From assembly GCA_001805445.1 (NCBI GenBank), contig MHGF01000009.1:1-53496 (forward strand): a DNA stretch of 53,496 bases. Reading direction: 5' to 3'. A program made the translations under genes and the position numbers. This document shows positions 1 through 53,496 of the stretch, piece by piece. This DNA is from Omnitrophica WOR_2 bacterium GWF2_43_52 (GTDB lineage Bacteria; Omnitrophota; Gorgyraeia; Gygaellales; UBA12090). Position 1 is the first letter of the stretch. The number at the start of each line of letters is the position of its first letter. The notes under the pieces were generated by a model. It did no database searches and was not told the origin of the DNA. It saw only the letters and a list, made by a program, of their open reading frames with translations.

Positions 1-1997
1 AGAAGGTCAAGGTCAGGACTATTTTCAGTTTAGTCAGCCAATATATAAATGATAATTTTAATGTAGAGAGCGTTTCCAAGATAACCTGGGCCCCGCAAGA
101 GGCAGTGCTAAGCCTGGCCCATCAAATAGCCGAGAACAGGGGCAAGACCTTGATTGCCGTCGGGATGGGGCCGAATCACTTTTTTAATAATGACTTAAAA
201 GACCGGGCGATATTCCTGCTTTGCTCTTTAACCCGCAATATCGGTACTCACGGCGGTAATATCGGCAGTTATGCCGGTAATTACCGGGTAGCCTTTTTTG
301 ACGGCGTTGGCCAGTATATATCCGAGAATCCTTTTAATATTGAGGCCGACGAAACCAAGCCCTCTAATGTCCGGCAGTATTTTAAATATGAATCCGCGCA
401 TTATTATAACCATGGAGATACCCCGCTTCGGATAGGCAACAAACTTTTTACCGGTAAGTCTCATATGCCTACGCCTACTAAATCCCTGATGTTTGCCAAT
501 GCCAATTCTATTCTAGGCAACCTTAAGGGCCATTATGATATGGTGGTTAATGTCATTCCCAAGATAGAAATGATTACGGTAAATGACTGGTGGTGGACCG
601 CTTCTTGCGAATACGGGGATATTGTTTTTGGGGTGGATTCCTGGGCTGAACTGAAATATCCGGATGCCACTGCCTCGGTAACTAATGATTTCCTTCAGAT
701 GTTTCCCCGCACCCCTTTAAAGCGCCTGCATGATACTCGTGGAGATATTGAGGTGTTTGCCGGAGTAGGCGCGGCTCTGGGTAAAAATCTTAATGATAGC
801 AGATTCGTTGATTACTGGAAATTTGTCCATGAGAATAAGGTAGAGGCTTATTTGCAGAGGATTATGAATGCCAGCGCGATGACCAAAGGCTACAATGTTT
901 TGGAACTGGAGGAGAACGCTAAAAACGGGATCCCCGCTTTGTTGATGAGCCGCACCCATCCCAAGATTATGGGCTGGGAGCAGACCCAGGAAAACAAGAA
1001 GTGGTATACCAAGACCGGCCGCTTGGAATTTTACCGGGAAGAAGATGAGTTTATTGAATACGGTGAAAACCTCCCGGTATATCGCGAGCCGGTGGATGCG
1101 ACTATCTATGAGCCGAATGTGATTGTGGCCAAACCTCACCCGGCATTAAAGCCAGCGCAATTAGAGAAATACGGGTTATCCAGCGATAATCAATCGACTG
1201 ATGTGCGTCAGGTGCGTAACGTGGTAAAGACTCCGGAAGAACTCATTGCCTCTGAGCACCCCTTACGCAAAGACGGTTTTAGCCATGTGTATATTACCCC
1301 TAAATATCGCCACGGGGTGCATACTACCCCTGTAGATTTAGATGTGATTGCGATGTGGTTTGGCCCCTTTGGAGATCCCTATCGCAAGGACAAGCGCAAG
1401 CCTTGGGTGGGTGAAGGCTATGTGGATATTAATCCCGAAGATGCCAAGAGCCTAGGTATAGAAGATGGAGACTATATCTGGGTGGATGCCGATCCCGAAG
1501 ATAGGCCTTATCGCGGTGAAAAGATTCCCGGTTCTGAGAATTATCGATTGGCCCGCCTGATGCTGAGGGCCAGATATTATCTGGGTATTCCCCGCAGTGT
1601 CAGCCGTTCCTGGTTTCACATGTATGGTTCAACTTATGGTTCGGTGGAAGGGCATTTGAATAATCCCGATGGCCTTGCCCGCAATCCCCGCACCGGATAT
1701 CAAGCGATGTACAGGTTTGGTTCGCACCAGAGCTGTACCCGCGGCTGGCTGAAGCCTACGTTGATGACTGAAAGTTTAGTTAGAAAAGATACTATCGGCC
1801 GGGTCATCGGCAAAGGCTTTGCCCCGGATGTACACTGTCCTACTGGCGCACCCAAAGAAAGCTTTGTCAAATTCACCAAGGCAGAAGACGGCGGATATAA
1901 TGGGGATAAGAAATGGCGGCCGGCAAAGTTAGGATTAAGGCCAACTTATGAAACCGATGCGATGAAGAATTTTCTCAAAGGAGCGTTTATACAATGA
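1..1997 (+). CDS. nxrA: NXR/Nar-type molybdopterin oxidoreductase alpha subunit (5' partial)
   Basis: C-terminal roughly 665 residues of a large type II DMSO-reductase-family catalytic subunit. The reading frame is open back to the first bases (codons start at position 3), so the GTG at 105 is internal and the Tat leader and N-terminal Fe-S site lie outside the window. Family members interconvert nitrite and nitrate at a bis-MGD molybdenum centre. Visible family hallmarks are the [15 protein letters not shown] stretch, the [18 protein letters not shown] stretch and a C-terminal molydopterin-binding domain near [14 protein letters not shown]. Residue pattern resembles NXR of Nitrospira and anammox bacteria more than classic NarG, as I recall those families. 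The stop overlaps the beta-subunit ATG by 4 bases (ATGA). Whether it oxidises nitrite or reduces nitrate cannot be decided from sequence alone; related enzymes (perchlorate, selenate, ethylbenzene) are less likely alternatives. Confidence 0.85.
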
Positions 1998-3142
1998 GTC
2001 AGATGAGCCATAAAGTATATAACTGGCAGTTAAAAAGGGAGATGGCCTATAAATATCCTGAGGCCCGCCCCCAAAAACAGGTGGCTTGGATTTTTGATAC
2101 CAATAAGTGTATTGCCTGCCAGACCTGTACTATGGCCTGCAAGATGACCTGGACTTCAGGCAAGGGCCAGGAATATATGTGGTGGAATAATGTGGAAACC
2201 AAACCGTGGGGATTCTATCCTATGGGATGGGATGTGCGTTTGCTTGAGAGCCTGGGGCCGCAGTCATGGGACGGGGATAAATATATAGGTAAAACAATCT
2301 TTGAGCAAGACATCGCCGGGGAAGAGATCATGGGCTATAGCCCCGAAGAGGATGATTGGCTGAATCCCAACTTAGGCGAGGATGAAGTATCCCAGCCGGT
2401 AAAACAGGGGGAGTATATTAAAATCCCGCATCAGCCTTGGATGTTTTATCTTCAGAGAATATGCAATCATTGTACCTATCCCGGTTGTCTTGGTGCCTGC
2501 CCCAGAAAATCAATCTATAAGAGAGACGATGGTATTGTCCTGATTGACCAAGACAGATGCCGTGGTTATCAGGAGTGCGTGCGCGGCTGTCCATACAAGA
2601 AATCAATGTTTAGAGGTTTTACCGGAAAGTCCGAGAAGTGCATTTCCTGCTATCCTGCTGCGGAGCAGGGTAAGCAGACTCAATGCACGGTAAATTGTAT
2701 AGGGAAAATACGCCTTTTCGGCTATAAGGGCCCTTGGGATAAACCCAAGGAGGATAATCCTATAGATTATTTGGTCCATTTTAAGAAAATTGCTCTGCCT
2801 TTATTTCCCCAGTTTGGCACAGAACCCAATGTGTATTACATTCCTCCGATAAATGTGCCGGAGGCTTTTAACCGCCAGTTATTCGGGCCCGGGGCTAAGG
2901 CGGCAGTGGAGATGTATAGGAAGGCATATGAAGATACCCGGCTTATCGGCATCTTAATGCTGATGGGGGCGACTGAGGAGATACCTTTTACTTTTAAGGT
3001 TGAAGGGGATATCAATACCGGCCACTGCTATGGTTATAATGAAAAGGGGGAGCAGGTGGCTAAAGTTCCTCTTAAAGAGCCGATTGTTATCCGCCAGGAA
3101 TATGATAAAGAAAGAGATGTCCATCGGCTCAGTGTCAGTTAA
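1994..3142 (+). CDS. nxrB: NXR/Nar-type iron-sulfur beta subunit
   Basis: Electron-transfer subunit that would carry electrons between the molybdenum subunit and the haem subunit. 382 residues with four Fe-S cluster motifs: C39, C42, C45, C49; C157, C160, C165, C169; C189, C195, C199 with Tyr192 where a fourth Cys would stand; and C216, C219, C231, C235. The aromatic substitution in CRGYQEC matches NarH/NXR-B, where it gives a [3Fe-4S] cluster. No export signal of its own is seen, as expected for a subunit exported piggy-back with a Tat-bearing alpha subunit. Start ATG overlaps the alpha stop, so translation is coupled. About 40 residues shorter than Nitrospira NxrB by my recollection. Confidence 0.88.
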
Positions 3143-3153
3143 ATACTATATAA

Positions 3154-3171
3154 GGTCAGCTTACGCTGACC
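3154..3171. other. Small hairpin between beta-subunit and chaperone genes
   Basis: A perfect 7-bp stem (GGTCAGC/GCTGACC) with a TTAC loop occupies the 41-base gap between the beta-subunit stop and the chaperone start. There is no T-tract, so it is not an intrinsic terminator. It could stabilise the message or be one of the small palindromic repeats scattered through this window; TCAGCCGTAGGCTGA at 48882 has a related arm. Confidence 0.5.
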
Positions 3172-3183
3172 ACTACTTAAAAT

Positions 3184-3711
3184 ATGGTGGCGGAATTAGA
3201 GTTAAATAAAGAAAGATTAAGTAAGTATAAGAGTTTGGCGGTCGCCTTTTCTTATCCCCAAGGCGGCTTTTTTGATTTCTTTCCGGAGTTATCCGGTGAA
3301 AGAGAGGGTTTGGTTCGGGAATATGACCGGTTATTCCGAGTCAAGGAAATCTGGCTCTATGGCACCGAATACATCAGCCAACATGAGTTTCAGCGCAGTA
3401 ACTATTTAGCGGACATCTCCGGTTTTTACAAGGCCTTTGGGGTTGAGATAAAAAGCGACCGGCCGGATTCGCTTGAGGCGGTATTAGAGTTTATGCACTA
3501 TCTTATATACAAGGAAATAAATGCCCCCTCAGCCGAGAAAGCGGAAATCTGCCTGGATGCTCAGAAAAAGTTTCTCAATGAGTATGTCAGCCCGATGGCC
3601 AGGGCAATAGCCCAGAAGGTGATTGATCAAACCCAGAGTTCATTTTATAAAACTATTTCCTTGGAGATGCAAGAGTTTTTGGCTGAAGAGGAGAAAATTC
3701 TGAAAAAATGA
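3184..3711 (+). CDS. TorD/NarJ-like molybdoenzyme assembly chaperone
   Basis: A 175-residue, acidic, helical protein, the usual size for TorD/DmsD/NarJ-type chaperones that insert the molybdenum cofactor and proofread Tat export of the alpha subunit. Weak family cues are the EYDRLF stretch near residue 40 and helices rich in Phe, Leu and Glu. The call relies largely on position, between the beta and haem subunit genes of the NXR-like operon, where such a chaperone is common. The ATG at 3184 has no strong ribosome binding site; the GTG at 3187 is an alternative. The stop overlaps the next gene's ATG (ATGA). Confidence 0.7.
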   Translation: MVAELELNKERLSKYKSLAVAFSYPQGGFFDFFPELSGEREGLVREYDRLFRVKEIWLYGTEYISQHEFQRSNYLADISGFYKAFGVEIKSDRPDSLEAVLEFMHYLIYKEINAPSAEKAEICLDAQKKFLNEYVSPMARAIAQKVIDQTQSSFYKTISLEMQEFLAEEEKILKK

Positions 3712-4550
3712 AGAAGACGGTTTATTTTATTACCTTTGTTTTGCTGGCGGCTTTTCTTGGCTTGGTTTATTACGGAGCCAGGCATTGGCGAGGGATGCCT
3801 GTTCAGATTGAGAGGTTTGAAACACCGGCCTTGAATGTGGCTTTTATGGATAAAGACATTGATTTAGCCCAAGGTTTGGCTCCGGAGGTTTGGCAGGAGA
3901 TTAAGCTTCAGGAGATTAAGCTTATGTATCAGGTTACTGCCCTACCCTGGCCTAAGATAAAGGGCATGCTTTCTGCGGTAACCGTAAAGGCCTTTCACAG
4001 CAAAGAAAACATCTATTTTTATATGAGCTGGCCGGATGACACAGAAGACAGGATTCATGAAACCACCCAATTTTCGGATGCCTGCGCGATAATGTTTCCG
4101 GTAGAAAAGGATGTCCAGCCGCATACCATTATGATGGGTTTTTTGGGGCGGGTAAATATCTGGCAGTGGAAAGGCAATCAGGACCGGGAGTATTGGCAAA
4201 AGGAATCTCCTCAAACCAAGGCCTATGTGGATTATTATTATCCCTTTGAAGACAAAGAATTGTTCCCTGTATCCCAGCATGTAACCAAGTTCGCGGTGAA
4301 TGACCTGCTGGCTATACGGGTAGGCACCATCACTCCGAAGGATGTTCAGGAGGTAATGGGTAAAGGGGTATGGGAGAACGGGGTTTGGACAGCGGTATTT
4401 AAGCGCCCTCTTAAGTCGCTGGAGGGAGAAAATGGGGTTAACTTTATCTCCGGCAAAAGATTATCCGCATTGGCAGTCTGGAACGGCTCCAAAGGCGATC
4501 GCGGAGGAAGAAAATCAATATCGGATTGGCTGGAATTAAATATACAATGA
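3708..4550 (+). CDS. nxrC: Haem-b binding gamma subunit, ethylbenzene-dehydrogenase type
   Basis: 280 residues with an N-terminal membrane anchor or signal (about residues 5-24) followed by a periplasmic domain matching the EbdC/NxrC/DdhC haem-binding family: an early KAFHSKENIYFYMSW strand pattern, a Met-rich MGFLGRVNIWQW segment and the closing GRKSISDWLEL. Family members bind one b haem with Met and Lys ligands and pass electrons between the beta subunit and a periplasmic carrier. The operon order alpha, beta, chaperone, gamma supports the role. Its stop overlaps the ATG of the CuA-NapH gene (ATGA), so the downstream copper proteins are translationally coupled to the complex. Confidence 0.8.
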   Translation: MKKTVYFITFVLLAAFLGLVYYGARHWRGMPVQIERFETPALNVAFMDKDIDLAQGLAPEVWQEIKLQEIKLMYQVTALPWPKIKGMLSAVTVKAFHSKENIYFYMSWPDDTEDRIHETTQFSDACAIMFPVEKDVQPHTIMMGFLGRVNIWQWKGNQDREYWQKESPQTKAYVDYYYPFEDKELFPVSQHVTKFAVNDLLAIRVGTITPKDVQEVMGKGVWENGVWTAVFKRPLKSLEGENGVNFISGKRLSALAVWNGSKGDRGGRKSISDWLELNIQ

Positions 4551-6451
4551 GCGTTTACCGTTTACCGTTTACCGTTTACCGAAAGATAGTAGTAGGTTTT
4601 CTTTTTCTATCTTCTATTTTCTTTTTTCTATCTTCTCCTTCTTTTGCCGCGGAGAGATTTTTTGAGGTTAAGGCTAAGAAATTTTCCTATACCCCGAACA
4701 TAATCAAGGTGAATAAAGGGGATAAGGTAAGCATCCGCCTCATCAGCGAGGATGTGCATCATGGTTTTTTTGTTGATGGCTACGGGGTAAAAACTTCCGC
4801 CCATCCCGGAATGGAAGGCGCTTTGAGCTTTACCGCGGATAAGTCCGGGAGATTCTCCTTCCGTTGTTCGGTTACCTGCGGCTCTTTGCATCCCTATATG
4901 ATCGGCTATCTTTATGTCTCTCCTAATAATCTGTGGGTATGGGGTGTTTTTGGGGTCCTTGCCTTAGGGCTAATTTCCTGGCTAATCACTTCCAAGAAAA
5001 AGCAGAAGGATGAAAAGCTCAAGCTTTTTGGGATTATACCGTTAGAATGGAGATTCCCACTGACTAAGTTTAAGCCGCTGCGCGCTCTTCTTAAGAGCCG
5101 CTGGTTTCCTTTCTTGCCTATAGTTTTTAACCTGTTTATATTTACCATTATTCTTCTGGCCGGTTTTATCGGAGGGCTGGGGGCCGGGAATTATAACTTC
5201 GGGGTAATGATTGTCTGGATCCTTTGGTGGGTATTGCTGATGATGTTTATGGTGCCCTTAATCGGCAGGTTCTGGTGTATGATGTGCCCATTCCCATTAA
5301 TAGGGGATTGGATACAGCGGGGGAAGCTTATCAATGTAGGCAAGCAGAAATCCTGGGGCTTGGGTAAAAGATGGCCGAATAAACTGCGCAACCTCTGGCC
5401 TTTGGTTATCCTATTCTGGGTATCTACATGGTTCTCCGGATTTTTTACGGTTAAGCCTTTTGCCACCTTTATCCTCTTGGGGGCAATTATCCTTATAGCC
5501 ATTATTATTGCTTTATTCTTTGAGAAGCGCACTTTCTGCCTGTTTGTCTGCCCGGTGAGCGGTTTTCAGGGATTATATGCCAATTTTTCCCTTTTTGGGG
5601 TGCGTTCCCGTGATCCGGAAATCTGCAAGAAGCATGTCCCCAAGACCTGCGTGGTGGGAAATGAAAAAGGCTACGGCTGTCCCTGGATGGAATTGCCTTA
5701 TGAGATGAACCGTAACACCTATTGCGGGCTGTGTTTTGAATGCCTTAAGACCTGTCCTTATGACAATATGGATTTGGTCTTAAAGCCATTTGGCCAGGAT
5801 TTATTTGCCGAAAGGCGGCGCACTGACGATGTATATAACCGCAGAAGCACTGACGAGGCCTATAAGGCCTTGACTATGATTGGCATATTTTTGTCCTTTT
5901 TTCTGGCTTTCCAAGGTCCTTACGGCCACTTGAGGGATATGGTAACTGCCAAGACCTTTGGCCTGCATGGGTATCTGGGATATCTTTTAGAGTCTTTCAC
6001 GATTGACTTTCTGCTTATTCCTGGTTCCTTATTTTTGTTTGCCTGGCTCTCTAAACTTGCCAGCAGAAGTAAGGAGGTTAAGCTTAAGGATGTTTTTGTC
6101 AATTTCTCTTACTGTTTAGTCCCGGTAGGCATAGCGATCTGGGGGGCTTTTAGCTTGGGAATAATCTTTCCTAATGGAAGCTATCTCCTGCATATTATCT
6201 CTGACCCCTTTTCCTGGGGCTGGAATCTTTTCGGCACAGCCAGCATACCCTGGACCCCATTCTTCACCGGTTTAATGCCTTACTTGCAGGTATTGGTTAC
6301 CTTAGGCGGAATGCTTTTTGCCCTGGACTTTGGTTATAAATTCTCCCAGCGAACCTATAAGGATATAGGTGAAGCCAAGCGCGGCTGGATACCGATACTC
6401 ATTTATCTGATCCTTATTCACATTTTCTTTGTGAGGATATTTGTGGGTTAG
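4547..6451 (+). CDS. CuA-type cupredoxin fused to NapH/CcoG-like polyferredoxin membrane protein
   Basis: 634 residues. Signal-like segment at about 13-35, then a cupredoxin domain (37-125) with a CuA-type site: His71/His72 region and C107, C111, H115, M118 in C-x3-C-x3-H-x2-M order, as in cytochrome oxidase subunit II and nitrous oxide reductase. A membrane helix follows (128-148), then a polytopic NapH-like part with membrane Cys motifs (FWCMMCP, FCLFVCP) and a CGLCFECLKTCP ferredoxin motif, then further helices. The architecture suggests an electron path between periplasmic copper and membrane or quinone Fe-S centres; this is inference. I chose ATG 4547 rather than TTG 4526 because it forms an ATGA overlap with the upstream stop. 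Residues 3-12 are encoded by a 7-base tandem repeat. Confidence 0.75.
   Translation: MSVYRLPFTVYRKIVVGFLFLSSIFFFLSSPSFAAERFFEVKAKKFSYTPNIIKVNKGDKVSIRLISEDVHHGFFVDGYGVKTSAHPGMEGALSFTADKSGRFSFRCSVTCGSLHPYMIGYLYVSPNNLWVWGVFGVLALGLISWLITSKKKQKDEKLKLFGIIPLEWRFPLTKFKPLRALLKSRWFPFLPIVFNLFIFTIILLAGFIGGLGAGNYNFGVMIVWILWWVLLMMFMVPLIGRFWCMMCPFPLIGDWIQRGKLINVGKQKSWGLGKRWPNKLRNLWPLVILFWVSTWFSGFFTVKPFATFILLGAIILIAIIIALFFEKRTFCLFVCPVSGFQGLYANFSLFGVRSRDPEICKKHVPKTCVVGNEKGYGCPWMELPYEMNRNTYCGLCFECLKTCPYDNMDLVLKPFGQDLFAERRRTDDVYNRRSTDEAYKALTMIGIFLSFFLAFQGPYGHLRDMVTAKTFGLHGYLGYLLESFTIDFLLIPGSLFLFAWLSKLASRSKEVKLKDVFVNFSYCLVPVGIAIWGAFSLGIIFPNGSYLLHIISDPFSWGWNLFGTASIPWTPFFTGLMPYLQVLVTLGGMLFALDFGYKFSQRTYKDIGEAKRGWIPILIYLILIHIFFVRIFVG
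4552..4581. repeat. Heptanucleotide tandem repeat (CGTTTAC)4 at a gene start
   Basis: Four exact copies of CGTTTAC plus two bases, starting five bases after the chosen ATG of the CuA-NapH gene. It encodes the residues after the initiator (VYRLPFTVYR). Because 7 is not a multiple of 3, loss or gain of one unit would shift the frame. Confidence 0.9.
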
Positions 6452-6453
6452 TT

Positions 6454-6846
6454 ATGAAGAAAAACGAATTATTCGCGGTAGTATTGATGTTTTTGGCAAC
6501 TATTGGCACGGTAATCGGCATATTCGCTTATGAGAAAAGCCGCGCCAAGGGCTATTATACTGTAGAGTTGACTGCCCGCGCCCCGCTTAACGGCAACTGG
6601 TATCCCCGTAAGTTTACGGTTCCTTTTGGCCAAGAGGTGCGGATTCGTATCCGCAATATTGAGACGGTCAGCCATGGTTTTGCCATGCCAGATTTTAATA
6701 TTGAACCGGCCATCAACGAGATCAAGGCCGGAGAAGTCAAAGAGATTAAATTCCTTGCCGATAAAAAAGGCACCTTCCCGTTTTTCTGCACCGTCTGGTG
6801 TTCCAATGAGCACCTGCACATGAGCGGTGAGATTACAGTCGAATAA
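6454..6846 (+). CDS. Membrane-anchored CuA-type cupredoxin
   Basis: 130 residues: an N-terminal membrane anchor (about 6-25) and one cupredoxin domain with His74 and a C112, C116, H120, M123 motif (CTVWCSNEHLHM), the spacing of the binuclear CuA site. Known CuA domains accept or donate electrons at about the potential of cytochrome c. It begins two bases after the preceding gene and follows a second CuA-bearing protein, so the operon has two copper electron carriers. It could be the partner that docks with the haem gamma subunit, or a subunit-II-like partner of an oxidase elsewhere; no oxidase subunit I is adjacent. Confidence 0.8.
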   Translation: MKKNELFAVVLMFLATIGTVIGIFAYEKSRAKGYYTVELTARAPLNGNWYPRKFTVPFGQEVRIRIRNIETVSHGFAMPDFNIEPAINEIKAGEVKEIKFLADKKGTFPFFCTVWCSNEHLHMSGEITVE

Positions 6847-6871
6847 TTAGGTCAAAAGAAAGGGGGTTCAA

Positions 6872-7759
6872 ATGAAAAAAGGGATTGTTTTTATTACAGG
6901 TATTATAGCTTTTATGATGTTTTTTGCTTCCCAGGGCTTTTGCGCGCCGACGCCTGAGCAGTGGGGTATTATTATGAATATTTCCGGCAGGCAAAGAATG
7001 CTTTCTCAGAAGATGTCAAAGGAGGCACTTTTGGCAATAGCGGGAATAAACCCTGATGAAAATCTTAAAAAACTCGCGGAGTCGATGAAGCTTTTTGAAA
7101 CCAGCCACCATGCCCTTACGGAGGGTGATGCCGCTATGAATATTCCTGCCTGCGAGTTCCCCGATATCAGCGAGCAGCTTGAGAAAGTGAGTATTCTGTA
7201 TGCTGAATTAGACAAGATTTTTGATAAGATGGTTGAGGGGGAAAAAGCTGATAGTAATGACATGCAGCATATTGCCAAAGCCAGCCTTCCCCTTTTGACC
7301 GCCGCGGATAAGGCCGTCAAGTTGTTTGAGGCCGAGGCAATCAAGGTATTAACCAAGGACCCGACACTGGCTCTGGTGATTAACATTGCCGGCAGGCAAA
7401 GAATGCTTTCTCAGAAGATGGCCAAGGAAGCGCTTCTTATACATCTTAAAGTAGATGCTACGACGCAAGCAGAATCCCTTCAAAAGACGACTACCCTTTT
7501 TGAAACCAGCCTAAAAGGGCTTCAGTTTGGCGATTCTGAGGTTGGTATTCCTCCTACTAAGGAAGAGGATATCAAGGCGCAGTTGGAGACGGTGGGCGCG
7601 TCATGGACGAAAGTTAAGCCTATCTTAGAGAAAATAATGACCCAGTATCTTAATTATGCTATTAGTAAGGACGATGTTGTTTCGGTGGTAGACTTAACGG
7701 GCATTATATTGAAGGAATCAGATAAGGCAGTAGGGATGTATGAGAAAGTAGCAAAATAA
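6872..7759 (+). CDS. Secreted protein with two PilJ/NarX-like sensor domains
   Basis: 295 residues with a signal peptide (cleavage likely near GFCA, residue 25) and no later membrane helix, so it is probably periplasmic. Two repeats each start with GRQRMLSQKM (residues 39-48 and 174-183), the hallmark of the PilJ-type N-terminal domain found in type IV pilus chemotaxis receptors and related to the nitrate/nitrite-binding P-box of NarX/NarQ. Here the domains stand alone, without a kinase or methyl-accepting part. Good ribosome binding site (AAAGGGGG). Being last in the NXR-like operon suggests a ligand-binding or buffering role for nitrate or nitrite, but that is inference. Confidence 0.75.
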   Translation: MKKGIVFITGIIAFMMFFASQGFCAPTPEQWGIIMNISGRQRMLSQKMSKEALLAIAGINPDENLKKLAESMKLFETSHHALTEGDAAMNIPACEFPDISEQLEKVSILYAELDKIFDKMVEGEKADSNDMQHIAKASLPLLTAADKAVKLFEAEAIKVLTKDPTLALVINIAGRQRMLSQKMAKEALLIHLKVDATTQAESLQKTTTLFETSLKGLQFGDSEVGIPPTKEEDIKAQLETVGASWTKVKPILEKIMTQYLNYAISKDDVVSVVDLTGIILKESDKAVGMYEKVAK

Positions 7760-7797
7760 GCGCAGTCTATTGTTTTGACAAGTGAAGTGTTATTTGC

Positions 7798-7838
7798 TAA
7801 AATCCTTTCTGGTAGGTATCAACCAGAAAGGATTTTTT
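7798..7838 (+). terminator. Intrinsic terminator of the NXR-like operon
   Basis: AATCCTTTCTGGT pairs with ACCAGAAAGGATT across a short loop and is followed by a run of T. It lies about 40 bases after the last stop codon. Confidence 0.9.
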
Positions 7839-7918
7839 TATCACTTCTTGCTTGAATAGTCGGGAAAGAACTGTGGCGTCATAACTATAGATAAGCCTAT
7901 GGAAGTTTTAGTGACAGT

Positions 7919-8374
7919 ATGAAATTAGACGACATTGATAAGAAGCTCATTATGTGCCTGCAGGAAGATTTTCCGCTTGTTCTTCGGCCTTTTCAGGAAC
8001 TTGGGAAAAGAATTTCTCTAGGTGAAGAAGAGGTTATGAGAAGAATCCTCAGCCTCAAAGCTGCCGGTATTATCAAGCGTATAGGGCCGGTGCATGATTC
8101 GCAGAATTTAGGATTCAAGCGTACATTAGTAGGAATGTTGGTAGCGGATGAGCACTTAGAGAAAACTGTTTGTGTTATAAACAGTTTTAGCGAGGTAACC
8201 CATAATTATTTACGCCGCGATGATGCCTTTAACCTTTGGTTTACCCTGATTTGTTCGACAAAAAAACGGATTACGGCTATCCTTAAAGAAATAAAACAGA
8301 AAAGCGGCGTTACCACAATAATTAGCTTGCCGACGGTCAAGACTATAAAGATAAGAACGGTATTTAAAGTATAA
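7919..8374 (+). CDS. Siroheme decarboxylase subunit (AhbA/NirD family), AsnC-like fold
   Basis: 151 residues: a winged-helix N-terminus (LDDIDKKLIMCLQEDFPLV), the IKRIGPVHDSQNLGFK core and an AsnC-type ligand domain, typical of AhbA/AhbB and NirDGLH proteins. These decarboxylate siroheme to didecarboxysiroheme on the way to haem b (alternative pathway) or haem d1. The RIGPVHDS pattern is the A-type half; the B-type partner is probably the gene at 11372. They are separated here by three flavin-related genes. A transcription-factor role (Lrp/AsnC) is the alternative, but the IKRIGPVHDS pattern favours the enzyme. No cd1 nitrite reductase is in view, so haem b synthesis is the simpler reading. 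Confidence 0.75.
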   Translation: MKLDDIDKKLIMCLQEDFPLVLRPFQELGKRISLGEEEVMRRILSLKAAGIIKRIGPVHDSQNLGFKRTLVGMLVADEHLEKTVCVINSFSEVTHNYLRRDDAFNLWFTLICSTKKRITAILKEIKQKSGVTTIISLPTVKTIKIRTVFKV

Positions 8375-8383
8375 TAGTGTATA

Positions 8384-8404
8384 ACGATAGAGGATAGAGG
8401 ATAG
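8384..8404. repeat. Heptanucleotide tandem repeat (GATAG-AG type)
   Basis: Three 7-base units (ACGATAG, AGGATAG, AGGATAG) in the gap after the siroheme decarboxylase gene. The following bases to about 8450 are AT-rich with imperfect ACGCTA-type units and no gene. Confidence 0.75.
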
Positions 8405-8541
8405 TTGAAATTTTAAACGCTATATGTTCTACGCTAAACGCTTATCATGGATATAATATGTGGGTGACAATGGATGAAAGCGGAGTTCAATAAAGAGATA
8501 TTCCCTTGAGGCATCTGTTATATCTATGGAAGAATACGCGT

Positions 8542-8946
8542 ATGAAAGGGTTCAATGATAATTTCTTATACAAAACCACAGCTTTTGATAAGGCGCTTAT
8601 AGGAGTAATCTTAGGTAGTTGCCTTATAGTTTTGCTTTGGCTGCGGTATCGGGCAGAAACTGTAACGGCTTTAGCTCATAAGGCATATATCTATAAGGAA
8701 CATGCCCTCATCAGAGAGCTTCCTCTTTTAAAGGATACGCGCATAAGCCTCGCTGATGGGAAAATGGATATTGAAGTCAAGGATGGGAGTATTCGTGTCG
8801 CGCGTTCAGATTGTCCGCGGCGTACCTGTATGAGTATGGGTTGGATTCACCATGGTGGGCAGACAATAGTCTGTGTGCCGTATAGAATAGTAATTGAGAT
8901 AAAAGCTATCGCTCAAGAGGCAGCAATAGACTCGGTGGTATATTAA
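8542..8946 (+). CDS. EetA-like NusG domain II protein, membrane anchored
   Basis: 134 residues from the ATG at 8542, preferred over TTG 8506 because GGAAG lies nine bases before it. One membrane helix (about residues 18-36) is followed by a NusG-domain-II-like extracytosolic domain with DCPRRTC and GGQTIVCVPYRIVI, the signature of this family. In Listeria-type flavin electron-transfer loci the equivalent protein (EetA) stands beside EetB and an ApbE transferase, as here. Its exact molecular role is not established as far as I know. It ends two bases before the next gene. Confidence 0.7.
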   Translation: MKGFNDNFLYKTTAFDKALIGVILGSCLIVLLWLRYRAETVTALAHKAYIYKEHALIRELPLLKDTRISLADGKMDIEVKDGSIRVARSDCPRRTCMSMGWIHHGGQTIVCVPYRIVIEIKAIAQEAAIDSVVY

Positions 8947-8948
8947 TT

Positions 8949-10178
8949 ATGGAAGAAAAACAATGGCAAAAGACGCAGAGAATCGCGGTGTTAGTAGCGG
9001 TTTCCTGCGTGCTGCAAGTTTCAGAGTCATTCATTCCTCATCCTATCCCCGGCTTGCGTTTAGGATTAGCCAACATCATAACATTAGTCGCGCTGGTTAA
9101 TGTAGGTTTTGGCCATGCCCTTGAGATAGCAATATTGAGGACTTTTTTAAGTTCTTTTATCATGGGAACGTTTTTATCTTTTTCTTTTATCTTAAGCATA
9201 AGCGCCTCTTGTGTAAGCACGATAGTGATGGGAATTCTTTATTCCTTGGCCAGAAGCCGAAAGTGCGCTTTAAGCATTATCGGGATAAGTATTCTGGGGG
9301 CACTCTCCCATAATATCATTCAGTTATTTCTTGCCTATGTGTTGTTTATTCATCATCCGGGTATTTTTGTTTTTCTTCCCTGGTTACTTATTGGAGGCGT
9401 TTTTATGGGGTGGATAAACGGTATGATTGCCGCCCGCGTATGTTCTGCGCTAGGCAGCCAGCCTGTTAAGGAAAGAGTGCTTGCCGTCATAAGGCCACTT
9501 CCTCTGGAAGGGGTGTTCCGAACGCCTTTTAATCGCGCCTCAGGAAATCCGTCGCGTCATATCTCGGCAGAAGTAAAAATAATTTGCCTCTTTCTTATAT
9601 CTACCAGTGTCCTTGTATTTCATGATTTTCGTTTTTATGCGCTGCTTTTCCTATCTTTGGCAGCACTTAGTTTAGTATCCAGCGGGTATTTTAAATTCCT
9701 TTGTACTAGGGTATACCGATGCGCCGGAATGTTGCTTGCCGCACTTTTGCTCCCGTTTCTTTTTAGCCCCGGAGCGGATGTGCTCTTTTCCTATTTTTGG
9801 TTGAGGCCGACATACCAGGGATTGCAGGCGGGGCTGCTTATGGCCATGAGGCTTATCATTTTTATCATGGGTAGTTCTTTGTTAACCGTGAGTACCCCGC
9901 CTCAGGAATTAACCCGAGGGCTTAGCCGGGTGCTCTCTGTGCTAAAGTGTTTCGGAGTTTCTAGCCAGAGAATCGCGACGATTATTTCTTTGTCTTGGAT
10001 GTCCTTACCCGCTTGTAGCAGTGTATTTAAAGGTATGCTCAGCGGCATAGATTTTAAAAAAGCAAAAAACCTTCGGAACCTCATTCCTCTTGTCAGCGAA
10101 CTAATCATTGTTTTCTATCTTAACGCGGAGAATATCTCTTCCATGTCTCAAAAAGAATTTATCGCTGTGGAACATTGA
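8949..10178 (+). CDS. Fusion of Gx/EetB-type S-component and ECF transporter T-component
   Basis: 409 residues. Residues about 1-175 match the Gx transporter (heptaprenyl diphosphate synthase component I) family, with PIPGLRLGLANIITLVAL and an ILRTFLSSF stretch; EetB belongs here. Residues about 205-405 match the CbiQ/EcfT transmembrane family (FHDFRFYALLFLSLAAL, then RGLSRVL and the closing helices). In Listeria, EetB works with a dedicated T subunit (FmnA) and shared ATPases to deliver FAD outside the cytosol for ApbE. Joining the two parts in one chain supports the same job here. The ATPase subunits are not in the window. The stop overlaps the ApbE start (TGATG). Confidence 0.75.
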   Translation: MEEKQWQKTQRIAVLVAVSCVLQVSESFIPHPIPGLRLGLANIITLVALVNVGFGHALEIAILRTFLSSFIMGTFLSFSFILSISASCVSTIVMGILYSLARSRKCALSIIGISILGALSHNIIQLFLAYVLFIHHPGIFVFLPWLLIGGVFMGWINGMIAARVCSALGSQPVKERVLAVIRPLPLEGVFRTPFNRASGNPSRHISAEVKIICLFLISTSVLVFHDFRFYALLFLSLAALSLVSSGYFKFLCTRVYRCAGMLLAALLLPFLFSPGADVLFSYFWLRPTYQGLQAGLLMAMRLIIFIMGSSLLTVSTPPQELTRGLSRVLSVLKCFGVSSQRIATIISLSWMSLPACSSVFKGMLSGIDFKKAKNLRNLIPLVSELIIVFYLNAENISSMSQKEFIAVEH

Positions 10179-11182
10179 TGAAAGAAAAACGCGCGGGCTT
10201 AAAGATTATAGGTGGCGTAGCGGCGGGAGTGCTTTTTTATTTGTATTTTCTTAGCGCGTATAACGGCTACAGGTTTCATCGGGAAAAGGAAACCCGTTTT
10301 ATGATGGATACGTATGTGGCCATTACCGGTATTGGGCCAAAATATCTCAATAGTAAAGCCATCAGTTTGGCCTTTGGGCGTATACGGGAAATAGACGAAA
10401 AATTTAATTTTCTTAATTCGAAAAGCCCTCTCTACGCGTTTAATAATGAAGGAAAGCCGATTACGGATCCCGAAGTCGTTGATTTGATTAAAAAGGCATT
10501 AGATGTTTACCGTGAATCGGAAGGGGCCTTTGATATTACGGTGGCTCCTATAGTTTCTTTATGGGGTTTTTATGATAAGGAGTTTCGCCTGCCTTCTGAC
10601 GGCCAGATACAAGCTGCTTTGCGTTATGTGGGCAGCCAGCATCTTAAGGTTAACGCGGGGGTTGTAGAAAAAGATGACCCAAGAGTAAAAATTGATTTAG
10701 GAGGCATTGCCAAAGGGTATGCGGTACAAGAGGCTCTTAAGATACTCAATGCCCAAGGCCTAAAGTCCGCGCTTATTGACGCGGGTGGAGATGTGTATGC
10801 GTTAGGGATGAAAGGCAGAAAGTTATGGCACATAGGTATTAAGGATCCCAGGGCAGATGGGTTGTTAGGGTATGTAAAAGTTAAAGATGTAGCGGTGATG
10901 GGCTCAGGCGATTATGAGCGGTTTTTTATGAAGGATGATAAACGGTATCATCATATTATTGATCCGCGCACCGGGTATCCTACGCAGGGAATAGCCGGTG
11001 TTACCCTTATCTATTCTGATCCTGTCTTAGCGCAGGCTTGGACTAAGGTTGTGTTTGTGCATGGCGTGAAAAAGGGGTTAGCGCTTTTACGTAGATTGCC
11101 CGAGATGGAAGCGATTGTTGCCAAGGATTCAGGTGAGATTGAATGCTCTGCCGGATGTTCGCGTGTCCTTAATAAGCTTTGA
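10178..11182 (+). CDS. apbE: FAD:protein FMN transferase (ApbE)
   Basis: 334 residues with an N-terminal membrane anchor (about 10-28) and the ApbE catalytic domain: MMDTYVAITG near 43, the AFDITVAPIVSLWGF core near 118, DLGGIAKGYAV near 170 and GSGDYERFF near 245. The enzyme splits FAD outside the cytosol and attaches FMN to Ser or Thr of target proteins. Context with EetA-like and EetB/ECF-T proteins suggests flavinylation for extracytosolic electron transfer. No obvious FMN-binding target domain is encoded nearby, so the acceptor protein is unknown. Confidence 0.9.
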   Translation: MKEKRAGLKIIGGVAAGVLFYLYFLSAYNGYRFHREKETRFMMDTYVAITGIGPKYLNSKAISLAFGRIREIDEKFNFLNSKSPLYAFNNEGKPITDPEVVDLIKKALDVYRESEGAFDITVAPIVSLWGFYDKEFRLPSDGQIQAALRYVGSQHLKVNAGVVEKDDPRVKIDLGGIAKGYAVQEALKILNAQGLKSALIDAGGDVYALGMKGRKLWHIGIKDPRADGLLGYVKVKDVAVMGSGDYERFFMKDDKRYHHIIDPRTGYPTQGIAGVTLIYSDPVLAQAWTKVVFVHGVKKGLALLRRLPEMEAIVAKDSGEIECSAGCSRVLNKL

Positions 11183-11203
11183 GCGTATAAAGTTTATTTT
11201 ATC

Positions 11204-11340
11204 GTAATAGTTCAGTCTTCGGAAGCATTCTCTTTATAAGATTGCTTCTCCGCCTTCGGCGGATCGCAATGACACACATTTTGCTATTGCGACACAGTCT
11301 GAATGACACCGACGGACACTTCCAAGAGCTGAACTGTTAC
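11204..11340. repeat. 137-bp inverted-repeat element
   Basis: Imperfect 22-bp arms (GTAATAGTTCAG side and CTGAACTGTTAC side) enclose shorter nested inverted repeats, including ATTGC...GCAAT and the 15-bp palindrome TCCGCCTTCGGCGGA at 11249-11263. It has no coding potential. It ends 31 bases before the start of a siroheme decarboxylase gene that lacks its usual N-terminus. Confidence 0.75.
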
Positions 11341-11371
11341 ATTTTATCTTACTGTGCAGGCAGGTTTTTAA

Positions 11372-11773
11372 GTGAATAAAAGAATGGATATAGAAATAAA
11401 ATCACAGCCCTTTACGCTGCGGGAGTTAGAAAAAATAAAACAGGACTTAATCTCTGGGAAAATCCGTAGATTCGCGGCTATTGTGAGCCATTATAAGTTA
11501 GGCTTTACGCATAATGCCCTTATCGCCTGGAAGAAGAAGGCAGTGAGTCCCCTCTTAAGCAAGAAGCTCAAAGCAGAAGAATTCATCAGCCACATTTATT
11601 TAAGGAAATCCGCTCCTCTCTGGCCGTATGGGCTCTATACGATGATTCATGCCAGAAGTAAAAAAGAATTAAATACCCGTATTCAGGAGCTTTCAAAGCT
11701 GATGCGCGGTTGCGGCTTTAAGGTGTTGCGCACGGTAAGAGAATTTAAAAAAACGTCATTTAACCCTGTATAA
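11372..11773 (+). CDS. Siroheme decarboxylase subunit (AhbB/NirL-like), N-terminally short
   Basis: 133 residues. The core IRRFAAIVSHYKLGFTHNALIAWK is the B-type siroheme decarboxylase signature, followed by the SHIYLR and WPYGLYTMIHARSK elements of the AsnC-like domain. The first helices of the winged-helix domain are missing: the recognisable match begins near QPFTLRELEKI, about 25-30 residues later than in family members, and an in-frame TAA stands right before the GTG. A 137-bp repeat element lies directly upstream. It may still be functional as a partner of the gene at 7919, or be a truncated relic; full-length homologues would decide. Confidence 0.65.
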   Translation: MNKRMDIEIKSQPFTLRELEKIKQDLISGKIRRFAAIVSHYKLGFTHNALIAWKKKAVSPLLSKKLKAEEFISHIYLRKSAPLWPYGLYTMIHARSKKELNTRIQELSKLMRGCGFKVLRTVREFKKTSFNPV

Positions 11774-11928
11774 AGAACAAAAACCTGTATTAAAGAGTGA
11801 ATTTTTTGCCATACTTATTAAAGACTTTGTTTTTCGTTAAAAGATGTAGCATGGTTAGAGTTATGATGACTTAAGTGCTACTTATAATATCGTAGACAAA
11901 CTTTTTAAATAAACCTACTATATAATAG

Positions 11929-12807
11929 ATGGAACAGCAAATCCTGAAGATTTTTGGCCAAAGACTAAAGCGGTTACGGATACAAAAGGGTTGGTCGCAG
12001 GAGGAGCTTGGGCTAAGGGCTGGCTTACACAGGACGTATGTTGGTAGTATAGAAAGAAGCGAGCGCAATATCAGCTTGCTTAATATAGAACGGATTGCGC
12101 GCGCGCTGAGTATACCTGTACAGCTGTTAGTTGTTGAGAGGAAGCTTTGGGGCATGGAAAGCAACTGTAGAAAAGGCGAAATATGCCTGGGAATGCATGT
12201 GGGTGTCATATGCAAAGATCAGGATGAGAAGCTTTCGCTGATAATTTCATATATGCTTGATGCTTTGAAAAGAAAAGAGAAATGCGTCTGCGTAGTTACT
12301 GAAGAAGTAAAAGAAAGGATTATCAAAGAGTTCAAGAGAAGAGGGATATCGGTTGAGAAATGCGCCCAATGGGGGCAGTTTATTTTATTAAGCTATGAGG
12401 AAACCTATTTGAAGGATGGGCAATTTCATTCTGAAAAGATGGTGAAGATACTTAAGAATCTACATCAGTCTTCGCTTCGCGAGGGTTTTAACGGACTGAG
12501 GATAACCGGCGAGGCAACCGCAAGCCTCATGGATTTTGTCGGCCACAAAAACTTTATCGCGTATGAGGCAAGGATTAATTATTTCTTTCCCGATACCAAA
12601 GCGTTGGGCTTGTGCCTGTATGACGAGGCTGAGTTTAGCAAGGACTTTCTGCTGGATGTCATCTTTACCCATCCCAAATTATTATTTCATGGCAGGTTTT
12701 TGGATAACCCCTATTATAAGGAGCCAGCCATATTCTTGGACTCTTCAGGCCCAAAAGGCCCCTCTCACACCTACGATTCCCTCAAGGAAAAATTGCTGAA
12801 GAAATAA
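11929..12807 (+). CDS. XRE-family regulator with MEDS sensory domain
   Basis: 292 residues. Residues about 8-65 form a helix-turn-helix of the XRE type (LRIQKGWSQEELGLRAGLHRTYV is the classic pattern). From about 80 onward a MEDS-like domain (DcmR-type sensory domain from methanogens and methylotrophs) starts with HVGVICKDQDEKLSLIISYM and has a closing LCLYD segment. Such domains look like degenerate KaiC/RecA folds and may sense small ligands. The protein is transcribed alone between the Ahb/Eet cluster and moeA and could regulate either; the target is unknown. Confidence 0.7.
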   Translation: MEQQILKIFGQRLKRLRIQKGWSQEELGLRAGLHRTYVGSIERSERNISLLNIERIARALSIPVQLLVVERKLWGMESNCRKGEICLGMHVGVICKDQDEKLSLIISYMLDALKRKEKCVCVVTEEVKERIIKEFKRRGISVEKCAQWGQFILLSYEETYLKDGQFHSEKMVKILKNLHQSSLREGFNGLRITGEATASLMDFVGHKNFIAYEARINYFFPDTKALGLCLYDEAEFSKDFLLDVIFTHPKLLFHGRFLDNPYYKEPAIFLDSSGPKGPSHTYDSLKEKLLKK

Positions 12808-12829
12808 AAATGAGCACTGAAAAATTATT

Positions 12830-12912
12830 TTTTAACACGAATTCCCACGAATCAAAATTCGAATTCTTAGGAATCATTGACGGAAGCAATCCGTGTAAAT
12901 TCGTGCAAGAAG
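12830..12912. repeat. ATTCGTG-type repeat cluster
   Basis: Several copies of CACGAAT/ATTCGTG in both orientations (AACACGAATTCCCACGAAT and CCGTGTAAATTCGTGCAA) lie in the gap before the moeA promoter. A similar cluster stands just before the formate dehydrogenase gene at 27859. No gene is seen in 12808-13074. Confidence 0.6.
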
Positions 12913-12940
12913 GGTTTTTCAGCAATCTCTAAAATTCCTC

Positions 12941-12968
12941 TTGACACGAGCCTAGGATTTAGTATTAT
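12941..12968 (+). promoter_or_regulatory. Probable sigma-70-type promoter of moeA
   Basis: TTGACA (12941-12946), a 16-base spacer and TATTAT (12963-12968). It would start a transcript near 12976, leaving an untranslated leader of about 100 bases before moeA. Confidence 0.65.
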
Positions 12969-12983
12969 AGAATAGTAAACGCA

Positions 12984-13026
12984 AATAGCGTAGCTGTACC
13001 TAAGGTACAGGAACGCTATTTTTATT
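12984..13026 (+). terminator. Terminator-like hairpin in the moeA leader (possible attenuator)
   Basis: Two coaxial helices (AATAGCGT with ACGCTATT, and CTGTACC with GGTACAG around a TAA loop) end in TTTTTATT. It lies between the promoter and moeA on the coding strand, which fits attenuation rather than ending an upstream gene. Confidence 0.6.
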
Positions 13027-13034
13027 AGCTGGAA

Positions 13035-13054
13035 ATTGTGAAAGATTTCACAAT
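13035..13054. promoter_or_regulatory. 20-bp palindrome with CRP-like half-sites
   Basis: ATTGTGAAA GA TTTCACAAT is a perfect palindrome containing TGTGA-N6-TCACA, the spacing of CRP-family operators. It ends 20 bases before the moeA ATG. The same bases could instead act as an RNA hairpin near the ribosome binding site. No CRP-family gene is in the window. Confidence 0.45.
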
Positions 13055-13074
13055 AAGGGAAGGTGTAAGATACG

Positions 13075-14364
13075 ATGATAAGTGTGGGCGAGGCGCGTAA
13101 AATTATTTTAGATAATACATTGCCTTTGAAAGAAACAGAAGCCTGTAAAATTAATTTTTGCTTAAAGAGGGTTTCGGCGCTGAATATAAGGTCAAAAGAA
13201 AACATCCCGCCTTTTGATAATACGGCAATGGATGGCTTCGCGGTAAGGGCGCGCGATGTAAAAGGCGCGTCCCGCGAAAACCCTAAAACACTGCAAGTAA
13301 TTGAAAATTTGCCGGCAGGATATGCCGCGAAATTATCCCTTAAGCCATCTGAGGCAATTCGCATTATGACAGGGGCCCCGATGCCTCAGGGGGCGGATAG
13401 CGTGGTGATGGTGGAGGATACCCTTTGTGACGAGAGGCGAGGAACGAGAAACGAAGGACGAGGGGAGAAAGACGAGGGACGTACAGAATATGTAAGAATA
13501 ACAAAAGCGGTCAAGAAGGGGGAGAATGTACGCTACGCGGGGGAGGATGTTAAAAAGGGTGAGGTGGTTATTCCTCAAGGAGCAACTTTAAAATCAGGGC
13601 ATATCGGGATGCTGGCGGCTTTGGGAATTTCAGAGATAAAAGTATTCAGGGAGCCTCATGTGGCGATACTCGCGACCGGAGATGAATTAATAGAAATAGG
13701 GCAAAAACTTGCGCCGGGGAAAATCCGCAATTCTAATGCTTATTCACTTTATAGCCAGGTTTTACAAACAGGCGGGATTCCTCTCGTGTTGGGAATTGCT
13801 AAGGATAACAAGAGGGAGTTAGAGCGCAAAATCAAAAAAGGCCTTAGCGCGGATATGCTTTTAGTTTCCGGAGGCATTTCTGTGGGTGATTATGATTTTG
13901 TCAAGGATGTGTTAAAGGATGTGGGCACGGAAATGAAGTTCTGGCGTGTGGCAATGAAGCCAGGAAAACCGCTGGCCTTCGGCTTAATGCCAGGCACCAA
14001 AACCAATTTTGGTGCCAGACGTCGTATTCCGGTATTTGGACTCCCCGGCAATCCGGTTTCCAGTATGGTTAGTTTTGAACAATTTGTGCGGCCCGCGCTT
14101 CTTAAAATGTCAGGGGCAAAAGATATCTCCAGGTTCCATTTGCCGGCAATTGCCAAAGATGATTTCGAGAAGAAAAAAGGCCTGCGGTATTTTTTGCGGG
14201 TGATTTTAGAGAATAAAGGCGGTACATTGTACGCTACTTTAACCGGGCCTCAAGGCTCAGGAATATTAAAGTCAATGGTTTTGGCTAATGGGATTATGGA
14301 ATTGCCCGAGGATATGGAATTTTTAAAACGAGGGCAAGAAGTTGAGGCTACCTACATAGATTAA
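13075..14364 (+). CDS. moeA: Molybdopterin molybdenumtransferase MoeA
   Basis: 429 residues. MoeA inserts molybdate into adenylylated molybdopterin. Family marks: PPFDNTAMDGFAVRA near residue 44, RIMTGAPMPQGAD near 97, SNAYSLYSQV, LVSGGISVGDYDF near 265 and GLPGNPVSSMVSFE near 325. The chain is slightly longer than usual because a run of 7-base repeats at 13431-13481 adds about 17 charged residues (DERRGTRNEGRGEKDEGR) in a loop after VMVEDT, without breaking the frame. GGGAAGG precedes the ATG. It is downstream of its own promoter and leader, not in an operon with the other cofactor genes. Confidence 0.93.
   Translation: MISVGEARKIILDNTLPLKETEACKINFCLKRVSALNIRSKENIPPFDNTAMDGFAVRARDVKGASRENPKTLQVIENLPAGYAAKLSLKPSEAIRIMTGAPMPQGADSVVMVEDTLCDERRGTRNEGRGEKDEGRTEYVRITKAVKKGENVRYAGEDVKKGEVVIPQGATLKSGHIGMLAALGISEIKVFREPHVAILATGDELIEIGQKLAPGKIRNSNAYSLYSQVLQTGGIPLVLGIAKDNKRELERKIKKGLSADMLLVSGGISVGDYDFVKDVLKDVGTEMKFWRVAMKPGKPLAFGLMPGTKTNFGARRRIPVFGLPGNPVSSMVSFEQFVRPALLKMSGAKDISRFHLPAIAKDDFEKKKGLRYFLRVILENKGGTLYATLTGPQGSGILKSMVLANGIMELPEDMEFLKRGQEVEATYID
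13431..13481. repeat. Intragenic heptanucleotide repeat in moeA
   Basis: Seven degenerate 7-base units (CGAGAGG, CGAGGAA, CGAGAAA, CGAAGGA, CGAGGGG, AGAAAGA, CGAGGGA) plus CG. Sequence type is shared with repeats at 43142 and 51574. The total of 51 bases keeps the reading frame. Confidence 0.9.
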
Positions 14365-14368
14365 TTTC

Positions 14369-14410
14369 CCACACCCCCGCGGTGTGGAATTCCACACCGC
14401 GGGGGTGTGG
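14369..14410. repeat. Perfect 42-bp palindrome after moeA
   Basis: Two exact 21-base arms (CCACACCCCCGCGGTGTGGAA and its complement) meet at a GAATTC centre. It begins five bases after the moeA stop and ends 15 bases before the next ATG. There is no T-tract, so it may be a repeat element or a transcript-stabilising hairpin. Confidence 0.9.
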
Positions 14411-14425
14411 AGTGCAGAGGAAATT

Positions 14426-14629
14426 ATGCGGGATATCGGAAAACATTTTAGGTTGCGCTTATTGATTGATGGTAAGTATGTGCCTCTAAAGCCTTTTTTA
14501 AACAATTTTGTCAAGCAGATTATCTTGAGTATGGTTTTTAATCTTGACGGTGTTAAGAAGCCGCGAAAGATTGAAGTAGTGGTAGAAGATGTAAAGGTGA
14601 AGTGTGATGTTCACGGTAATTTAAAATAA
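14426..14629 (+). CDS. Small conserved-looking protein of unknown function
   Basis: 67 residues from ATG 14426, which has AGAGGA before it; an upstream in-frame ATG at 14384 lies inside the 42-bp palindrome and is unlikely. The protein is basic at the start (HFRLRLLIDGKY) with a hydrophobic middle (FVKQIILSMVFNL) and a C-terminal strand-like VEVVVEDVKVKCDVHGN-type pattern. No membrane anchor is clear. I do not recognise it. It sits between moeA and the porin gene and ends 21 bases before the latter, so the two may be co-transcribed. Confidence 0.55.
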   Translation: MRDIGKHFRLRLLIDGKYVPLKPFLNNFVKQIILSMVFNLDGVKKPRKIEVVVEDVKVKCDVHGNLK

Positions 14630-14650
14630 TAGTACGAAAGGGGGAGTATA

Positions 14651-15961
14651 ATGTTTATTAAATTTTTACGGTTGTTGTGCGCGTTTTCATTTCTCAGCGT
14701 AATGGTTATCCCTTGTTCTTTCGCGGATGAGCCATCGAGAGATAGTGAAATCGCGGGTTTGAAGGCGCAGCTGCAACAGTTGATGCAGAGGATTGAGAAG
14801 TTAGAGGTAGAGCAGACAGTGAGTAAGGAAGAAAGCAAAAAAGCAAAAGAAGAAGTGACGAAATTAAAGGAAACCTCTCAGGCAGCGCAGGCGGGGAGGG
14901 TGGATTTGGCGAATACTTTGTCAAAACTGAAAATCAAGGGCCGGGCAGCATTGGGATTCTTTGATTCCGGGAAGGCTGGCTCATATCCGGCGGGTTCATT
15001 TGAGGTCCCGGATGCCAAGCTGCAATTCGGATTTCAGCCCGATGATATTAACACCTTAGTTTTACGTTTTAATCTCAATAATGCCACCAGCCAGAGCCCT
15101 TTGCTGGACTATTTCTTTTTGCAATCAAAGGATTTTATTCCGGCATTAAAAGAATCCCCATTTAGTTTATCAACCCGTTTGGGAAGATTCAAACTGGGAT
15201 TTGGCGAGGAAACCTGGACGGATAATCTGGTTGAAGGTATCGTGCCTTCAAATTCCGCGGCAAGGGCTACTGTTGTTGATGAAGGATTGGAATTTGCCGG
15301 GAAGGTGAAGCTGGACAAAATCGGCCTGAAGCCTTTAGGCTGGTCGGTATCGGTAAGCGATGGCAATACCGGCGTTGGCTCAGATTCAACCGCAAGCAAG
15401 GCGTTTATGGGAAAATTGTATCATAATCCAATTGAACCGTTGTATGTATCCGGAAGTTATTATAATTCTGGTGAGCTTGATAGTTCAAGTTCTGAGATGT
15501 CTCTTGCCGGGGTAACTAGCGCGATTCAAAGCGGTATGGCCTGGAGAAGAAGCGTCTGGGAACTAGATGCCCGTTATGACTTTGGTAAAGGCAAGAAGCC
15601 TCTTGAGCCTATAGTCTTTAGCGATAGCAAGGCAATTGTCCGCCTCTCATACGGCGAATTTAAAGACGATGGCAATAGGACCCGCAGTGGTAATTTCGGA
15701 TTTGTGGATGGAATCTATAATCTGACGAAGAAGTTTTACGCGGCAGGCAGATATAGCTTTATTGATATGAATGGCGATGTCACCGCGACGTTAAATAGCG
15801 TTACTGCCAATAGATACGACCGTTTTTCGCTGGGTGGAGGGTATCATTGGAGCGACAACGTAATTCTAAAACTCAGTTACGATTGGAATAAAAATTCAGG
15901 CCCAAGCGTAAATGACGCGGATGACAATTTGCTTTCAGCTTTGGTAGCAACACAATTCTAA
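14651..15961 (+). CDS. Outer-membrane porin-like protein with N-terminal coiled coil
   Basis: 436 residues. A signal peptide (to about residue 25), a coiled-coil stretch of Glu, Lys and Gln heptads (about 30-80), then alternating-residue beta strands to a C-terminal Phe (LVATQF), the usual sign of a beta-barrel outer-membrane protein. Strand regions such as RFNLNNA, RLGRFKLGFGEETW and FYAAGRYSFIDMNG resemble phosphate-selective or anion porins. It precedes a respiratory molybdoenzyme cluster and might admit its substrate, which is inference. Good ribosome binding site (AAAGGGGGAG). Confidence 0.75.
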   Translation: MFIKFLRLLCAFSFLSVMVIPCSFADEPSRDSEIAGLKAQLQQLMQRIEKLEVEQTVSKEESKKAKEEVTKLKETSQAAQAGRVDLANTLSKLKIKGRAALGFFDSGKAGSYPAGSFEVPDAKLQFGFQPDDINTLVLRFNLNNATSQSPLLDYFFLQSKDFIPALKESPFSLSTRLGRFKLGFGEETWTDNLVEGIVPSNSAARATVVDEGLEFAGKVKLDKIGLKPLGWSVSVSDGNTGVGSDSTASKAFMGKLYHNPIEPLYVSGSYYNSGELDSSSSEMSLAGVTSAIQSGMAWRRSVWELDARYDFGKGKKPLEPIVFSDSKAIVRLSYGEFKDDGNRTRSGNFGFVDGIYNLTKKFYAAGRYSFIDMNGDVTATLNSVTANRYDRFSLGGGYHWSDNVILKLSYDWNKNSGPSVNDADDNLLSALVATQF

Positions 15962-15963
15962 AG

Positions 15964-16027
15964 AATTAGGGACAGACACTATTTTAGTGATTGTTCCTTA
16001 TAACAAAAATAGTGTCTGTCCCTAATT
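15964..16027. repeat. Inverted-repeat element, TTAGGGACAGACACTA type
   Basis: Two perfect 22-bp arms (AATTAGGGACAGACACTATT... and complement) separated by 20 bases. A second copy lies at 32646-32706. It follows the porin stop at once and could also act as a bidirectional terminator-like hairpin, though it looks like a REP/MITE-type repeat. Confidence 0.85.
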
Positions 16028-16073
16028 CCAGTCGTCGCGAGACGAAGCCTTACGTAAAGGATAGAGGTGAAAC

Positions 16074-16943
16074 GTGGAAATGAAAGAGAAAAAGATGAAA
16101 CGAAGTGATTTTCTGAAGTTAGCGGCTACTGCTACGGTAACCGGGGCTTTTTTAAAGTCAGGAAAAACATCCGCGAAAGAAGAAATAGGGGCGCAGGCAA
16201 TAGAAGCGGATTTATCCAAATTGCCCAGAGAGATTGTGTATAAAAACGAGCTTTTGCGGATGCAGGAAGATTTACTGCGGGCATTAAAAAAACCACTTAA
16301 GGAAAGAAAGTGGTCAATGGTCCTGGATTTACGCAGGTGTATTGGCTGCTCCGCCTGCACTATTGCTTGTAAGGCGGAAAATGTTCTGCCGCCGGGTGTA
16401 GTATATCGGCCGGTGGTGGATGAAGAAATAGGCACCTATCCTAAAGTCACCAGACGCTTTATTCCCCGGCCTTGTATGCAATGTGAGAATCCTCCCTGTA
16501 CACCGGTCTGCCCGGTAAAGGCAACCCATAAACGCGAAGACGGTATTGTGGTGGTTGATTATGAACGCTGTATCGGTTGCCGCTATTGCATTACTGCCTG
16601 CCCTTACAATGCCCGCAGCGCTGATTTTGGCGAGGTGTATACCGAAGGAACCCCAATAGTGCAGGATTATGAATTAAGGCCAAATTTTGAATACAAAAAG
16701 GAATGGCCGCGTAAGCACGGCGTATCACCAATAGGTAACGCGCGCAAATGCCATTTTTGTATCCATCGTATTGAGGAAGGATTATTGCCGGCCTGTGTAA
16801 CGACCTGTATAGGCGGGGCAACCTATTTTGGCGATAATAATGATACGGATAGTTTGGTTTCCGACTTGATTGCCAGGCCAAATATCACCACCCTAAAAAG
16901 CGAATTAGGCACCAAGCCAAAAGTCTATTACATATGGGGGTAA
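16074..16943 (+). CDS. Ttr/Psr-type four-cluster ferredoxin subunit
   Basis: 289 residues with a Tat-like leader (KRSDFLK then a hydrophobic stretch) and four Cys groups: [38 protein letters not shown] and [20 protein letters not shown]. This is the DmsB/PsrB/TtrB family, which carries electrons between a periplasmic molybdoenzyme and an NrfD-type membrane protein. It starts a three-gene cluster with both partners directly downstream (3-base gap, then overlap). GTG 16074 has GAGGTG seven bases upstream; ATG 16080 and ATG 16095 are other options. Confidence 0.85.
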
Positions 16944-16946
16944 AAA

Positions 16947-18059
16947 ATGAGATTGCTCTATAAAATATTCTGGGGAATATGTTTTGCTGTGGGGGCTATA
17001 GCAGTAGGAGAGCGTTTAGTCGTAGGTAAGAAGCTGCTTAATTTGGGTAGTTATGTAACTTGGGGGTTGTGGGTTTCTCTTTATATTTATTTAGTGGGAT
17101 TATCCAGCGGTGCGTATATATTCACTTCTTTGGCTTCAGTTTTTAAATTAGAGCGCTTCGCTAAGTTGCGAAAAATATCCTTGTTAGCCAGTTTGGTAAC
17201 CTTAGTAGCGGCGCTCGTGGCTATTATTCTGGATTTGGGGCATTGGGAGAGATTCTGGCATGTGTTTATTCATCCTACTCCATCTTCAATGATGAGTTGG
17301 ATGGTCTGGCTCTATAGCCTTTACTTTCTTCTGCTTACAATGCAGGTGTTTTTTGTCTTTTCCGCTAAGGCGGAAAAAGCGCAATTTTTGTTTTTGATAG
17401 GGTTTCCTTTAGCCATCGCTATTCCTGTCTGCGGGGGATCACTCTTTGGGGTAATTGGCGCCATGCCCTATTGGCATTCGGCAATATTTCCAGTTCTGTT
17501 TTTCTTTGAGGCGCTGCTTTCGGGAATAGCATTGATTACGTTATTGAGCATACTTTTAGGCCTTGCCAGAGATGATAAGGAAGGGATATTTGTTATTCTC
17601 CCCAAGATACTTTTAGGGTTATTAGTGGCAAATATTGTCTTAGAGACAGGGGTTATGGCAGTGCCGCTTTGGGGGCAGATCGCCTATCATATTGACGCGG
17701 TGAAGTTGGTTCTGTTTGGTGAATTTTGGTGGGTGTTTTGGATTGCGCATATTGGCTTGGGTTGCCTTATTCCTTTACTTTTATTGTTGAGTAAAACCAA
17801 TATCATAAAGGTAGCAGTTGCTTCAGGATTAATTGCTATTACCTTTATGAGCGTGCGGCTTAATATTGTTATCCCGGCATTGACAATCCCTGAATTAAAA
17901 GGTTTGGAGAATGCTTTTATTGAAAAACGCCTTATGTTTTCTTATGTGCCAAGCCTTCATGAGTGGCAGGTTAGTTTGTTTATTGTGGCATTAGCTATTG
18001 GTCTATTTTATGCAGGGATGAAATTCCTCCCTACATTATTAGAAAGGAGGAAAGCCTGA
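16947..18059 (+). CDS. NrfD/PsrC/TtrC-type membrane quinone-interacting subunit
   Basis: 370 residues, nine or so hydrophobic helices. NrfD family features include the WGLWVSLYIYLVGLSSGAYI segment in the first third and RFWHVFIHPTPSSMMSWMVW near residue 100. Such subunits exchange electrons with the quinone pool and anchor the Fe-S and catalytic subunits. Its TGA overlaps the ATG of the catalytic gene, so translation is coupled. Confidence 0.85.
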   Translation: MRLLYKIFWGICFAVGAIAVGERLVVGKKLLNLGSYVTWGLWVSLYIYLVGLSSGAYIFTSLASVFKLERFAKLRKISLLASLVTLVAALVAIILDLGHWERFWHVFIHPTPSSMMSWMVWLYSLYFLLLTMQVFFVFSAKAEKAQFLFLIGFPLAIAIPVCGGSLFGVIGAMPYWHSAIFPVLFFFEALLSGIALITLLSILLGLARDDKEGIFVILPKILLGLLVANIVLETGVMAVPLWGQIAYHIDAVKLVLFGEFWWVFWIAHIGLGCLIPLLLLLSKTNIIKVAVASGLIAITFMSVRLNIVIPALTIPELKGLENAFIEKRLMFSYVPSLHEWQVSLFIVALAIGLFYAGMKFLPTLLERRKA

Positions 18060-21000
18060 TGGAAAAGACAAGGGCCTTTTTAGAAAAGCCTTTATCCCGG
18101 AAGAAGTTCTTACAGCTTTCAGGCGCTACCGGAGCATTGTTAGGCGCGGGGCTTATGGAAAGCCGCGATGTTTTAGCTGATAATAAGAAAGAGGTATCTT
18201 ACGATTTGAATAAGGCTAAGAATATCATTAATAGCGTCTGCCTGCAATGTAATACCGGTTGTTCCATTAAAGTAAAGCTTCTTGACGGCATATGTGTTAA
18301 GATTGACGGCAATCCTTACAGCCCCTGGACAATGTGGCCGCATATACCGTATAAAACTTCTATTAACGAGTCTGCGGCAATTGACGGGCATATTTGTCCA
18401 AAAGGCCAATCCGGAATTCAGACGCTTTATGACCCTTACCGTATCCGCAAGGTGCTTAAGCGCGCGGGGAAGCGCGGTGAAAATAAATGGGTAAGCATGC
18501 CTTTTGAGGAGGCGGTAAAGGAAATTGTAAACGGAGGCAAGCTTTTTAGCAATGTGGCGGGTGAGGAGAATAGGGTTATTGAGGGGCTGAAAGATATCTG
18601 GGTATTAAGGGACCCTAAGGTTTTTAAGGAAATGTCCGCGGATATCAAGGAAATCTGGCACGCCAAAGAAAAGGATGAGAAGCAGAAAAAGATTCAGGAG
18701 TTTAGGGAGAAATATAAAGAGCATTTAGATAAACTCATTGACCCGGAGCATCCGGATTTTGGGCCAAAGAATAATCAATTGCTTTGGATACACGGCAGGC
18801 TTAAAGGCGGCCGTTCGGAGTTCTTTAAGCGTTTTATCCAGGATTCTTTTGGCTCAACTAATTTTCACGGCCATACTACTGTGTGCCAGGGCTCACTTTA
18901 TTTTACCGGTAAAGCGATGTCTGACCAGTTTGATTTTGATGAAAAAGACAAGAAGGCCAAGTGGGGCGCGGGCAAGAAGTTTTATTGGCAGGGTGATTTG
19001 TCGGGTGCAGAGTTTGTGATTTTTGTGGGCGCGTCTCCTTTTGAGGCAAATTACGGGCCTCCCTACCGCAGTAATAAGCTTACCGAAGGGATGGTTTCCG
19101 GAAGGCTCAAATACGCGGTGGTTGACCCCCGGCTGTCTAAGACAGCGGCCAAGGCCTGGAAGTGGCTGCCTATAAAACCGGGGGCGGAAGGCGCTCTTGC
19201 CTTAGCCATGATAAGCTGGGTTATTGAAAATAAAAGATATGACGCTACCTATCTTGCCAATGCCAATAAGGCCGCGGCAAAATCAGATAAAGAACCAACC
19301 TGGAGTAACGGCTGTTGGCTGGTAAAGATGTCCGCCGCAGGCGGATCCGCCTCCGGCGGAAAAGACAGTAAGCCAGGAGAATTCCTGAGGGCTTCTGACT
19401 TAGGGATTGAGAAAACTAAAAAGACCAAAACCTTAAAAGACGGTACAGAAGTAGAATATGAGTTTGATAATTTTGTTTGTTACTCAAACGGCCAAGCCGT
19501 TACTTTTTACCCTAATGATTCTGAAACCTCCGCGGAGGGGGATTTGTTTGTGGATACCGAGGTAAACGGCATAAAGGTAAAGTCTGCCTTAACGCTTATT
19601 AGAGAAGAGGCGCAAAGATATAGCCTTGAAGGGTGGGCTAAGCTTTGCGGCTTAGACGTAGAGGATATTATTGCTGTATCCCAAGAATTTACCTCACACG
19701 GTAAGCGCGCCTGCGCGGATATCCATCGCGGGGTTTCACAGCATACCAACGGATTCTATAACGTCTTAGCCTGGTATACGCTTAACTTACTCATCGGTAA
19801 TTACGATTGGCAGGGAGGCATGTCGCAGGCATCTACCTATGACAATGCCGGAGAGAAAGAAGGCAAGCCCTACGATATGGGCAAGATGCATCCCAAAAAG
19901 ATTTCACCTTTTGGCATCAGCCTTATTCGTCATGGTGTAAAGTATGAAGAAACAACCATCTTCGCCGGATATCCGGCGAAACGGCCGTGGTTTCCTATGG
20001 CATCAGATGTCTATCAGGAGATTCTTCCTTCTGTTCAGGATGCCTATCCTTATGCTATAAAAGCCCTCATTTTATATATGGGAACTCCCGCCTATTCATT
20101 ACCCGCGGGGCAGACTCAGCTCAATGTTTTAGCGGACATCAATAAACTTCCTTTGTTTATTGCTTCTGACATAACTATTGGCGAGTCTTCAATGTACGCT
20201 GACTACATTATTCCCGATTTGTCTTATTTAGAGCGTTGGGAATTCCAGGGGTCGCATCCGTCGGTGATCTGGAAAGTTCAGCCGGTGCGCCAGCCCGCGG
20301 TGAGCCCTATCCCTGAAGAAGTTGAGGCTTTTGGCGAGAGGATGCCGATTTCGCTGGAGGCATTTTTTCTGAAGGCCGCGGAATTGATTGAATTGCCGGG
20401 TTTTGGCAAGGGCGGGTTTAAGGGTGGATTGGATTTACGGCGGCCGGAAGATTATTATTTAAAGATGGCGGCTAATGTGGCTTTTGGAGATGAAAAAGAC
20501 GGCTCTAAAGCGGTGGCTGATGCTGATGAGGCGGAGATTGGGGCGTTTATCGATAGCCGCCGAAACTTATCCAAGAGTGTGTTTGACCTGGAGAAATGGA
20601 AGCAGGCAGTGAGCCCGGAGTTATGGAGAAAGGTAGTATATGTATTAAACCGCGGAGGTAGATTTGATGATTTTGAAAAGGCCTTTGACGGGAAGCAGTT
20701 GAAGAATAAATACGGAAAACAGGCAAATATGTATCTTGAAAAATTAGTTAAGATTAAGAATTCAATTACCGGTAAAGGCTTTCCTTCTTTGCCGGTTTAT
20801 CTGCCGATAGCGGATGCGCAAGGAAACAGCCTTAACGATGAAAAAGAGGGTTTTGATTTAAACCTGATAACCTACCGCGAAATCGCGCAGTGTAAGAGCC
20901 GCACCATTTCAAACTATTGGCTTTTGGGCCTCTTGCCTGAGAATTTCATTCTATTGAATTCACAGGATGCCGCGCGTTTAGGCTTAAAGAACGGCGATAA

Positions 21001-21328
21001 AGTAAAAGTTACTTCTAAGACTAATCCAGAAGGGATATGGGATTTGAAGGAGGCAGGAACTACCCCTATGGAAGGCCGGGTTAAGGTTATTGAAGGAATC
21101 CGTCCCGGAGTAACCGCCTTTTCCTTAGGCCATGGCCATTGGGCATACGGCTCACGGGATGTTTTGGTTGACGGGCAGAGGATTGCCGGGGATAAGCGCC
21201 GCGGCAAAGGTATTCATGCCAATGCCGCGATGAGGATAGACCCGTACTTAAAAAATACCTGTTTAGAAGATTTAGTCGGGGCATCAGTTGCTTTTTATGA
21301 TACGTATGTGAAGTTGGTGAAGGTATAG
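18059..21328 (+). CDS. Molybdopterin oxidoreductase catalytic subunit, tetrathionate/polysulfide reductase-like
   Basis: 1089 residues. Tat-like leader (SRKKFLQLSGATGALLGAG), a [4Fe-4S] site at C61, C64, C68, C113 (CLQCNTGC, then CPKG) and full molybdopterin domains; the Cys in GHTTVCQGS near residue 280 is the likely molybdenum ligand. Length, the SVCLQCNTGC-type motif and the B-C-A neighbours suggest the TtrA/PsrA/ArrA side of the family. Substrate is not clear: tetrathionate, polysulfide, thiosulfate or arsenate are candidates. Residues 425-434 come from two tandem 15-bp palindromes (19331-19360) inserted in frame. Confidence 0.82.
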   Translation: MEKTRAFLEKPLSRKKFLQLSGATGALLGAGLMESRDVLADNKKEVSYDLNKAKNIINSVCLQCNTGCSIKVKLLDGICVKIDGNPYSPWTMWPHIPYKTSINESAAIDGHICPKGQSGIQTLYDPYRIRKVLKRAGKRGENKWVSMPFEEAVKEIVNGGKLFSNVAGEENRVIEGLKDIWVLRDPKVFKEMSADIKEIWHAKEKDEKQKKIQEFREKYKEHLDKLIDPEHPDFGPKNNQLLWIHGRLKGGRSEFFKRFIQDSFGSTNFHGHTTVCQGSLYFTGKAMSDQFDFDEKDKKAKWGAGKKFYWQGDLSGAEFVIFVGASPFEANYGPPYRSNKLTEGMVSGRLKYAVVDPRLSKTAAKAWKWLPIKPGAEGALALAMISWVIENKRYDATYLANANKAAAKSDKEPTWSNGCWLVKMSAAGGSASGGKDSKPGEFLRASDLGIEKTKKTKTLKDGTEVEYEFDNFVCYSNGQAVTFYPNDSETSAEGDLFVDTEVNGIKVKSALTLIREEAQRYSLEGWAKLCGLDVEDIIAVSQEFTSHGKRACADIHRGVSQHTNGFYNVLAWYTLNLLIGNYDWQGGMSQASTYDNAGEKEGKPYDMGKMHPKKISPFGISLIRHGVKYEETTIFAGYPAKRPWFPMASDVYQEILPSVQDAYPYAIKALILYMGTPAYSLPAGQTQLNVLADINKLPLFIASDITIGESSMYADYIIPDLSYLERWEFQGSHPSVIWKVQPVRQPAVSPIPEEVEAFGERMPISLEAFFLKAAELIELPGFGKGGFKGGLDLRRPEDYYLKMAANVAFGDEKDGSKAVADADEAEIGAFIDSRRNLSKSVFDLEKWKQAVSPELWRKVVYVLNRGGRFDDFEKAFDGKQLKNKYGKQANMYLEKLVKIKNSITGKGFPSLPVYLPIADAQGNSLNDEKEGFDLNLITYREIAQCKSRTISNYWLLGLLPENFILLNSQDAARLGLKNGDKVKVTSKTNPEGIWDLKEAGTTPMEGRVKVIEGIRPGVTAFSLGHGHWAYGSRDVLVDGQRIAGDKRRGKGIHANAAMRIDPYLKNTCLEDLVGASVAFYDTYVKLVKV
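19331..19360. repeat. Two tandem 15-bp palindromes inside the Ttr-like gene
   Basis: TCCGCCGCAGGCGGA is followed at once by TCCGCCTCCGGCGGA. The 30 bases encode SAAGGSASGG in frame. The same palindrome type occurs at 11249, 44218 and 48897. Confidence 0.9.
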
Positions 21329-21336
21329 GGGAGAAT

Positions 21337-21771
21337 ATGGTGGTAAATAAATTCCCCTCCCCTTGTGGGAGGGGAAAGGGGAGGGGGAGATTAAGTAAAA
21401 AGTTAACCAAGTCCGCTAGAGAGTTGAGGAATAATGCTACAGAAGCAGAAAAGTATCTTTGGTATATGTTGCGTCTTAGAAATCTTGGAGTTAAATTTCG
21501 CAGGCAAGGAGTGATAGGCAGTTATATTGTGGATTTTGTATGTTTTGAAAAGAGAGTTATTATAGAAGTAGACGGTGGGCAGCATGCAGACAGTGAAGAT
21601 GATAAAGTAAGGGAGCAATGGTTGAAAGGGCAAGGATTTGAGATTTTAAGATTTTGGAATGATGATGTTTTTGCAAATCGGGAGGGAGTCTTACAGAAGA
21701 TAATTAAGGCAATAAATACCCCCTCCCTAACCCTCCCCACGAGGGGGAGGGAATTTATAAGGAGGTTATAA
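21337..21771 (+). CDS. DUF559 endonuclease-domain protein
   Basis: 144 residues. The DUF559 domain (related to Vsr/restriction-endonuclease folds) spans about 28-125: ATEAEKYLWYMLRLRNLG, KFRRQGVIGSYIVDFVC, then VIIEVDGGQHADSEDDK and FEILRFWNDDVF. Catalytic-type residues (Glu of AEK, Asp of DFVC, E-x-D of IEVDGG, Gln and His) are present. N- and C-terminal ends (PSPCGRGKGRGR and TPSLTLPTRGRE) are encoded by the inverted repeats that flank the gene. The gene interrupts a respiratory gene cluster. Function is not established; a repeat-mobilising or DNA-repair role are guesses. Confidence 0.85.
   Translation: MVVNKFPSPCGRGKGRGRLSKKLTKSARELRNNATEAEKYLWYMLRLRNLGVKFRRQGVIGSYIVDFVCFEKRVIIEVDGGQHADSEDDKVREQWLKGQGFEILRFWNDDVFANREGVLQKIIKAINTPSLTLPTRGREFIRRL
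21349..21756. mobile_element. Inverted-repeat cassette carrying the DUF559 gene
   Basis: About 40-bp imperfect terminal inverted repeats: AAATTCCCCTCCCCTTGTGG on the left (to 21388) and the complement-like CCCCACGAGGGGGAGGGAAT on the right (21718-21756). Each arm can also fold on itself. The enclosed gene fills the cassette. Flanking target duplication was not found by eye. Confidence 0.65.
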
Positions 21772-21774
21772 CAT

Positions 21775-23232
21775 ATGAATGATGCAGCAAACACTACCAC
21801 AATGCGAATCGGTTTGAATGTGCCGCTTTTTATTTCGTCACTGTGCGCGATGCTTATCGGCGCGCCGCTTTTGGGGCTTATTGGAGTCTGGGGGTTTCTT
21901 GTTCAGGGGAAGGCAGTGCCTTCGTTTCTTAAGGTGCTCCACGCGCATATCTGCTGGTGGTCGCTGATTATCGTGATTGCCTCGTTGATTGTGCCGCATT
22001 TGTCTTTAAAACCCCTTGTAAAGAGATTGATAACCTGGGGAAGTTTCTTGCTTATTCCTGTGTATGTAATTTTGATGACTATGCACTATACGATGGCACA
22101 TCCCTATGTGCTTAGCCTGGGGGCTTTAGGTTCGTTTTATGTCAGTTTCCCGGGAGTAGGAATTTTTATCTGCGAATCCGGATTTTTCGCGGTGATGATA
22201 GCCCTGGGGCTTTTGGCCGCGGGGGTGAAAATCCCCTTGCTTACCGATGAGAAAGGTGAGCTTTCCCGCTATGAAATCAGTTCGCCGGTAGAAATTCCCC
22301 GTAAGTCGTTTTTGGGATATAGTTTCTTTCTTACCATAGCGGTAATCGTTGGGTTTATTATCCTCTTTGTGTTTACCTTACAGCATAAGGCAATTTCGCC
22401 CGCGGCATTGGTCCAGTTGCACACCCATTTAGGGATTTTCGCGGTTGGGCTGGTGATGGTTCCCTTGGCGATGAGCGCGGTCGGGGCAAAGAAGGAGAAA
22501 ATACTTTTTGCCTCCACATTAGGAAATACTACGGTATTTCTTACGTTCGTTGGGTTGTTAATCTTTATTTTCTTAAAAACACACAGTATCGTATGGATAG
22601 CCCCCGGGCTTTTATATGTCTTTTTATTATTCTTTGGCTGGTATAGTGTATGGGGGAATTTTGGCCTTCGGGATGGGATAAACCACTTTGTGCGCAGCGC
22701 CCTTATTTTTATCTGGAGCGCGATGTTGCTGTATGCCTTGGTTGGCCCGCTTTTGGGTTTACTTTACGATACCCATCCGAATTTGACCGTAACTTACAAG
22801 CAAAGCGGCTCGACAGCCACAGGGATTTATCAGTCCGCGGGAAGCGGTAATCAGCTTCACGTGGGAGAATATCCTGACCTTGAACATTATCCGGGAACCG
22901 CTCCGGTAAAGAGCACTCCCCGCGGCTTAGAGAACCTGCACTTAAGCCCTGCCTCCTGGAGCCATGTGGCAATCTTTTGGCTGATAATCCTGCTTATATT
23001 TGGTGAGGGAATTTTGAAGGCTATTGGCAGGCCTACGCTTATTTTCTTCCTGGCAGTGACCATTGCCCAGGCGCCGTTTTTTAATTCTATCGGCAGGATC
23101 GGCGCGTGGTTGGATATAAAGGGCGGCCCGGGGCCGTTGTATCTTGTGGGGCATCCTTTAAAGACGCTGAATATTATTATGCTGATTATCGTAATGCTGT
23201 TGTGGATGAGGAAAATCAAGGAACGCGCTTAG
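21775..23232 (+). CDS. Polytopic membrane protein with His-x-His motifs, unassigned
   Basis: 485 residues with about twelve hydrophobic helices. His-rich spots lie in helices: VLHAHICWWSL near residue 60, TMHYTMAHPY near 103, VQLHTHLGIF near 215 and GHPLKTLNI near 460. The paired H-x-H spots recall haem-ligating helices of the haem-copper oxidase/NO reductase subunit I superfamily, but I cannot place the full set of haem and copper ligands, so this is only a fold-level suggestion. A 70-residue hydrophilic loop (about 340-390) carries the YPDLEHYPG segment. Strong ribosome binding site (AGGAGG). It follows the Ttr-like cluster and precedes hydG. Confidence 0.45.
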   Translation: MNDAANTTTMRIGLNVPLFISSLCAMLIGAPLLGLIGVWGFLVQGKAVPSFLKVLHAHICWWSLIIVIASLIVPHLSLKPLVKRLITWGSFLLIPVYVILMTMHYTMAHPYVLSLGALGSFYVSFPGVGIFICESGFFAVMIALGLLAAGVKIPLLTDEKGELSRYEISSPVEIPRKSFLGYSFFLTIAVIVGFIILFVFTLQHKAISPAALVQLHTHLGIFAVGLVMVPLAMSAVGAKKEKILFASTLGNTTVFLTFVGLLIFIFLKTHSIVWIAPGLLYVFLLFFGWYSVWGNFGLRDGINHFVRSALIFIWSAMLLYALVGPLLGLLYDTHPNLTVTYKQSGSTATGIYQSAGSGNQLHVGEYPDLEHYPGTAPVKSTPRGLENLHLSPASWSHVAIFWLIILLIFGEGILKAIGRPTLIFFLAVTIAQAPFFNSIGRIGAWLDIKGGPGPLYLVGHPLKTLNIIMLIIVMLLWMRKIKERA

Positions 23233-23233
23233 A

Positions 23234-24616
23234 ATGCAGAATCAGAATGATATAGTTAATGAAGGTACTATCCTTAGGATATTAGAGGAAACTAAAAAGC
23301 CGAAAGCTGAAAGCGTTTTTTCTGTCCTTAAGAAGGCCGAAGAAAAGAAAGGGCTTGCGCTTCGCGACGCAGGGATTTTACTTCATGCGCAAGGCGCCGA
23401 ATTAAAAGAGGCGCTTTATCGGGCCGCGGGTAACATTAAGGATGAAATCTACGGCGAGCGGATTGTATTCTTCGCGCCTCTGTATGTTTCTGACTTTTGC
23501 GTCAATAATTGCCTGTATTGTAATTTTCATACTGAAAATAAAGGCTTGCACCGAAGGAAATTGGCCTTAGAGGAAGTGGAAAGGCAAACCGAGCTCCTTA
23601 TTGATATGGGGCATAAGCGGCTCCTTTTAGAGTTTGGAGAAGACCCTCTTCATAATGATATTGAGTATGTGGTAAAAGTTATTGAGCGGATATACTCAGT
23701 AAAGCAGGCTAAAGGCAATATCCGCAGGCTCAACGTGAATATTGCCGCGACTACGGTTAAGAATTACCGAAAGCTGAAGCAGGCGCAGATTGGGACCTAT
23801 CAGCTTTTTCAGGAAACCTATCATCGTAAGACGTATGAAGCGCTTCATCCATGCGGCCCAAAAGCGGATTACCAGCGGCAATTGACTGCTCATTTGCGTG
23901 CGTTTGAAGCGGGTATTGATGATCTGGGGATTGGAGTCTTATTTGGTTTATATGACTGGAAATTTGAAGTCTTGGCGCTTCTGCAGCACGCGCAGTATTT
24001 GGATAATGTCCTAGGGGTTGGCCCGCATACCATTTCGGTTCCGCGGTTTTGCCCTGCGCCTTCAGTGAGCTATAAACCTGAATATGCGGTAAGTGATGAT
24101 GATTTTTTAAAGCTTATTGCTATCTTGCGGCTGGCAGTACCGTATACAGGGATGATTATTTCTACTCGGGAAACTCCCGAAATAAGAAAAGAGGCCTTTA
24201 AAATCGGGATATCCCAGGCATCGGCTGCTTCAGTGGCTTCACCCGGAGGATACGGTAGTAGTGCTAAAGATGAAGCGCAGTTTGAGCTTCACGACCAACG
24301 GCCGCTTGCCGAGGTAATCAAAGGCGTTGTAGAAGATAAAATGCTGCCCAGCTTCTGCACTGCCTGTTATCGCAGGGGCAGGACAGGAGAGGCCTTTATG
24401 GAGCTTTCTAAACCGGGTGAAATCCATACTTTCTGCCGCTCTAACGGCTTATTGACCTTTGCCGAATATTTGGAAGATTTTGGAAACGGCCTTTATAAAA
24501 AAGGATATGAGACAATAGAACTATATTTAAACCAAATCGAAGACGAAGGCTTGCGCCGTAAAACTCAAGAACGCCTCGAAAAGATTAAGCAAGGAGCCAG
24601 AGATTTATATTTCTAA
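23234..24616 (+). CDS. hydG: [FeFe]-hydrogenase maturation radical SAM enzyme HydG
   Basis: 460 residues. Radical SAM site C89-x3-C93-x2-C96 (CVNNCLYC), a ThiH-like barrel (LLEFGEDPLHND), and a C-terminal auxiliary-cluster domain with FCTACYRRGRTGEAFM and a later FCRSNGLLTFAEYL, both typical of HydG. The enzyme splits tyrosine to give CO and cyanide for the H-cluster. It starts two bases after the preceding stop, probably one transcript. No hydrogenase large subunit and no HydF are encoded in the window, so its target is elsewhere. Confidence 0.9.
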   Translation: MQNQNDIVNEGTILRILEETKKPKAESVFSVLKKAEEKKGLALRDAGILLHAQGAELKEALYRAAGNIKDEIYGERIVFFAPLYVSDFCVNNCLYCNFHTENKGLHRRKLALEEVERQTELLIDMGHKRLLLEFGEDPLHNDIEYVVKVIERIYSVKQAKGNIRRLNVNIAATTVKNYRKLKQAQIGTYQLFQETYHRKTYEALHPCGPKADYQRQLTAHLRAFEAGIDDLGIGVLFGLYDWKFEVLALLQHAQYLDNVLGVGPHTISVPRFCPAPSVSYKPEYAVSDDDFLKLIAILRLAVPYTGMIISTRETPEIRKEAFKIGISQASAASVASPGGYGSSAKDEAQFELHDQRPLAEVIKGVVEDKMLPSFCTACYRRGRTGEAFMELSKPGEIHTFCRSNGLLTFAEYLEDFGNGLYKKGYETIELYLNQIEDEGLRRKTQERLEKIKQGARDLYF

Positions 24617-24645
24617 TCCTTCTAACTTCTAACTTCTTTAATTTA
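24611..24645. repeat. Heptanucleotide tandem repeat (CTTCTAA type)
   Basis: Five 7-base units (TTCTAAT, CCTTCTA, ACTTCTA, ACTTCTT, TAATTTA). The repeat contains the stop codon of hydG and fills most of the gap before the next gene. Confidence 0.75.
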
Positions 24646-24654
24646 TACACTGAT

Positions 24655-25836
24655 ATGTGTTACGCTATCCCCGGAAAAGTTGTTGCTATAGACGATAAGG
24701 TCGTTACCGTTGAATACTTTGACGAAAAGAAAAAAGCGCGCAATGACTTTTACGCTGATTTAGCTGTCGGTGAATATATCTACGCCCAGGGCGGGTTTGT
24801 GGTGCAAAGGATTGCAGAAGAGGAAGCCGCGAATATTTTAAAAACCTGGCAAGAGTTGTTTACAAAGCTTAAAGAGGTGGATTTACGCCTTACCCGCGAG
24901 CCGAAAGGCCTTTATCAGGTTGCCAATGCCACCCGCCAAAGGTCGTTAGGTAATTCCTGCTGTATTCATGGGATTATCGAGTTTTCTAATTATTGCCGTT
25001 CTAATTGCCTCTACTGCGGGATACGCAAAGATAATGTGAACCTAAAACGTTATAGGATGGATGTTGATGAAATAGTAGAAGCCTGTGAATACGCGGTAAA
25101 AGAATTGAAGTTTAAGGCGCTTGTCTTACAGTCCGGAGAAGACCTTTGGTATAGCCAAGAGAAGCTGGTGGACATCGTTGAGAAAGTTATGCGGAAGTGC
25201 CCTGTGCTGCTTATTGTAAGCATAGGCGAAAGGGATAGTGAGCTCTACAAAAAGTTATATGCTTCGGGCGCGCGAGGGGCATTAGTGCGCTTTGAAACCA
25301 GTAATCCGAAGCTCTATCAAAAATACAGGCCTGGCCATACGTTGGATGAGAGGCTTACCTTGATAAAGGAGTTGCGGGAAATCGGTTATTTGGTATTTAC
25401 CGGTTTTCTACTTGGCCTTCCCGGGCAAAGCGAAAAAGATATACTTAAGGATATAGAATTAACCCAATCATTAAAGCCGGAAATGTTTACTTTTGGGCCG
25501 CTTATACCTCATCCGGATACGCCGTTAAAAGATGTTCCTGTGCCGCCACTTGAGGCAGTGCTCAATACTATTGCCCGGGCAAGAATTTTACATCCGGATA
25601 GCCGCATATTGGTTACCACTGCCCTGGAAACGCTGGATAAAGAGGAAGGCGCTCAGAGAGGGTTTCTTTCCGGAGCGAATTCCTTAATGGTAAACCTTAC
25701 CCCTAAGAAATACCAGAGCCTCTACCAAATCTACCCCGAACGCGCAGGGACAGAGTTAGATACCAAACAAAAAATAGAAAAAGTCCTGCAATTGCTTACC
25801 ACCATAGGCCGTGCCCCCACCGATTTGGGAATGTGA
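24655..25836 (+). CDS. hydE: HypC-HydE fusion: HypC-like domain joined to radical SAM HydE
   Basis: 393 residues. Residues 1 to about 70 match the HypC/HupF hydrogenase chaperone (start MCYAIPGKVV with Cys2; RIAEEEAANILKTW helix). The usual HypC His in the VHxGFA motif is Gln45 here (AQGGFVV). Residues about 95-380 are HydE: GIIEFSNYCRSNCLYCGIR with C114, C118, C121, then LQSGED, FETSNPKLY and GFLLGLPGQS. HydE makes part of the dithiomethylamine/iron precursor of the [FeFe] H-cluster. Joining a [NiFe]-type chaperone domain to it is unusual. It pairs with hydG directly upstream. Confidence 0.85.
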   Translation: MCYAIPGKVVAIDDKVVTVEYFDEKKKARNDFYADLAVGEYIYAQGGFVVQRIAEEEAANILKTWQELFTKLKEVDLRLTREPKGLYQVANATRQRSLGNSCCIHGIIEFSNYCRSNCLYCGIRKDNVNLKRYRMDVDEIVEACEYAVKELKFKALVLQSGEDLWYSQEKLVDIVEKVMRKCPVLLIVSIGERDSELYKKLYASGARGALVRFETSNPKLYQKYRPGHTLDERLTLIKELREIGYLVFTGFLLGLPGQSEKDILKDIELTQSLKPEMFTFGPLIPHPDTPLKDVPVPPLEAVLNTIARARILHPDSRILVTTALETLDKEEGAQRGFLSGANSLMVNLTPKKYQSLYQIYPERAGTELDTKQKIEKVLQLLTTIGRAPTDLGM

Positions 25837-25838
25837 TG

Positions 25839-25936
25839 AGGGGACGTTGTTAACTTGTAAACTTATTGGCATATTTTGTTTTTTACAGAGAATTTAAAGA
25901 GGGGTAGATTAAATTGACAAATTAACAACGTCCCCT
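25839..25936. repeat. 98-bp inverted-repeat element, GGGGACGTTGTTAAC type
   Basis: 20-bp arms (AGGGGACGTTGTTAACTTGT and ACAAATTAACAACGTCCCCT) pair with one wobble/mismatch across 58 bases. It begins two bases after the hydE stop. MITE/REP-like, no gene inside. Confidence 0.8.
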
Positions 25937-25992
25937 AATTTCCCAATTTTTACCCCGTTTTCTGGCCGGTTACATATACTCCCCAATTTTAA

Positions 25993-26020
25993 TTGCACTC
26001 GCCATAAAAAAGGGTATAAT
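25993..26020 (+). promoter_or_regulatory. Probable promoter of tatA-tatC
   Basis: TTGCAC, a 16-base spacer, TATAAT (26015-26020). It would start transcription near 26028, about 50 bases before tatA, which also has the strong site AAAGGGAGG. Confidence 0.55.
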
Positions 26021-26077
26021 AAAACATATACCATTTGATTTCTAAATAAGTCTCGTGACAGAAAGGGAGGATACGCT

Positions 26078-26290
26078 ATGTTTGGACTTGGGACACAGGA
26101 GTTAATTTGGATTTTTCTTATTCTTTTGCTTCTTTTTGGCGCCACGAAGCTTCCGCAAATGGGAAAGGCTATAGGTAAAACCATTTCTGAATTCAAAAAA
26201 GGCATGCGTGAAGTAGAATCAGGCACTGAGAAAGAAGATAAAAAAGAAGAAAAACAGGAAGAAAAGCCGCAAATCCCGAATAAGAAGTAA
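26078..26290 (+). CDS. tatA: Tat translocase subunit TatA/E
   Basis: 70 residues: a short N-terminal membrane helix (ELIWIFLILLLLFG), the hinge and amphipathic helix with LPQMGKAIGKTISEFKKGMRE and a charged tail (KEDKKEEKQEEK). TatA multimers form the export path for folded, cofactor-loaded proteins, which here would include the NXR-like and Ttr-like molybdoenzymes. The stop overlaps the tatC ATG by one base (TAATG). Confidence 0.93.
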   Translation: MFGLGTQELIWIFLILLLLFGATKLPQMGKAIGKTISEFKKGMREVESGTEKEDKKEEKQEEKPQIPNKK

Positions 26291-27030
26291 TGCCGGATAA
26301 AGAGTTAAGCTTAATTGAGCATCTTGATGAGTTGCGCTCAAGGATTATCTATTGCCTTATTCCTTTTGTTATCGCGGTACTCTGCAGCACTCCGTTTGTA
26401 AAAGCCTTCCTTGCCTTTTTACGTATTCCTGCCGAAGGCGTTATTAAAGAATTAGCTTTTTTCAGCCCGGAAGAAGTCGCGTTTGTCTATATGAAAATAG
26501 CGCTTTTTAGCGGGTTTATTTTGTCTCTACCTGTAATTTTATATCAAATCTGGGGTTTTATTTCACCTGCCATAGCCCAGCGGCAGAAAAAATATATTGT
26601 TAGTTTTATCTTTTGGGCATTTTTCGCCTTTTTATGCGGCTGTGCTTTTGGGTATCTGCTTCTTGTCCCTTTTTCGCTTAAATTCCTGATAGGCTTGGCA
26701 GGGAAAGAGCTCACTCCCGTAATCGCGCTAAACAAATATATAGGTTTTGTGCTTGCGCTTATTGCAGGGTGTGGTATTGCCTTTGAACTGCCGGTTGTCG
26801 TATGGCTCCTGGCGCGGCTGGGTATAGTAAACAGCGCCTTTTTGCGTAAAAAGCGAAGGTACGCCATCGCCATAATCTTTATCGCGGCGGCAGTGATTAC
26901 ACCTACGACAGACCCTGTCAATATGACGCTTATGGCGCTGCCGATGCTTGTCCTGTATGAACTAAGCATTTGGATCGCGCGGTGGAATCAGAGGGGCATG
27001 ACTACGGAGAAAGTGGCTGATTGTCATTAA
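26290..27030 (+). CDS. tatC: Tat translocase subunit TatC
   Basis: 246 residues, six helices. TatC marks: LIEHLDELRSRI at the start, FSPEEVAFVYMKIALFSG near residue 60, PVILYQIWGFISPAI near 82 and a closing TPTTDPVNMTLMALPM near 205. TatC recognises the twin-arginine signal. Forms an operon with tatA; no tatB is seen. An inverted-repeat element follows 20 bases downstream. Confidence 0.95.
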   Translation: MPDKELSLIEHLDELRSRIIYCLIPFVIAVLCSTPFVKAFLAFLRIPAEGVIKELAFFSPEEVAFVYMKIALFSGFILSLPVILYQIWGFISPAIAQRQKKYIVSFIFWAFFAFLCGCAFGYLLLVPFSLKFLIGLAGKELTPVIALNKYIGFVLALIAGCGIAFELPVVVWLLARLGIVNSAFLRKKRRYAIAIIFIAAAVITPTTDPVNMTLMALPMLVLYELSIWIARWNQRGMTTEKVADCH

Positions 27031-27050
27031 TGCAGTCCTATGAGCAGGCA

Positions 27051-27198
27051 GGCTGGCAAGGTTATGTTTTCGCAGCATCGTTCGGCCTGCTCCTGCGGCA
27101 GGCCTCACTCGGCGTAAATTTTTGCGCTCCTCGCTATCGCTCGGAGTCCAAGCCGCAAAAATTTCCGTACGTGCTGCTCAAACACAACCTTACCAGCC
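27051..27198. repeat. Structured inverted-repeat element, copy 1
   Basis: 148 bp bounded by 19-base imperfect arms (GGCTGGCAAGGTTATGTTT and its near complement). Inside are a hairpin with GGCCTG/CAGGCC arms, a CTCC/GGAG hairpin and an outer AAATTTTTGCG/CGCAAAAATTT stem. The copy at 30795 shares the layout with changes on both sides of several stems. It contains spurious frames but no gene. Confidence 0.85.
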
Positions 27199-27256
27199 TC
27201 GTTCGGATAAAATTGTTTAGTAATTGTGAAGTATTAGACTATACAGGTTTAAGATT

Positions 27257-27847
27257 ATGAAGATAAACGCAATAATTTTAGCCGGTGGGAAAAATATCCG
27301 GATGCAGGGTGAAGATAAGGCGTTTCTGAAAATAGATGGGCGGCCGATTATTGAAATACTTATAGAAACGCTAAAACCTTTGGTAAATAAGATAATCGTT
27401 GTCACCAATAGCCCTGAGAAATATAATAATTACAAGGTTACTTTAGTTGCGGATGAAGTATTGGGAAAGGGGCCGCTGATGGGGCTTTATTCAGGGTTAA
27501 AGGCTTCTTCGGCGCAGTATAATTTTGTCATTGCCTGCGATATGCCGTTTTTGAATGAGGCGCTGGTGAATTATATGATTGAGAAGAGGGATAATTACGA
27601 TGCGCTTATCCCCAAAATAGATGATGAGCTGCATCCTCTGTGCGGCCTGTATTCTAAGAATTGCCTACCGGTAATAGAAGAAATGCTGCAACAGGATAGG
27701 CGGGATGTAAGAAGCATTTTCTCAAAGCTCAAGGTTTATTTTTTGGAAAGGCAAGAGTTAGAAAGGATAGATAAAAATCTTTTTTCTTTGGCAAATATTA
27801 ATACACCAGCGGATTTTGCCAAAGTAGCGGCTCTTAGTCAACAGTAA
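27257..27847 (+). CDS. mobA: Molybdenum cofactor guanylyltransferase MobA
   Basis: 196 residues. MobA joins GMP to molybdopterin, needed for bis-MGD enzymes such as all three molybdoenzymes of this window. Marks: IILAGGKNIRMQGEDKAFL at the start (nucleotide binding), DEVLGKGPLMGLYSGL near 70, the metal-site CDMPFLN near 95 and LCGLYSK near 130. It follows tatC across an inverted-repeat element and precedes the formate dehydrogenase gene, both fitting a shared cofactor supply. Confidence 0.9.
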   Translation: MKINAIILAGGKNIRMQGEDKAFLKIDGRPIIEILIETLKPLVNKIIVVTNSPEKYNNYKVTLVADEVLGKGPLMGLYSGLKASSAQYNFVIACDMPFLNEALVNYMIEKRDNYDALIPKIDDELHPLCGLYSKNCLPVIEEMLQQDRRDVRSIFSKLKVYFLERQELERIDKNLFSLANINTPADFAKVAALSQQ

Positions 27848-27858
27848 CTCTTTTGTTT

Positions 27859-27899
27859 ATTCGTGTAAATTCGTATTTTAAATTCGTGTCAATTCGTGC
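27859..27899. repeat. ATTCGTG repeat cluster before the formate dehydrogenase gene
   Basis: Four near copies of ATTCGTG separated by AA-rich spacers fill the space up to the ATG at 27902. No Shine-Dalgarno-like sequence is seen, so the repeat now forms the ribosome landing region. Related to the cluster at 12830. Confidence 0.7.
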
Positions 27900-27901
27900 T
27901 T

Positions 27902-29926
27902 ATGATGAAAAGAATCTTAACAACATGTCCTTATTGCGGAGTAGGGTGTAATTTTTACCTTGATGTTCGCGATAACCGGATTGTCGGCATTATTCCTTCT
28001 AAGTCAAATTCGGTCTCTAAGGGGTTACTGTGCGTCAAAGGCTGGCATGCCCATGAGCCTGTCCAGCATCCTGACCGCCTCAAGAAGCCACTTATAAAAG
28101 AAAACGGGAAATTCAAGGAAGTTTCTTGGAATGTTGCCCTTGATTATGTGGCAGAGAGGCTTAAAGAGTTAAAAGATAAATATGGTCATGATTCTTTAGC
28201 TGTCTGTACCTCTGCCCGCTGCACTAACGAAGAAAATTTTTTGATGATGAAGTTTGCCCGGGCGGTGTTGGGGACGAATAACGTCGACCACTGCGCCCGC
28301 ACCTGCCATTCGGCAACCGTTTCGGGGTTAAACCAGTCTTTCGGCTCAGGGGCAAGCACTAATTCTTATGATGAACTTCCCCATATGGACTGTATCCTGA
28401 TTATCGGCTCTAACCCTACTGAGGCGCATCCTATTGCCGGTTGGCGTGTACGCACAGCCATAGATAACGGCGCAAAGATAATTGTCTGTGACCCTAGGAA
28501 AATTTTGCCGGCAGAAAACGCGGCCATTTTTATTCAACAGTATCCGGGTTCAGATATTGCCCTTATCAACGCGATGATACATTATATTATTAGCGAAAAC
28601 CTGCATGATAAGGAATTCATTGATAAGCGCACTGAAGGGTTTAACGAGTTATGGGAAGAGGTGAAGAAGTATACCCCTGAGTCAGTAAAGGATACGACAG
28701 GGGTTGAGCCAGCACTTATAAAAGAGGCTGCCAGGCTTTATGCCACAAGTAAAAAGTCCTGTATTATGTATTCTTTAGGCATGACTGAGCATACGGTCGG
28801 AACAGATAATGTAATTGCTATGGCGAATCTCGCAATGGCCTGCGGTCACGTAGGAAAGGAATTTTCCGGGATATATCCCATGCGCGGGCAAAATAATGTG
28901 CAGGGCGCCTGTGATATCGGGGCTTTGCCGAATGTTTATTCCGGGTATCAGCCGGTTACTGATGAGGGAGTGCGTAAAAAGTTTGAGGCCGCATGGGGTG
29001 TGAGTTTGCCCAAAGAAAAAGGCCTTACTCTTACAGATATGATGTATAAGGCAATTGAGGGTAAGTTAAAATGCTTCTACATAATCGGTGAAGACCAAAT
29101 CCGCACTGACCCCAACAGCCATTGGATTGAGAAGGCGTTAGACAGTTTAGAGTTTTTGGTGGTTCAGGAAATATTTATGAGCGATACCGCAAGAAAAGCG
29201 GATGTGATTCTGCCGGGTGCGTCTTTTGCGGAGAAAGAAGGTACATTTACCTGTGCGGAGCGCAGGTTCCAGAGGGTGAGAAAGGCAATTGAGCCTATTG
29301 CCGGAAAAACCGATGGTGAAATTATCTGCGAGATTGCCACGCGTTTAGGCTATACGATGGAAGATAATCCCTCAAAGGTTTGTGATGAAATGGCGTCTTT
29401 GACCCCACTCTTTGCCGGAGTGAGCTTTGAGCGCTTAGAGGCAAACGGTTTGCAATGGCCGGTGTATTCCAAGGAGCATCCGGGAACACCGGTTGTGCAC
29501 TTAGAAAAATTTATCAGAGGCTTGGGAAAATTTATCCCGGTTACACATAAACCGCCCGCGGAAACCCCTGATAGTGAATATCCTTTTATTCTGACTACCG
29601 GCAGGATGTTATTTCATTATAATACCGGCACTATGACCCGTAGGACAAATAATCTTAATAGGGAATACCCTCGCAACTTTGTTCAGATAAATCCAAGTGA
29701 TGCCGAAAAACTTGGGATAAAAAAACAGGCAAGGGTTAGGGTTATGACCCGCCGCGGAGAGCTGGTAGTGGCAGCGGAAGTTACGGATAAGGTAAAGGCA
29801 GGGGTCATCTGGATGCCCTTTCACTTTAACGAAGAGCCAACCAATGTGCTGACTAACAACGCCTTTGACCCTGTCTGTAAAATCGGCGAATACAAGGCCT
29901 GCGCCGCGAGGGTAGAAAAGGCTTGA
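27902..29926 (+). CDS. Molybdopterin formate dehydrogenase, Cys type, FdhF/FdhA-like
   Basis: 674 residues. [4Fe-4S] ligands C9, C12, C16, C44; the active-site CARTCHSATV motif places Cys135 and His136 where E. coli FdhF has selenocysteine and His; a dehydrogenase-type closing domain (WMPFHFNEEPTNVLTNNAFDP). It interconverts formate and CO2. No Tat leader and no N-terminal ferredoxin extension, so it is a cytoplasmic catalytic subunit needing partners; the AsrA/AsrB-like genes at 31634 and 38184 are candidates for a NAD(P)-linked module, interrupted by later insertions. The mobA gene is just upstream. Confidence 0.85.
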   Translation: MMKRILTTCPYCGVGCNFYLDVRDNRIVGIIPSKSNSVSKGLLCVKGWHAHEPVQHPDRLKKPLIKENGKFKEVSWNVALDYVAERLKELKDKYGHDSLAVCTSARCTNEENFLMMKFARAVLGTNNVDHCARTCHSATVSGLNQSFGSGASTNSYDELPHMDCILIIGSNPTEAHPIAGWRVRTAIDNGAKIIVCDPRKILPAENAAIFIQQYPGSDIALINAMIHYIISENLHDKEFIDKRTEGFNELWEEVKKYTPESVKDTTGVEPALIKEAARLYATSKKSCIMYSLGMTEHTVGTDNVIAMANLAMACGHVGKEFSGIYPMRGQNNVQGACDIGALPNVYSGYQPVTDEGVRKKFEAAWGVSLPKEKGLTLTDMMYKAIEGKLKCFYIIGEDQIRTDPNSHWIEKALDSLEFLVVQEIFMSDTARKADVILPGASFAEKEGTFTCAERRFQRVRKAIEPIAGKTDGEIICEIATRLGYTMEDNPSKVCDEMASLTPLFAGVSFERLEANGLQWPVYSKEHPGTPVVHLEKFIRGLGKFIPVTHKPPAETPDSEYPFILTTGRMLFHYNTGTMTRRTNNLNREYPRNFVQINPSDAEKLGIKKQARVRVMTRRGELVVAAEVTDKVKAGVIWMPFHFNEEPTNVLTNNAFDPVCKIGEYKACAARVEKA

Positions 29927-29986
29927 GATAAATATTGTAAGACTAAAGATATATATTATCATAATAAAGTATCATAATAAATATGC

Positions 29987-30015
29987 TTGAATTATGATTA
30001 TATATAATGTATACT
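29987..30015 (+). promoter_or_regulatory. Probable promoter of the vapBC pair
   Basis: TTGAAT, a 17-base spacer, TATACT (30010-30015), followed by GGAGGTG before the antitoxin ATG. The surrounding 60 bases are AT-rich with repeated ATCATAATAA units. Confidence 0.55.
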
Positions 30016-30035
30016 CTGTGTGGAGGTGAAAATAC

Positions 30036-30233
30036 ATGAGAATGACTATAAATATAGAAAAAGACAAGTTGGCGCATTTGTTGAATATTACTCATTTAAA
30101 AAATAAGAGTGAGGCGGTAAGGATTACTATTGATGAGTATTTGCGCAAGGAGAAATTGAAGAAAATAGATTCCTTGAGAGGAAAACTTTTCTTCGATAAA
30201 AAAGTTTTGGAAGGCCGCCACGATGAGCGCTAA
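30036..30233 (+). CDS. vapB: VapB-like ribbon-helix-helix antitoxin
   Basis: 65 residues: MRMTINIEKDKLAHLL strand-helix start, a KSEAVRITIDEYL helix and a charged tail, typical of small RHH antitoxins paired with PIN toxins. It would bind its own promoter and neutralise the toxin whose gene overlaps it by 11 bases. Confidence 0.85.
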   Translation: MRMTINIEKDKLAHLLNITHLKNKSEAVRITIDEYLRKEKLKKIDSLRGKLFFDKKVLEGRHDER

Positions 30234-30603
30234 ATTAGTTTTTGTGGATACTTCCGCGTGGATTGAGTATTTAAATAAAACTTCTCATCCGGCAGTTAAA
30301 GAGGTCGAAGAATCGTTAATGCTTAATACCGCTGTTACCTGTAAAATTGTCTTAGCCGAGCTGCTTCAAGGCGCAAAATCAGAAAAAGAGGTTGAGCTTA
30401 TTAAAGACCTGCCTTCTGTAGTTAAGGTCTTAGAGGAAAGCCCTGTTGTTTGGCAGGATGCCGGGCTTTTGGCAAATCGGTTGAGAAAACATGGCAAAAC
30501 CATATCTTTAATTGATTGCTATTTGGCGGTGCTGGCTAAGGAAAATAAAGCCGCGATTTTAACCTTGGATAAGCATTTTGAGGTGATAGGCAATTATATT
30601 TGA
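30223..30603 (+). CDS. vapC: VapC-like PIN-domain ribonuclease toxin
   Basis: 126 residues with the PIN acidic set: Asp in VFVDTSAWIEYL, Glu in LAELLQGA, Asp in LIDCYLAVLA and Asp in ILTLDKHF. VapC toxins cut tRNA or rRNA. It overlaps the antitoxin gene. Forms part of an AT-rich insert between the formate dehydrogenase gene and an electron-transfer gene. Confidence 0.9.
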   Translation: MSAKLVFVDTSAWIEYLNKTSHPAVKEVEESLMLNTAVTCKIVLAELLQGAKSEKEVELIKDLPSVVKVLEESPVVWQDAGLLANRLRKHGKTISLIDCYLAVLAKENKAAILTLDKHFEVIGNYI

Positions 30604-30612
30604 TAGGTATCA

Positions 30613-30789
30613 ATGAAAAGTAATGATTTGCAAAAACAGCACTTTAAGTCTTTCGCGAAGCTTTCGCTCTCTGAGCGGATTTCGTGGGCTTTGGGGCAGG
30701 GGTGGTTTTTGGCGGGATTCATGGATGAGAAAGCCAAGCGGATAAACAGAAAATTACGCCGAGATGGAAAAAAATATTTTAAAGCCTGA
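30613..30789 (+). CDS. Small protein of unknown function downstream of vapC
   Basis: 58 residues, basic, with KSFAKLSLSERISWALGQGW and FMDEKAKRINRKLRR. It begins ten bases after vapC and may belong to that transcript. I believe similar small proteins occur beside toxin-antitoxin or nucleotidyltransferase genes, but I cannot name the family. It ends just before the second structured repeat element. Confidence 0.55.
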   Translation: MKSNDLQKQHFKSFAKLSLSERISWALGQGWFLAGFMDEKAKRINRKLRRDGKKYFKA

Positions 30790-30794
30790 AATGT

Positions 30795-30962
30795 TGAAAA
30801 ATGGGTCCTGTCAAGGTTATGTTTTCGCAGGGACGTTCGGCTTGCTCCTGCGGCAAGCCTCACTCGGCGTAAATTTTTGTGCTCCTCGCTATCGCTCGGA
30901 GTCCAAGCCACAAAAATTTCCGTACGCCCTGCTCAAACATAACCTTGCCACCCATTTTTCAT
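30795..30962. repeat. Structured inverted-repeat element, copy 2
   Basis: 168 bp, same interior layout as 27051-27198 with longer arms (TGAAAAATGGGT and CAAGGTTATGTTT pair with AAACATAACCTTG and ACCCATTTTTCA). Inner stems differ from copy 1 at paired positions (GGCTTG/CAAGCC against GGCCTG/CAGGCC; TTTTGTG/CACAAAA against TTTTGCG/CGCAAAA). Confidence 0.85.
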
Positions 30963-31034
30963 AGACGAATATCATGTTTATGCCTTAAGTGAGGAAAAAG
31001 TATAGAAATAGATGGTAGATAATAAAGGAAATTA

Positions 31035-31637
31035 ATGAGTATTCATATTAGTTCTGGAGGAGGAGCATCAAGGGCATTTAGGAAACTTATAATTTTTATT
31101 GATGGTTCTAATTTATTAAGCAGCATTGCCCATTTCGAGAAAGTAACACAAAAAAACTATAAAATTAATTTTCATACACTAAGGAATATTTTAATAGATT
31201 TATCAAGCCCTGGATGGCAAATAGGTTTAGAACATATAAAAACATATTTTTTTGGGCCAAAAGGTATTCCTGAAGACATAAAATCAGTAAAGAGAAATTC
31301 TTCTTTCAGTGAGCAGATAGATGAATTTAAAAATGATCTTAAGGATAATCATGTTAGGCTGATTTTGAAAGAAAAAATTGGCAATAAGGAAAAAGGCATT
31401 GATGTTGCTTTGGTAACTGAATTTTTATCACTCGCTTATAGTAATGCGTATGATTATGCTCTTTTAGTTAGTGGAGATGCTGATTTCATAAGTGCTATTG
31501 ATGAGGTGAAAAGGCTTGGCAAAATAGTTTGTGTGGCATCATTTAAAAGCCATTTTAATCAACAGTTGATGGAACATATAGATAGAGTGGTTTATCTTGA
31601 TGAGCATATTAATTTTTTAGAAGAGTTAAAGAGATGA
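31035..31637 (+). CDS. NYN-domain (PIN-like) putative ribonuclease
   Basis: 200 residues matching the NYN/LabA group: IIFIDGSNLLSSIAHFE near residue 17 with the first Asp, KGIDVALVTEFLSLAY near 112 and YALLVSGDADFISAIDEVKRLGK near 135, all with the expected acidic residues. These proteins are thought to cut RNA. Codon use is more AT-rich than in neighbouring metabolic genes, which suits acquisition. Its stop overlaps the next gene's ATG (ATGA). Confidence 0.82.
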   Translation: MSIHISSGGGASRAFRKLIIFIDGSNLLSSIAHFEKVTQKNYKINFHTLRNILIDLSSPGWQIGLEHIKTYFFGPKGIPEDIKSVKRNSSFSEQIDEFKNDLKDNHVRLILKEKIGNKEKGIDVALVTEFLSLAYSNAYDYALLVSGDADFISAIDEVKRLGKIVCVASFKSHFNQQLMEHIDRVVYLDEHINFLEELKR

Positions 31638-32704
31638 AGAAGGTTTTTATAACCAAGGAAAATCTGGAAGTGCTTATATGCGATCTAAAATCCTCTTGCG
31701 ATGAGTTTATCGCCCCAAAAAGAGAGCATTTAAATGATGTTATCTTTGGGGATACAAAAAATGATGGCGATGAGCTTTTGGATTATGAGGGTAATTCTGT
31801 GATTTCGCCGCGGGCGTTTTTGCTGCCCCAGACTGAGCCGCTCTTTGAGATTAAGTCAGCTAAGAATAGCGAATTAAAGACGATAGAGGACAAAAAGAAG
31901 CGGATATTTTACGGGGTGCGGCCTTGCGATATTAAGGCTCTGGTATTGATGCGTAAATTTTTTATTGATGACGGCCCTGTGGATGTGCCGTATAAACAAA
32001 GAATGGATAATTCTATCTTTATCAGCCTGGCTTGCGGAAAGCGCTGTTTTGCCAAATCTTTCTGTCATCTGATGGATGCAGGGCCTGTTGCTAAAGAAGG
32101 TTTTGATTTACAGCTTATTCCTGTAACCCTGGGATATATTGTTGAAATTGGCTCAAAAAAAGGTCAGGGAATAGTTAAGAAGTATAAGAGATTATTCAGT
32201 AATGCCTTGGCACAGGATAAGAAAGAAGTAAGCCTTATGTTAAAGAATTTTGGCGAAAAGATTAAGAAGCTGGATCATAAGAAGCTTGCCAAAATTATGA
32301 AGGAAGATAAGGTTGCGCAAGAAGTTTGGGATGATATCGGCCAGCGTTGCGTGGTCTGTTCCGGATGCATTACCTTATGCCCTACCTGTAGTTGTTTTAG
32401 TGTCGCAGACAGGCTTAAGGGGGATAAGGGGGTACGCTTTAGATATTGCGACGGCTGTGTCTATGCCGGTTTCACCCGGATGGCCGGCGGGAATACGCCT
32501 TTCCCTCAGCATAAAGACCATATCCGCAGGTTCTTTGAGCATAAGCTTAACATAGATGTAGAGCGTTATGGGATCCTCAGTTGCGTGGGCTGCGGACGCT
32601 GCATAGAAACCTGTCCGGGGAATATCAGTATAAGGAAGTTTATTGAATTAGGGACAGGCACTAATTCAATAAATAAAACGCAGAGAATTAGTGTCTGTCC
32701 CTAA
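31634..32704 (+). CDS. AsrA/sulfhydrogenase-beta-like dicluster ferredoxin protein
   Basis: 356 residues. The [12 protein letters not shown] motif near 95 and two Fe-S sets ([14 protein letters not shown] near 236 and [12 protein letters not shown] near 317) match the beta-type subunit of anaerobic sulfite reductase and sulfhydrogenase. In those enzymes it relays electrons from a flavin subunit (AsrB/HydG-type); such a gene is at 38184. No catalytic sulfite reductase or hydrogenase subunit is nearby, so it may serve the formate dehydrogenase upstream. The last 20 or so residues (GTGTNSINK...) and the stop come from an inverted-repeat element that appears to have inserted in the 3' end. Confidence 0.8.
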
Positions 32705-32706
32705 TT
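32646..32706. repeat. Inverted-repeat element, TTAGGGACAGGCACTA type, second copy
   Basis: 22-bp arms (AATTAGGGACAGGCACTAAT... and complement with one G-T difference) around 17 bases. It overlaps the 3' end of the AsrA-like gene and provides its stop codon at 32702-32704. Confidence 0.85.
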
Positions 32707-32726
32707 ATGGAAGGAGGAGGTATGCT

Positions 32727-34325
32727 ATGCCTAAGCTGTTAAAGAGCAATATTAGGCGCTCGTGGACAATATGGATAGGTTTATTCATTTTACCTTTACT
32801 TTTTTATCCAAAAATGGTTTCTTCTTCTTGGGCGTCAAGCAGCGATGTGCACGCGTTGTTGGAGTTTTGTGCGGCTTTCTTTGCGTTAACAGTAGGCGCA
32901 GTTACGTTGATTCATTTTCTTGCTAATGGGAAGAGATATTTTCTCTTCTTTTCATTAGGGTTTATCGCGCAAGGAACAGTGGACTTTATCCACGCGCTAT
33001 ATTCGTTTGAGAGAATAGGGGGGATAGATAGGGTAGGAATGGAAAATATTGTTCCTGGAACATTTTTAAGTGGAAGATTTATGCTTATAACTTGTATTAT
33101 GATCGCTTTCTTTTGCATGCGCTTAAAAAACGCCTCACAGGTAGAAGAACATAAAAGACTAAAAACAGCTTTGTGGGTTAGTTGCTACGGCCTTATCATA
33201 ACAGCAGTAATCACTATATTTATTATCAAATCTCCTTTGCCGCGATTTATCTATCCTGGACATATTATCAGCCGGCCGACGGATCTTGTTTTGTGCGTGT
33301 TTTATTTAGTTGCTTTTCTTTGCTTTGCTGTAATTTATGGGAAAGAAGAATATCATACCCCATTTAAATGGAGTATGGCTACTTCACTTATTTTTGGCTG
33401 TATTGTTCACCTATATATGATTCATTCGCAGAAATTTCACGATGCCCTATTTGATGCCGCTCATGTAACGAAGATTATAAGTTATATATTCCCAATCTTT
33501 GGGGCGAATCTCGGCATATTCACTATGTATAAAAAGATGGATTTGTTGTCTGAAGAGCTTCTTAAGAGCAAGAATGGCCTGATAAAGGAGGCACAGCGGT
33601 GCAAACAGGCAGAAGAGGCCGCGGAGGTCGCTAATCATGCCAAGAGCGAATTTTTGGCCAGCATGTCTCATGAGCTGCGCACGCCGCTAAACGCGATTAT
33701 CGGTTTTTCCGAGGTCCTCCAGGATGAAACCTTTGGCTCGCTTAATGAAAAGCAAAAAGATTATCTTAATGATGTAGTAACTAGCGGCAGGCATTTGCTT
33801 TCGCTTATTAACGACATACTTGACCTTTCTAAGATTGAAGCGGGGAAGATGGAATTAGAGCCTTCCGGATTTAATGTCGGCCAGTTATTGGAAAATAGCT
33901 TAATCCTGATAAGGGAGAAGGCGCTTAAGCACGGCATTGAGTTAAGCACGGATATCGCGTCTGACGTAGAGGTGATTATGGCGGATGAACGCAAAGTAAA
34001 ACAGGTTGTATTTAACCTTTTATCTAACGCGATTAAATTCACTCCCGATGGCGGAAAGATCGGCATCCGAGCCAAGAGAAAGGAAGGCGTTATAGAGGCA
34101 ACTGTTTGGGATACTGGAATCGGCATATCCAAAGAGGAACAGGAAAAGATATTTGGCCAGTTTGTCCAGGTTGGCGATATCTATAGTAAGAAAGAGCAAG
34201 GCGCGGGGCTGGGCTTATATCTATGCCGTAAATTGGTGGAGTTGCATAAAGGCAAAATCTGGGTGGAATCAGAAGGCAAGGGTAAGGGCTGCGCGGTTAC
34301 TTTTACCTTGCCAATAAAATCTTAA
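32727..34325 (+). CDS. Membrane sensor histidine kinase (MASE3-type sensor)
   Basis: 532 residues from ATG 32727, which has AAGGAGGAGG before it. An N-terminal block of about seven helices (residues 15-270) resembles the MASE3 sensor, with the [10 protein letters not shown] loop. A short coiled segment leads to the HisKA domain ([21 protein letters not shown], phospho-accepting His) and an ATPase domain with N, G1 (DTGIGI) and G2 (GAGLGLYL) boxes. It starts a three-gene signalling cluster with the response regulator and REC-kinase downstream. Signal unknown. Confidence 0.85.
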
Positions 34326-34341
34326 AAAAGGAGAAATAGCG

Positions 34342-34719
34342 ATGGCGCAGGATAAAAAAGTGTTGGTTGTTGAAGATGACCAGAAAAGCCGGAAGCTGGT
34401 AAAGGATTTGCTGGAGGTTTCCGGTTACCAGGTAATTTGTTCGGATGACGCGGAAAAGGGGATTGTCCTGGCAAAAGAGGCCTTGCCTGACATTATCTTG
34501 ATGGATTTCAAGCTTCCGGGCATGAATGGGTTAGAGGCGCAGAAGGCATTAGGCTCTGATGAGAAAACAAAAGGTATTCCGCTGGTTTTTGTCACGGCTA
34601 CTGTTACCGCCGAGGAGAAAAAGATACTTCAATCTACCGGCGCTATGGTTATCCCCAAGCCGATTAACACTAGGACATTTATCCTTGAGATAGGAAAGGT
34701 TTTAGATGCCAAGCGATAG
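34342..34719 (+). CDS. Single-domain response regulator
   Basis: 125 residues, only a receiver domain: acidic pair in VVEDDQ, phospho-acceptor Asp in IILMDFKLPG (about residue 54), Thr in VFVTAT and Lys in IPKP. Without an output domain it likely passes phosphate between the flanking kinases. It overlaps the next gene by 14 bases. Confidence 0.93.
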   Translation: MAQDKKVLVVEDDQKSRKLVKDLLEVSGYQVICSDDAEKGIVLAKEALPDIILMDFKLPGMNGLEAQKALGSDEKTKGIPLVFVTATVTAEEKKILQSTGAMVIPKPINTRTFILEIGKVLDAKR

Positions 34720-36151
34720 GCGCCCCAAGATACTTTGCGTGGATGATGAGCCTAAGAATTTGAAGCTCCTGGAGGCAATTCTTTCTCCAATAGGCTATGA
34801 GGTGATTTTTGCCGAGAGTGGCAATAGCGCGCTGGAATCGGTAGGCAGGCAACAGCCGGACATTATTCTTTTAGATATTATGCTCCCCGGGATGTCCGGG
34901 TATGAGGTCCTGGAGAAACTGCGTTTAGATAAAAACTTCCGCCTTATCCCGGTAGTTATGATTACCGCCTTGCATGAAATGCAGGACCGCCTAAGGGCCA
35001 TAAACGCCGGCTGCGACGATTTCATCTCTAAGCCTTTTGACAAGAATGAGGTTTTGGCTAGAGTGAAGGCGCTTTTAAAGATTAGTTACTACCGTTCCCT
35101 CTTAGATGAAAAGGAAAAATTTGAGAATGTGATTGAAAATATTGAGGATGGCATCGTGGTGCTGGATAATTCTTATAAGATTGTTCGCGCCAATAAAAAG
35201 GCAAAGGCATTACTGTCTTTGCTTGAGTCCGATTGCAGTGCTGATTTCTTTGTCTGCTTGAAAAAGTATGCTATTCGTTATCCGGGAGATTTAAGCCTGG
35301 ATTTAAAGGCGGGGCCGCTTGTCTTTGATATTGAGAGGCCGCCGACGGAAAATTTTAAATCTCTCATCGTGGAAGCCCATTCAAACCCCATAGTAAACCC
35401 CGCGGGAGAAATTGGCGATATCCTTTTAACCTTGCATGATGTCAGCGCTGTTAGAGGAGAGGAAAGGCTTAAACAGGATTTTCTCAGCCTTATTTCTCAT
35501 AAATTACGCACCCCTGTCTCTATAATTACGCAGGATGCCCTAATACTGCAAGAGGGTATGTCTGTTAAAGCAGGAGAAGATGCCAAGAAGCTTGTTGACG
35601 CGATAGCCAGGAATAGTTCTCGCCTGACAGACTTAGTTGAGAATTTGCTTAGTTTTACCGCTATAAATAGCGCTAACTTAAATTCTCCTCAAGAGCCTTT
35701 AGAGATATCTGCGTATTTACCGAAGATAGCGCAAGAGACAGTAAAAAGAGCGAAAGAAAAGAAGGTTGAACTTAAGATAGATTGCCCTGTAAAAGGCATA
35801 ACGATAAATATGTATAGGGTTTATTTTAACCAGTTAATAGGCAATCTTATTGATAATGCCATTAAGTTTAACGATAAAGACACAGTAAATATTAATATAT
35901 GCGTTACGGCAGGCGATGGTAAAATCAAGATATCAATTCAAGATAACGGCCCGGGCATCCCTTTTGAAGAACAGAAGAAGATTTTTGAAAAATTCTACCA
36001 GATAGAAAAATATTATACAGGGCAGGTAAAAGGCGCTGGGCTAGGTTTGGCTTTAGCCAAGCGCATAGCAGAGGCCTATGGCGGCAGTATAGAAGTAAAC
36101 TCAGATATCGGCAGGGGCGCGAAGTTCACCGTTTCCCTTCCCTTCTCCTGA
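34706..36151 (+). CDS. Receiver-histidine kinase hybrid
   Basis: 481 residues: receiver domain (CVDDEP, IILLDIMLPG, ISKPFD) at 1-125, a PAS-like middle (about 145-240, IVVLDNSYKIVRAN), then HisKA (FLSLISHKLRTPVSI) and an ATPase domain (NLIDNAIKF, DNGPGIP, GAGLGLALAK). As a cytoplasmic REC-kinase it could be a second step in a relay with the two genes upstream. No DNA-binding output is encoded here. Confidence 0.88.
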   Translation: MPSDRRPKILCVDDEPKNLKLLEAILSPIGYEVIFAESGNSALESVGRQQPDIILLDIMLPGMSGYEVLEKLRLDKNFRLIPVVMITALHEMQDRLRAINAGCDDFISKPFDKNEVLARVKALLKISYYRSLLDEKEKFENVIENIEDGIVVLDNSYKIVRANKKAKALLSLLESDCSADFFVCLKKYAIRYPGDLSLDLKAGPLVFDIERPPTENFKSLIVEAHSNPIVNPAGEIGDILLTLHDVSAVRGEERLKQDFLSLISHKLRTPVSIITQDALILQEGMSVKAGEDAKKLVDAIARNSSRLTDLVENLLSFTAINSANLNSPQEPLEISAYLPKIAQETVKRAKEKKVELKIDCPVKGITINMYRVYFNQLIGNLIDNAIKFNDKDTVNINICVTAGDGKIKISIQDNGPGIPFEEQKKIFEKFYQIEKYYTGQVKGAGLGLALAKRIAEAYGGSIEVNSDIGRGAKFTVSLPFS

Positions 36152-36189
36152 AAAGATTTATACAGACAGAAATCTATGAGGTTAAGATA

Positions 36190-38181
36190 ATGATAAAAGC
36201 AAGATATATCCTGCCGATAATCGCCGCTGGCGTGATATTGCGCGTTTGCGGCAATGGCTTTGCCCAGCCGCTTACTGGTAAATGCGGGGATGGTATATGT
36301 GATGATTTTGAAAAGGCGCATTCAAATCTGTGCCCGCAGGATTGCGCTCCTGGAAAATCAACAGAATCTTCAGGCAGTCAGTGGTCGCCCGCGGCGCCTA
36401 TTGGCAGATGCGGGGATGCTGCCTGCGATAACTTTGAAAAAGCTAATCCGAACGCCTGTCCAGAGGATTGCGGAGGTGAAAACACAGAAGTTATTGAAAG
36501 TAAAGGATTATATCAATGCCCGCAATATGCCCCGCCCGCGCCGTCTTTCTATGAAAATTGCCGAAAACAAGGAGGAACCGTAACGCCAGGAGGCAAAGAC
36601 GACAAGGGATGCCAATCGCCTCCGCAATGCGTTTTGCCCGGAAAATCAACAGAATCTTCAGGCAGTCAGGGGTCGCCCGCGGCGCCAATCGGCAAATGCG
36701 GAGATAATGTCTGTGACAATTTTGAAAAAGCTAATCCATTCGCCTGTCCCAAGGATTGCCTATCAGCAGGAGAAACCCCTGTTGCCGCGGAAGAGCCTGA
36801 AAATATATCCTTGGGAAATGAAGATTCTCCTTTTGGGTTTCATCCGGCCATACCTTTTGGAATGGCCAAAGATATGGGGGTGCAATGGACCCGCGGAGCA
36901 GAGGCTCCTTATATATTCTGGGATTTAGTTGACCCTAAGATGAAAGGCATAGCGGAGAATTTTCAATGGAAAAGTTTCGCAAAGCGGCCGGATGGCGGAG
37001 AGGTTTTCACTGATTTTGATAATCTGTTCTCGGCTAAAAGGGCAGGGTTATATACGTTGCATAACATTGACATTCAAGGGGCCGCGTCCGGAAGAAGCTA
37101 TTTTAAATCCGGCTCTTGGCTTCCGGCAAATGAGGAGGCGTATAGGGCATTTGTCAAGGAGGCGGTTAAACGCTATTCCTTCATAAAGTATTGGCAGGTA
37201 GGAAACGAACCTAATTTAAAAGTAGCCGCCCTTGGATATGCCGGCTTTCAGCGGATTACCTATGAGGCGATAAAAGAGGCTAATCCCGATGCCCGAGTAT
37301 TAATCGCTGGGCTGGCGGGCAATATGGATATGGAGTCCATAAATGATACCAGCTATGAATCAATCCTTAAAGACTTAGGTGGAAAATATATTGACATATT
37401 TGATATCCATTTTTACGGTGATGCCAAAGGCGGGTCATTAAAATTCAAAGGCCCAAACGGAGGGGAAACGCGTTTATTGGGCTATCGCGATTTTAAGGCG
37501 GTATACGAATATTACCGCGGGATTCTGGATAAAAACGGTTTTTCTGATGTGCCTATCTGGATAACGGAAATGAGCACCCCCAGCGGGACATCTTATTTTG
37601 GCCCCATTACCTTGGTTCAGACGGAGGCGGAACAGGCCGGGGATATGCTTAAGCGCTATGTTTATCCGCTTTTTCTGGGGGTAAAAAAAATATTCTGGGC
37701 CTTTAGCGTTATGGAAGGTTTTGGCGAATGGGATGATGATTATTTTGACCACACCGGGCTTGTCTACGGCAATAGGGATGGGGTGCATCGCGCCGGAGAG
37801 AAGAAATTCGGATATTATGCCTATAAATTGATGGCGGAAAAGCTGGAAGGCAGTGATTGGGCTAAGACAGAGGCAGTGAAAGAGGATGCTGCCAATCATA
37901 TTTATGCCTATAGGTTTATCAAGGGGGATGAGAAAATACTTGTTGCCTGGTGGGATTATTTCGCGGATGGCTCTTATCCTGAGGAGAAAAAGAAGCAGCT
38001 GGTATTAAATGGAATAGATGCCGCTCAGCTAAGAATTACTGAGGCTGTCCCGGGGTTTTCTTCCGGCAGTGAAATAAAAGAAGGCGATTATAAAGAGAGT
38101 TTTGCCAAAGATACGGTAACGGTGGATAACGGTAAGGCGCAGATATGGTTGGGTGAGAATCCGGTGTATATTGAAGAGTAG
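36190..38181 (+). CDS. Secreted clan GH-A glycosidase-like protein with three Cys-rich modules
   Basis: 663 residues with a signal peptide. Three modules near the N-terminus share C-G-D-x2-C-D-x-FEKA-x4-C-P-x-DC (about residues 31-55, 75-100, 175-200), the first two separated by a Ser-rich linker (PGKSTESSGSQ) that also recurs before the third. The body is a TIM-barrel-like domain with YWQVGNEPN (Glu340) and WITEMSTPSG (Glu460), positions expected of the acid/base and nucleophile of clan GH-A. Substrate is not predictable. A DNA-level repeat accompanies the modules. It lies between a kinase cluster and the AsrB-like gene. Confidence 0.72.
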   Translation: MIKARYILPIIAAGVILRVCGNGFAQPLTGKCGDGICDDFEKAHSNLCPQDCAPGKSTESSGSQWSPAAPIGRCGDAACDNFEKANPNACPEDCGGENTEVIESKGLYQCPQYAPPAPSFYENCRKQGGTVTPGGKDDKGCQSPPQCVLPGKSTESSGSQGSPAAPIGKCGDNVCDNFEKANPFACPKDCLSAGETPVAAEEPENISLGNEDSPFGFHPAIPFGMAKDMGVQWTRGAEAPYIFWDLVDPKMKGIAENFQWKSFAKRPDGGEVFTDFDNLFSAKRAGLYTLHNIDIQGAASGRSYFKSGSWLPANEEAYRAFVKEAVKRYSFIKYWQVGNEPNLKVAALGYAGFQRITYEAIKEANPDARVLIAGLAGNMDMESINDTSYESILKDLGGKYIDIFDIHFYGDAKGGSLKFKGPNGGETRLLGYRDFKAVYEYYRGILDKNGFSDVPIWITEMSTPSGTSYFGPITLVQTEAEQAGDMLKRYVYPLFLGVKKIFWAFSVMEGFGEWDDDYFDHTGLVYGNRDGVHRAGEKKFGYYAYKLMAEKLEGSDWAKTEAVKEDAANHIYAYRFIKGDEKILVAWWDYFADGSYPEEKKKQLVLNGIDAAQLRITEAVPGFSSGSEIKEGDYKESFAKDTVTVDNGKAQIWLGENPVYIEE

Positions 38182-38183
38182 AG

Positions 38184-39008
38184 ATGCATAACGAATATTT
38201 GCCTAAAAAGGCGGCAATTGAAAAGATAGTTGAAGAGTCTGGCGATACCAAGACTTTTACCTTGCGGCTGAAGGATAAATCTGACGGCCTGTTGCGCTAT
38301 AAGCCGGGGCAGTTTTTGATGGTGTCTTTGCCTGGCTATGGCGAGGCCCCGTTTACCTTTGCCTCTTGCCCCAGAAAGGACGGGCGGCTTGAAATCTCGG
38401 TGAGAAGGGTGGGCTCGCTTACGGAGGCTTTGCATAAGCTGAAGGAAAAAGATATTATTGGCGTGCGCGGCCCTTACGGCAATTGGTTTCCTTCGGATAA
38501 AATTAAGGGCAAGGATATTCTTTTTATCGCCGGAGGCTGCGGAATAGCGCCTTTACGTTCGCTTATCCAGTATGTGTTAAAAAACAGAAAAAACTATGGC
38601 AAGGTTGAGGTTATCTATGGCTGCCGCGCGCCAAAAGACATATTTTATAAGGATGAAATAGAGGCATGGGAACAAAGTAAAAATAGCAATGTGCATCTTA
38701 CTGTGGATGAGCCTGATGAGACATGGGGCGGGGCGTGTGGGGTTGTATGCATATTGCTGCCTAAAATTAATGTTAATCCCAAGAAGTCAATGGTATTTTT
38801 ATGCGGGCCTTCAGTAATGATTAAATTTGCTATTAGGGATATAGTAAAGTTAGGATTTAAAGAGCAGAATATCTATGCTTCGCTTGAACGGTATATGAAA
38901 TGCGGTATAGGTAAATGCGGCCACTGCTATGTGAAAGGCAAATACGTCTGCACCGACGGCCCAAACTTTTCCTATACAGAGATGAAAGAATTGGGAATTG
39001 AAAGTTAA
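38184..39008 (+). CDS. AsrB/sulfhydrogenase-gamma-like FAD/NAD(P) and 2Fe-2S protein
   Basis: 274 residues. Ferredoxin-reductase fold: FAD site (YKPGQFLMVSLPG near 48), NAD(P) site (LFIAGGCGIAPLRSLI near 113, FLCGPSVM near 207) and a C-terminal [2Fe-2S] set (KCGIGKCGHCYVKGKYVCTDGP). It exchanges electrons with NAD(P)H and passes them to the beta-type subunit. The expected partner, the AsrA-like gene, is 5.5 kb upstream, separated by the kinase and glycosidase genes. It begins three bases after the glycosidase stop. Confidence 0.85.
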   Translation: MHNEYLPKKAAIEKIVEESGDTKTFTLRLKDKSDGLLRYKPGQFLMVSLPGYGEAPFTFASCPRKDGRLEISVRRVGSLTEALHKLKEKDIIGVRGPYGNWFPSDKIKGKDILFIAGGCGIAPLRSLIQYVLKNRKNYGKVEVIYGCRAPKDIFYKDEIEAWEQSKNSNVHLTVDEPDETWGGACGVVCILLPKINVNPKKSMVFLCGPSVMIKFAIRDIVKLGFKEQNIYASLERYMKCGIGKCGHCYVKGKYVCTDGPNFSYTEMKELGIES

Positions 39009-39043
39009 TGTCTGGCACCAAACAGGCTTTCAGTGCCTGGCAT
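39008..39043. repeat. 36-bp REP-like element, TGTCTGGCACC type, copy 1
   Basis: ATGTCTGGCACC at the left and GTGCCTGGCAT at the right form an imperfect hairpin. It lies between the AsrB-like stop and the mobB ATG at 39054. The copy at 44313 is also 36 bp and also directly precedes a gene. Confidence 0.75.
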
Positions 39044-39053
39044 TGAGATTGGG

Positions 39054-39530
39054 ATGAAAATAGTCATTGTTTCAGGCTCGCATAGCGGAGTGGGGAAAAC
39101 GAAGGTGGCAGAGGTTTTGCTTAGGCTTCTTGAAGGTTGGTCGGCGCTTAAGGTTACGGTTACCCACCGTGGAAGAGAATGTCCGGTGCGTAAGGAAAGT
39201 GATTGCCATACCTGCGATGAATTAAAGGATGATTTTTCGATAATAGATAATAAGAAAATTATTGAAATCAAAGGCAAAGATACGGCGCGGCTTAAAGAGG
39301 CAGGCGCCCGGAAGGTACTTTGGTTAAAGGCAAGGCCGCATGCGTTAAGAGAGGGGTTAAGAAAAGCTATTCCGTTATTCAAAATGGCGAAAGGCTTGAT
39401 TATAGAAAGTAATAGCGCCCTAAAATACATAAAACCCGATGTGGCAATCCTTGTGAAAAATAAAAACTCACTTCTAAAACCATCAGCTAAAAAGATATTA
39501 AATAAGATAGATTTAGTGGTTACCTTGTGA
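39054..39530 (+). CDS. mobB: Molybdopterin-guanine dinucleotide accessory GTPase MobB
   Basis: 158 residues from ATG 39054 (the upstream GTG 39033 is inside a repeat). P-loop VSGSHSGVGKTKVAE near residue 6, a hydrophobic strand with WLKARPHAL near 95 and a LIIESNSALKYIKPD segment near 120 match MobB. It aids MobA in GMP attachment. It is immediately upstream of the moaA leader, and the candidate moaA promoter overlaps its 3' end. Confidence 0.75.
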   Translation: MKIVIVSGSHSGVGKTKVAEVLLRLLEGWSALKVTVTHRGRECPVRKESDCHTCDELKDDFSIIDNKKIIEIKGKDTARLKEAGARKVLWLKARPHALREGLRKAIPLFKMAKGLIIESNSALKYIKPDVAILVKNKNSLLKPSAKKILNKIDLVVTL

Positions 39531-39536
39531 TATAAT
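39531..39536 (+). promoter_or_regulatory. Candidate extended -10 promoter for the moaA leader
   Basis: TGATATAAT gives a perfect TATAAT with an upstream TG. The -35 region is weak. A start near 39542 would place the transcript's first bases at the closing stem of the predicted leader RNA. Confidence 0.45.
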
Positions 39537-39540
39537 AAAA

Positions 39541-39730
39541 ATACTCCGAGCCTGTAAGCCTACGTCAGAAGTTGACATGGTTTAGTGGCCGATTCCCTTG
39601 AATGGGAAACTGTTCTCAAAGAGAACCGAAGGGTAGAGGAAGAAATGACTCTGCCTCCCTTGTTTTGGAAAGGAGTAAGCTTGAGTCGTAAGCCAACTTT
39701 CCAAATATGCGGGAAGTTGGCTTTTTTAAT
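39541..39730 (+). ncRNA. Riboswitch-like attenuator upstream of moaA (candidate Moco RNA)
   Basis: About 190 bases of folded leader. TACTCC (39542) pairs with GGAGTA (39672) to close a multi-branched region holding hairpins TTCCC/GGGAA, GTTCTC/GAGAAC and AAGGG-GAG/CTC-CCCTT. It is followed by an intrinsic terminator at 39690-39730 (AAGCCAACTT/AAGTTGGCTT then six T). The layout, aptamer-like domain then terminator then moaA, and the gene's role suggest the molybdenum-cofactor riboswitch class, but I could not align it to the known consensus. Confidence 0.6.
39690..39730 (+). terminator. Intrinsic terminator in the moaA leader
   Basis: AAGCCAACTT pairs perfectly with AAGTTGGCTT around 14 bases and is followed by a T-tract. 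It lies 45 bases before the moaA start, which implies premature termination as a control point. Confidence 0.85.
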
Positions 39731-39773
39731 TTACCCGCTTTATGCCCCAGGGGTTAAAGCGATTTGGAGAAAA

Positions 39774-40817
39774 ATGATAGATAGTTTTGGGAGAGAAATA
39801 GATTATTTACGCATATCGGTTACCGACAGGTGCAACTTGCGCTGTGTCTATTGCATGCCCGCGCACGGCATTATTCATAAACAGCCAAGCGATATATTAA
39901 GTTTTGAGCAGATTTATAGCATTGTTAAGGCAGCTGTTGGGTTAGGCATCCGGAAGGTGAGGATTACCGGAGGCGAACCTTTGGTAAGGAAGGATTTGCC
40001 TGCTCTTATCGCGGAACTTAAAACTATTAACGGGTTAAAAGAAATTTGCCTTACGACTAATGGGATATACTTGAGTGAATACGCCTTGGCCATTAAGGAG
40101 GCTGGATTAGATAGGATAAACATCAGTTTAGACAGCCTGAATAAGGAAAAATTCAGGAAAATAACCCAGGGTGGAAATCTGGAAATGGTGCTATCGGGTA
40201 TTGACCGCGCTTTAGCGGCTGGACTTGCCCCTCTTAAAATTAATAATGTGCTGCTCAAAGATTTTAATACCGATGAAATTGCGGATTTCGCTAATTTAAC
40301 CAAGGCGAGGCCGCTTCATGTGAGGTTTATTGAATATATGCCTACAGGTTTGCACGGTTTTTGCGCGGATGTATTAGGTTTAGGCCATGGCTCGTATGAT
40401 GATATTTTTCTTAGCGCGCAGGAAGCAAAAAATATCTGTAGGAGTGTGGGTGAGCTTGAGCCAGTTGAGCAGGGAACTGCGGACACTGCTGAGGTTTTTA
40501 AAATCAGAGGATTCTTAGGGAGCGTGGGATTTATTTCTCCGATAAGCCGGCCGTTTTGCGCTTCTTGTAACAAATTAAGGCTAACCTCTGAGGGCCGCCT
40601 AAGGAATTGCCTGCATTCATCAAAGACTATTGACCTTAAAAAGGCTTTCGCCAATAATAATTCTCAGGATGAATTAGCCGCGCTTATTCAGGAAGCAATC
40701 AGTCTAAAACCCGAATTCCATAATTTGCCGGGGCATCATAAGGATGAAAAAAATAATCCGCTTGTTCCGATAGGGCTTGAGGCTGAAAATTTCAGCATGT
40801 GTCAGATTGGGGGGTAA
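39774..40817 (+). CDS. moaA: GTP 3',8-cyclase MoaA
   Basis: 347 residues from ATG 39774, after GGAGAAAA; an upstream in-frame GTG at 39585 is inside the leader RNA and rejected. Radical SAM site C20-x3-C24-x2-C27 (CNLRCVYC), RITGGEPLVRKD near 65, NISLDSL near 120 and the C-terminal cluster motif FCASCNKLRLTSEGRLRNCL; it ends in GG as active MoaA proteins do. It converts GTP to the first molybdopterin intermediate. Slightly longer than usual. Confidence 0.93.
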   Translation: MIDSFGREIDYLRISVTDRCNLRCVYCMPAHGIIHKQPSDILSFEQIYSIVKAAVGLGIRKVRITGGEPLVRKDLPALIAELKTINGLKEICLTTNGIYLSEYALAIKEAGLDRINISLDSLNKEKFRKITQGGNLEMVLSGIDRALAAGLAPLKINNVLLKDFNTDEIADFANLTKARPLHVRFIEYMPTGLHGFCADVLGLGHGSYDDIFLSAQEAKNICRSVGELEPVEQGTADTAEVFKIRGFLGSVGFISPISRPFCASCNKLRLTSEGRLRNCLHSSKTIDLKKAFANNNSQDELAALIQEAISLKPEFHNLPGHHKDEKNNPLVPIGLEAENFSMCQIGG

Positions 40818-40839
40818 AAAAAGTCGAGTGAGGTAGTAA

Positions 40840-41013
40840 CATGTTAACAGCGCTTGCCTGCCGCAGGCAGGGATATCAGGGTATCTGGGAATTGGGATTT
40901 GGGGATTGGGAAATCGGGAAATTAGGGAAAACCCGATATTTTGTTTTCAGTATCCTGATATCCTAATCACCAGATCCTAATCCCCCGATCACCTAATCCC
41001 CGCAGTTAACATG
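40840..41013. repeat. Inverted-repeat element made of 7-base GGGAATT-type units
   Basis: Ends CATGTTAAC and GTTAACATG bracket a left half of degenerate GGGAATT/GGGATTT/GGGGATT heptads and a right half of their complements (CCTAATC, AATCCCC), so it can form a long hairpin. It fills the gap between moaA and the DUF981 gene; a 15-bp-type palindrome CCTGCCGCAGG is at 40857. Confidence 0.75.
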
Positions 41014-41047
41014 CTTAATTACATATATTATACGAGGAGAGGTGACT

Positions 41048-41617
41048 ATGTTTATTGATTATGTGCCGCTTATGCTGGTTAATATGGCCGCGGGGTTATT
41101 TTTACTGGCCTGCTGTCTGATGAAAGGCTTTGAAGCTGTTCCGGATAAGCCGTGGGCAACAGGCTTTTTGATGCCGGCATTGATTGCCTTGGGTTGCGGG
41201 TTTCATATGATATTTAACTGGCCATTACCGGGCAGTTACAATGTCGCTTTTGGCGAGATGTCTGTTCTTTTGGGGATTTTATTTCTTGGGGCAAGCCTTT
41301 CCGTGGCAAAAGGGTGGGATTTAGGCCCGGTGATTATGTATGGTTTTTTCGCCGGCCTTGCGGCCATTGTCATTGGTATACGAATATTTATCTTGGGGAT
41401 GACCAGAGAACCGTTACTTTCCGGAATCGGGTTTGTCCTGACAGGCCTCAGCGGTGTCACTATCCCGCTTCTGTATATTGTGCGAAAACAGGCGTTACGC
41501 TGGCTGATTATACTTTTTTTAATAAGCGCAAGCCTTATATGGCTGCGCACAGGGTATATGGCATTTTGGAGCCATTTAAGCGATTTGTCTAAGTGGGCTC
41601 CTCTAACAATGAGGTGA
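41048..41617 (+). CDS. DUF981 family membrane protein
   Basis: 189 residues, five to six hydrophobic helices. Matches the DUF981 pattern: MFIDYVPLMLVNMAAGLFLLA, FNWPLPGSYNVAFGEMSVLLG and the LLSGIGFVLTGLSGV helix. Function of the family is not known to me. The ATG at 41048 follows GAGGAGAGG. It is followed within four bases by a CMD-type protein gene. Confidence 0.82.
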   Translation: MFIDYVPLMLVNMAAGLFLLACCLMKGFEAVPDKPWATGFLMPALIALGCGFHMIFNWPLPGSYNVAFGEMSVLLGILFLGASLSVAKGWDLGPVIMYGFFAGLAAIVIGIRIFILGMTREPLLSGIGFVLTGLSGVTIPLLYIVRKQALRWLIILFLISASLIWLRTGYMAFWSHLSDLSKWAPLTMR

Positions 41618-41621
41618 AATA

Positions 41622-41951
41622 ATGAATAAAGAACTTCCGGAATTTTTGCAAGAAGTAATCAAGAAATATCCCGGGCTATGGGAAAGTTACGAAGGCTTAG
41701 GAAGGGCTGTTGCCTCGGTTGAGGGGCTGGATGAACGCAGTCAAAGATTAGTCAAACTGGGTATTGCTATTGGCGCGAAGATGGAGGGGGCGGTGCATTC
41801 CCATACGCGTAAATGTAAAAAGGCAGGGATCGCTGATAAAGAGATCTATCATTGCGCGTTACTCGGTATTACTACTATCGGCTGGCCTTCGGCAATGGCG
41901 GCGTTATCCTGGATTAACGATATCCTTAAATCCCTGAAGATAAAAAAGTAA
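41622..41951 (+). CDS. Carboxymuconolactone-decarboxylase/AhpD-like protein
   Basis: 109 residues. CMD family alpha-helical fold with LDERSQRLVKLGIAIGAKMEGAVHSH and ALLGITTIGWPSAM. The catalytic C-x2-C pair of AhpD peroxidases is not present; the family here probably acts as an oxidoreductase or lactone-type enzyme of unknown substrate. It is tightly linked to the DUF981 gene. Confidence 0.82.
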   Translation: MNKELPEFLQEVIKKYPGLWESYEGLGRAVASVEGLDERSQRLVKLGIAIGAKMEGAVHSHTRKCKKAGIADKEIYHCALLGITTIGWPSAMAALSWINDILKSLKIKK

Positions 41952-41960
41952 TTTTTTGCT

Positions 41961-42671
41961 ATGGCAATCGTAGTTGCTTCATCGAGTGTCATCAGGAAAT
42001 TTTTCTCTAACATACCGAAGACCTATGAGGTAATAAACCATATTATTACCTTAGGTTTGGATGTTCTTTGGCGCAAAAAGGCGGCACGTATAGCTTCATC
42101 CGGAGGAGGCGAAACGTGGCTTGATGTCTGTAGCGGCACAGGGGATATGGCTTATGCGCTTGCGCGCGTAGCGAGGCCGGACACAAAAATTGTCGCGGTA
42201 GATTTTTGTTTACCGATGCTTTCTCAGGCGGCAAAGAAGCCCGGCCATTCCAGAATTTTTTTTTGTGTTTCTGAGGCGGGCAGCCTGCCTTTTGCCGCTA
42301 ACACCTTTGATGTTGTTACTATTTCGTTTGCCACGAGAAACCTTAATACCACTCAGGATATATTACTTGAGCGTTTTCGCGAATTTTACCGCGTCCTGAA
42401 GCCTTCGGGCAGGTTTGTTAATCTTGAAACCAGCCAGCCGACATCAGCGTTGTTTAGAAAAATGGTTCATGGATACATAGGCCTTATGGTTAAGCCTGTT
42501 GGATACCTGATTTCAGGCTCAAAAGCAGCGTATGGGTATCTTTCGTATACGATCCCGCGTTTTTTTAACGCTGAGGAATTAGCGGAGATTATGTATCTGG
42601 CGGGATTTAAAAAAGTTAATGTTACTCTTCTTAGCTTTGGTATTGCCGCGGTGCATACCGCGATAAAATAG
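41961..42671 (+). CDS. UbiE/MenG-type quinone methyltransferase
   Basis: 236 residues, class I SAM-dependent methyltransferase. IRKFFSNIPKTYEVINHIITLGLDVLWR is the UbiE/MenG start, then WLDVCSGTGDMAYAL (SAM motif I), TISFATRNL and RVLKPSGRFVNLE. It would methylate a demethyl-quinone, giving menaquinone for the membrane subunits encoded here. The start codon has no clear ribosome binding site. Confidence 0.85.
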   Translation: MAIVVASSSVIRKFFSNIPKTYEVINHIITLGLDVLWRKKAARIASSGGGETWLDVCSGTGDMAYALARVARPDTKIVAVDFCLPMLSQAAKKPGHSRIFFCVSEAGSLPFAANTFDVVTISFATRNLNTTQDILLERFREFYRVLKPSGRFVNLETSQPTSALFRKMVHGYIGLMVKPVGYLISGSKAAYGYLSYTIPRFFNAEELAEIMYLAGFKKVNVTLLSFGIAAVHTAIK

Positions 42672-42705
42672 AGGCGCGAACGCGCATAAATTTTGGGGTG
42701 CTGCA

Positions 42706-43140
42706 ATGCAAATGATAGATATATCTTTTAAACAGGTAACTGAAAGAACAGCTGTGGTTGAGGGGACAGTGTATCTTAACCCGGATGTTGTAAAGTTAAT
42801 TAAAAATAATAAGATTCCTAAAGGAAATGTCCTTGAGGCAGCGCGAGTTGCCGGCATACTCGCTGCTAAGAGAACTCCTGAAATAATTCCGCTTTGTCAT
42901 CCTGTTCTTATAACCTTTGCGGCCATAGAGTTTAGCCTGAAGAGTAAAGGAGTAAAAATAACGACGGTCATAAAGGGCGAAGCCAAAACAGGTTTTGAAA
43001 TGGAAGCACTTACCGCAACTTCAGTAGCAGCGTTAACCATTTATGATATGTGTAAACCGCTGGATAAGGATATTGTTATTTCCGAAATAAAACTTCTAAA
43101 GAAAACTGGTGGAAAGAGTGGAACGTATATCAGAAAATAA
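42706..43140 (+). CDS. moaC: Cyclic pyranopterin monophosphate synthase MoaC
   Basis: 144 residues. MoaC closes the pyranopterin ring after MoaA. MIDISFKQVTERTAVVEG at the start, RVAGILAAKRTPEIIPLCHP near 45 and the EALTATSVAALTIYDMCKPLD core near 105 are diagnostic. The next gene overlaps its 3' end by 32 bases, and a heptad repeat begins two bases after its stop. Confidence 0.95.
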   Translation: MQMIDISFKQVTERTAVVEGTVYLNPDVVKLIKNNKIPKGNVLEAARVAGILAAKRTPEIIPLCHPVLITFAAIEFSLKSKGVKITTVIKGEAKTGFEMEALTATSVAALTIYDMCKPLDKDIVISEIKLLKKTGGKSGTYIRK

Positions 43141-43627
43141 AGGGACGAAGGGCGAGGGACGAAGGGCGAAGGACGAAAGATGCCTCGTAGGAAAGATACA
43201 GGCTATATCAGTATCTAAAGAAAAAGGTGTTAAGAAAACAAATGTGGATTCGGCGCTACTGAAAGAAGATTTTGGGATTGTTGGCGATGCGCACGCGGGG
43301 ACAAAAATGAGGCAGGTGAGCCTTCTGGCGATAGAATCTATTAAAAAGATGCAGGAAAAAGGCTTAAAGGTTAAGCCGGGTGATTTTGCCGAAAATATTA
43401 CGACTGAAGGAATTGATTTGTTAAAGTTAAAACTTAAGGATAAAGTAAAAATCGGCTCGGATAGTGTGTTAGAAATCTCCCAGATTGGCAAAGTCTGCCA
43501 TACTCGATGTGCTATCTACTATCAGGCAGGTGATTGCGTGATGCCTAAGGAAGGGATATTCGCAAAGGTGATAAGCGGTGGAGAAATTAAGGTAGGGGAT
43601 AAAATAATAGAAGAGGTTGGAGGTTAG
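43109..43627 (+). CDS. MOSC-domain protein with repeat-encoded N-terminus
   Basis: 172 residues. The MOSC core starts near residue 26 (VGKIQAISVSKEKGVKK), with VGDAHAGTKMRQVSLL, KPGDFAENITTEG and the metal/sulfur-associated CHTRCAIYYQAGDCVMP. MOSC proteins are linked to sulfur-carrying molybdenum cofactor steps. No ATG is in frame at the usual position, so the start is probably GTG 43109 or GTG 43118 inside moaC, and the first 25 residues (ENKGTKGEGRRAKDER) come from the heptad repeat at 43142. It is flanked by moaC and mogA/moaB. Confidence 0.82.
   Translation: MERVERISENKGTKGEGRRAKDERCLVGKIQAISVSKEKGVKKTNVDSALLKEDFGIVGDAHAGTKMRQVSLLAIESIKKMQEKGLKVKPGDFAENITTEGIDLLKLKLKDKVKIGSDSVLEISQIGKVCHTRCAIYYQAGDCVMPKEGIFAKVISGGEIKVGDKIIEEVGG
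43142..43179. repeat. Heptanucleotide repeat at the moaC/MOSC junction
   Basis: Five 7-base units (GGGACGA, AGGGCGA, GGGACGA, AGGGCGA, AGGACGA) plus AAG. The same purine-rich type as in moeA (13431) and in the large secreted gene (51574). It is translated as part of the MOSC protein. Confidence 0.88.
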
Positions 43628-43654
43628 AAGTTTGAAATTAGGAAAACATAGGGT

Positions 43655-44131
43655 ATGTATACAGTAGCAATTTTAACAATAAGTGACCGGTGCTCCCGAG
43701 GGGAGAGGGAAGATATAAGCGGCAAACTGATACAGGAGCTTATTGCGGGCTTAGCCCTAGAGATTGCTCGATATGAAATTATCCCTGATGAGCCGGAAGT
43801 GATAAAGGCAAGGCTTATTGAATATTGCGATACTTTAAAAGTGGATTTAGTTTTGACTACCGGAGGAACAGGGTTTACTCCCCGGGATAATACGCCGGAG
43901 GCAACCCTGGCGGTAATTGATAGAGAAGTTCCCGGGATTCCGGAGGTGATGAGGTTAGAGTGTTTAAAATTCAGCCGCCGCTCGATGCTCTCGCGGGCAG
44001 TTGCGGGTATTCGTAAAAGAACACTTATTATTAATCTGCCCGGAAGTGCCAAGGCGGTACAAGAGTCATTAGAAGTAATTTTGGATACTCTGATTCATGC
44101 CTTAGATATGATAAGAGGAAAAGACCACTAG
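43655..44131 (+). CDS. mogA: Molybdopterin adenylyltransferase MogA/MoaB
   Basis: 158 residues. AILTISDRCSRGEREDISG near the start, VDLVLTTGGTGFTPRDNTPEATL near 68 and NLPGSAKAVQESLEVI near the end define the family. It adenylylates molybdopterin before MoeA inserts the metal. Part of the moaC-MOSC-mogA run; a 10-bp inverted repeat follows at once. Confidence 0.93.
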   Translation: MYTVAILTISDRCSRGEREDISGKLIQELIAGLALEIARYEIIPDEPEVIKARLIEYCDTLKVDLVLTTGGTGFTPRDNTPEATLAVIDREVPGIPEVMRLECLKFSRRSMLSRAVAGIRKRTLIINLPGSAKAVQESLEVILDTLIHALDMIRGKDH

Positions 44132-44168
44132 TACACAGTAACATTAATTTTTGATGTAACTGTGTACT
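44130..44168. repeat. Inverted repeat AGTACACAGT at the mogA end, with palindromes beyond
   Basis: AGTACACAGT and ACTGTGTACT pair across 19 bases; it includes the mogA stop. No T-tract follows. The GC-rich stretch 44170-44290 then holds the palindrome TCCGCCGTAGGCGGA (44218-44232) and a GGGGGC/GCCCCC hairpin, and no gene. Confidence 0.7.
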
Positions 44169-44312
44169 AAGGGGGTGTGGGGGAGATTGTCCACCACGAT
44201 TGGGGGGTGCTCAGCGATCCGCCGTAGGCGGAGAGCGCCGAAGGGGGGCTTGCCCCCATAGCGGAAGTGCGGAGCAACCCTTACGAATTAAGTTAACGGA
44301 GCACTAAGCGTG

Positions 44313-44348
44313 ATGTCTGGCACCAAAACGCCATTTCGTGGCTGGCAT
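44313..44348. repeat. 36-bp REP-like element, TGTCTGGCACC type, copy 2
   Basis: ATGTCTGGCACC on the left, GTGGCTGGCAT on the right. Same length and ends as 39008-39043. It lies 11 bases before the ChrA start. Confidence 0.75.
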
Positions 44349-44359
44349 CGAAAATAAAA

Positions 44360-44881
44360 ATGATTTTGCTTAAGCTATTCTTAGTCTTTTTTAAAGTAGG
44401 ATTATTTGCCATTGGCGGCGCGTATTCCTTCCTGCCGCTTCTTGAGAAAGAAATGGTGGAAAATTACCACTGGCTTAGTAAGGAAGAATTCCTGGATGTC
44501 TTGGCAGTAGTAAAGGTTTTCCCCGGAGCAATCTCTATTAAATACGCCTCTTACGCTGGATACAAATTAGGAGGCATCCCGGGGGTAGTGTGCGCAAATC
44601 TTGGCAATTTTCTTGCCCCCGCCCTTTTAGTGCTTTGCGCGTCAATGTTTTATTTTAAATACAAGAATAATGCTAGCGTGAAAAGGGCCTTTAGCGTTAT
44701 TGAGCTGGTGATATTCGCTATGATTATTGCCGTTGCTTTTCAATCAATAGAGCCAAGCAGGTTGATACAGGTAAAGAATGTTTTAATTATCGTTGTTTCT
44801 TTCGCGTTATTTGTTTACACCAAAATTGACCCTGCCATAGTGCTTATCTGCGCGGGAGTTATAGGATTTTTTTTTAAATAA
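44360..44881 (+). CDS. Short-chain ChrA-type chromate/anion transporter
   Basis: 173 residues. KVGLFAIGGAYSFLPLLEKEMV and LAVVKVFPGAISIKYASYAGYKLGG are signatures of the CHR superfamily half-protein. Short CHR proteins normally act in pairs from two genes; only one is here. It could move chromate, sulfate or another oxyanion; no more specific role can be read. The start has no strong ribosome binding site. Confidence 0.85.
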   Translation: MILLKLFLVFFKVGLFAIGGAYSFLPLLEKEMVENYHWLSKEEFLDVLAVVKVFPGAISIKYASYAGYKLGGIPGVVCANLGNFLAPALLVLCASMFYFKYKNNASVKRAFSVIELVIFAMIIAVAFQSIEPSRLIQVKNVLIIVVSFALFVYTKIDPAIVLICAGVIGFFFK

Positions 44882-44996
44882 TTCCTTCTTTTTTATCCTC
44901 TCAAGAAACAATCCTCAAATTGCAAGTATAAAGGCCTCTTAAGTAGCTTGCGGATGGTGGCGTATTTTTATCGTGAGCCGAAAAACCCAGAGAGCA

Positions 44997-45941
44997 TTAG
45001 GGGGTAGCATGGGAAAATATGCGGCCGCTTTTTTGTATAAATTGCTGCACTGTTTTGCTCGGAACAACTTTAATGAGCGGAGGCTTTAATCTGTAAAAAT
45101 ATTCCGGCCTGCTTCTAAATTCATTGTTGCCCGCGTAATACGCCAGAAACACAATGCCCGAGATGCAGAAACCGATAGCCGCGCAGGCAATAATTCTTTT
45201 CTGAAATGAGATGTTGGTGGCAATGTAGAGATTTGCCATTACAAGCAGTGATATCAAAGAAGGTATGATAAGGGCTGAAGCTGTCATTACCACGAAACTG
45301 CTGGAAGTCAGATATCCGAGAATGCCAAGAGACTCATTTATAAACAAGACCGACAAAAAGAACATAGAGAAAATAGAAATTTGATGGATGAAGCGCGATT
45401 TATTCTTTATCAAGTGCCCTATAAAGGCCCATATCCCCGCGCCCATGACGATGCCGATAACCACCGCTATGCCGCTTAGTAATAATTCAGGAGCGGAAAT
45501 TTTTTTAGAGCTTTCTAAATACGCCGCCAGAGTGTATGAGCAAAAGGTAAGAAAAAGCAGTATCCATCCGTTACGGTGCTTGCCTGTTTTCTTAAAAAGC
45601 CTATTAGGATGAATTAATCGTTTTGTTGGCTCAACGGGGTGCGAAGGATAAAAAACGCGCACGGTTGTTTTTCCAATGATAATTTCGTCGCCAGAGGTAA
45701 TGGTTGCCTTCGCGCACTTTTTAGCACCGTGCTTGATAAAGATTCCATTTTCTCCGCTTATATCTTCGATGCGCCAGATGCCTTCATCAAAAGATAGTAC
45801 GGCATGCCTGGCGGATAGGTAGGGGTCAGGGATGATGACGTCATTGTCGTAACCGCGGCCTATCGTTATCTGTTCTGAAGTAACGATATGCTGTTCTCTG
45901 TGGCCGCGATGGTGGGTTATTTCGATAATTATTTTTGCCAT
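44997..45941 (-). CDS. FHA-domain membrane protein
   Basis: 314 residues on the reverse strand. An N-terminal FHA domain (about 20-98) with TIGRGYDNDVIIPDPYLSARHA, where the Gly-Arg and Ser-x2-His residues bind phosphothreonine, is followed by six or so membrane helices and a short cytoplasmic or periplasmic tail. The protein may recruit phosphorylated partners to the membrane. Its gene overlaps the 3' end of the protease gene by 13 bases, so the two form a bicistronic unit running opposite to their neighbours. Confidence 0.8.
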   Translation of the reverse strand: MAKIIIEITHHRGHREQHIVTSEQITIGRGYDNDVIIPDPYLSARHAVLSFDEGIWRIEDISGENGIFIKHGAKKCAKATITSGDEIIIGKTTVRVFYPSHPVEPTKRLIHPNRLFKKTGKHRNGWILLFLTFCSYTLAAYLESSKKISAPELLLSGIAVVIGIVMGAGIWAFIGHLIKNKSRFIHQISIFSMFFLSVLFINESLGILGYLTSSSFVVMTASALIIPSLISLLVMANLYIATNISFQKRIIACAAIGFCISGIVFLAYYAGNNEFRSRPEYFYRLKPPLIKVVPSKTVQQFIQKSGRIFSHATP

Positions 45942-47269
45942 CTGATTTCGTCTATGAATTTTTTGATAAAGCTAAGAGCTTTGTCTTTCGTGGTGCCTAA
46001 GAGTGACAGATGAATGACGAGGCCTTTATTTTTTTTGCTTACAGAAGCAATCTTCGCGTGGAAATCATACAACTGGGGAAATCGCTTATAGTTACGCGCG
46101 CAGAGAGCGATTTTCCAGTCCGTTTTATCTATACTGACAAAATCAGAGGTACAGCTGAATTTATCCACGTCATGCTTTGAGGCATTGCCGAAGGGAGTGC
46201 CGATAAAGAAATACTCGTAGACATTGTAGAAACGTACCGTATTGAGATTTTTGCTTTCCAGCCACGTGTAGTCATAGGTAATCATCCCTGTATAAAAGTC
46301 AGAGTCTATATAGACAGAATCCTGGCAGTAGCATTGAAGCCAGGATTTTTTATAGAGTTCATCTTTGTAATCTTCAGAATCCGCCCAACACTTGTATGCT
46401 TTGGTTATTTCAGAAGGCACTATGGCTTCTCCGATTGAAGACGATTCCCAGGGCAGCGTAAGCATAGTGTCAATGATATCGCCCTGGTTTTTGAGGAGCT
46501 GCGTTTCTATGTGGGTATCCCAGTCAGTTATGGCCTGAAGGCCTCTTTTCTGCAAGCGCTCAAATAAATCCTTGAGGAACTCAACAGGGACCAAAAAGCT
46601 TAGTTGGTTTCCCATAGTAGAAACATTAATGCCTATTACTTTTCCGTCATGGCTTAGGGAAGGGCCTCCGCTCATGCCCGGATTGATAGAGCCTGAAAAC
46701 AATATCTTCTTGTATAATGAATCCTTCATTAGCCCGTTATAGAGGCCTTCAACAATAGTGGTCCCCAGGTCATGGGGATTGCCCAAGGAAAAAACTTTAG
46801 TTCCTTGAGAGAGGGAGAGAGATTCGCCGAGCTCAAGATTCCCCTGGAGAGGATCGTCTGTTTTGACAATAGCGATATCGTGAATTATATCGGCATCTAT
46901 AATTTTGAGCAGCCCAATGGAATTGTCCGCTTTAAGGTATTCGATATGGTAGCGTTTAGGGAAGCGTACCGCGGAGGCGATGACATGGTAATTCGTTGCG
47001 ATGTACCCGTTTTTGGCAAAAAGGAATGCCGATCCGATGCTTGCTTTTTCTCCGGTTGCGGTATCAATGACGCGGACCTGATAAACAAAGTTTCTGCATT
47101 TTGCAAACATTGTTTCTGCTTCATCAGTATATCGTGAGATTTCCGCGGATCCGGTTGAAGCAGCCAACAAAACAGAAGAGAATAGATATAAACCTATCAG
47201 GGAAAGTTTCTTATATGTATTTGAGAAATAGCGTCTGTGACAGGTCCGTTTGAGGCGGGTGTTTTCCAT
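45929..47269 (-). CDS. Secreted trypsin-like (HtrA-type) serine protease with extra C-terminal domain
   Basis: 446 residues. Hydrophobic signal/anchor at about 22-42, then an HtrA-like catalytic domain: His95 (ATNYHVIA), Asp131 (HDIAIVK) and Ser200 (NPGMSGGPS). There is no PDZ domain; instead about 240 residues after the protease part are of unknown fold, with several Cys (KCWADSEDY, WLQCYCQDS). It sits next to a membrane FHA protein. It could be a periplasmic stress or regulatory protease. Confidence 0.85.
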   Translation of the reverse strand: MENTRLKRTCHRRYFSNTYKKLSLIGLYLFSSVLLAASTGSAEISRYTDEAETMFAKCRNFVYQVRVIDTATGEKASIGSAFLFAKNGYIATNYHVIASAVRFPKRYHIEYLKADNSIGLLKIIDADIIHDIAIVKTDDPLQGNLELGESLSLSQGTKVFSLGNPHDLGTTIVEGLYNGLMKDSLYKKILFSGSINPGMSGGPSLSHDGKVIGINVSTMGNQLSFLVPVEFLKDLFERLQKRGLQAITDWDTHIETQLLKNQGDIIDTMLTLPWESSSIGEAIVPSEITKAYKCWADSEDYKDELYKKSWLQCYCQDSVYIDSDFYTGMITYDYTWLESKNLNTVRFYNVYEYFFIGTPFGNASKHDVDKFSCTSDFVSIDKTDWKIALCARNYKRFPQLYDFHAKIASVSKKNKGLVIHLSLLGTTKDKALSFIKKFIDEIRWQK

Positions 47270-47359
47270 AGCGTTAGAAACACCTTAACACATGAGAAAT
47301 GGCGAGTCAATTAAAACTTTTTGAGCTCTTATTTCTCCGTGAGTGAGAATATTTTAAAA

Positions 47360-47388
47360 TTGCGTAATCCCATTATTTATGTTAAAAT
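47360..47388 (+). promoter_or_regulatory. Candidate promoter of thioredoxin
   Basis: TTGCGT, a 17-base spacer, TAAAAT (47383-47388), 46 bases before the trx ATG. Confidence 0.4.
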
Positions 47389-47434
47389 ACGCCATGATAA
47401 TCGTATACTCTATTTAAAAAAGGGAGGAGAGACT

Positions 47435-47761
47435 ATGTCTATTGTTCATGCGACGGATAAAAATTTCAAAGACGAGGTGTTAAAGGCGGAACTTCCGGTG
47501 TTGGTGGATTTCTTTGCCGAATGGTGCGGCCCGTGTAAGATGGTGGCTCCTGTGGTTGAAGAGATTGCCAAAGAGTATAAGGGGAAGCTCAAGGTGGTCA
47601 AGGTGGATGTGGATAACGCGGGCGCAACCGCGTCAAACTTGGGGATTATGTCAGTGCCTACCCTTATGATATTTAAAGACGGTAAAGTTTCATCTCAGAG
47701 CGTTGGGGCATTGTCAAAATCCGAGTTAAAGAACAAATTACGAGAGGTTTTGAGTGAGTAG
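47435..47761 (+). CDS. trxA: Thioredoxin
   Basis: 108 residues from ATG 47435, which has AGGGAGGAG ahead of it; the open frame extends 114 bases further upstream but that part shows no thioredoxin homology. Active site FFAEWCGPCKMVAPV with the C-G-P-C pair, then VDVDNAGATAS and the cis-Pro VPTLMIFKDG. It reduces disulfides in the cytosol. The next gene starts eight bases before its stop. Confidence 0.95.
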   Translation: MSIVHATDKNFKDEVLKAELPVLVDFFAEWCGPCKMVAPVVEEIAKEYKGKLKVVKVDVDNAGATASNLGIMSVPTLMIFKDGKVSSQSVGALSKSELKNKLREVLSE

Positions 47762-48848
47762 AAGGGTATTCATAGCCGCTACCATGCAAAATGACGGTAA
47801 AACTACCGTCTCTATGGGACTCATTTTTAATTTCAGGGAGCATTTTAAGAATCTTGGGTTTATCAAGCCTATAGGCCAACGCTATGTGGTGGAGGGCGGC
47901 CAAAAGGTTGACGAAGATTCGGTTTTAATTGAGGATGTTTGCGGTATAGAGTCCGGTATTAAGGATATGAGCCCTATCGCGGTTGAGAGGGGTTTCACGG
48001 AACGCTATATCCTTAACCCTGACAAAGAGAGTATCGATAGGCAGATTAAGGAATCCTTTGGCCGGATTGCCCAAGATAAGGAATTTGTAGTTATTGAAGG
48101 CACCGGCCACGCCGGGGTGGGTTCGGTATTTGACCATTCTAACGCGAGCGTCGCGAAATTATTGGATGCAAAGGTAATCTTGGTTTCTTCCGGAGGCGTG
48201 GGGAAACCTATTGATGAGATTATGCTCAACAAAGCCCTCTTTGAGAAAGAAGGAGTGAGCCTTTTGGGGGTCATCATTAATAAGGTAAAGCCGGATAAGT
48301 ATGATAAGGTTAAGCCCTTGGTGCAGGAAGGATTAAAACGGCTGGGGGTGAATGTGTTGGGAGTGATGCCGTATCAGAAGATGCTTAGTTATCCTACGAT
48401 GCGTCAGATTTTAGAAGAATCAGACTTCAAAATCTTTTCAGGCGGGGAGTGCATGGATACCTATATCGCGAAAATAGTCGTCGGCGCTATGGAACCTCAT
48501 GATGCCCTTAATTTTATTTCCGCTAATTCACTTTTGATTACTCCCGGGGACAGGGAGGACCTTATCATGACTGCTATTGGCCTGCATATTTCTAAGGCGA
48601 ATGTATGCCCCACGCAAATCGCGGGGATTATTCTGACAGGGGGATTTCTCCCTCATCCAGAAGTACTAGAGGTGATGAAAAGCACCCATATCCCGGTCTT
48701 TGTGACGGAATTGGATACCTATACTACCGCTTCTTTAATTCACGATTTGACGGTTAAAATAAGGCCTCAGGATACGGATAAAATTGACGCGGTAAAAAAG
48801 ATGGTCAAAGAGTATGTGGCGATTGATGAGATACTTAAAATGGTGTAA
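47754..48848 (+). CDS. Phosphotransacetylase N-terminal-like protein (AAA_26 + DRTGG)
   Basis: 364 residues. A dethiobiotin-synthetase-like P-loop domain (FIAATMQNDGKTTVSMGL near 5, VIEGTGHAGVGSVFDH near 118) and a DRTGG domain (after about 220: VVGAMEPHDALNF, TPGDREDLIMTAI, GIILTGGFLPHPEVLEVM). In long Pta proteins these form the regulatory N-terminal part; here they are a separate gene just upstream of a catalytic Pta. The GTG start overlaps trx. Confidence 0.85.
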   Translation: MSRRVFIAATMQNDGKTTVSMGLIFNFREHFKNLGFIKPIGQRYVVEGGQKVDEDSVLIEDVCGIESGIKDMSPIAVERGFTERYILNPDKESIDRQIKESFGRIAQDKEFVVIEGTGHAGVGSVFDHSNASVAKLLDAKVILVSSGGVGKPIDEIMLNKALFEKEGVSLLGVIINKVKPDKYDKVKPLVQEGLKRLGVNVLGVMPYQKMLSYPTMRQILEESDFKIFSGGECMDTYIAKIVVGAMEPHDALNFISANSLLITPGDREDLIMTAIGLHISKANVCPTQIAGIILTGGFLPHPEVLEVMKSTHIPVFVTELDTYTTASLIHDLTVKIRPQDTDKIDAVKKMVKEYVAIDEILKMV

Positions 48849-48870
48849 GGTTAGGGAGAGAATAATAAAG

Positions 48871-48924
48871 GGTCGATAGTCTCAGCCGTAGGCTGATCCG
48901 CCTGCGGCGGAAATGGTCGATAGT
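48871..48924. repeat. Direct repeat GGTCGATAGTC around two tandem palindromes
   Basis: Two copies of GGTCGATAGTC (48871 and 48914) enclose TCAGCCGTAGGCTGA and TCCGCCTGCGGCGGA. The 11-base direct repeats look like a target duplication, or a 7-base repeat interrupted by an insertion. The remaining gap to 48991 holds no gene. Confidence 0.75.
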
Positions 48925-48991
48925 CAATAGAGTAAGAGGCTCCCGGCGATAGACAATGGATTAGGCAATATGATTTTACTTAGGAAATACT

Positions 48992-49927
48992 ATGAAAAAT
49001 ATAGAGGTGATTCAAGATTTCCACCGTCGGGCAGGTAAGAGGCAGAAACTGATCATTATGCCTGAGAAAGATGATGCGCGCATTCAGGATGCGGCACGGA
49101 TAGTCAAGGATGAGCATATTGCCCGGATATTGCTTTTGGGAAAAGAAGATTTAGAAAAGGAAAAGATAGAGAAATTCGCGCAAGCGTTTTACGAAACAAG
49201 AAAACATAAGGGGGTTACTCTTGAGGAGGCAAAAACTACGGTAAGCAATCCTTTATACTATGCGGCGATGATGGTAAAAGCGCGAGAAGCCGATGGTTTC
49301 GTCGCTGGGGCGGCGAATTCTACACCCGATGTGGCGCGCGCTGCCATCTATTGCTTAGGGGTTGACCCCGCAATCAATACGGTTTCCAGCTGTTTTATTA
49401 TGGTGCTGCCGGATACCTCTTTTGGCGAAAATGGAGTATTGTTTTTCGCTGATTGCGGCATTGTTCCGCAGCCAACAGCAGTACAGCTTGCGCAAATTGC
49501 TATTTCCACCGCGGGCTTAGCCGAAGATGTTCTGGGGATTTCTCCTCGAGTGGCAATGCTCAGCTATTCGACAAAAGGCTCGGCCAAAGGAGAGTTGGTA
49601 GATAAGGTGCGAGAAGCAACAAGGTTAGCCAAACAGCAAAGGCCGGATTTATTAATTGATGGAGAAGTGCAGTTAGATGCCGCGATTGTCCCTGAAGTTG
49701 CCACGATTAAAGATATGCATGGCGCCTTAGGCGGCAGGGCGAATGTGTTAATCTTTCCAAGCTTAGAGGCAGGAAATATCGGTTACAAACTCACTCAGCG
49801 CCTGGGTAAGGCAAGGGCAGTCGGGCCGCTTCTGCAGGGGCTCAATAGGCCGGCAAGCGACCTTTCCCGAGGGGCGCTCGTTGAGGATATTGTGGATACA
49901 GTCGCGGTCACCGCGTTAAGGGCGTAG
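48992..49927 (+). CDS. pta: Phosphate acetyltransferase catalytic protein
   Basis: 311 residues. PTA/PTB fold: PEKDDARIQDAARIVKDE near 24, DGFVAGAANSTPDVARAAIYC near 100, FADCGIVPQPTAVQLAQIA near 150, MLSYSTKGSAKGELVDKV near 190 and IFPSLEAGNIGYKL near 255. It interconverts acetyl-CoA and acetyl phosphate. Together with the AAA_26/DRTGG gene upstream it makes a split Pta. No acetate kinase gene is in the window. Confidence 0.93.
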   Translation: MKNIEVIQDFHRRAGKRQKLIIMPEKDDARIQDAARIVKDEHIARILLLGKEDLEKEKIEKFAQAFYETRKHKGVTLEEAKTTVSNPLYYAAMMVKAREADGFVAGAANSTPDVARAAIYCLGVDPAINTVSSCFIMVLPDTSFGENGVLFFADCGIVPQPTAVQLAQIAISTAGLAEDVLGISPRVAMLSYSTKGSAKGELVDKVREATRLAKQQRPDLLIDGEVQLDAAIVPEVATIKDMHGALGGRANVLIFPSLEAGNIGYKLTQRLGKARAVGPLLQGLNRPASDLSRGALVEDIVDTVAVTALRA

Positions 49928-49942
49928 GAACTTGAGTCTTGA

Positions 49943-49973
49943 TTGACAAAGTATACACTTTAGTGTATACTTT
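49943..49973 (+). promoter_or_regulatory. Promoter with overlapping operator for the Phd/RelE module
   Basis: TTGACA (49943-49948), 17-base spacer, TATACT (49966-49971). The perfect inverted repeat AAAGTATACAC TTTA GTGTATACTTT (49948-49973) covers the spacer and -10, the standard arrangement for antitoxin autorepression. AAGGAGGTT precedes the ATG. Confidence 0.85.
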
Positions 49974-49997
49974 AATTATATAAGGAGGTTGATAAGG

Positions 49998-50276
49998 ATG
50001 GTAAATACTATTACTCTGAAAGAATTGAGGCCGGAACTGCCCGCGATAATAAAGAAAATTGACTCGCGCCTGGATCGTTATGTGGTTACTAGAAGAGGTA
50101 AGCCTGTAGCTGTGATGATTAGCCCCGATGATTATGAAGGGCTCCTTGAAACGGTTGAGATTTTATCTGATAAGGAGTCTGTAAAAAGGATCAAACAGGC
50201 AAAACAGCAGATTAAGGAGGGCAGGACTGTTTCTTTGGAAGAATTACGGCTTAGGATAGAGAAGGCGGATGCATAA
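49998..50276 (+). CDS. Phd/YefM-family antitoxin
   Basis: 92 residues. KELRPELPAIIKKIDSRLDRYVVTRRGKPVAVMISPDDYEGL-like pattern is typical of the Phd/YefM DNA-binding part, and the C-terminal helix (KRIKQAKQQIKEGRTVSLEEL) would wrap the toxin. ATG 49998 is chosen over TTG 49989 because of ribosome-site spacing. It overlaps the toxin gene by eight bases. Confidence 0.92.
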   Translation: MVNTITLKELRPELPAIIKKIDSRLDRYVVTRRGKPVAVMISPDDYEGLLETVEILSDKESVKRIKQAKQQIKEGRTVSLEELRLRIEKADA

Positions 50277-50538
50277 AATAGAATTCTCTGAACTTGCAGC
50301 CAAGGAGCTAGAACGGATCTACCGAAGCGACCGCAGGCTTTATTCCCGTTTTATAACCGGAGTTGAATCTCTGAAAGAGCATCCTTATCAGGGGAAACGT
50401 TTAAAAGGCAGATTAAAAGGAGATTTTTCTCTCAGAATGGGAGATTATCGTATTATTTACACAGTCCAGAAAGATAAGCTTGTGGTATATATTATTGATC
50501 TGGGACATCGAAAAGAGATATACCGGCAACTAAAATAA
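50269..50538 (+). CDS. RelE/ParE-family toxin
   Basis: 89 residues. IEFSELAAKELERIYRSDRRL at the start, the LKGDFSLRMGDYRIIYTV hairpin and IDLGHRKEIYRQL at the end are typical of RelE/YoeB-type mRNA interferases. It follows the antitoxin with an overlap and would be autoregulated with it. Confidence 0.92.
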   Translation: MHKIEFSELAAKELERIYRSDRRLYSRFITGVESLKEHPYQGKRLKGRLKGDFSLRMGDYRIIYTVQKDKLVVYIIDLGHRKEIYRQLK

Positions 50539-50574
50539 GCAAAATGCCACAGGTAGAAAAGTACAATCCCTTAC

Positions 50575-50603
50575 TTGACAAATAGTTAGAATATGGTATA
50601 CTT
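50575..50603 (+). promoter_or_regulatory. Strong sigma-70-type promoter upstream of the large secreted gene
   Basis: TTGACA (50575-50580), a 17-base spacer, TATACT (50598-50603). The predicted start near 50610 lies about 340 bases before the next coding region. Confidence 0.7.
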
Positions 50604-50672
50604 TAGAAAAGTTTTAAAGAACTGCTGATTTGGAGGAAATCGGCGGTTTGCAGTTTGCAGATAGTGAAGGCT

Positions 50673-50697
50673 CCCCGTGATAAATCGCGGGGTTTTT
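50673..50697 (+). terminator. Intrinsic terminator 1 of the leader
   Basis: CCCCGTGA and TCGCGGGG pair (one G-T) around TAAA, followed by five T. Confidence 0.85.
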
Positions 50698-50733
50698 CTG
50701 GCGGCGGAGTAAAATTTAAGGAGTAATTCAAAG

Positions 50734-50776
50734 GGTCAGTAGGTATAGCTAAGGCTATGCTTAGTGGCCTTTTTTT
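50734..50776 (+). terminator. Intrinsic terminator 2 of the leader
   Basis: A 15-16 bp hairpin (GGTCA...TAGGTATAGC with GCTATGCTTA...TGGCC) around TAAG, followed by a run of seven or more T. Confidence 0.82.
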
Positions 50777-50820
50777 ATGATTTGATTTTGAGTGTATTGT
50801 TAACGCTGGCAGCCAAGATT

Positions 50821-50900
50821 TTTTAATGCCAGGTGAGTATGCTGTTTCAATGCCAGGCATATACAATTCGTATGTGCGTTGACTATACCTGGTATTAAAA
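50821..50900. repeat. 80-bp inverted-repeat element before the large gene
   Basis: TTTTAATGCCAGGT and ACCTGGTATTAAAA (one mismatch) bracket an inner ATGCCAGGCAT palindrome. It is related by the CCAGGCA core to the TGTCTGGCACC elements at 39008 and 44313. The rest of 50539-50947 has no gene. Confidence 0.65.
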
Positions 50901-50947
50901 GTTGTTTGCTCGCCCGGTAATAATAATGAACATGGGAGAGTTGAAAA

Positions 50948-53496
50948 ATGTTTAAAAGAATTATCTCATTAGCCGTATCGGTAAGTTTCATTTTCCAGAG
51001 CGCTGGTTTTGCCCAAGTGGCCCAGCTTAATCTGGCCGGATACTTGGGCCAAGGCTCAAACTCTATTACATTAGACCGCTTTCGTCCGGCGCACCTACGT
51101 TATTTCTCTTATGAACCGAAAACCGATAACTTCCAGATACTCTTAGATAAGGCGGATGAAAAAGAGCTTAGCGATAGCCAGGTTAAAGTAAGGGCTGATG
51201 AGCTGATGAAATATTTCCGTATCGGCCTTAGCCTGCCGAATGAGAAGTTCTGGGTGAATTTAAGGCCGGATGCCCCGGAGCAGATAATTGACCCTGAGCT
51301 TGAGAATACCGATGTGGGCAGGATTATGCTTGAGGCAGACTTACAGCTTAAGAGGGATACCTCAAGTTTTACCTCACCTCAGACCAAAGAAGGTAAAGAA
51401 TATTGGGATAAGCTGTATAAAAGAGCGGGTGAGCTTTTCGGCTCCGAAAATATCACTATCCCCACCATTACCCGCCCTTGGATAGTGCCGGGTGAGATTA
51501 TCGTCCGGGAATCAGCTCACGGGGCATATATTTATAAAGCCGCGCTCAAGGTGATGTTGGAGGAAGACTATTTACGAGGGATGAAGGACGAAAGACGAGG
51601 GACGACAATAGATTATAGTTTCAATGACCCAAGATTAAAAGAGCTAAATGAATACTCCACACAGCTTATCCGGGAACTGATTATCCCCAAGTTGACTAAA
51701 GAGGTAAACCGGGCAAAAAGATATGCTCCTCTTCGGCAGGTGTTTTATTCCTTAGTACTTTCCCGCTGGTTTAAGGCTCGCTTTAGCTCGCATAGTTCAC
51801 AGTTGACAGTTGACAGTTCACCGAATAATTCTTATATGAAACTCATTGACTCTCAAAACCTCTCTAACCTTACTTCTAAACAATCCTGGGACAAGGCTGT
51901 TTACTTTAAAGAATACCAAAAGTCCTTTAAGGAAGGAGAATACAACCTCTCCGAGCCAGTCTATACCCCTACCGGACAGGTAATCCGCAGGTATATGAGC
52001 GGAGGGATGGTTTTTGGTAAGGAGATAAAAATAGAGCAGTTTAGTAATATTATTGGTTTATCAATTACGCCAAAGGGCGCTTATACAGCAGTTGTTACAG
52101 GAAATGGTCTTACTGACCATACTGCGATAGCCGCCGCCTCGCCGCTGACTTTGGAGGAGGCCAAGGATGCAATCAAAGACATAATTTCAGGGATTAAATT
52201 TGATAATTGGTATAGCTCCGGATCTTTATTTTCTTCCTATAACAAAAGGATTGCAGATAGCAAAGACTTCGAGGCCATTTATAATGAATTAGAGCATTTT
52301 TTACAAAATGAGAAAAATGTGAAAAAAGATATTAAAGAAGAATTGATGAGGGCGCAAAATTCGTTAAAACCTGGTATTTTAGGAGATGAGCTTAAGAAAC
52401 AAGGTATCACAGCGGTGAGAATTGAAGTAAATTTAGAAGCATACAGCAGAGTTCATGATGCAATAGGAAAGTATAGCGATTTGTCGCCTTCCAAATATTA
52501 CTACTTTACTTTTATAGATGGTTCTACTGATAAGGCAGAAATAAATATATTACCTATTGGTAATAAAATCAATATGGCATCTGATGGTTATATGATTATA
52601 GTAAAAGGGCTTGACGAAAAAGATGGCGGAGACGTTAAGATTAGTGTTTTTCGTAATGGCGAGGTTAAGGTAGAGGGCATATCGGGACGTATTCGTGAAC
52701 TTCATATTAGTAATCTGAAACCTTTCGCGGTGGCAATCAGAAAAGGTTTAAAGATCAGCAGCGCCTCCTCGCTGAATGAGAAAGAGGATACCGGTGTTTC
52801 TTTGATAGGGGATGAAGTTAACTCTTTATTATTGCGGGAAGATACTAAAAACAAATTGACTGATCTAAGAGCAATAATAAACGATTTACTGGAATCAGTT
52901 TACCTTGAGCGCGACAAGAAAAGTAATGCTGGAGATCCTGCTGCGCTAAGCTTAATATCAGCCAAAATCTCCGGGTTCTATGCAGTTATAGATGATATAG
53001 AAAAAAAAGATTATTATGATCCTATAGACATAGTAACTGTGGTTAAGGAAATAGTTGCTACCCTATCGCGGTATGAGTCAAATATAGATGTTTATTCCTC
53101 CATAAAGGAAATGTTTAATAAGAAGCATGATGAATTAATGGTAATTAAGAATGCCCTGGAAGCCAAGGTTAAAAATGATGATAGGTCTGTTATTTCTCAG
53201 GGGCACCTTTCGGGCAGCGGTGAAGTGCCTACGCTGTCAAAGGCAAGGCCGAGCGTAGATATAAAGGTTACAGGTAAAACCATGGCAGATTTGTATTATG
53301 GTTTAGCCAGACAGGGAAAACCCATAGGAATAACCCCGGATGTAATTATGGCTCAAGTTAAGCAGTTAACCCGTGAAACCCGGAAGATAATTGATTTGAA
53401 CCTAATCGTTCCGCGTTTCCGAAGAATCCTGACGGCGCTTTTGTCTAAAGATTTGGGAGAGGATAATCGTAAGATTATTCAGACCGCCTTAGATTT
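50948..53496 (+). CDS. Large secreted/cell-envelope protein, N-terminal part (runs past window)
   Basis: At least 849 residues with no stop before the window end. Signal peptide MFKRIISLAVSVSFIFQSAGFAQ, then a region starting AQLNLAGYLGQGSNSITLDRFRP and FWVNLRPDAPEQI, a type I associate with very large Omnitrophota surface proteins. The part visible has no recognisable catalytic motif. A heptad repeat adds RGMKDERRGTT-like residues at about 208-219 and a second (GTTGACA type) at about 283-292, both in frame. ATG 50948 has AGAG upstream; its own promoter is 340 bases away. Function unknown; surface attachment or predation-like roles are speculation. Confidence 0.75.
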   Translation, partial: MFKRIISLAVSVSFIFQSAGFAQVAQLNLAGYLGQGSNSITLDRFRPAHLRYFSYEPKTDNFQILLDKADEKELSDSQVKVRADELMKYFRIGLSLPNEKFWVNLRPDAPEQIIDPELENTDVGRIMLEADLQLKRDTSSFTSPQTKEGKEYWDKLYKRAGELFGSENITIPTITRPWIVPGEIIVRESAHGAYIYKAALKVMLEEDYLRGMKDERRGTTIDYSFNDPRLKELNEYSTQLIRELIIPKLTKEVNRAKRYAPLRQVFYSLVLSRWFKARFSSHSSQLTVDSSPNNSYMKLIDSQNLSNLTSKQSWDKAVYFKEYQKSFKEGEYNLSEPVYTPTGQVIRRYMSGGMVFGKEIKIEQFSNIIGLSITPKGAYTAVVTGNGLTDHTAIAAASPLTLEEAKDAIKDIISGIKFDNWYSSGSLFSSYNKRIADSKDFEAIYNELEHFLQNEKNVKKDIKEELMRAQNSLKPGILGDELKKQGITAVRIEVNLEAYSRVHDAIGKYSDLSPSKYYYFTFIDGSTDKAEINILPIGNKINMASDGYMIIVKGLDEKDGGDVKISVFRNGEVKVEGISGRIRELHISNLKPFAVAIRKGLKISSASSLNEKEDTGVSLIGDEVNSLLLREDTKNKLTDLRAIINDLLESVYLERDKKSNAGDPAALSLISAKISGFYAVIDDIEKKDYYDPIDIVTVVKEIVATLSRYESNIDVYSSIKEMFNKKHDELMVIKNALEAKVKNDDRSVISQGHLSGSGEVPTLSKARPSVDIKVTGKTMADLYYGLARQGKPIGITPDVIMAQVKQLTRETRKIIDLNLIVPRFRRILTALLSKDLGEDNRKIIQTALD
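51574..51604. repeat. Intragenic heptanucleotide repeat in the large secreted gene
   Basis: ACGAGGG, ATGAAGG, ACGAAAG, ACGAGGG plus ACG; the same purine-rich type as in moeA and at the moaC/MOSC junction. Frame is retained. Confidence 0.88.
51795..51822. repeat. Second intragenic heptanucleotide repeat (GTTGACA type)
   Basis: GTTCACA, GTTGACA, GTTGACA, GTTCACC. A different sequence but the same period, inside the reading frame. Confidence 0.85.

Follow-up and report, generated by a model that had tools for sequence, protein, structure and literature searches.

The described system closest to the locus analysed here is that of Candidatus Methanoperedens, for which Arshad et al. 2015 (PMC4683180, Table 1) listed NarG, NarH, NarJ, Orf7, HCO II, NapH and HCO II genes, in that order. 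Nitrate-respiring Methanoperedens expresses this operon of seven genes, the NapH of which has five extra helices. The authors called the complex unusual, allowed that it might be bound to the membrane, and proposed that cytochrome c, supplied by a Rieske/cytb complex, is its donor (PMC4683180). The gene set is repeated in PMC5690323 and PMC13079737, where the complex is termed a non-canonical nitrate reductase. A second relative is the periplasmic nitrite oxidoreductase (NXR) of the anammox/Nitrospina type, solved for Kuenenia (PDB 7b04), in which the electron path stops at the haem of NxrC, where electrons must pass to a further partner (PMC8387239). Kuenenia, Nitrospira and Nitrospina have been reported to carry cupredoxin-like genes in their NXR clusters (PMC3578206).

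The window, that is, the whole 53,496-nucleotide stretch analysed from Omnitrophica WOR_2 bacterium GWF2_43_52 (contig MHGF01000009.1), begins with a single plus-strand operon at positions 1–6846, encoding NxrA, NxrB, a chaperone, NxrC, a CuA–NapH fusion and a second CuA protein (Table 1). ATGA overlaps join A to B (1994–1997), the chaperone to C (3708–3711) and C to CuA–NapH (4547–4550), and the remaining joints are gaps of 41 bp between NxrB and the chaperone and 2 bp between the two CuA genes. The start of the fusion is most likely ATG 4547 rather than TTG 4526. The alpha gene runs off the start of the contig, and its N-terminal part is found on contig C19 (G000:C19), whose end matches the first 91 bases of the window exactly and which, by sequence match, covers residues 2–516 of a full-length NxrA relative. 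The initial annotation was correct as to the NXR-like alpha, beta and gamma subunits, the chaperone, the two true CuA domains and the NapH-like membrane protein, and as to their order and close spacing. Its suggestion that the arrangement had not been described does not hold, since the seven functions and their order are shared with Methanoperedens (MPEBLZ_02035-02041 / ANME2D_03460-03466), where they have been on record since 2015. The window operon is, in view of that gene set, a variant of the Methanoperedens arrangement and not a new kind; the first CuA protein and NapH, which are separate genes in Methanoperedens, are fused in the window. Our literature search found no paper on the operon in bacteria. 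Directly 3′ of the operon lies a gene for a two-repeat PilJ-domain protein (window 6872–7759), with a homologue in the paralogous NapH cluster of loci L034 and L039. A siroheme decarboxylase AhbA-like gene (window 7919–8374) also adjoins the operon, and is near it in several relatives too.

Table 1. Features of the operon in the window and of related gene sets at other loci
Feature	Position	Strand	Evidence
NxrA/NarG-like catalytic subunit, C-terminal 664 aa	3..1997	+	phmmer vs Kuenenia NxrA (PDB 7b04), 461 bits
NxrB/NarH-like Fe-S subunit, 382 aa	1994..3142	+	377 bits to Kuenenia NxrB; TIGR03478 DMSO_red_II_bet 247 bits, under cut-off
TorD/NarJ-like chaperone, 175 aa	3184..3711	+	PF02613 58.8 bits, over cut-off; TIGR03482
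Haem-b gamma subunit like NxrC/Orf7 (280 aa), with a hydrophobic segment at its N-terminus	3708..4550	+	PF09459 EB_dh 89.5 bits
CuA cupredoxin–NapH fusion, 634 aa	4547..6451	+	Pfam COX2 and Fer4_5 over cut-off; NapH subfamily TIGR02163 weak
Predicted CuA ligands of the fusion: His72, Cys107, Cys111, His115, Met118	4760..4900	+	each invariant in 45/45 relatives
Predicted NapH Fe-S ligands	5276..5755	+	eleven Cys plus His363 unchanged in 46/46 relatives
Second CuA cupredoxin (130 aa) with one membrane anchor at its N-terminus	6454..6846	+	Cupredoxin_1 45 bits; NosZ CuA region 55 bits
Monohaem CxxCH/porin and CuA-NapH-type genes	L034:3920-9153; L036:1543-7458; L039:11884-17087; L048:12949-15112; L089:6626-11717		

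Kuenenia NXR is the best solved relative of NxrA, NxrB and NxrC alike; the likeness extends to a soluble haem-b NxrC and to matching ligand positions. The window NxrA is 83% identical to Omnitrophota NxrA, which at full length scores 921 bits against Kuenenia NxrA as compared with 205 bits for the perchlorate reductase PcrA, 153 for E. coli NarG and 143 for the ethylbenzene dehydrogenase EbdA. The alpha subunit does not, therefore, group with a non-nitrogen enzyme, an outcome that the initial annotation had named as one that would tell against it. The Mo-ligating Asp and the equivalents of Asn70 and Asp71, positions taken from the description of NXR-A in PMC8387239, align in the Omnitrophota NxrA L038 and its relatives and fall outside the window fragment. 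A TRRxFLK motif in a Tat-type N-terminus is likewise present on NxrA of relatives, the N-terminus of the window protein itself being encoded on contig C19. The window NxrC aligns with the Kuenenia NxrC haem ligands Met155 and Lys305. The NarG of the outward-facing haloarchaeal NarGH from a Natronococcus occultus plasmid is 49.7% identical over 96%, but no NapH-CuA set adjoins it.

In a tree of 64 NxrA rows, the window protein falls within a 34-row clade (SH-aLRT 87, not starred), all members of which, including five from Methanoperedens, come from genomes with the NapH set. The anammox-type and Nitrospinota NXR form a separate clade, at about 40–44% identity between the anammox/Nitrospina type and the window type. 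The enzyme may thus still be called NXR-like, as first annotated, but it lies beside and not inside the anammox/Nitrospina NXR, in a clade of Methanoperedens type. No match to the CuA and NapH profiles was found in the stretches fetched around anammox-type and Nitrospinota NXR loci, for which the anammox reference was L132 (2384 bits to PDB 7b04). The order of genome G285 was of little use as a source of anammox references, 1 of 9 genomes being positive. A sister group of Planctomycetota and Nitrospinota NxrA, 54–60% identical, is without an adjacent NapH set; a Phycisphaerae locus (L075) combines the set with an NxrA on the other side. One MAG named Brocadiaceae (L096), a doubtful name, has as its sole NxrA (L100) a protein of the NapH-linked type, 74% identical to that of Omnitrophota.

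The fusion protein comprises a signal/anchor helix, a periplasmic CuA domain, one transmembrane helix, a polytopic NapH-like Fe-S protein and a C-terminal membrane extension. The C-x3-C-x3-H-x2-M pattern first noted for each copper domain is confirmed, reading CSVTCGSLHPYM in the fused protein and CTVWCSNEHLHM in the second CuA protein. In the second CuA protein the first His is present in 43 of 43 relatives, and the C/C/H/M ligands in all 42 that reach them. An AlphaFold model of the fusion (pLDDT 82, pTM 0.84) places its CuA domain on that of NosZ at approximately 1.4–1.7 Å over 90 columns, and it matches the CuA domain of Thermus ba3 too. Judged from sequence and model, both CuA sites are complete, with the His, Cys, Cys, His, Met set and a cupredoxin fold, and copper binding is predicted. 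Although the CuA domains resemble that of NosZ, a place for CuA–NapH in a nos operon is rejected, as no NosZ gene was found near.

The second part of the fusion shares with E. coli NapH a polytopic, ferredoxin-type build, the two Cx(2-3)CP motifs and the CxxCxxCxxxCP cluster. It differs from E. coli NapH in the CuA domain fused at its N-terminus, in approximately 200 extra residues with more helices, and in having an invariant His for one cluster Cys with other spacing. Four Cys ligands are at helix ends (C244xxC247P and C331xxxC335P) and eight ligands in a loop (C360, H363, C368, C378P and C393xxCxxCxxxC403P). His363, which has no equivalent in E. coli NapH, probably replaces one cysteine in a 3Cys/1His cluster; this is a prediction for that reason. 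The definition of NapH within NapGH, with two CxxxCP motifs, two all-Cys ferredoxin clusters and NapG, does not fit the window protein, whose first motif is CxxCP and one of whose clusters is CxxHx4Cx9CP; no NapG gene was found in the operon. The Lys/Arg-rich stretch that follows the post-CuA helix indicates that the Fe-S loop should be cytoplasmic and the CuA domain periplasmic.

CuA and NapH are fused in 10 of the 46 rows scored, requiring at least four changes on the tree. The fusion has arisen several times, an observation that is new here, and its repetition points to the first CuA domain and NapH acting together as a physical unit. The two parts of the operon also have different affinities. 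While the NxrA of the window and L045 groups with that of Omnitrophota L038 and L058, their NapH groups with the fused NapH of Lentisphaerae, Desulfobacterales and Aminicenantes. With groups picked after the trees had been seen, AU tests rejected both NapH forced onto the NxrA grouping (p-AU 3.4e-5) and NxrA forced onto the NapH grouping (p-AU 1.6e-7). We conclude from the two rejections that NapH has probably been exchanged independently of NxrA, which is also new here.

A scan of 84,980 species gave 53 named loci, assigned to Omnitrophota, Planctomycetota, Acidobacteriota, Chloroflexota, Actinomycetota (Hakubella), Spirochaetota, Aminicenantes, Lentisphaerae, Nitrospinota and others, as well as to Methanoperedens (L077, L078, L071, L073 and L095); some of the MAG names may be unreliable. 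The gene set spans roughly eight bacterial phyla. Within the phylum of the window, 10 of 285 genomes hold NapH relatives of at least 33% identity, several of them with the full operon. NxrA is in the same stretch at 32 of the 53 loci; 14 others end too soon upstream, and seven have room for NxrA yet are without it. Counting loci with NxrA or at least 6.5 kb upstream, the proportion is 32 of 39, and the linkage is thus not due to chance. The strong genetic coupling first inferred from the operon is borne out, and the contrary case of a CuA–NapH gene unlinked to NXR in all relatives did not occur. Three of the seven NxrA-less loci are distant (<40% identity) and four carry NapH relatives of at least 50% identity. 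Several genomes have their NxrA on a different contig.

The genome is a MAG, 94% complete, and each of the following absences comes from a single-family search that worked in control genomes. Within this 94% complete genome we detected no heme-copper oxidase (COX1), no cytochrome bd oxidase, no NrfA and no Rieske protein. The last point sets it apart from Methanoperedens, with its proposed donor system of a Rieske/cytb complex and cytochromes c. NarI (PF02665), the cytochrome b subunit of canonical NarGHI, is also undetected genome-wide, so that the initial annotation was right to see no NarI-type cytochrome. The ORFs listed from 6.4 kb of the window onward include no CxxCH protein. A CuA protein on contig C38 is ruled out as part of an oxidase, as its neighbours are copper-ATPase/efflux-like by sequence and COX1 is absent from the genome. 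The window encodes a formate dehydrogenase alpha subunit together with HydE and HydG, suggesting an anaerobic life of the host. The two [FeFe]-hydrogenase maturase genes are at window 23234–25836, HydE having a HypC-like N-terminus. A molybdenum/tungsten cofactor riboswitch is at window 39532–39691 (85.6 bits). TtrB/NrfC-like, NrfD-like and TtrA-like genes occupy window 16074–21328, and a similar set is also near the nitrate-reductase operon in L035, L046, L053, L054 and L064.

With these usual membrane partners missing, the copper/iron-sulfur part probably connects the enzyme to the membrane. The simplest reading, and one that we consider reasonably probable, makes the complex a respiratory nitrate reductase of the NXR/archaeal-Nar type that faces outward, into the periplasm, with NapH-CuA-CuA as its membrane link. 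Electrons would enter NapH from menaquinol or a cytoplasmic reductant by way of the Fe-S clusters that face the cytoplasm, and would exit into the periplasm through the CuA domain of the fusion. The second CuA protein, anchored in the membrane, would carry them on to the haem b of NxrC, and the clusters of NxrB would relay them to Mo in NxrA for the reduction of nitrate to nitrite. NapH-CuA-CuA would in this way take the role of NarI in NarGHI, or that proposed for the Rieske/cytochrome b complex and cytochrome c in Methanoperedens. The carriers and the direction of flow are as we infer them. The nitrate reductase reading is supported by the expression of the Methanoperedens operon, the Methanoperedens affinity of NxrA, the absences from the genome, the signs of anaerobic life in the window, the conservation of the ligands, the CuA fold match and the repeated fusion, as well as by the Kuenenia structure, in which electrons must leave via the NxrC haem, and by a flavoprotein insertion in the NapH loop at L036 (see below). 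Several points speak against it. The NapH clusters would be cytoplasmic and CuA outside, with no cofactor known to bridge the membrane between them; the TtrBCA/NrfD-like complex nearby could exchange electrons with quinol and is a possible alternative partner; the four close NapH relatives mentioned above have ample upstream sequence and no adjoining NxrA; and absences in a 94% complete MAG are no proof.

A further point against it is that NXR enzymes are reversible. The initial annotation had put nitrite oxidation and nitrate reduction side by side, both through copper and Fe-S centres; we retain these centres as the link and prefer nitrate reduction. Were the complex a nitrite oxidoreductase, external nitrite would be oxidised and electrons driven uphill by the pmf, via CuA and NapH, inward to quinone or NAD(P)+. 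The bidirectionality of NXR (PMC8387239) and the closeness of all three subunits to the Kuenenia structure, down to the Asn-Asp motif from which FS0 there takes its Asp ligand, would accommodate this, but with NxrA in the Methanoperedens nitrate-reductase clade, outside that of anammox and Nitrospina, and no heme-copper or bd oxidase detectable, it appears unlikely. A substrate other than nitrate or nitrite, for example chlorate, selenate or another oxyanion, seems very unlikely, since NXR is by far the closest solved structure and the Methanoperedens members come from nitrate respirers; in its favour, type II DMSO reductases serve diverse functions as a family, and our search turned up no bacterial NapH-linked member that has been characterised.

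NapH proteins are not always required for turnover in Nap systems, and for some NapGH/NosR proteins an accessory role in redox balance or maturation has been proposed. NapH and the two CuA proteins could similarly be accessory, with another soluble carrier feeding NxrC, as soluble cytochrome c does in the Methanoperedens models (PMC4683180). We regard this too as improbable given that the CuA ligand sets are complete in all relatives, that CuA and NapH have fused repeatedly, and that neither a Rieske protein in the genome nor a CxxCH protein among the window ORFs from 6.4 kb was found.

Paralogous gene sets lend support to, but do not prove, a role of NapH-CuA in transmembrane electron transfer. 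At L034, L036, L039 and L089, a second CuA-NapH-Cu set lies next to the gene for a protein that has a single CxxCH at its N-terminal end and is predicted to form a 16-strand porin barrel, modelled with low confidence (pLDDT 57); such a monohaem porin architecture is known from Cyc2 and Cyc572 (PMC10654088). The paralogue of L034, L036 and L039 is ruled out as a nos or heme-copper oxidase component, its neighbours being ResB, CcsA, HemA and the monohaem porin. L036 also encodes a 943-aa NapH paralogue (L036:4148-6979) whose cytoplasmic Fe-S loop is interrupted by a GltD-like NAD(P)H flavoprotein domain. Besides the repeated fusion and the exchange, the features new here are the His-for-Cys ligand, the paralogous NapH-CuA set by a monohaem porin-cytochrome and this flavoprotein insertion, seen once. 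We tentatively suggest that NapH-CuA may be a portable transmembrane module, passing electrons from cytoplasmic Fe-S or NAD(P)H to periplasmic CuA, exchanged independently of its catalytic partner, and serving outward-facing nitrate reductases or Cyc2-like monohaem porin-cytochromes according to context.

As to the route by which electrons pass between NXR-type enzymes and the membrane, the conserved CuA/Fe-S operon, in a genome where neither an oxidase nor a Rieske protein nor NarI was detected, indicates one partner that can be tested. From the operon, Omnitrophota and other phyla without cultured members would be expected to respire nitrate, and matches to ‘nxrA’ in MAG surveys need not signify nitrite oxidation.
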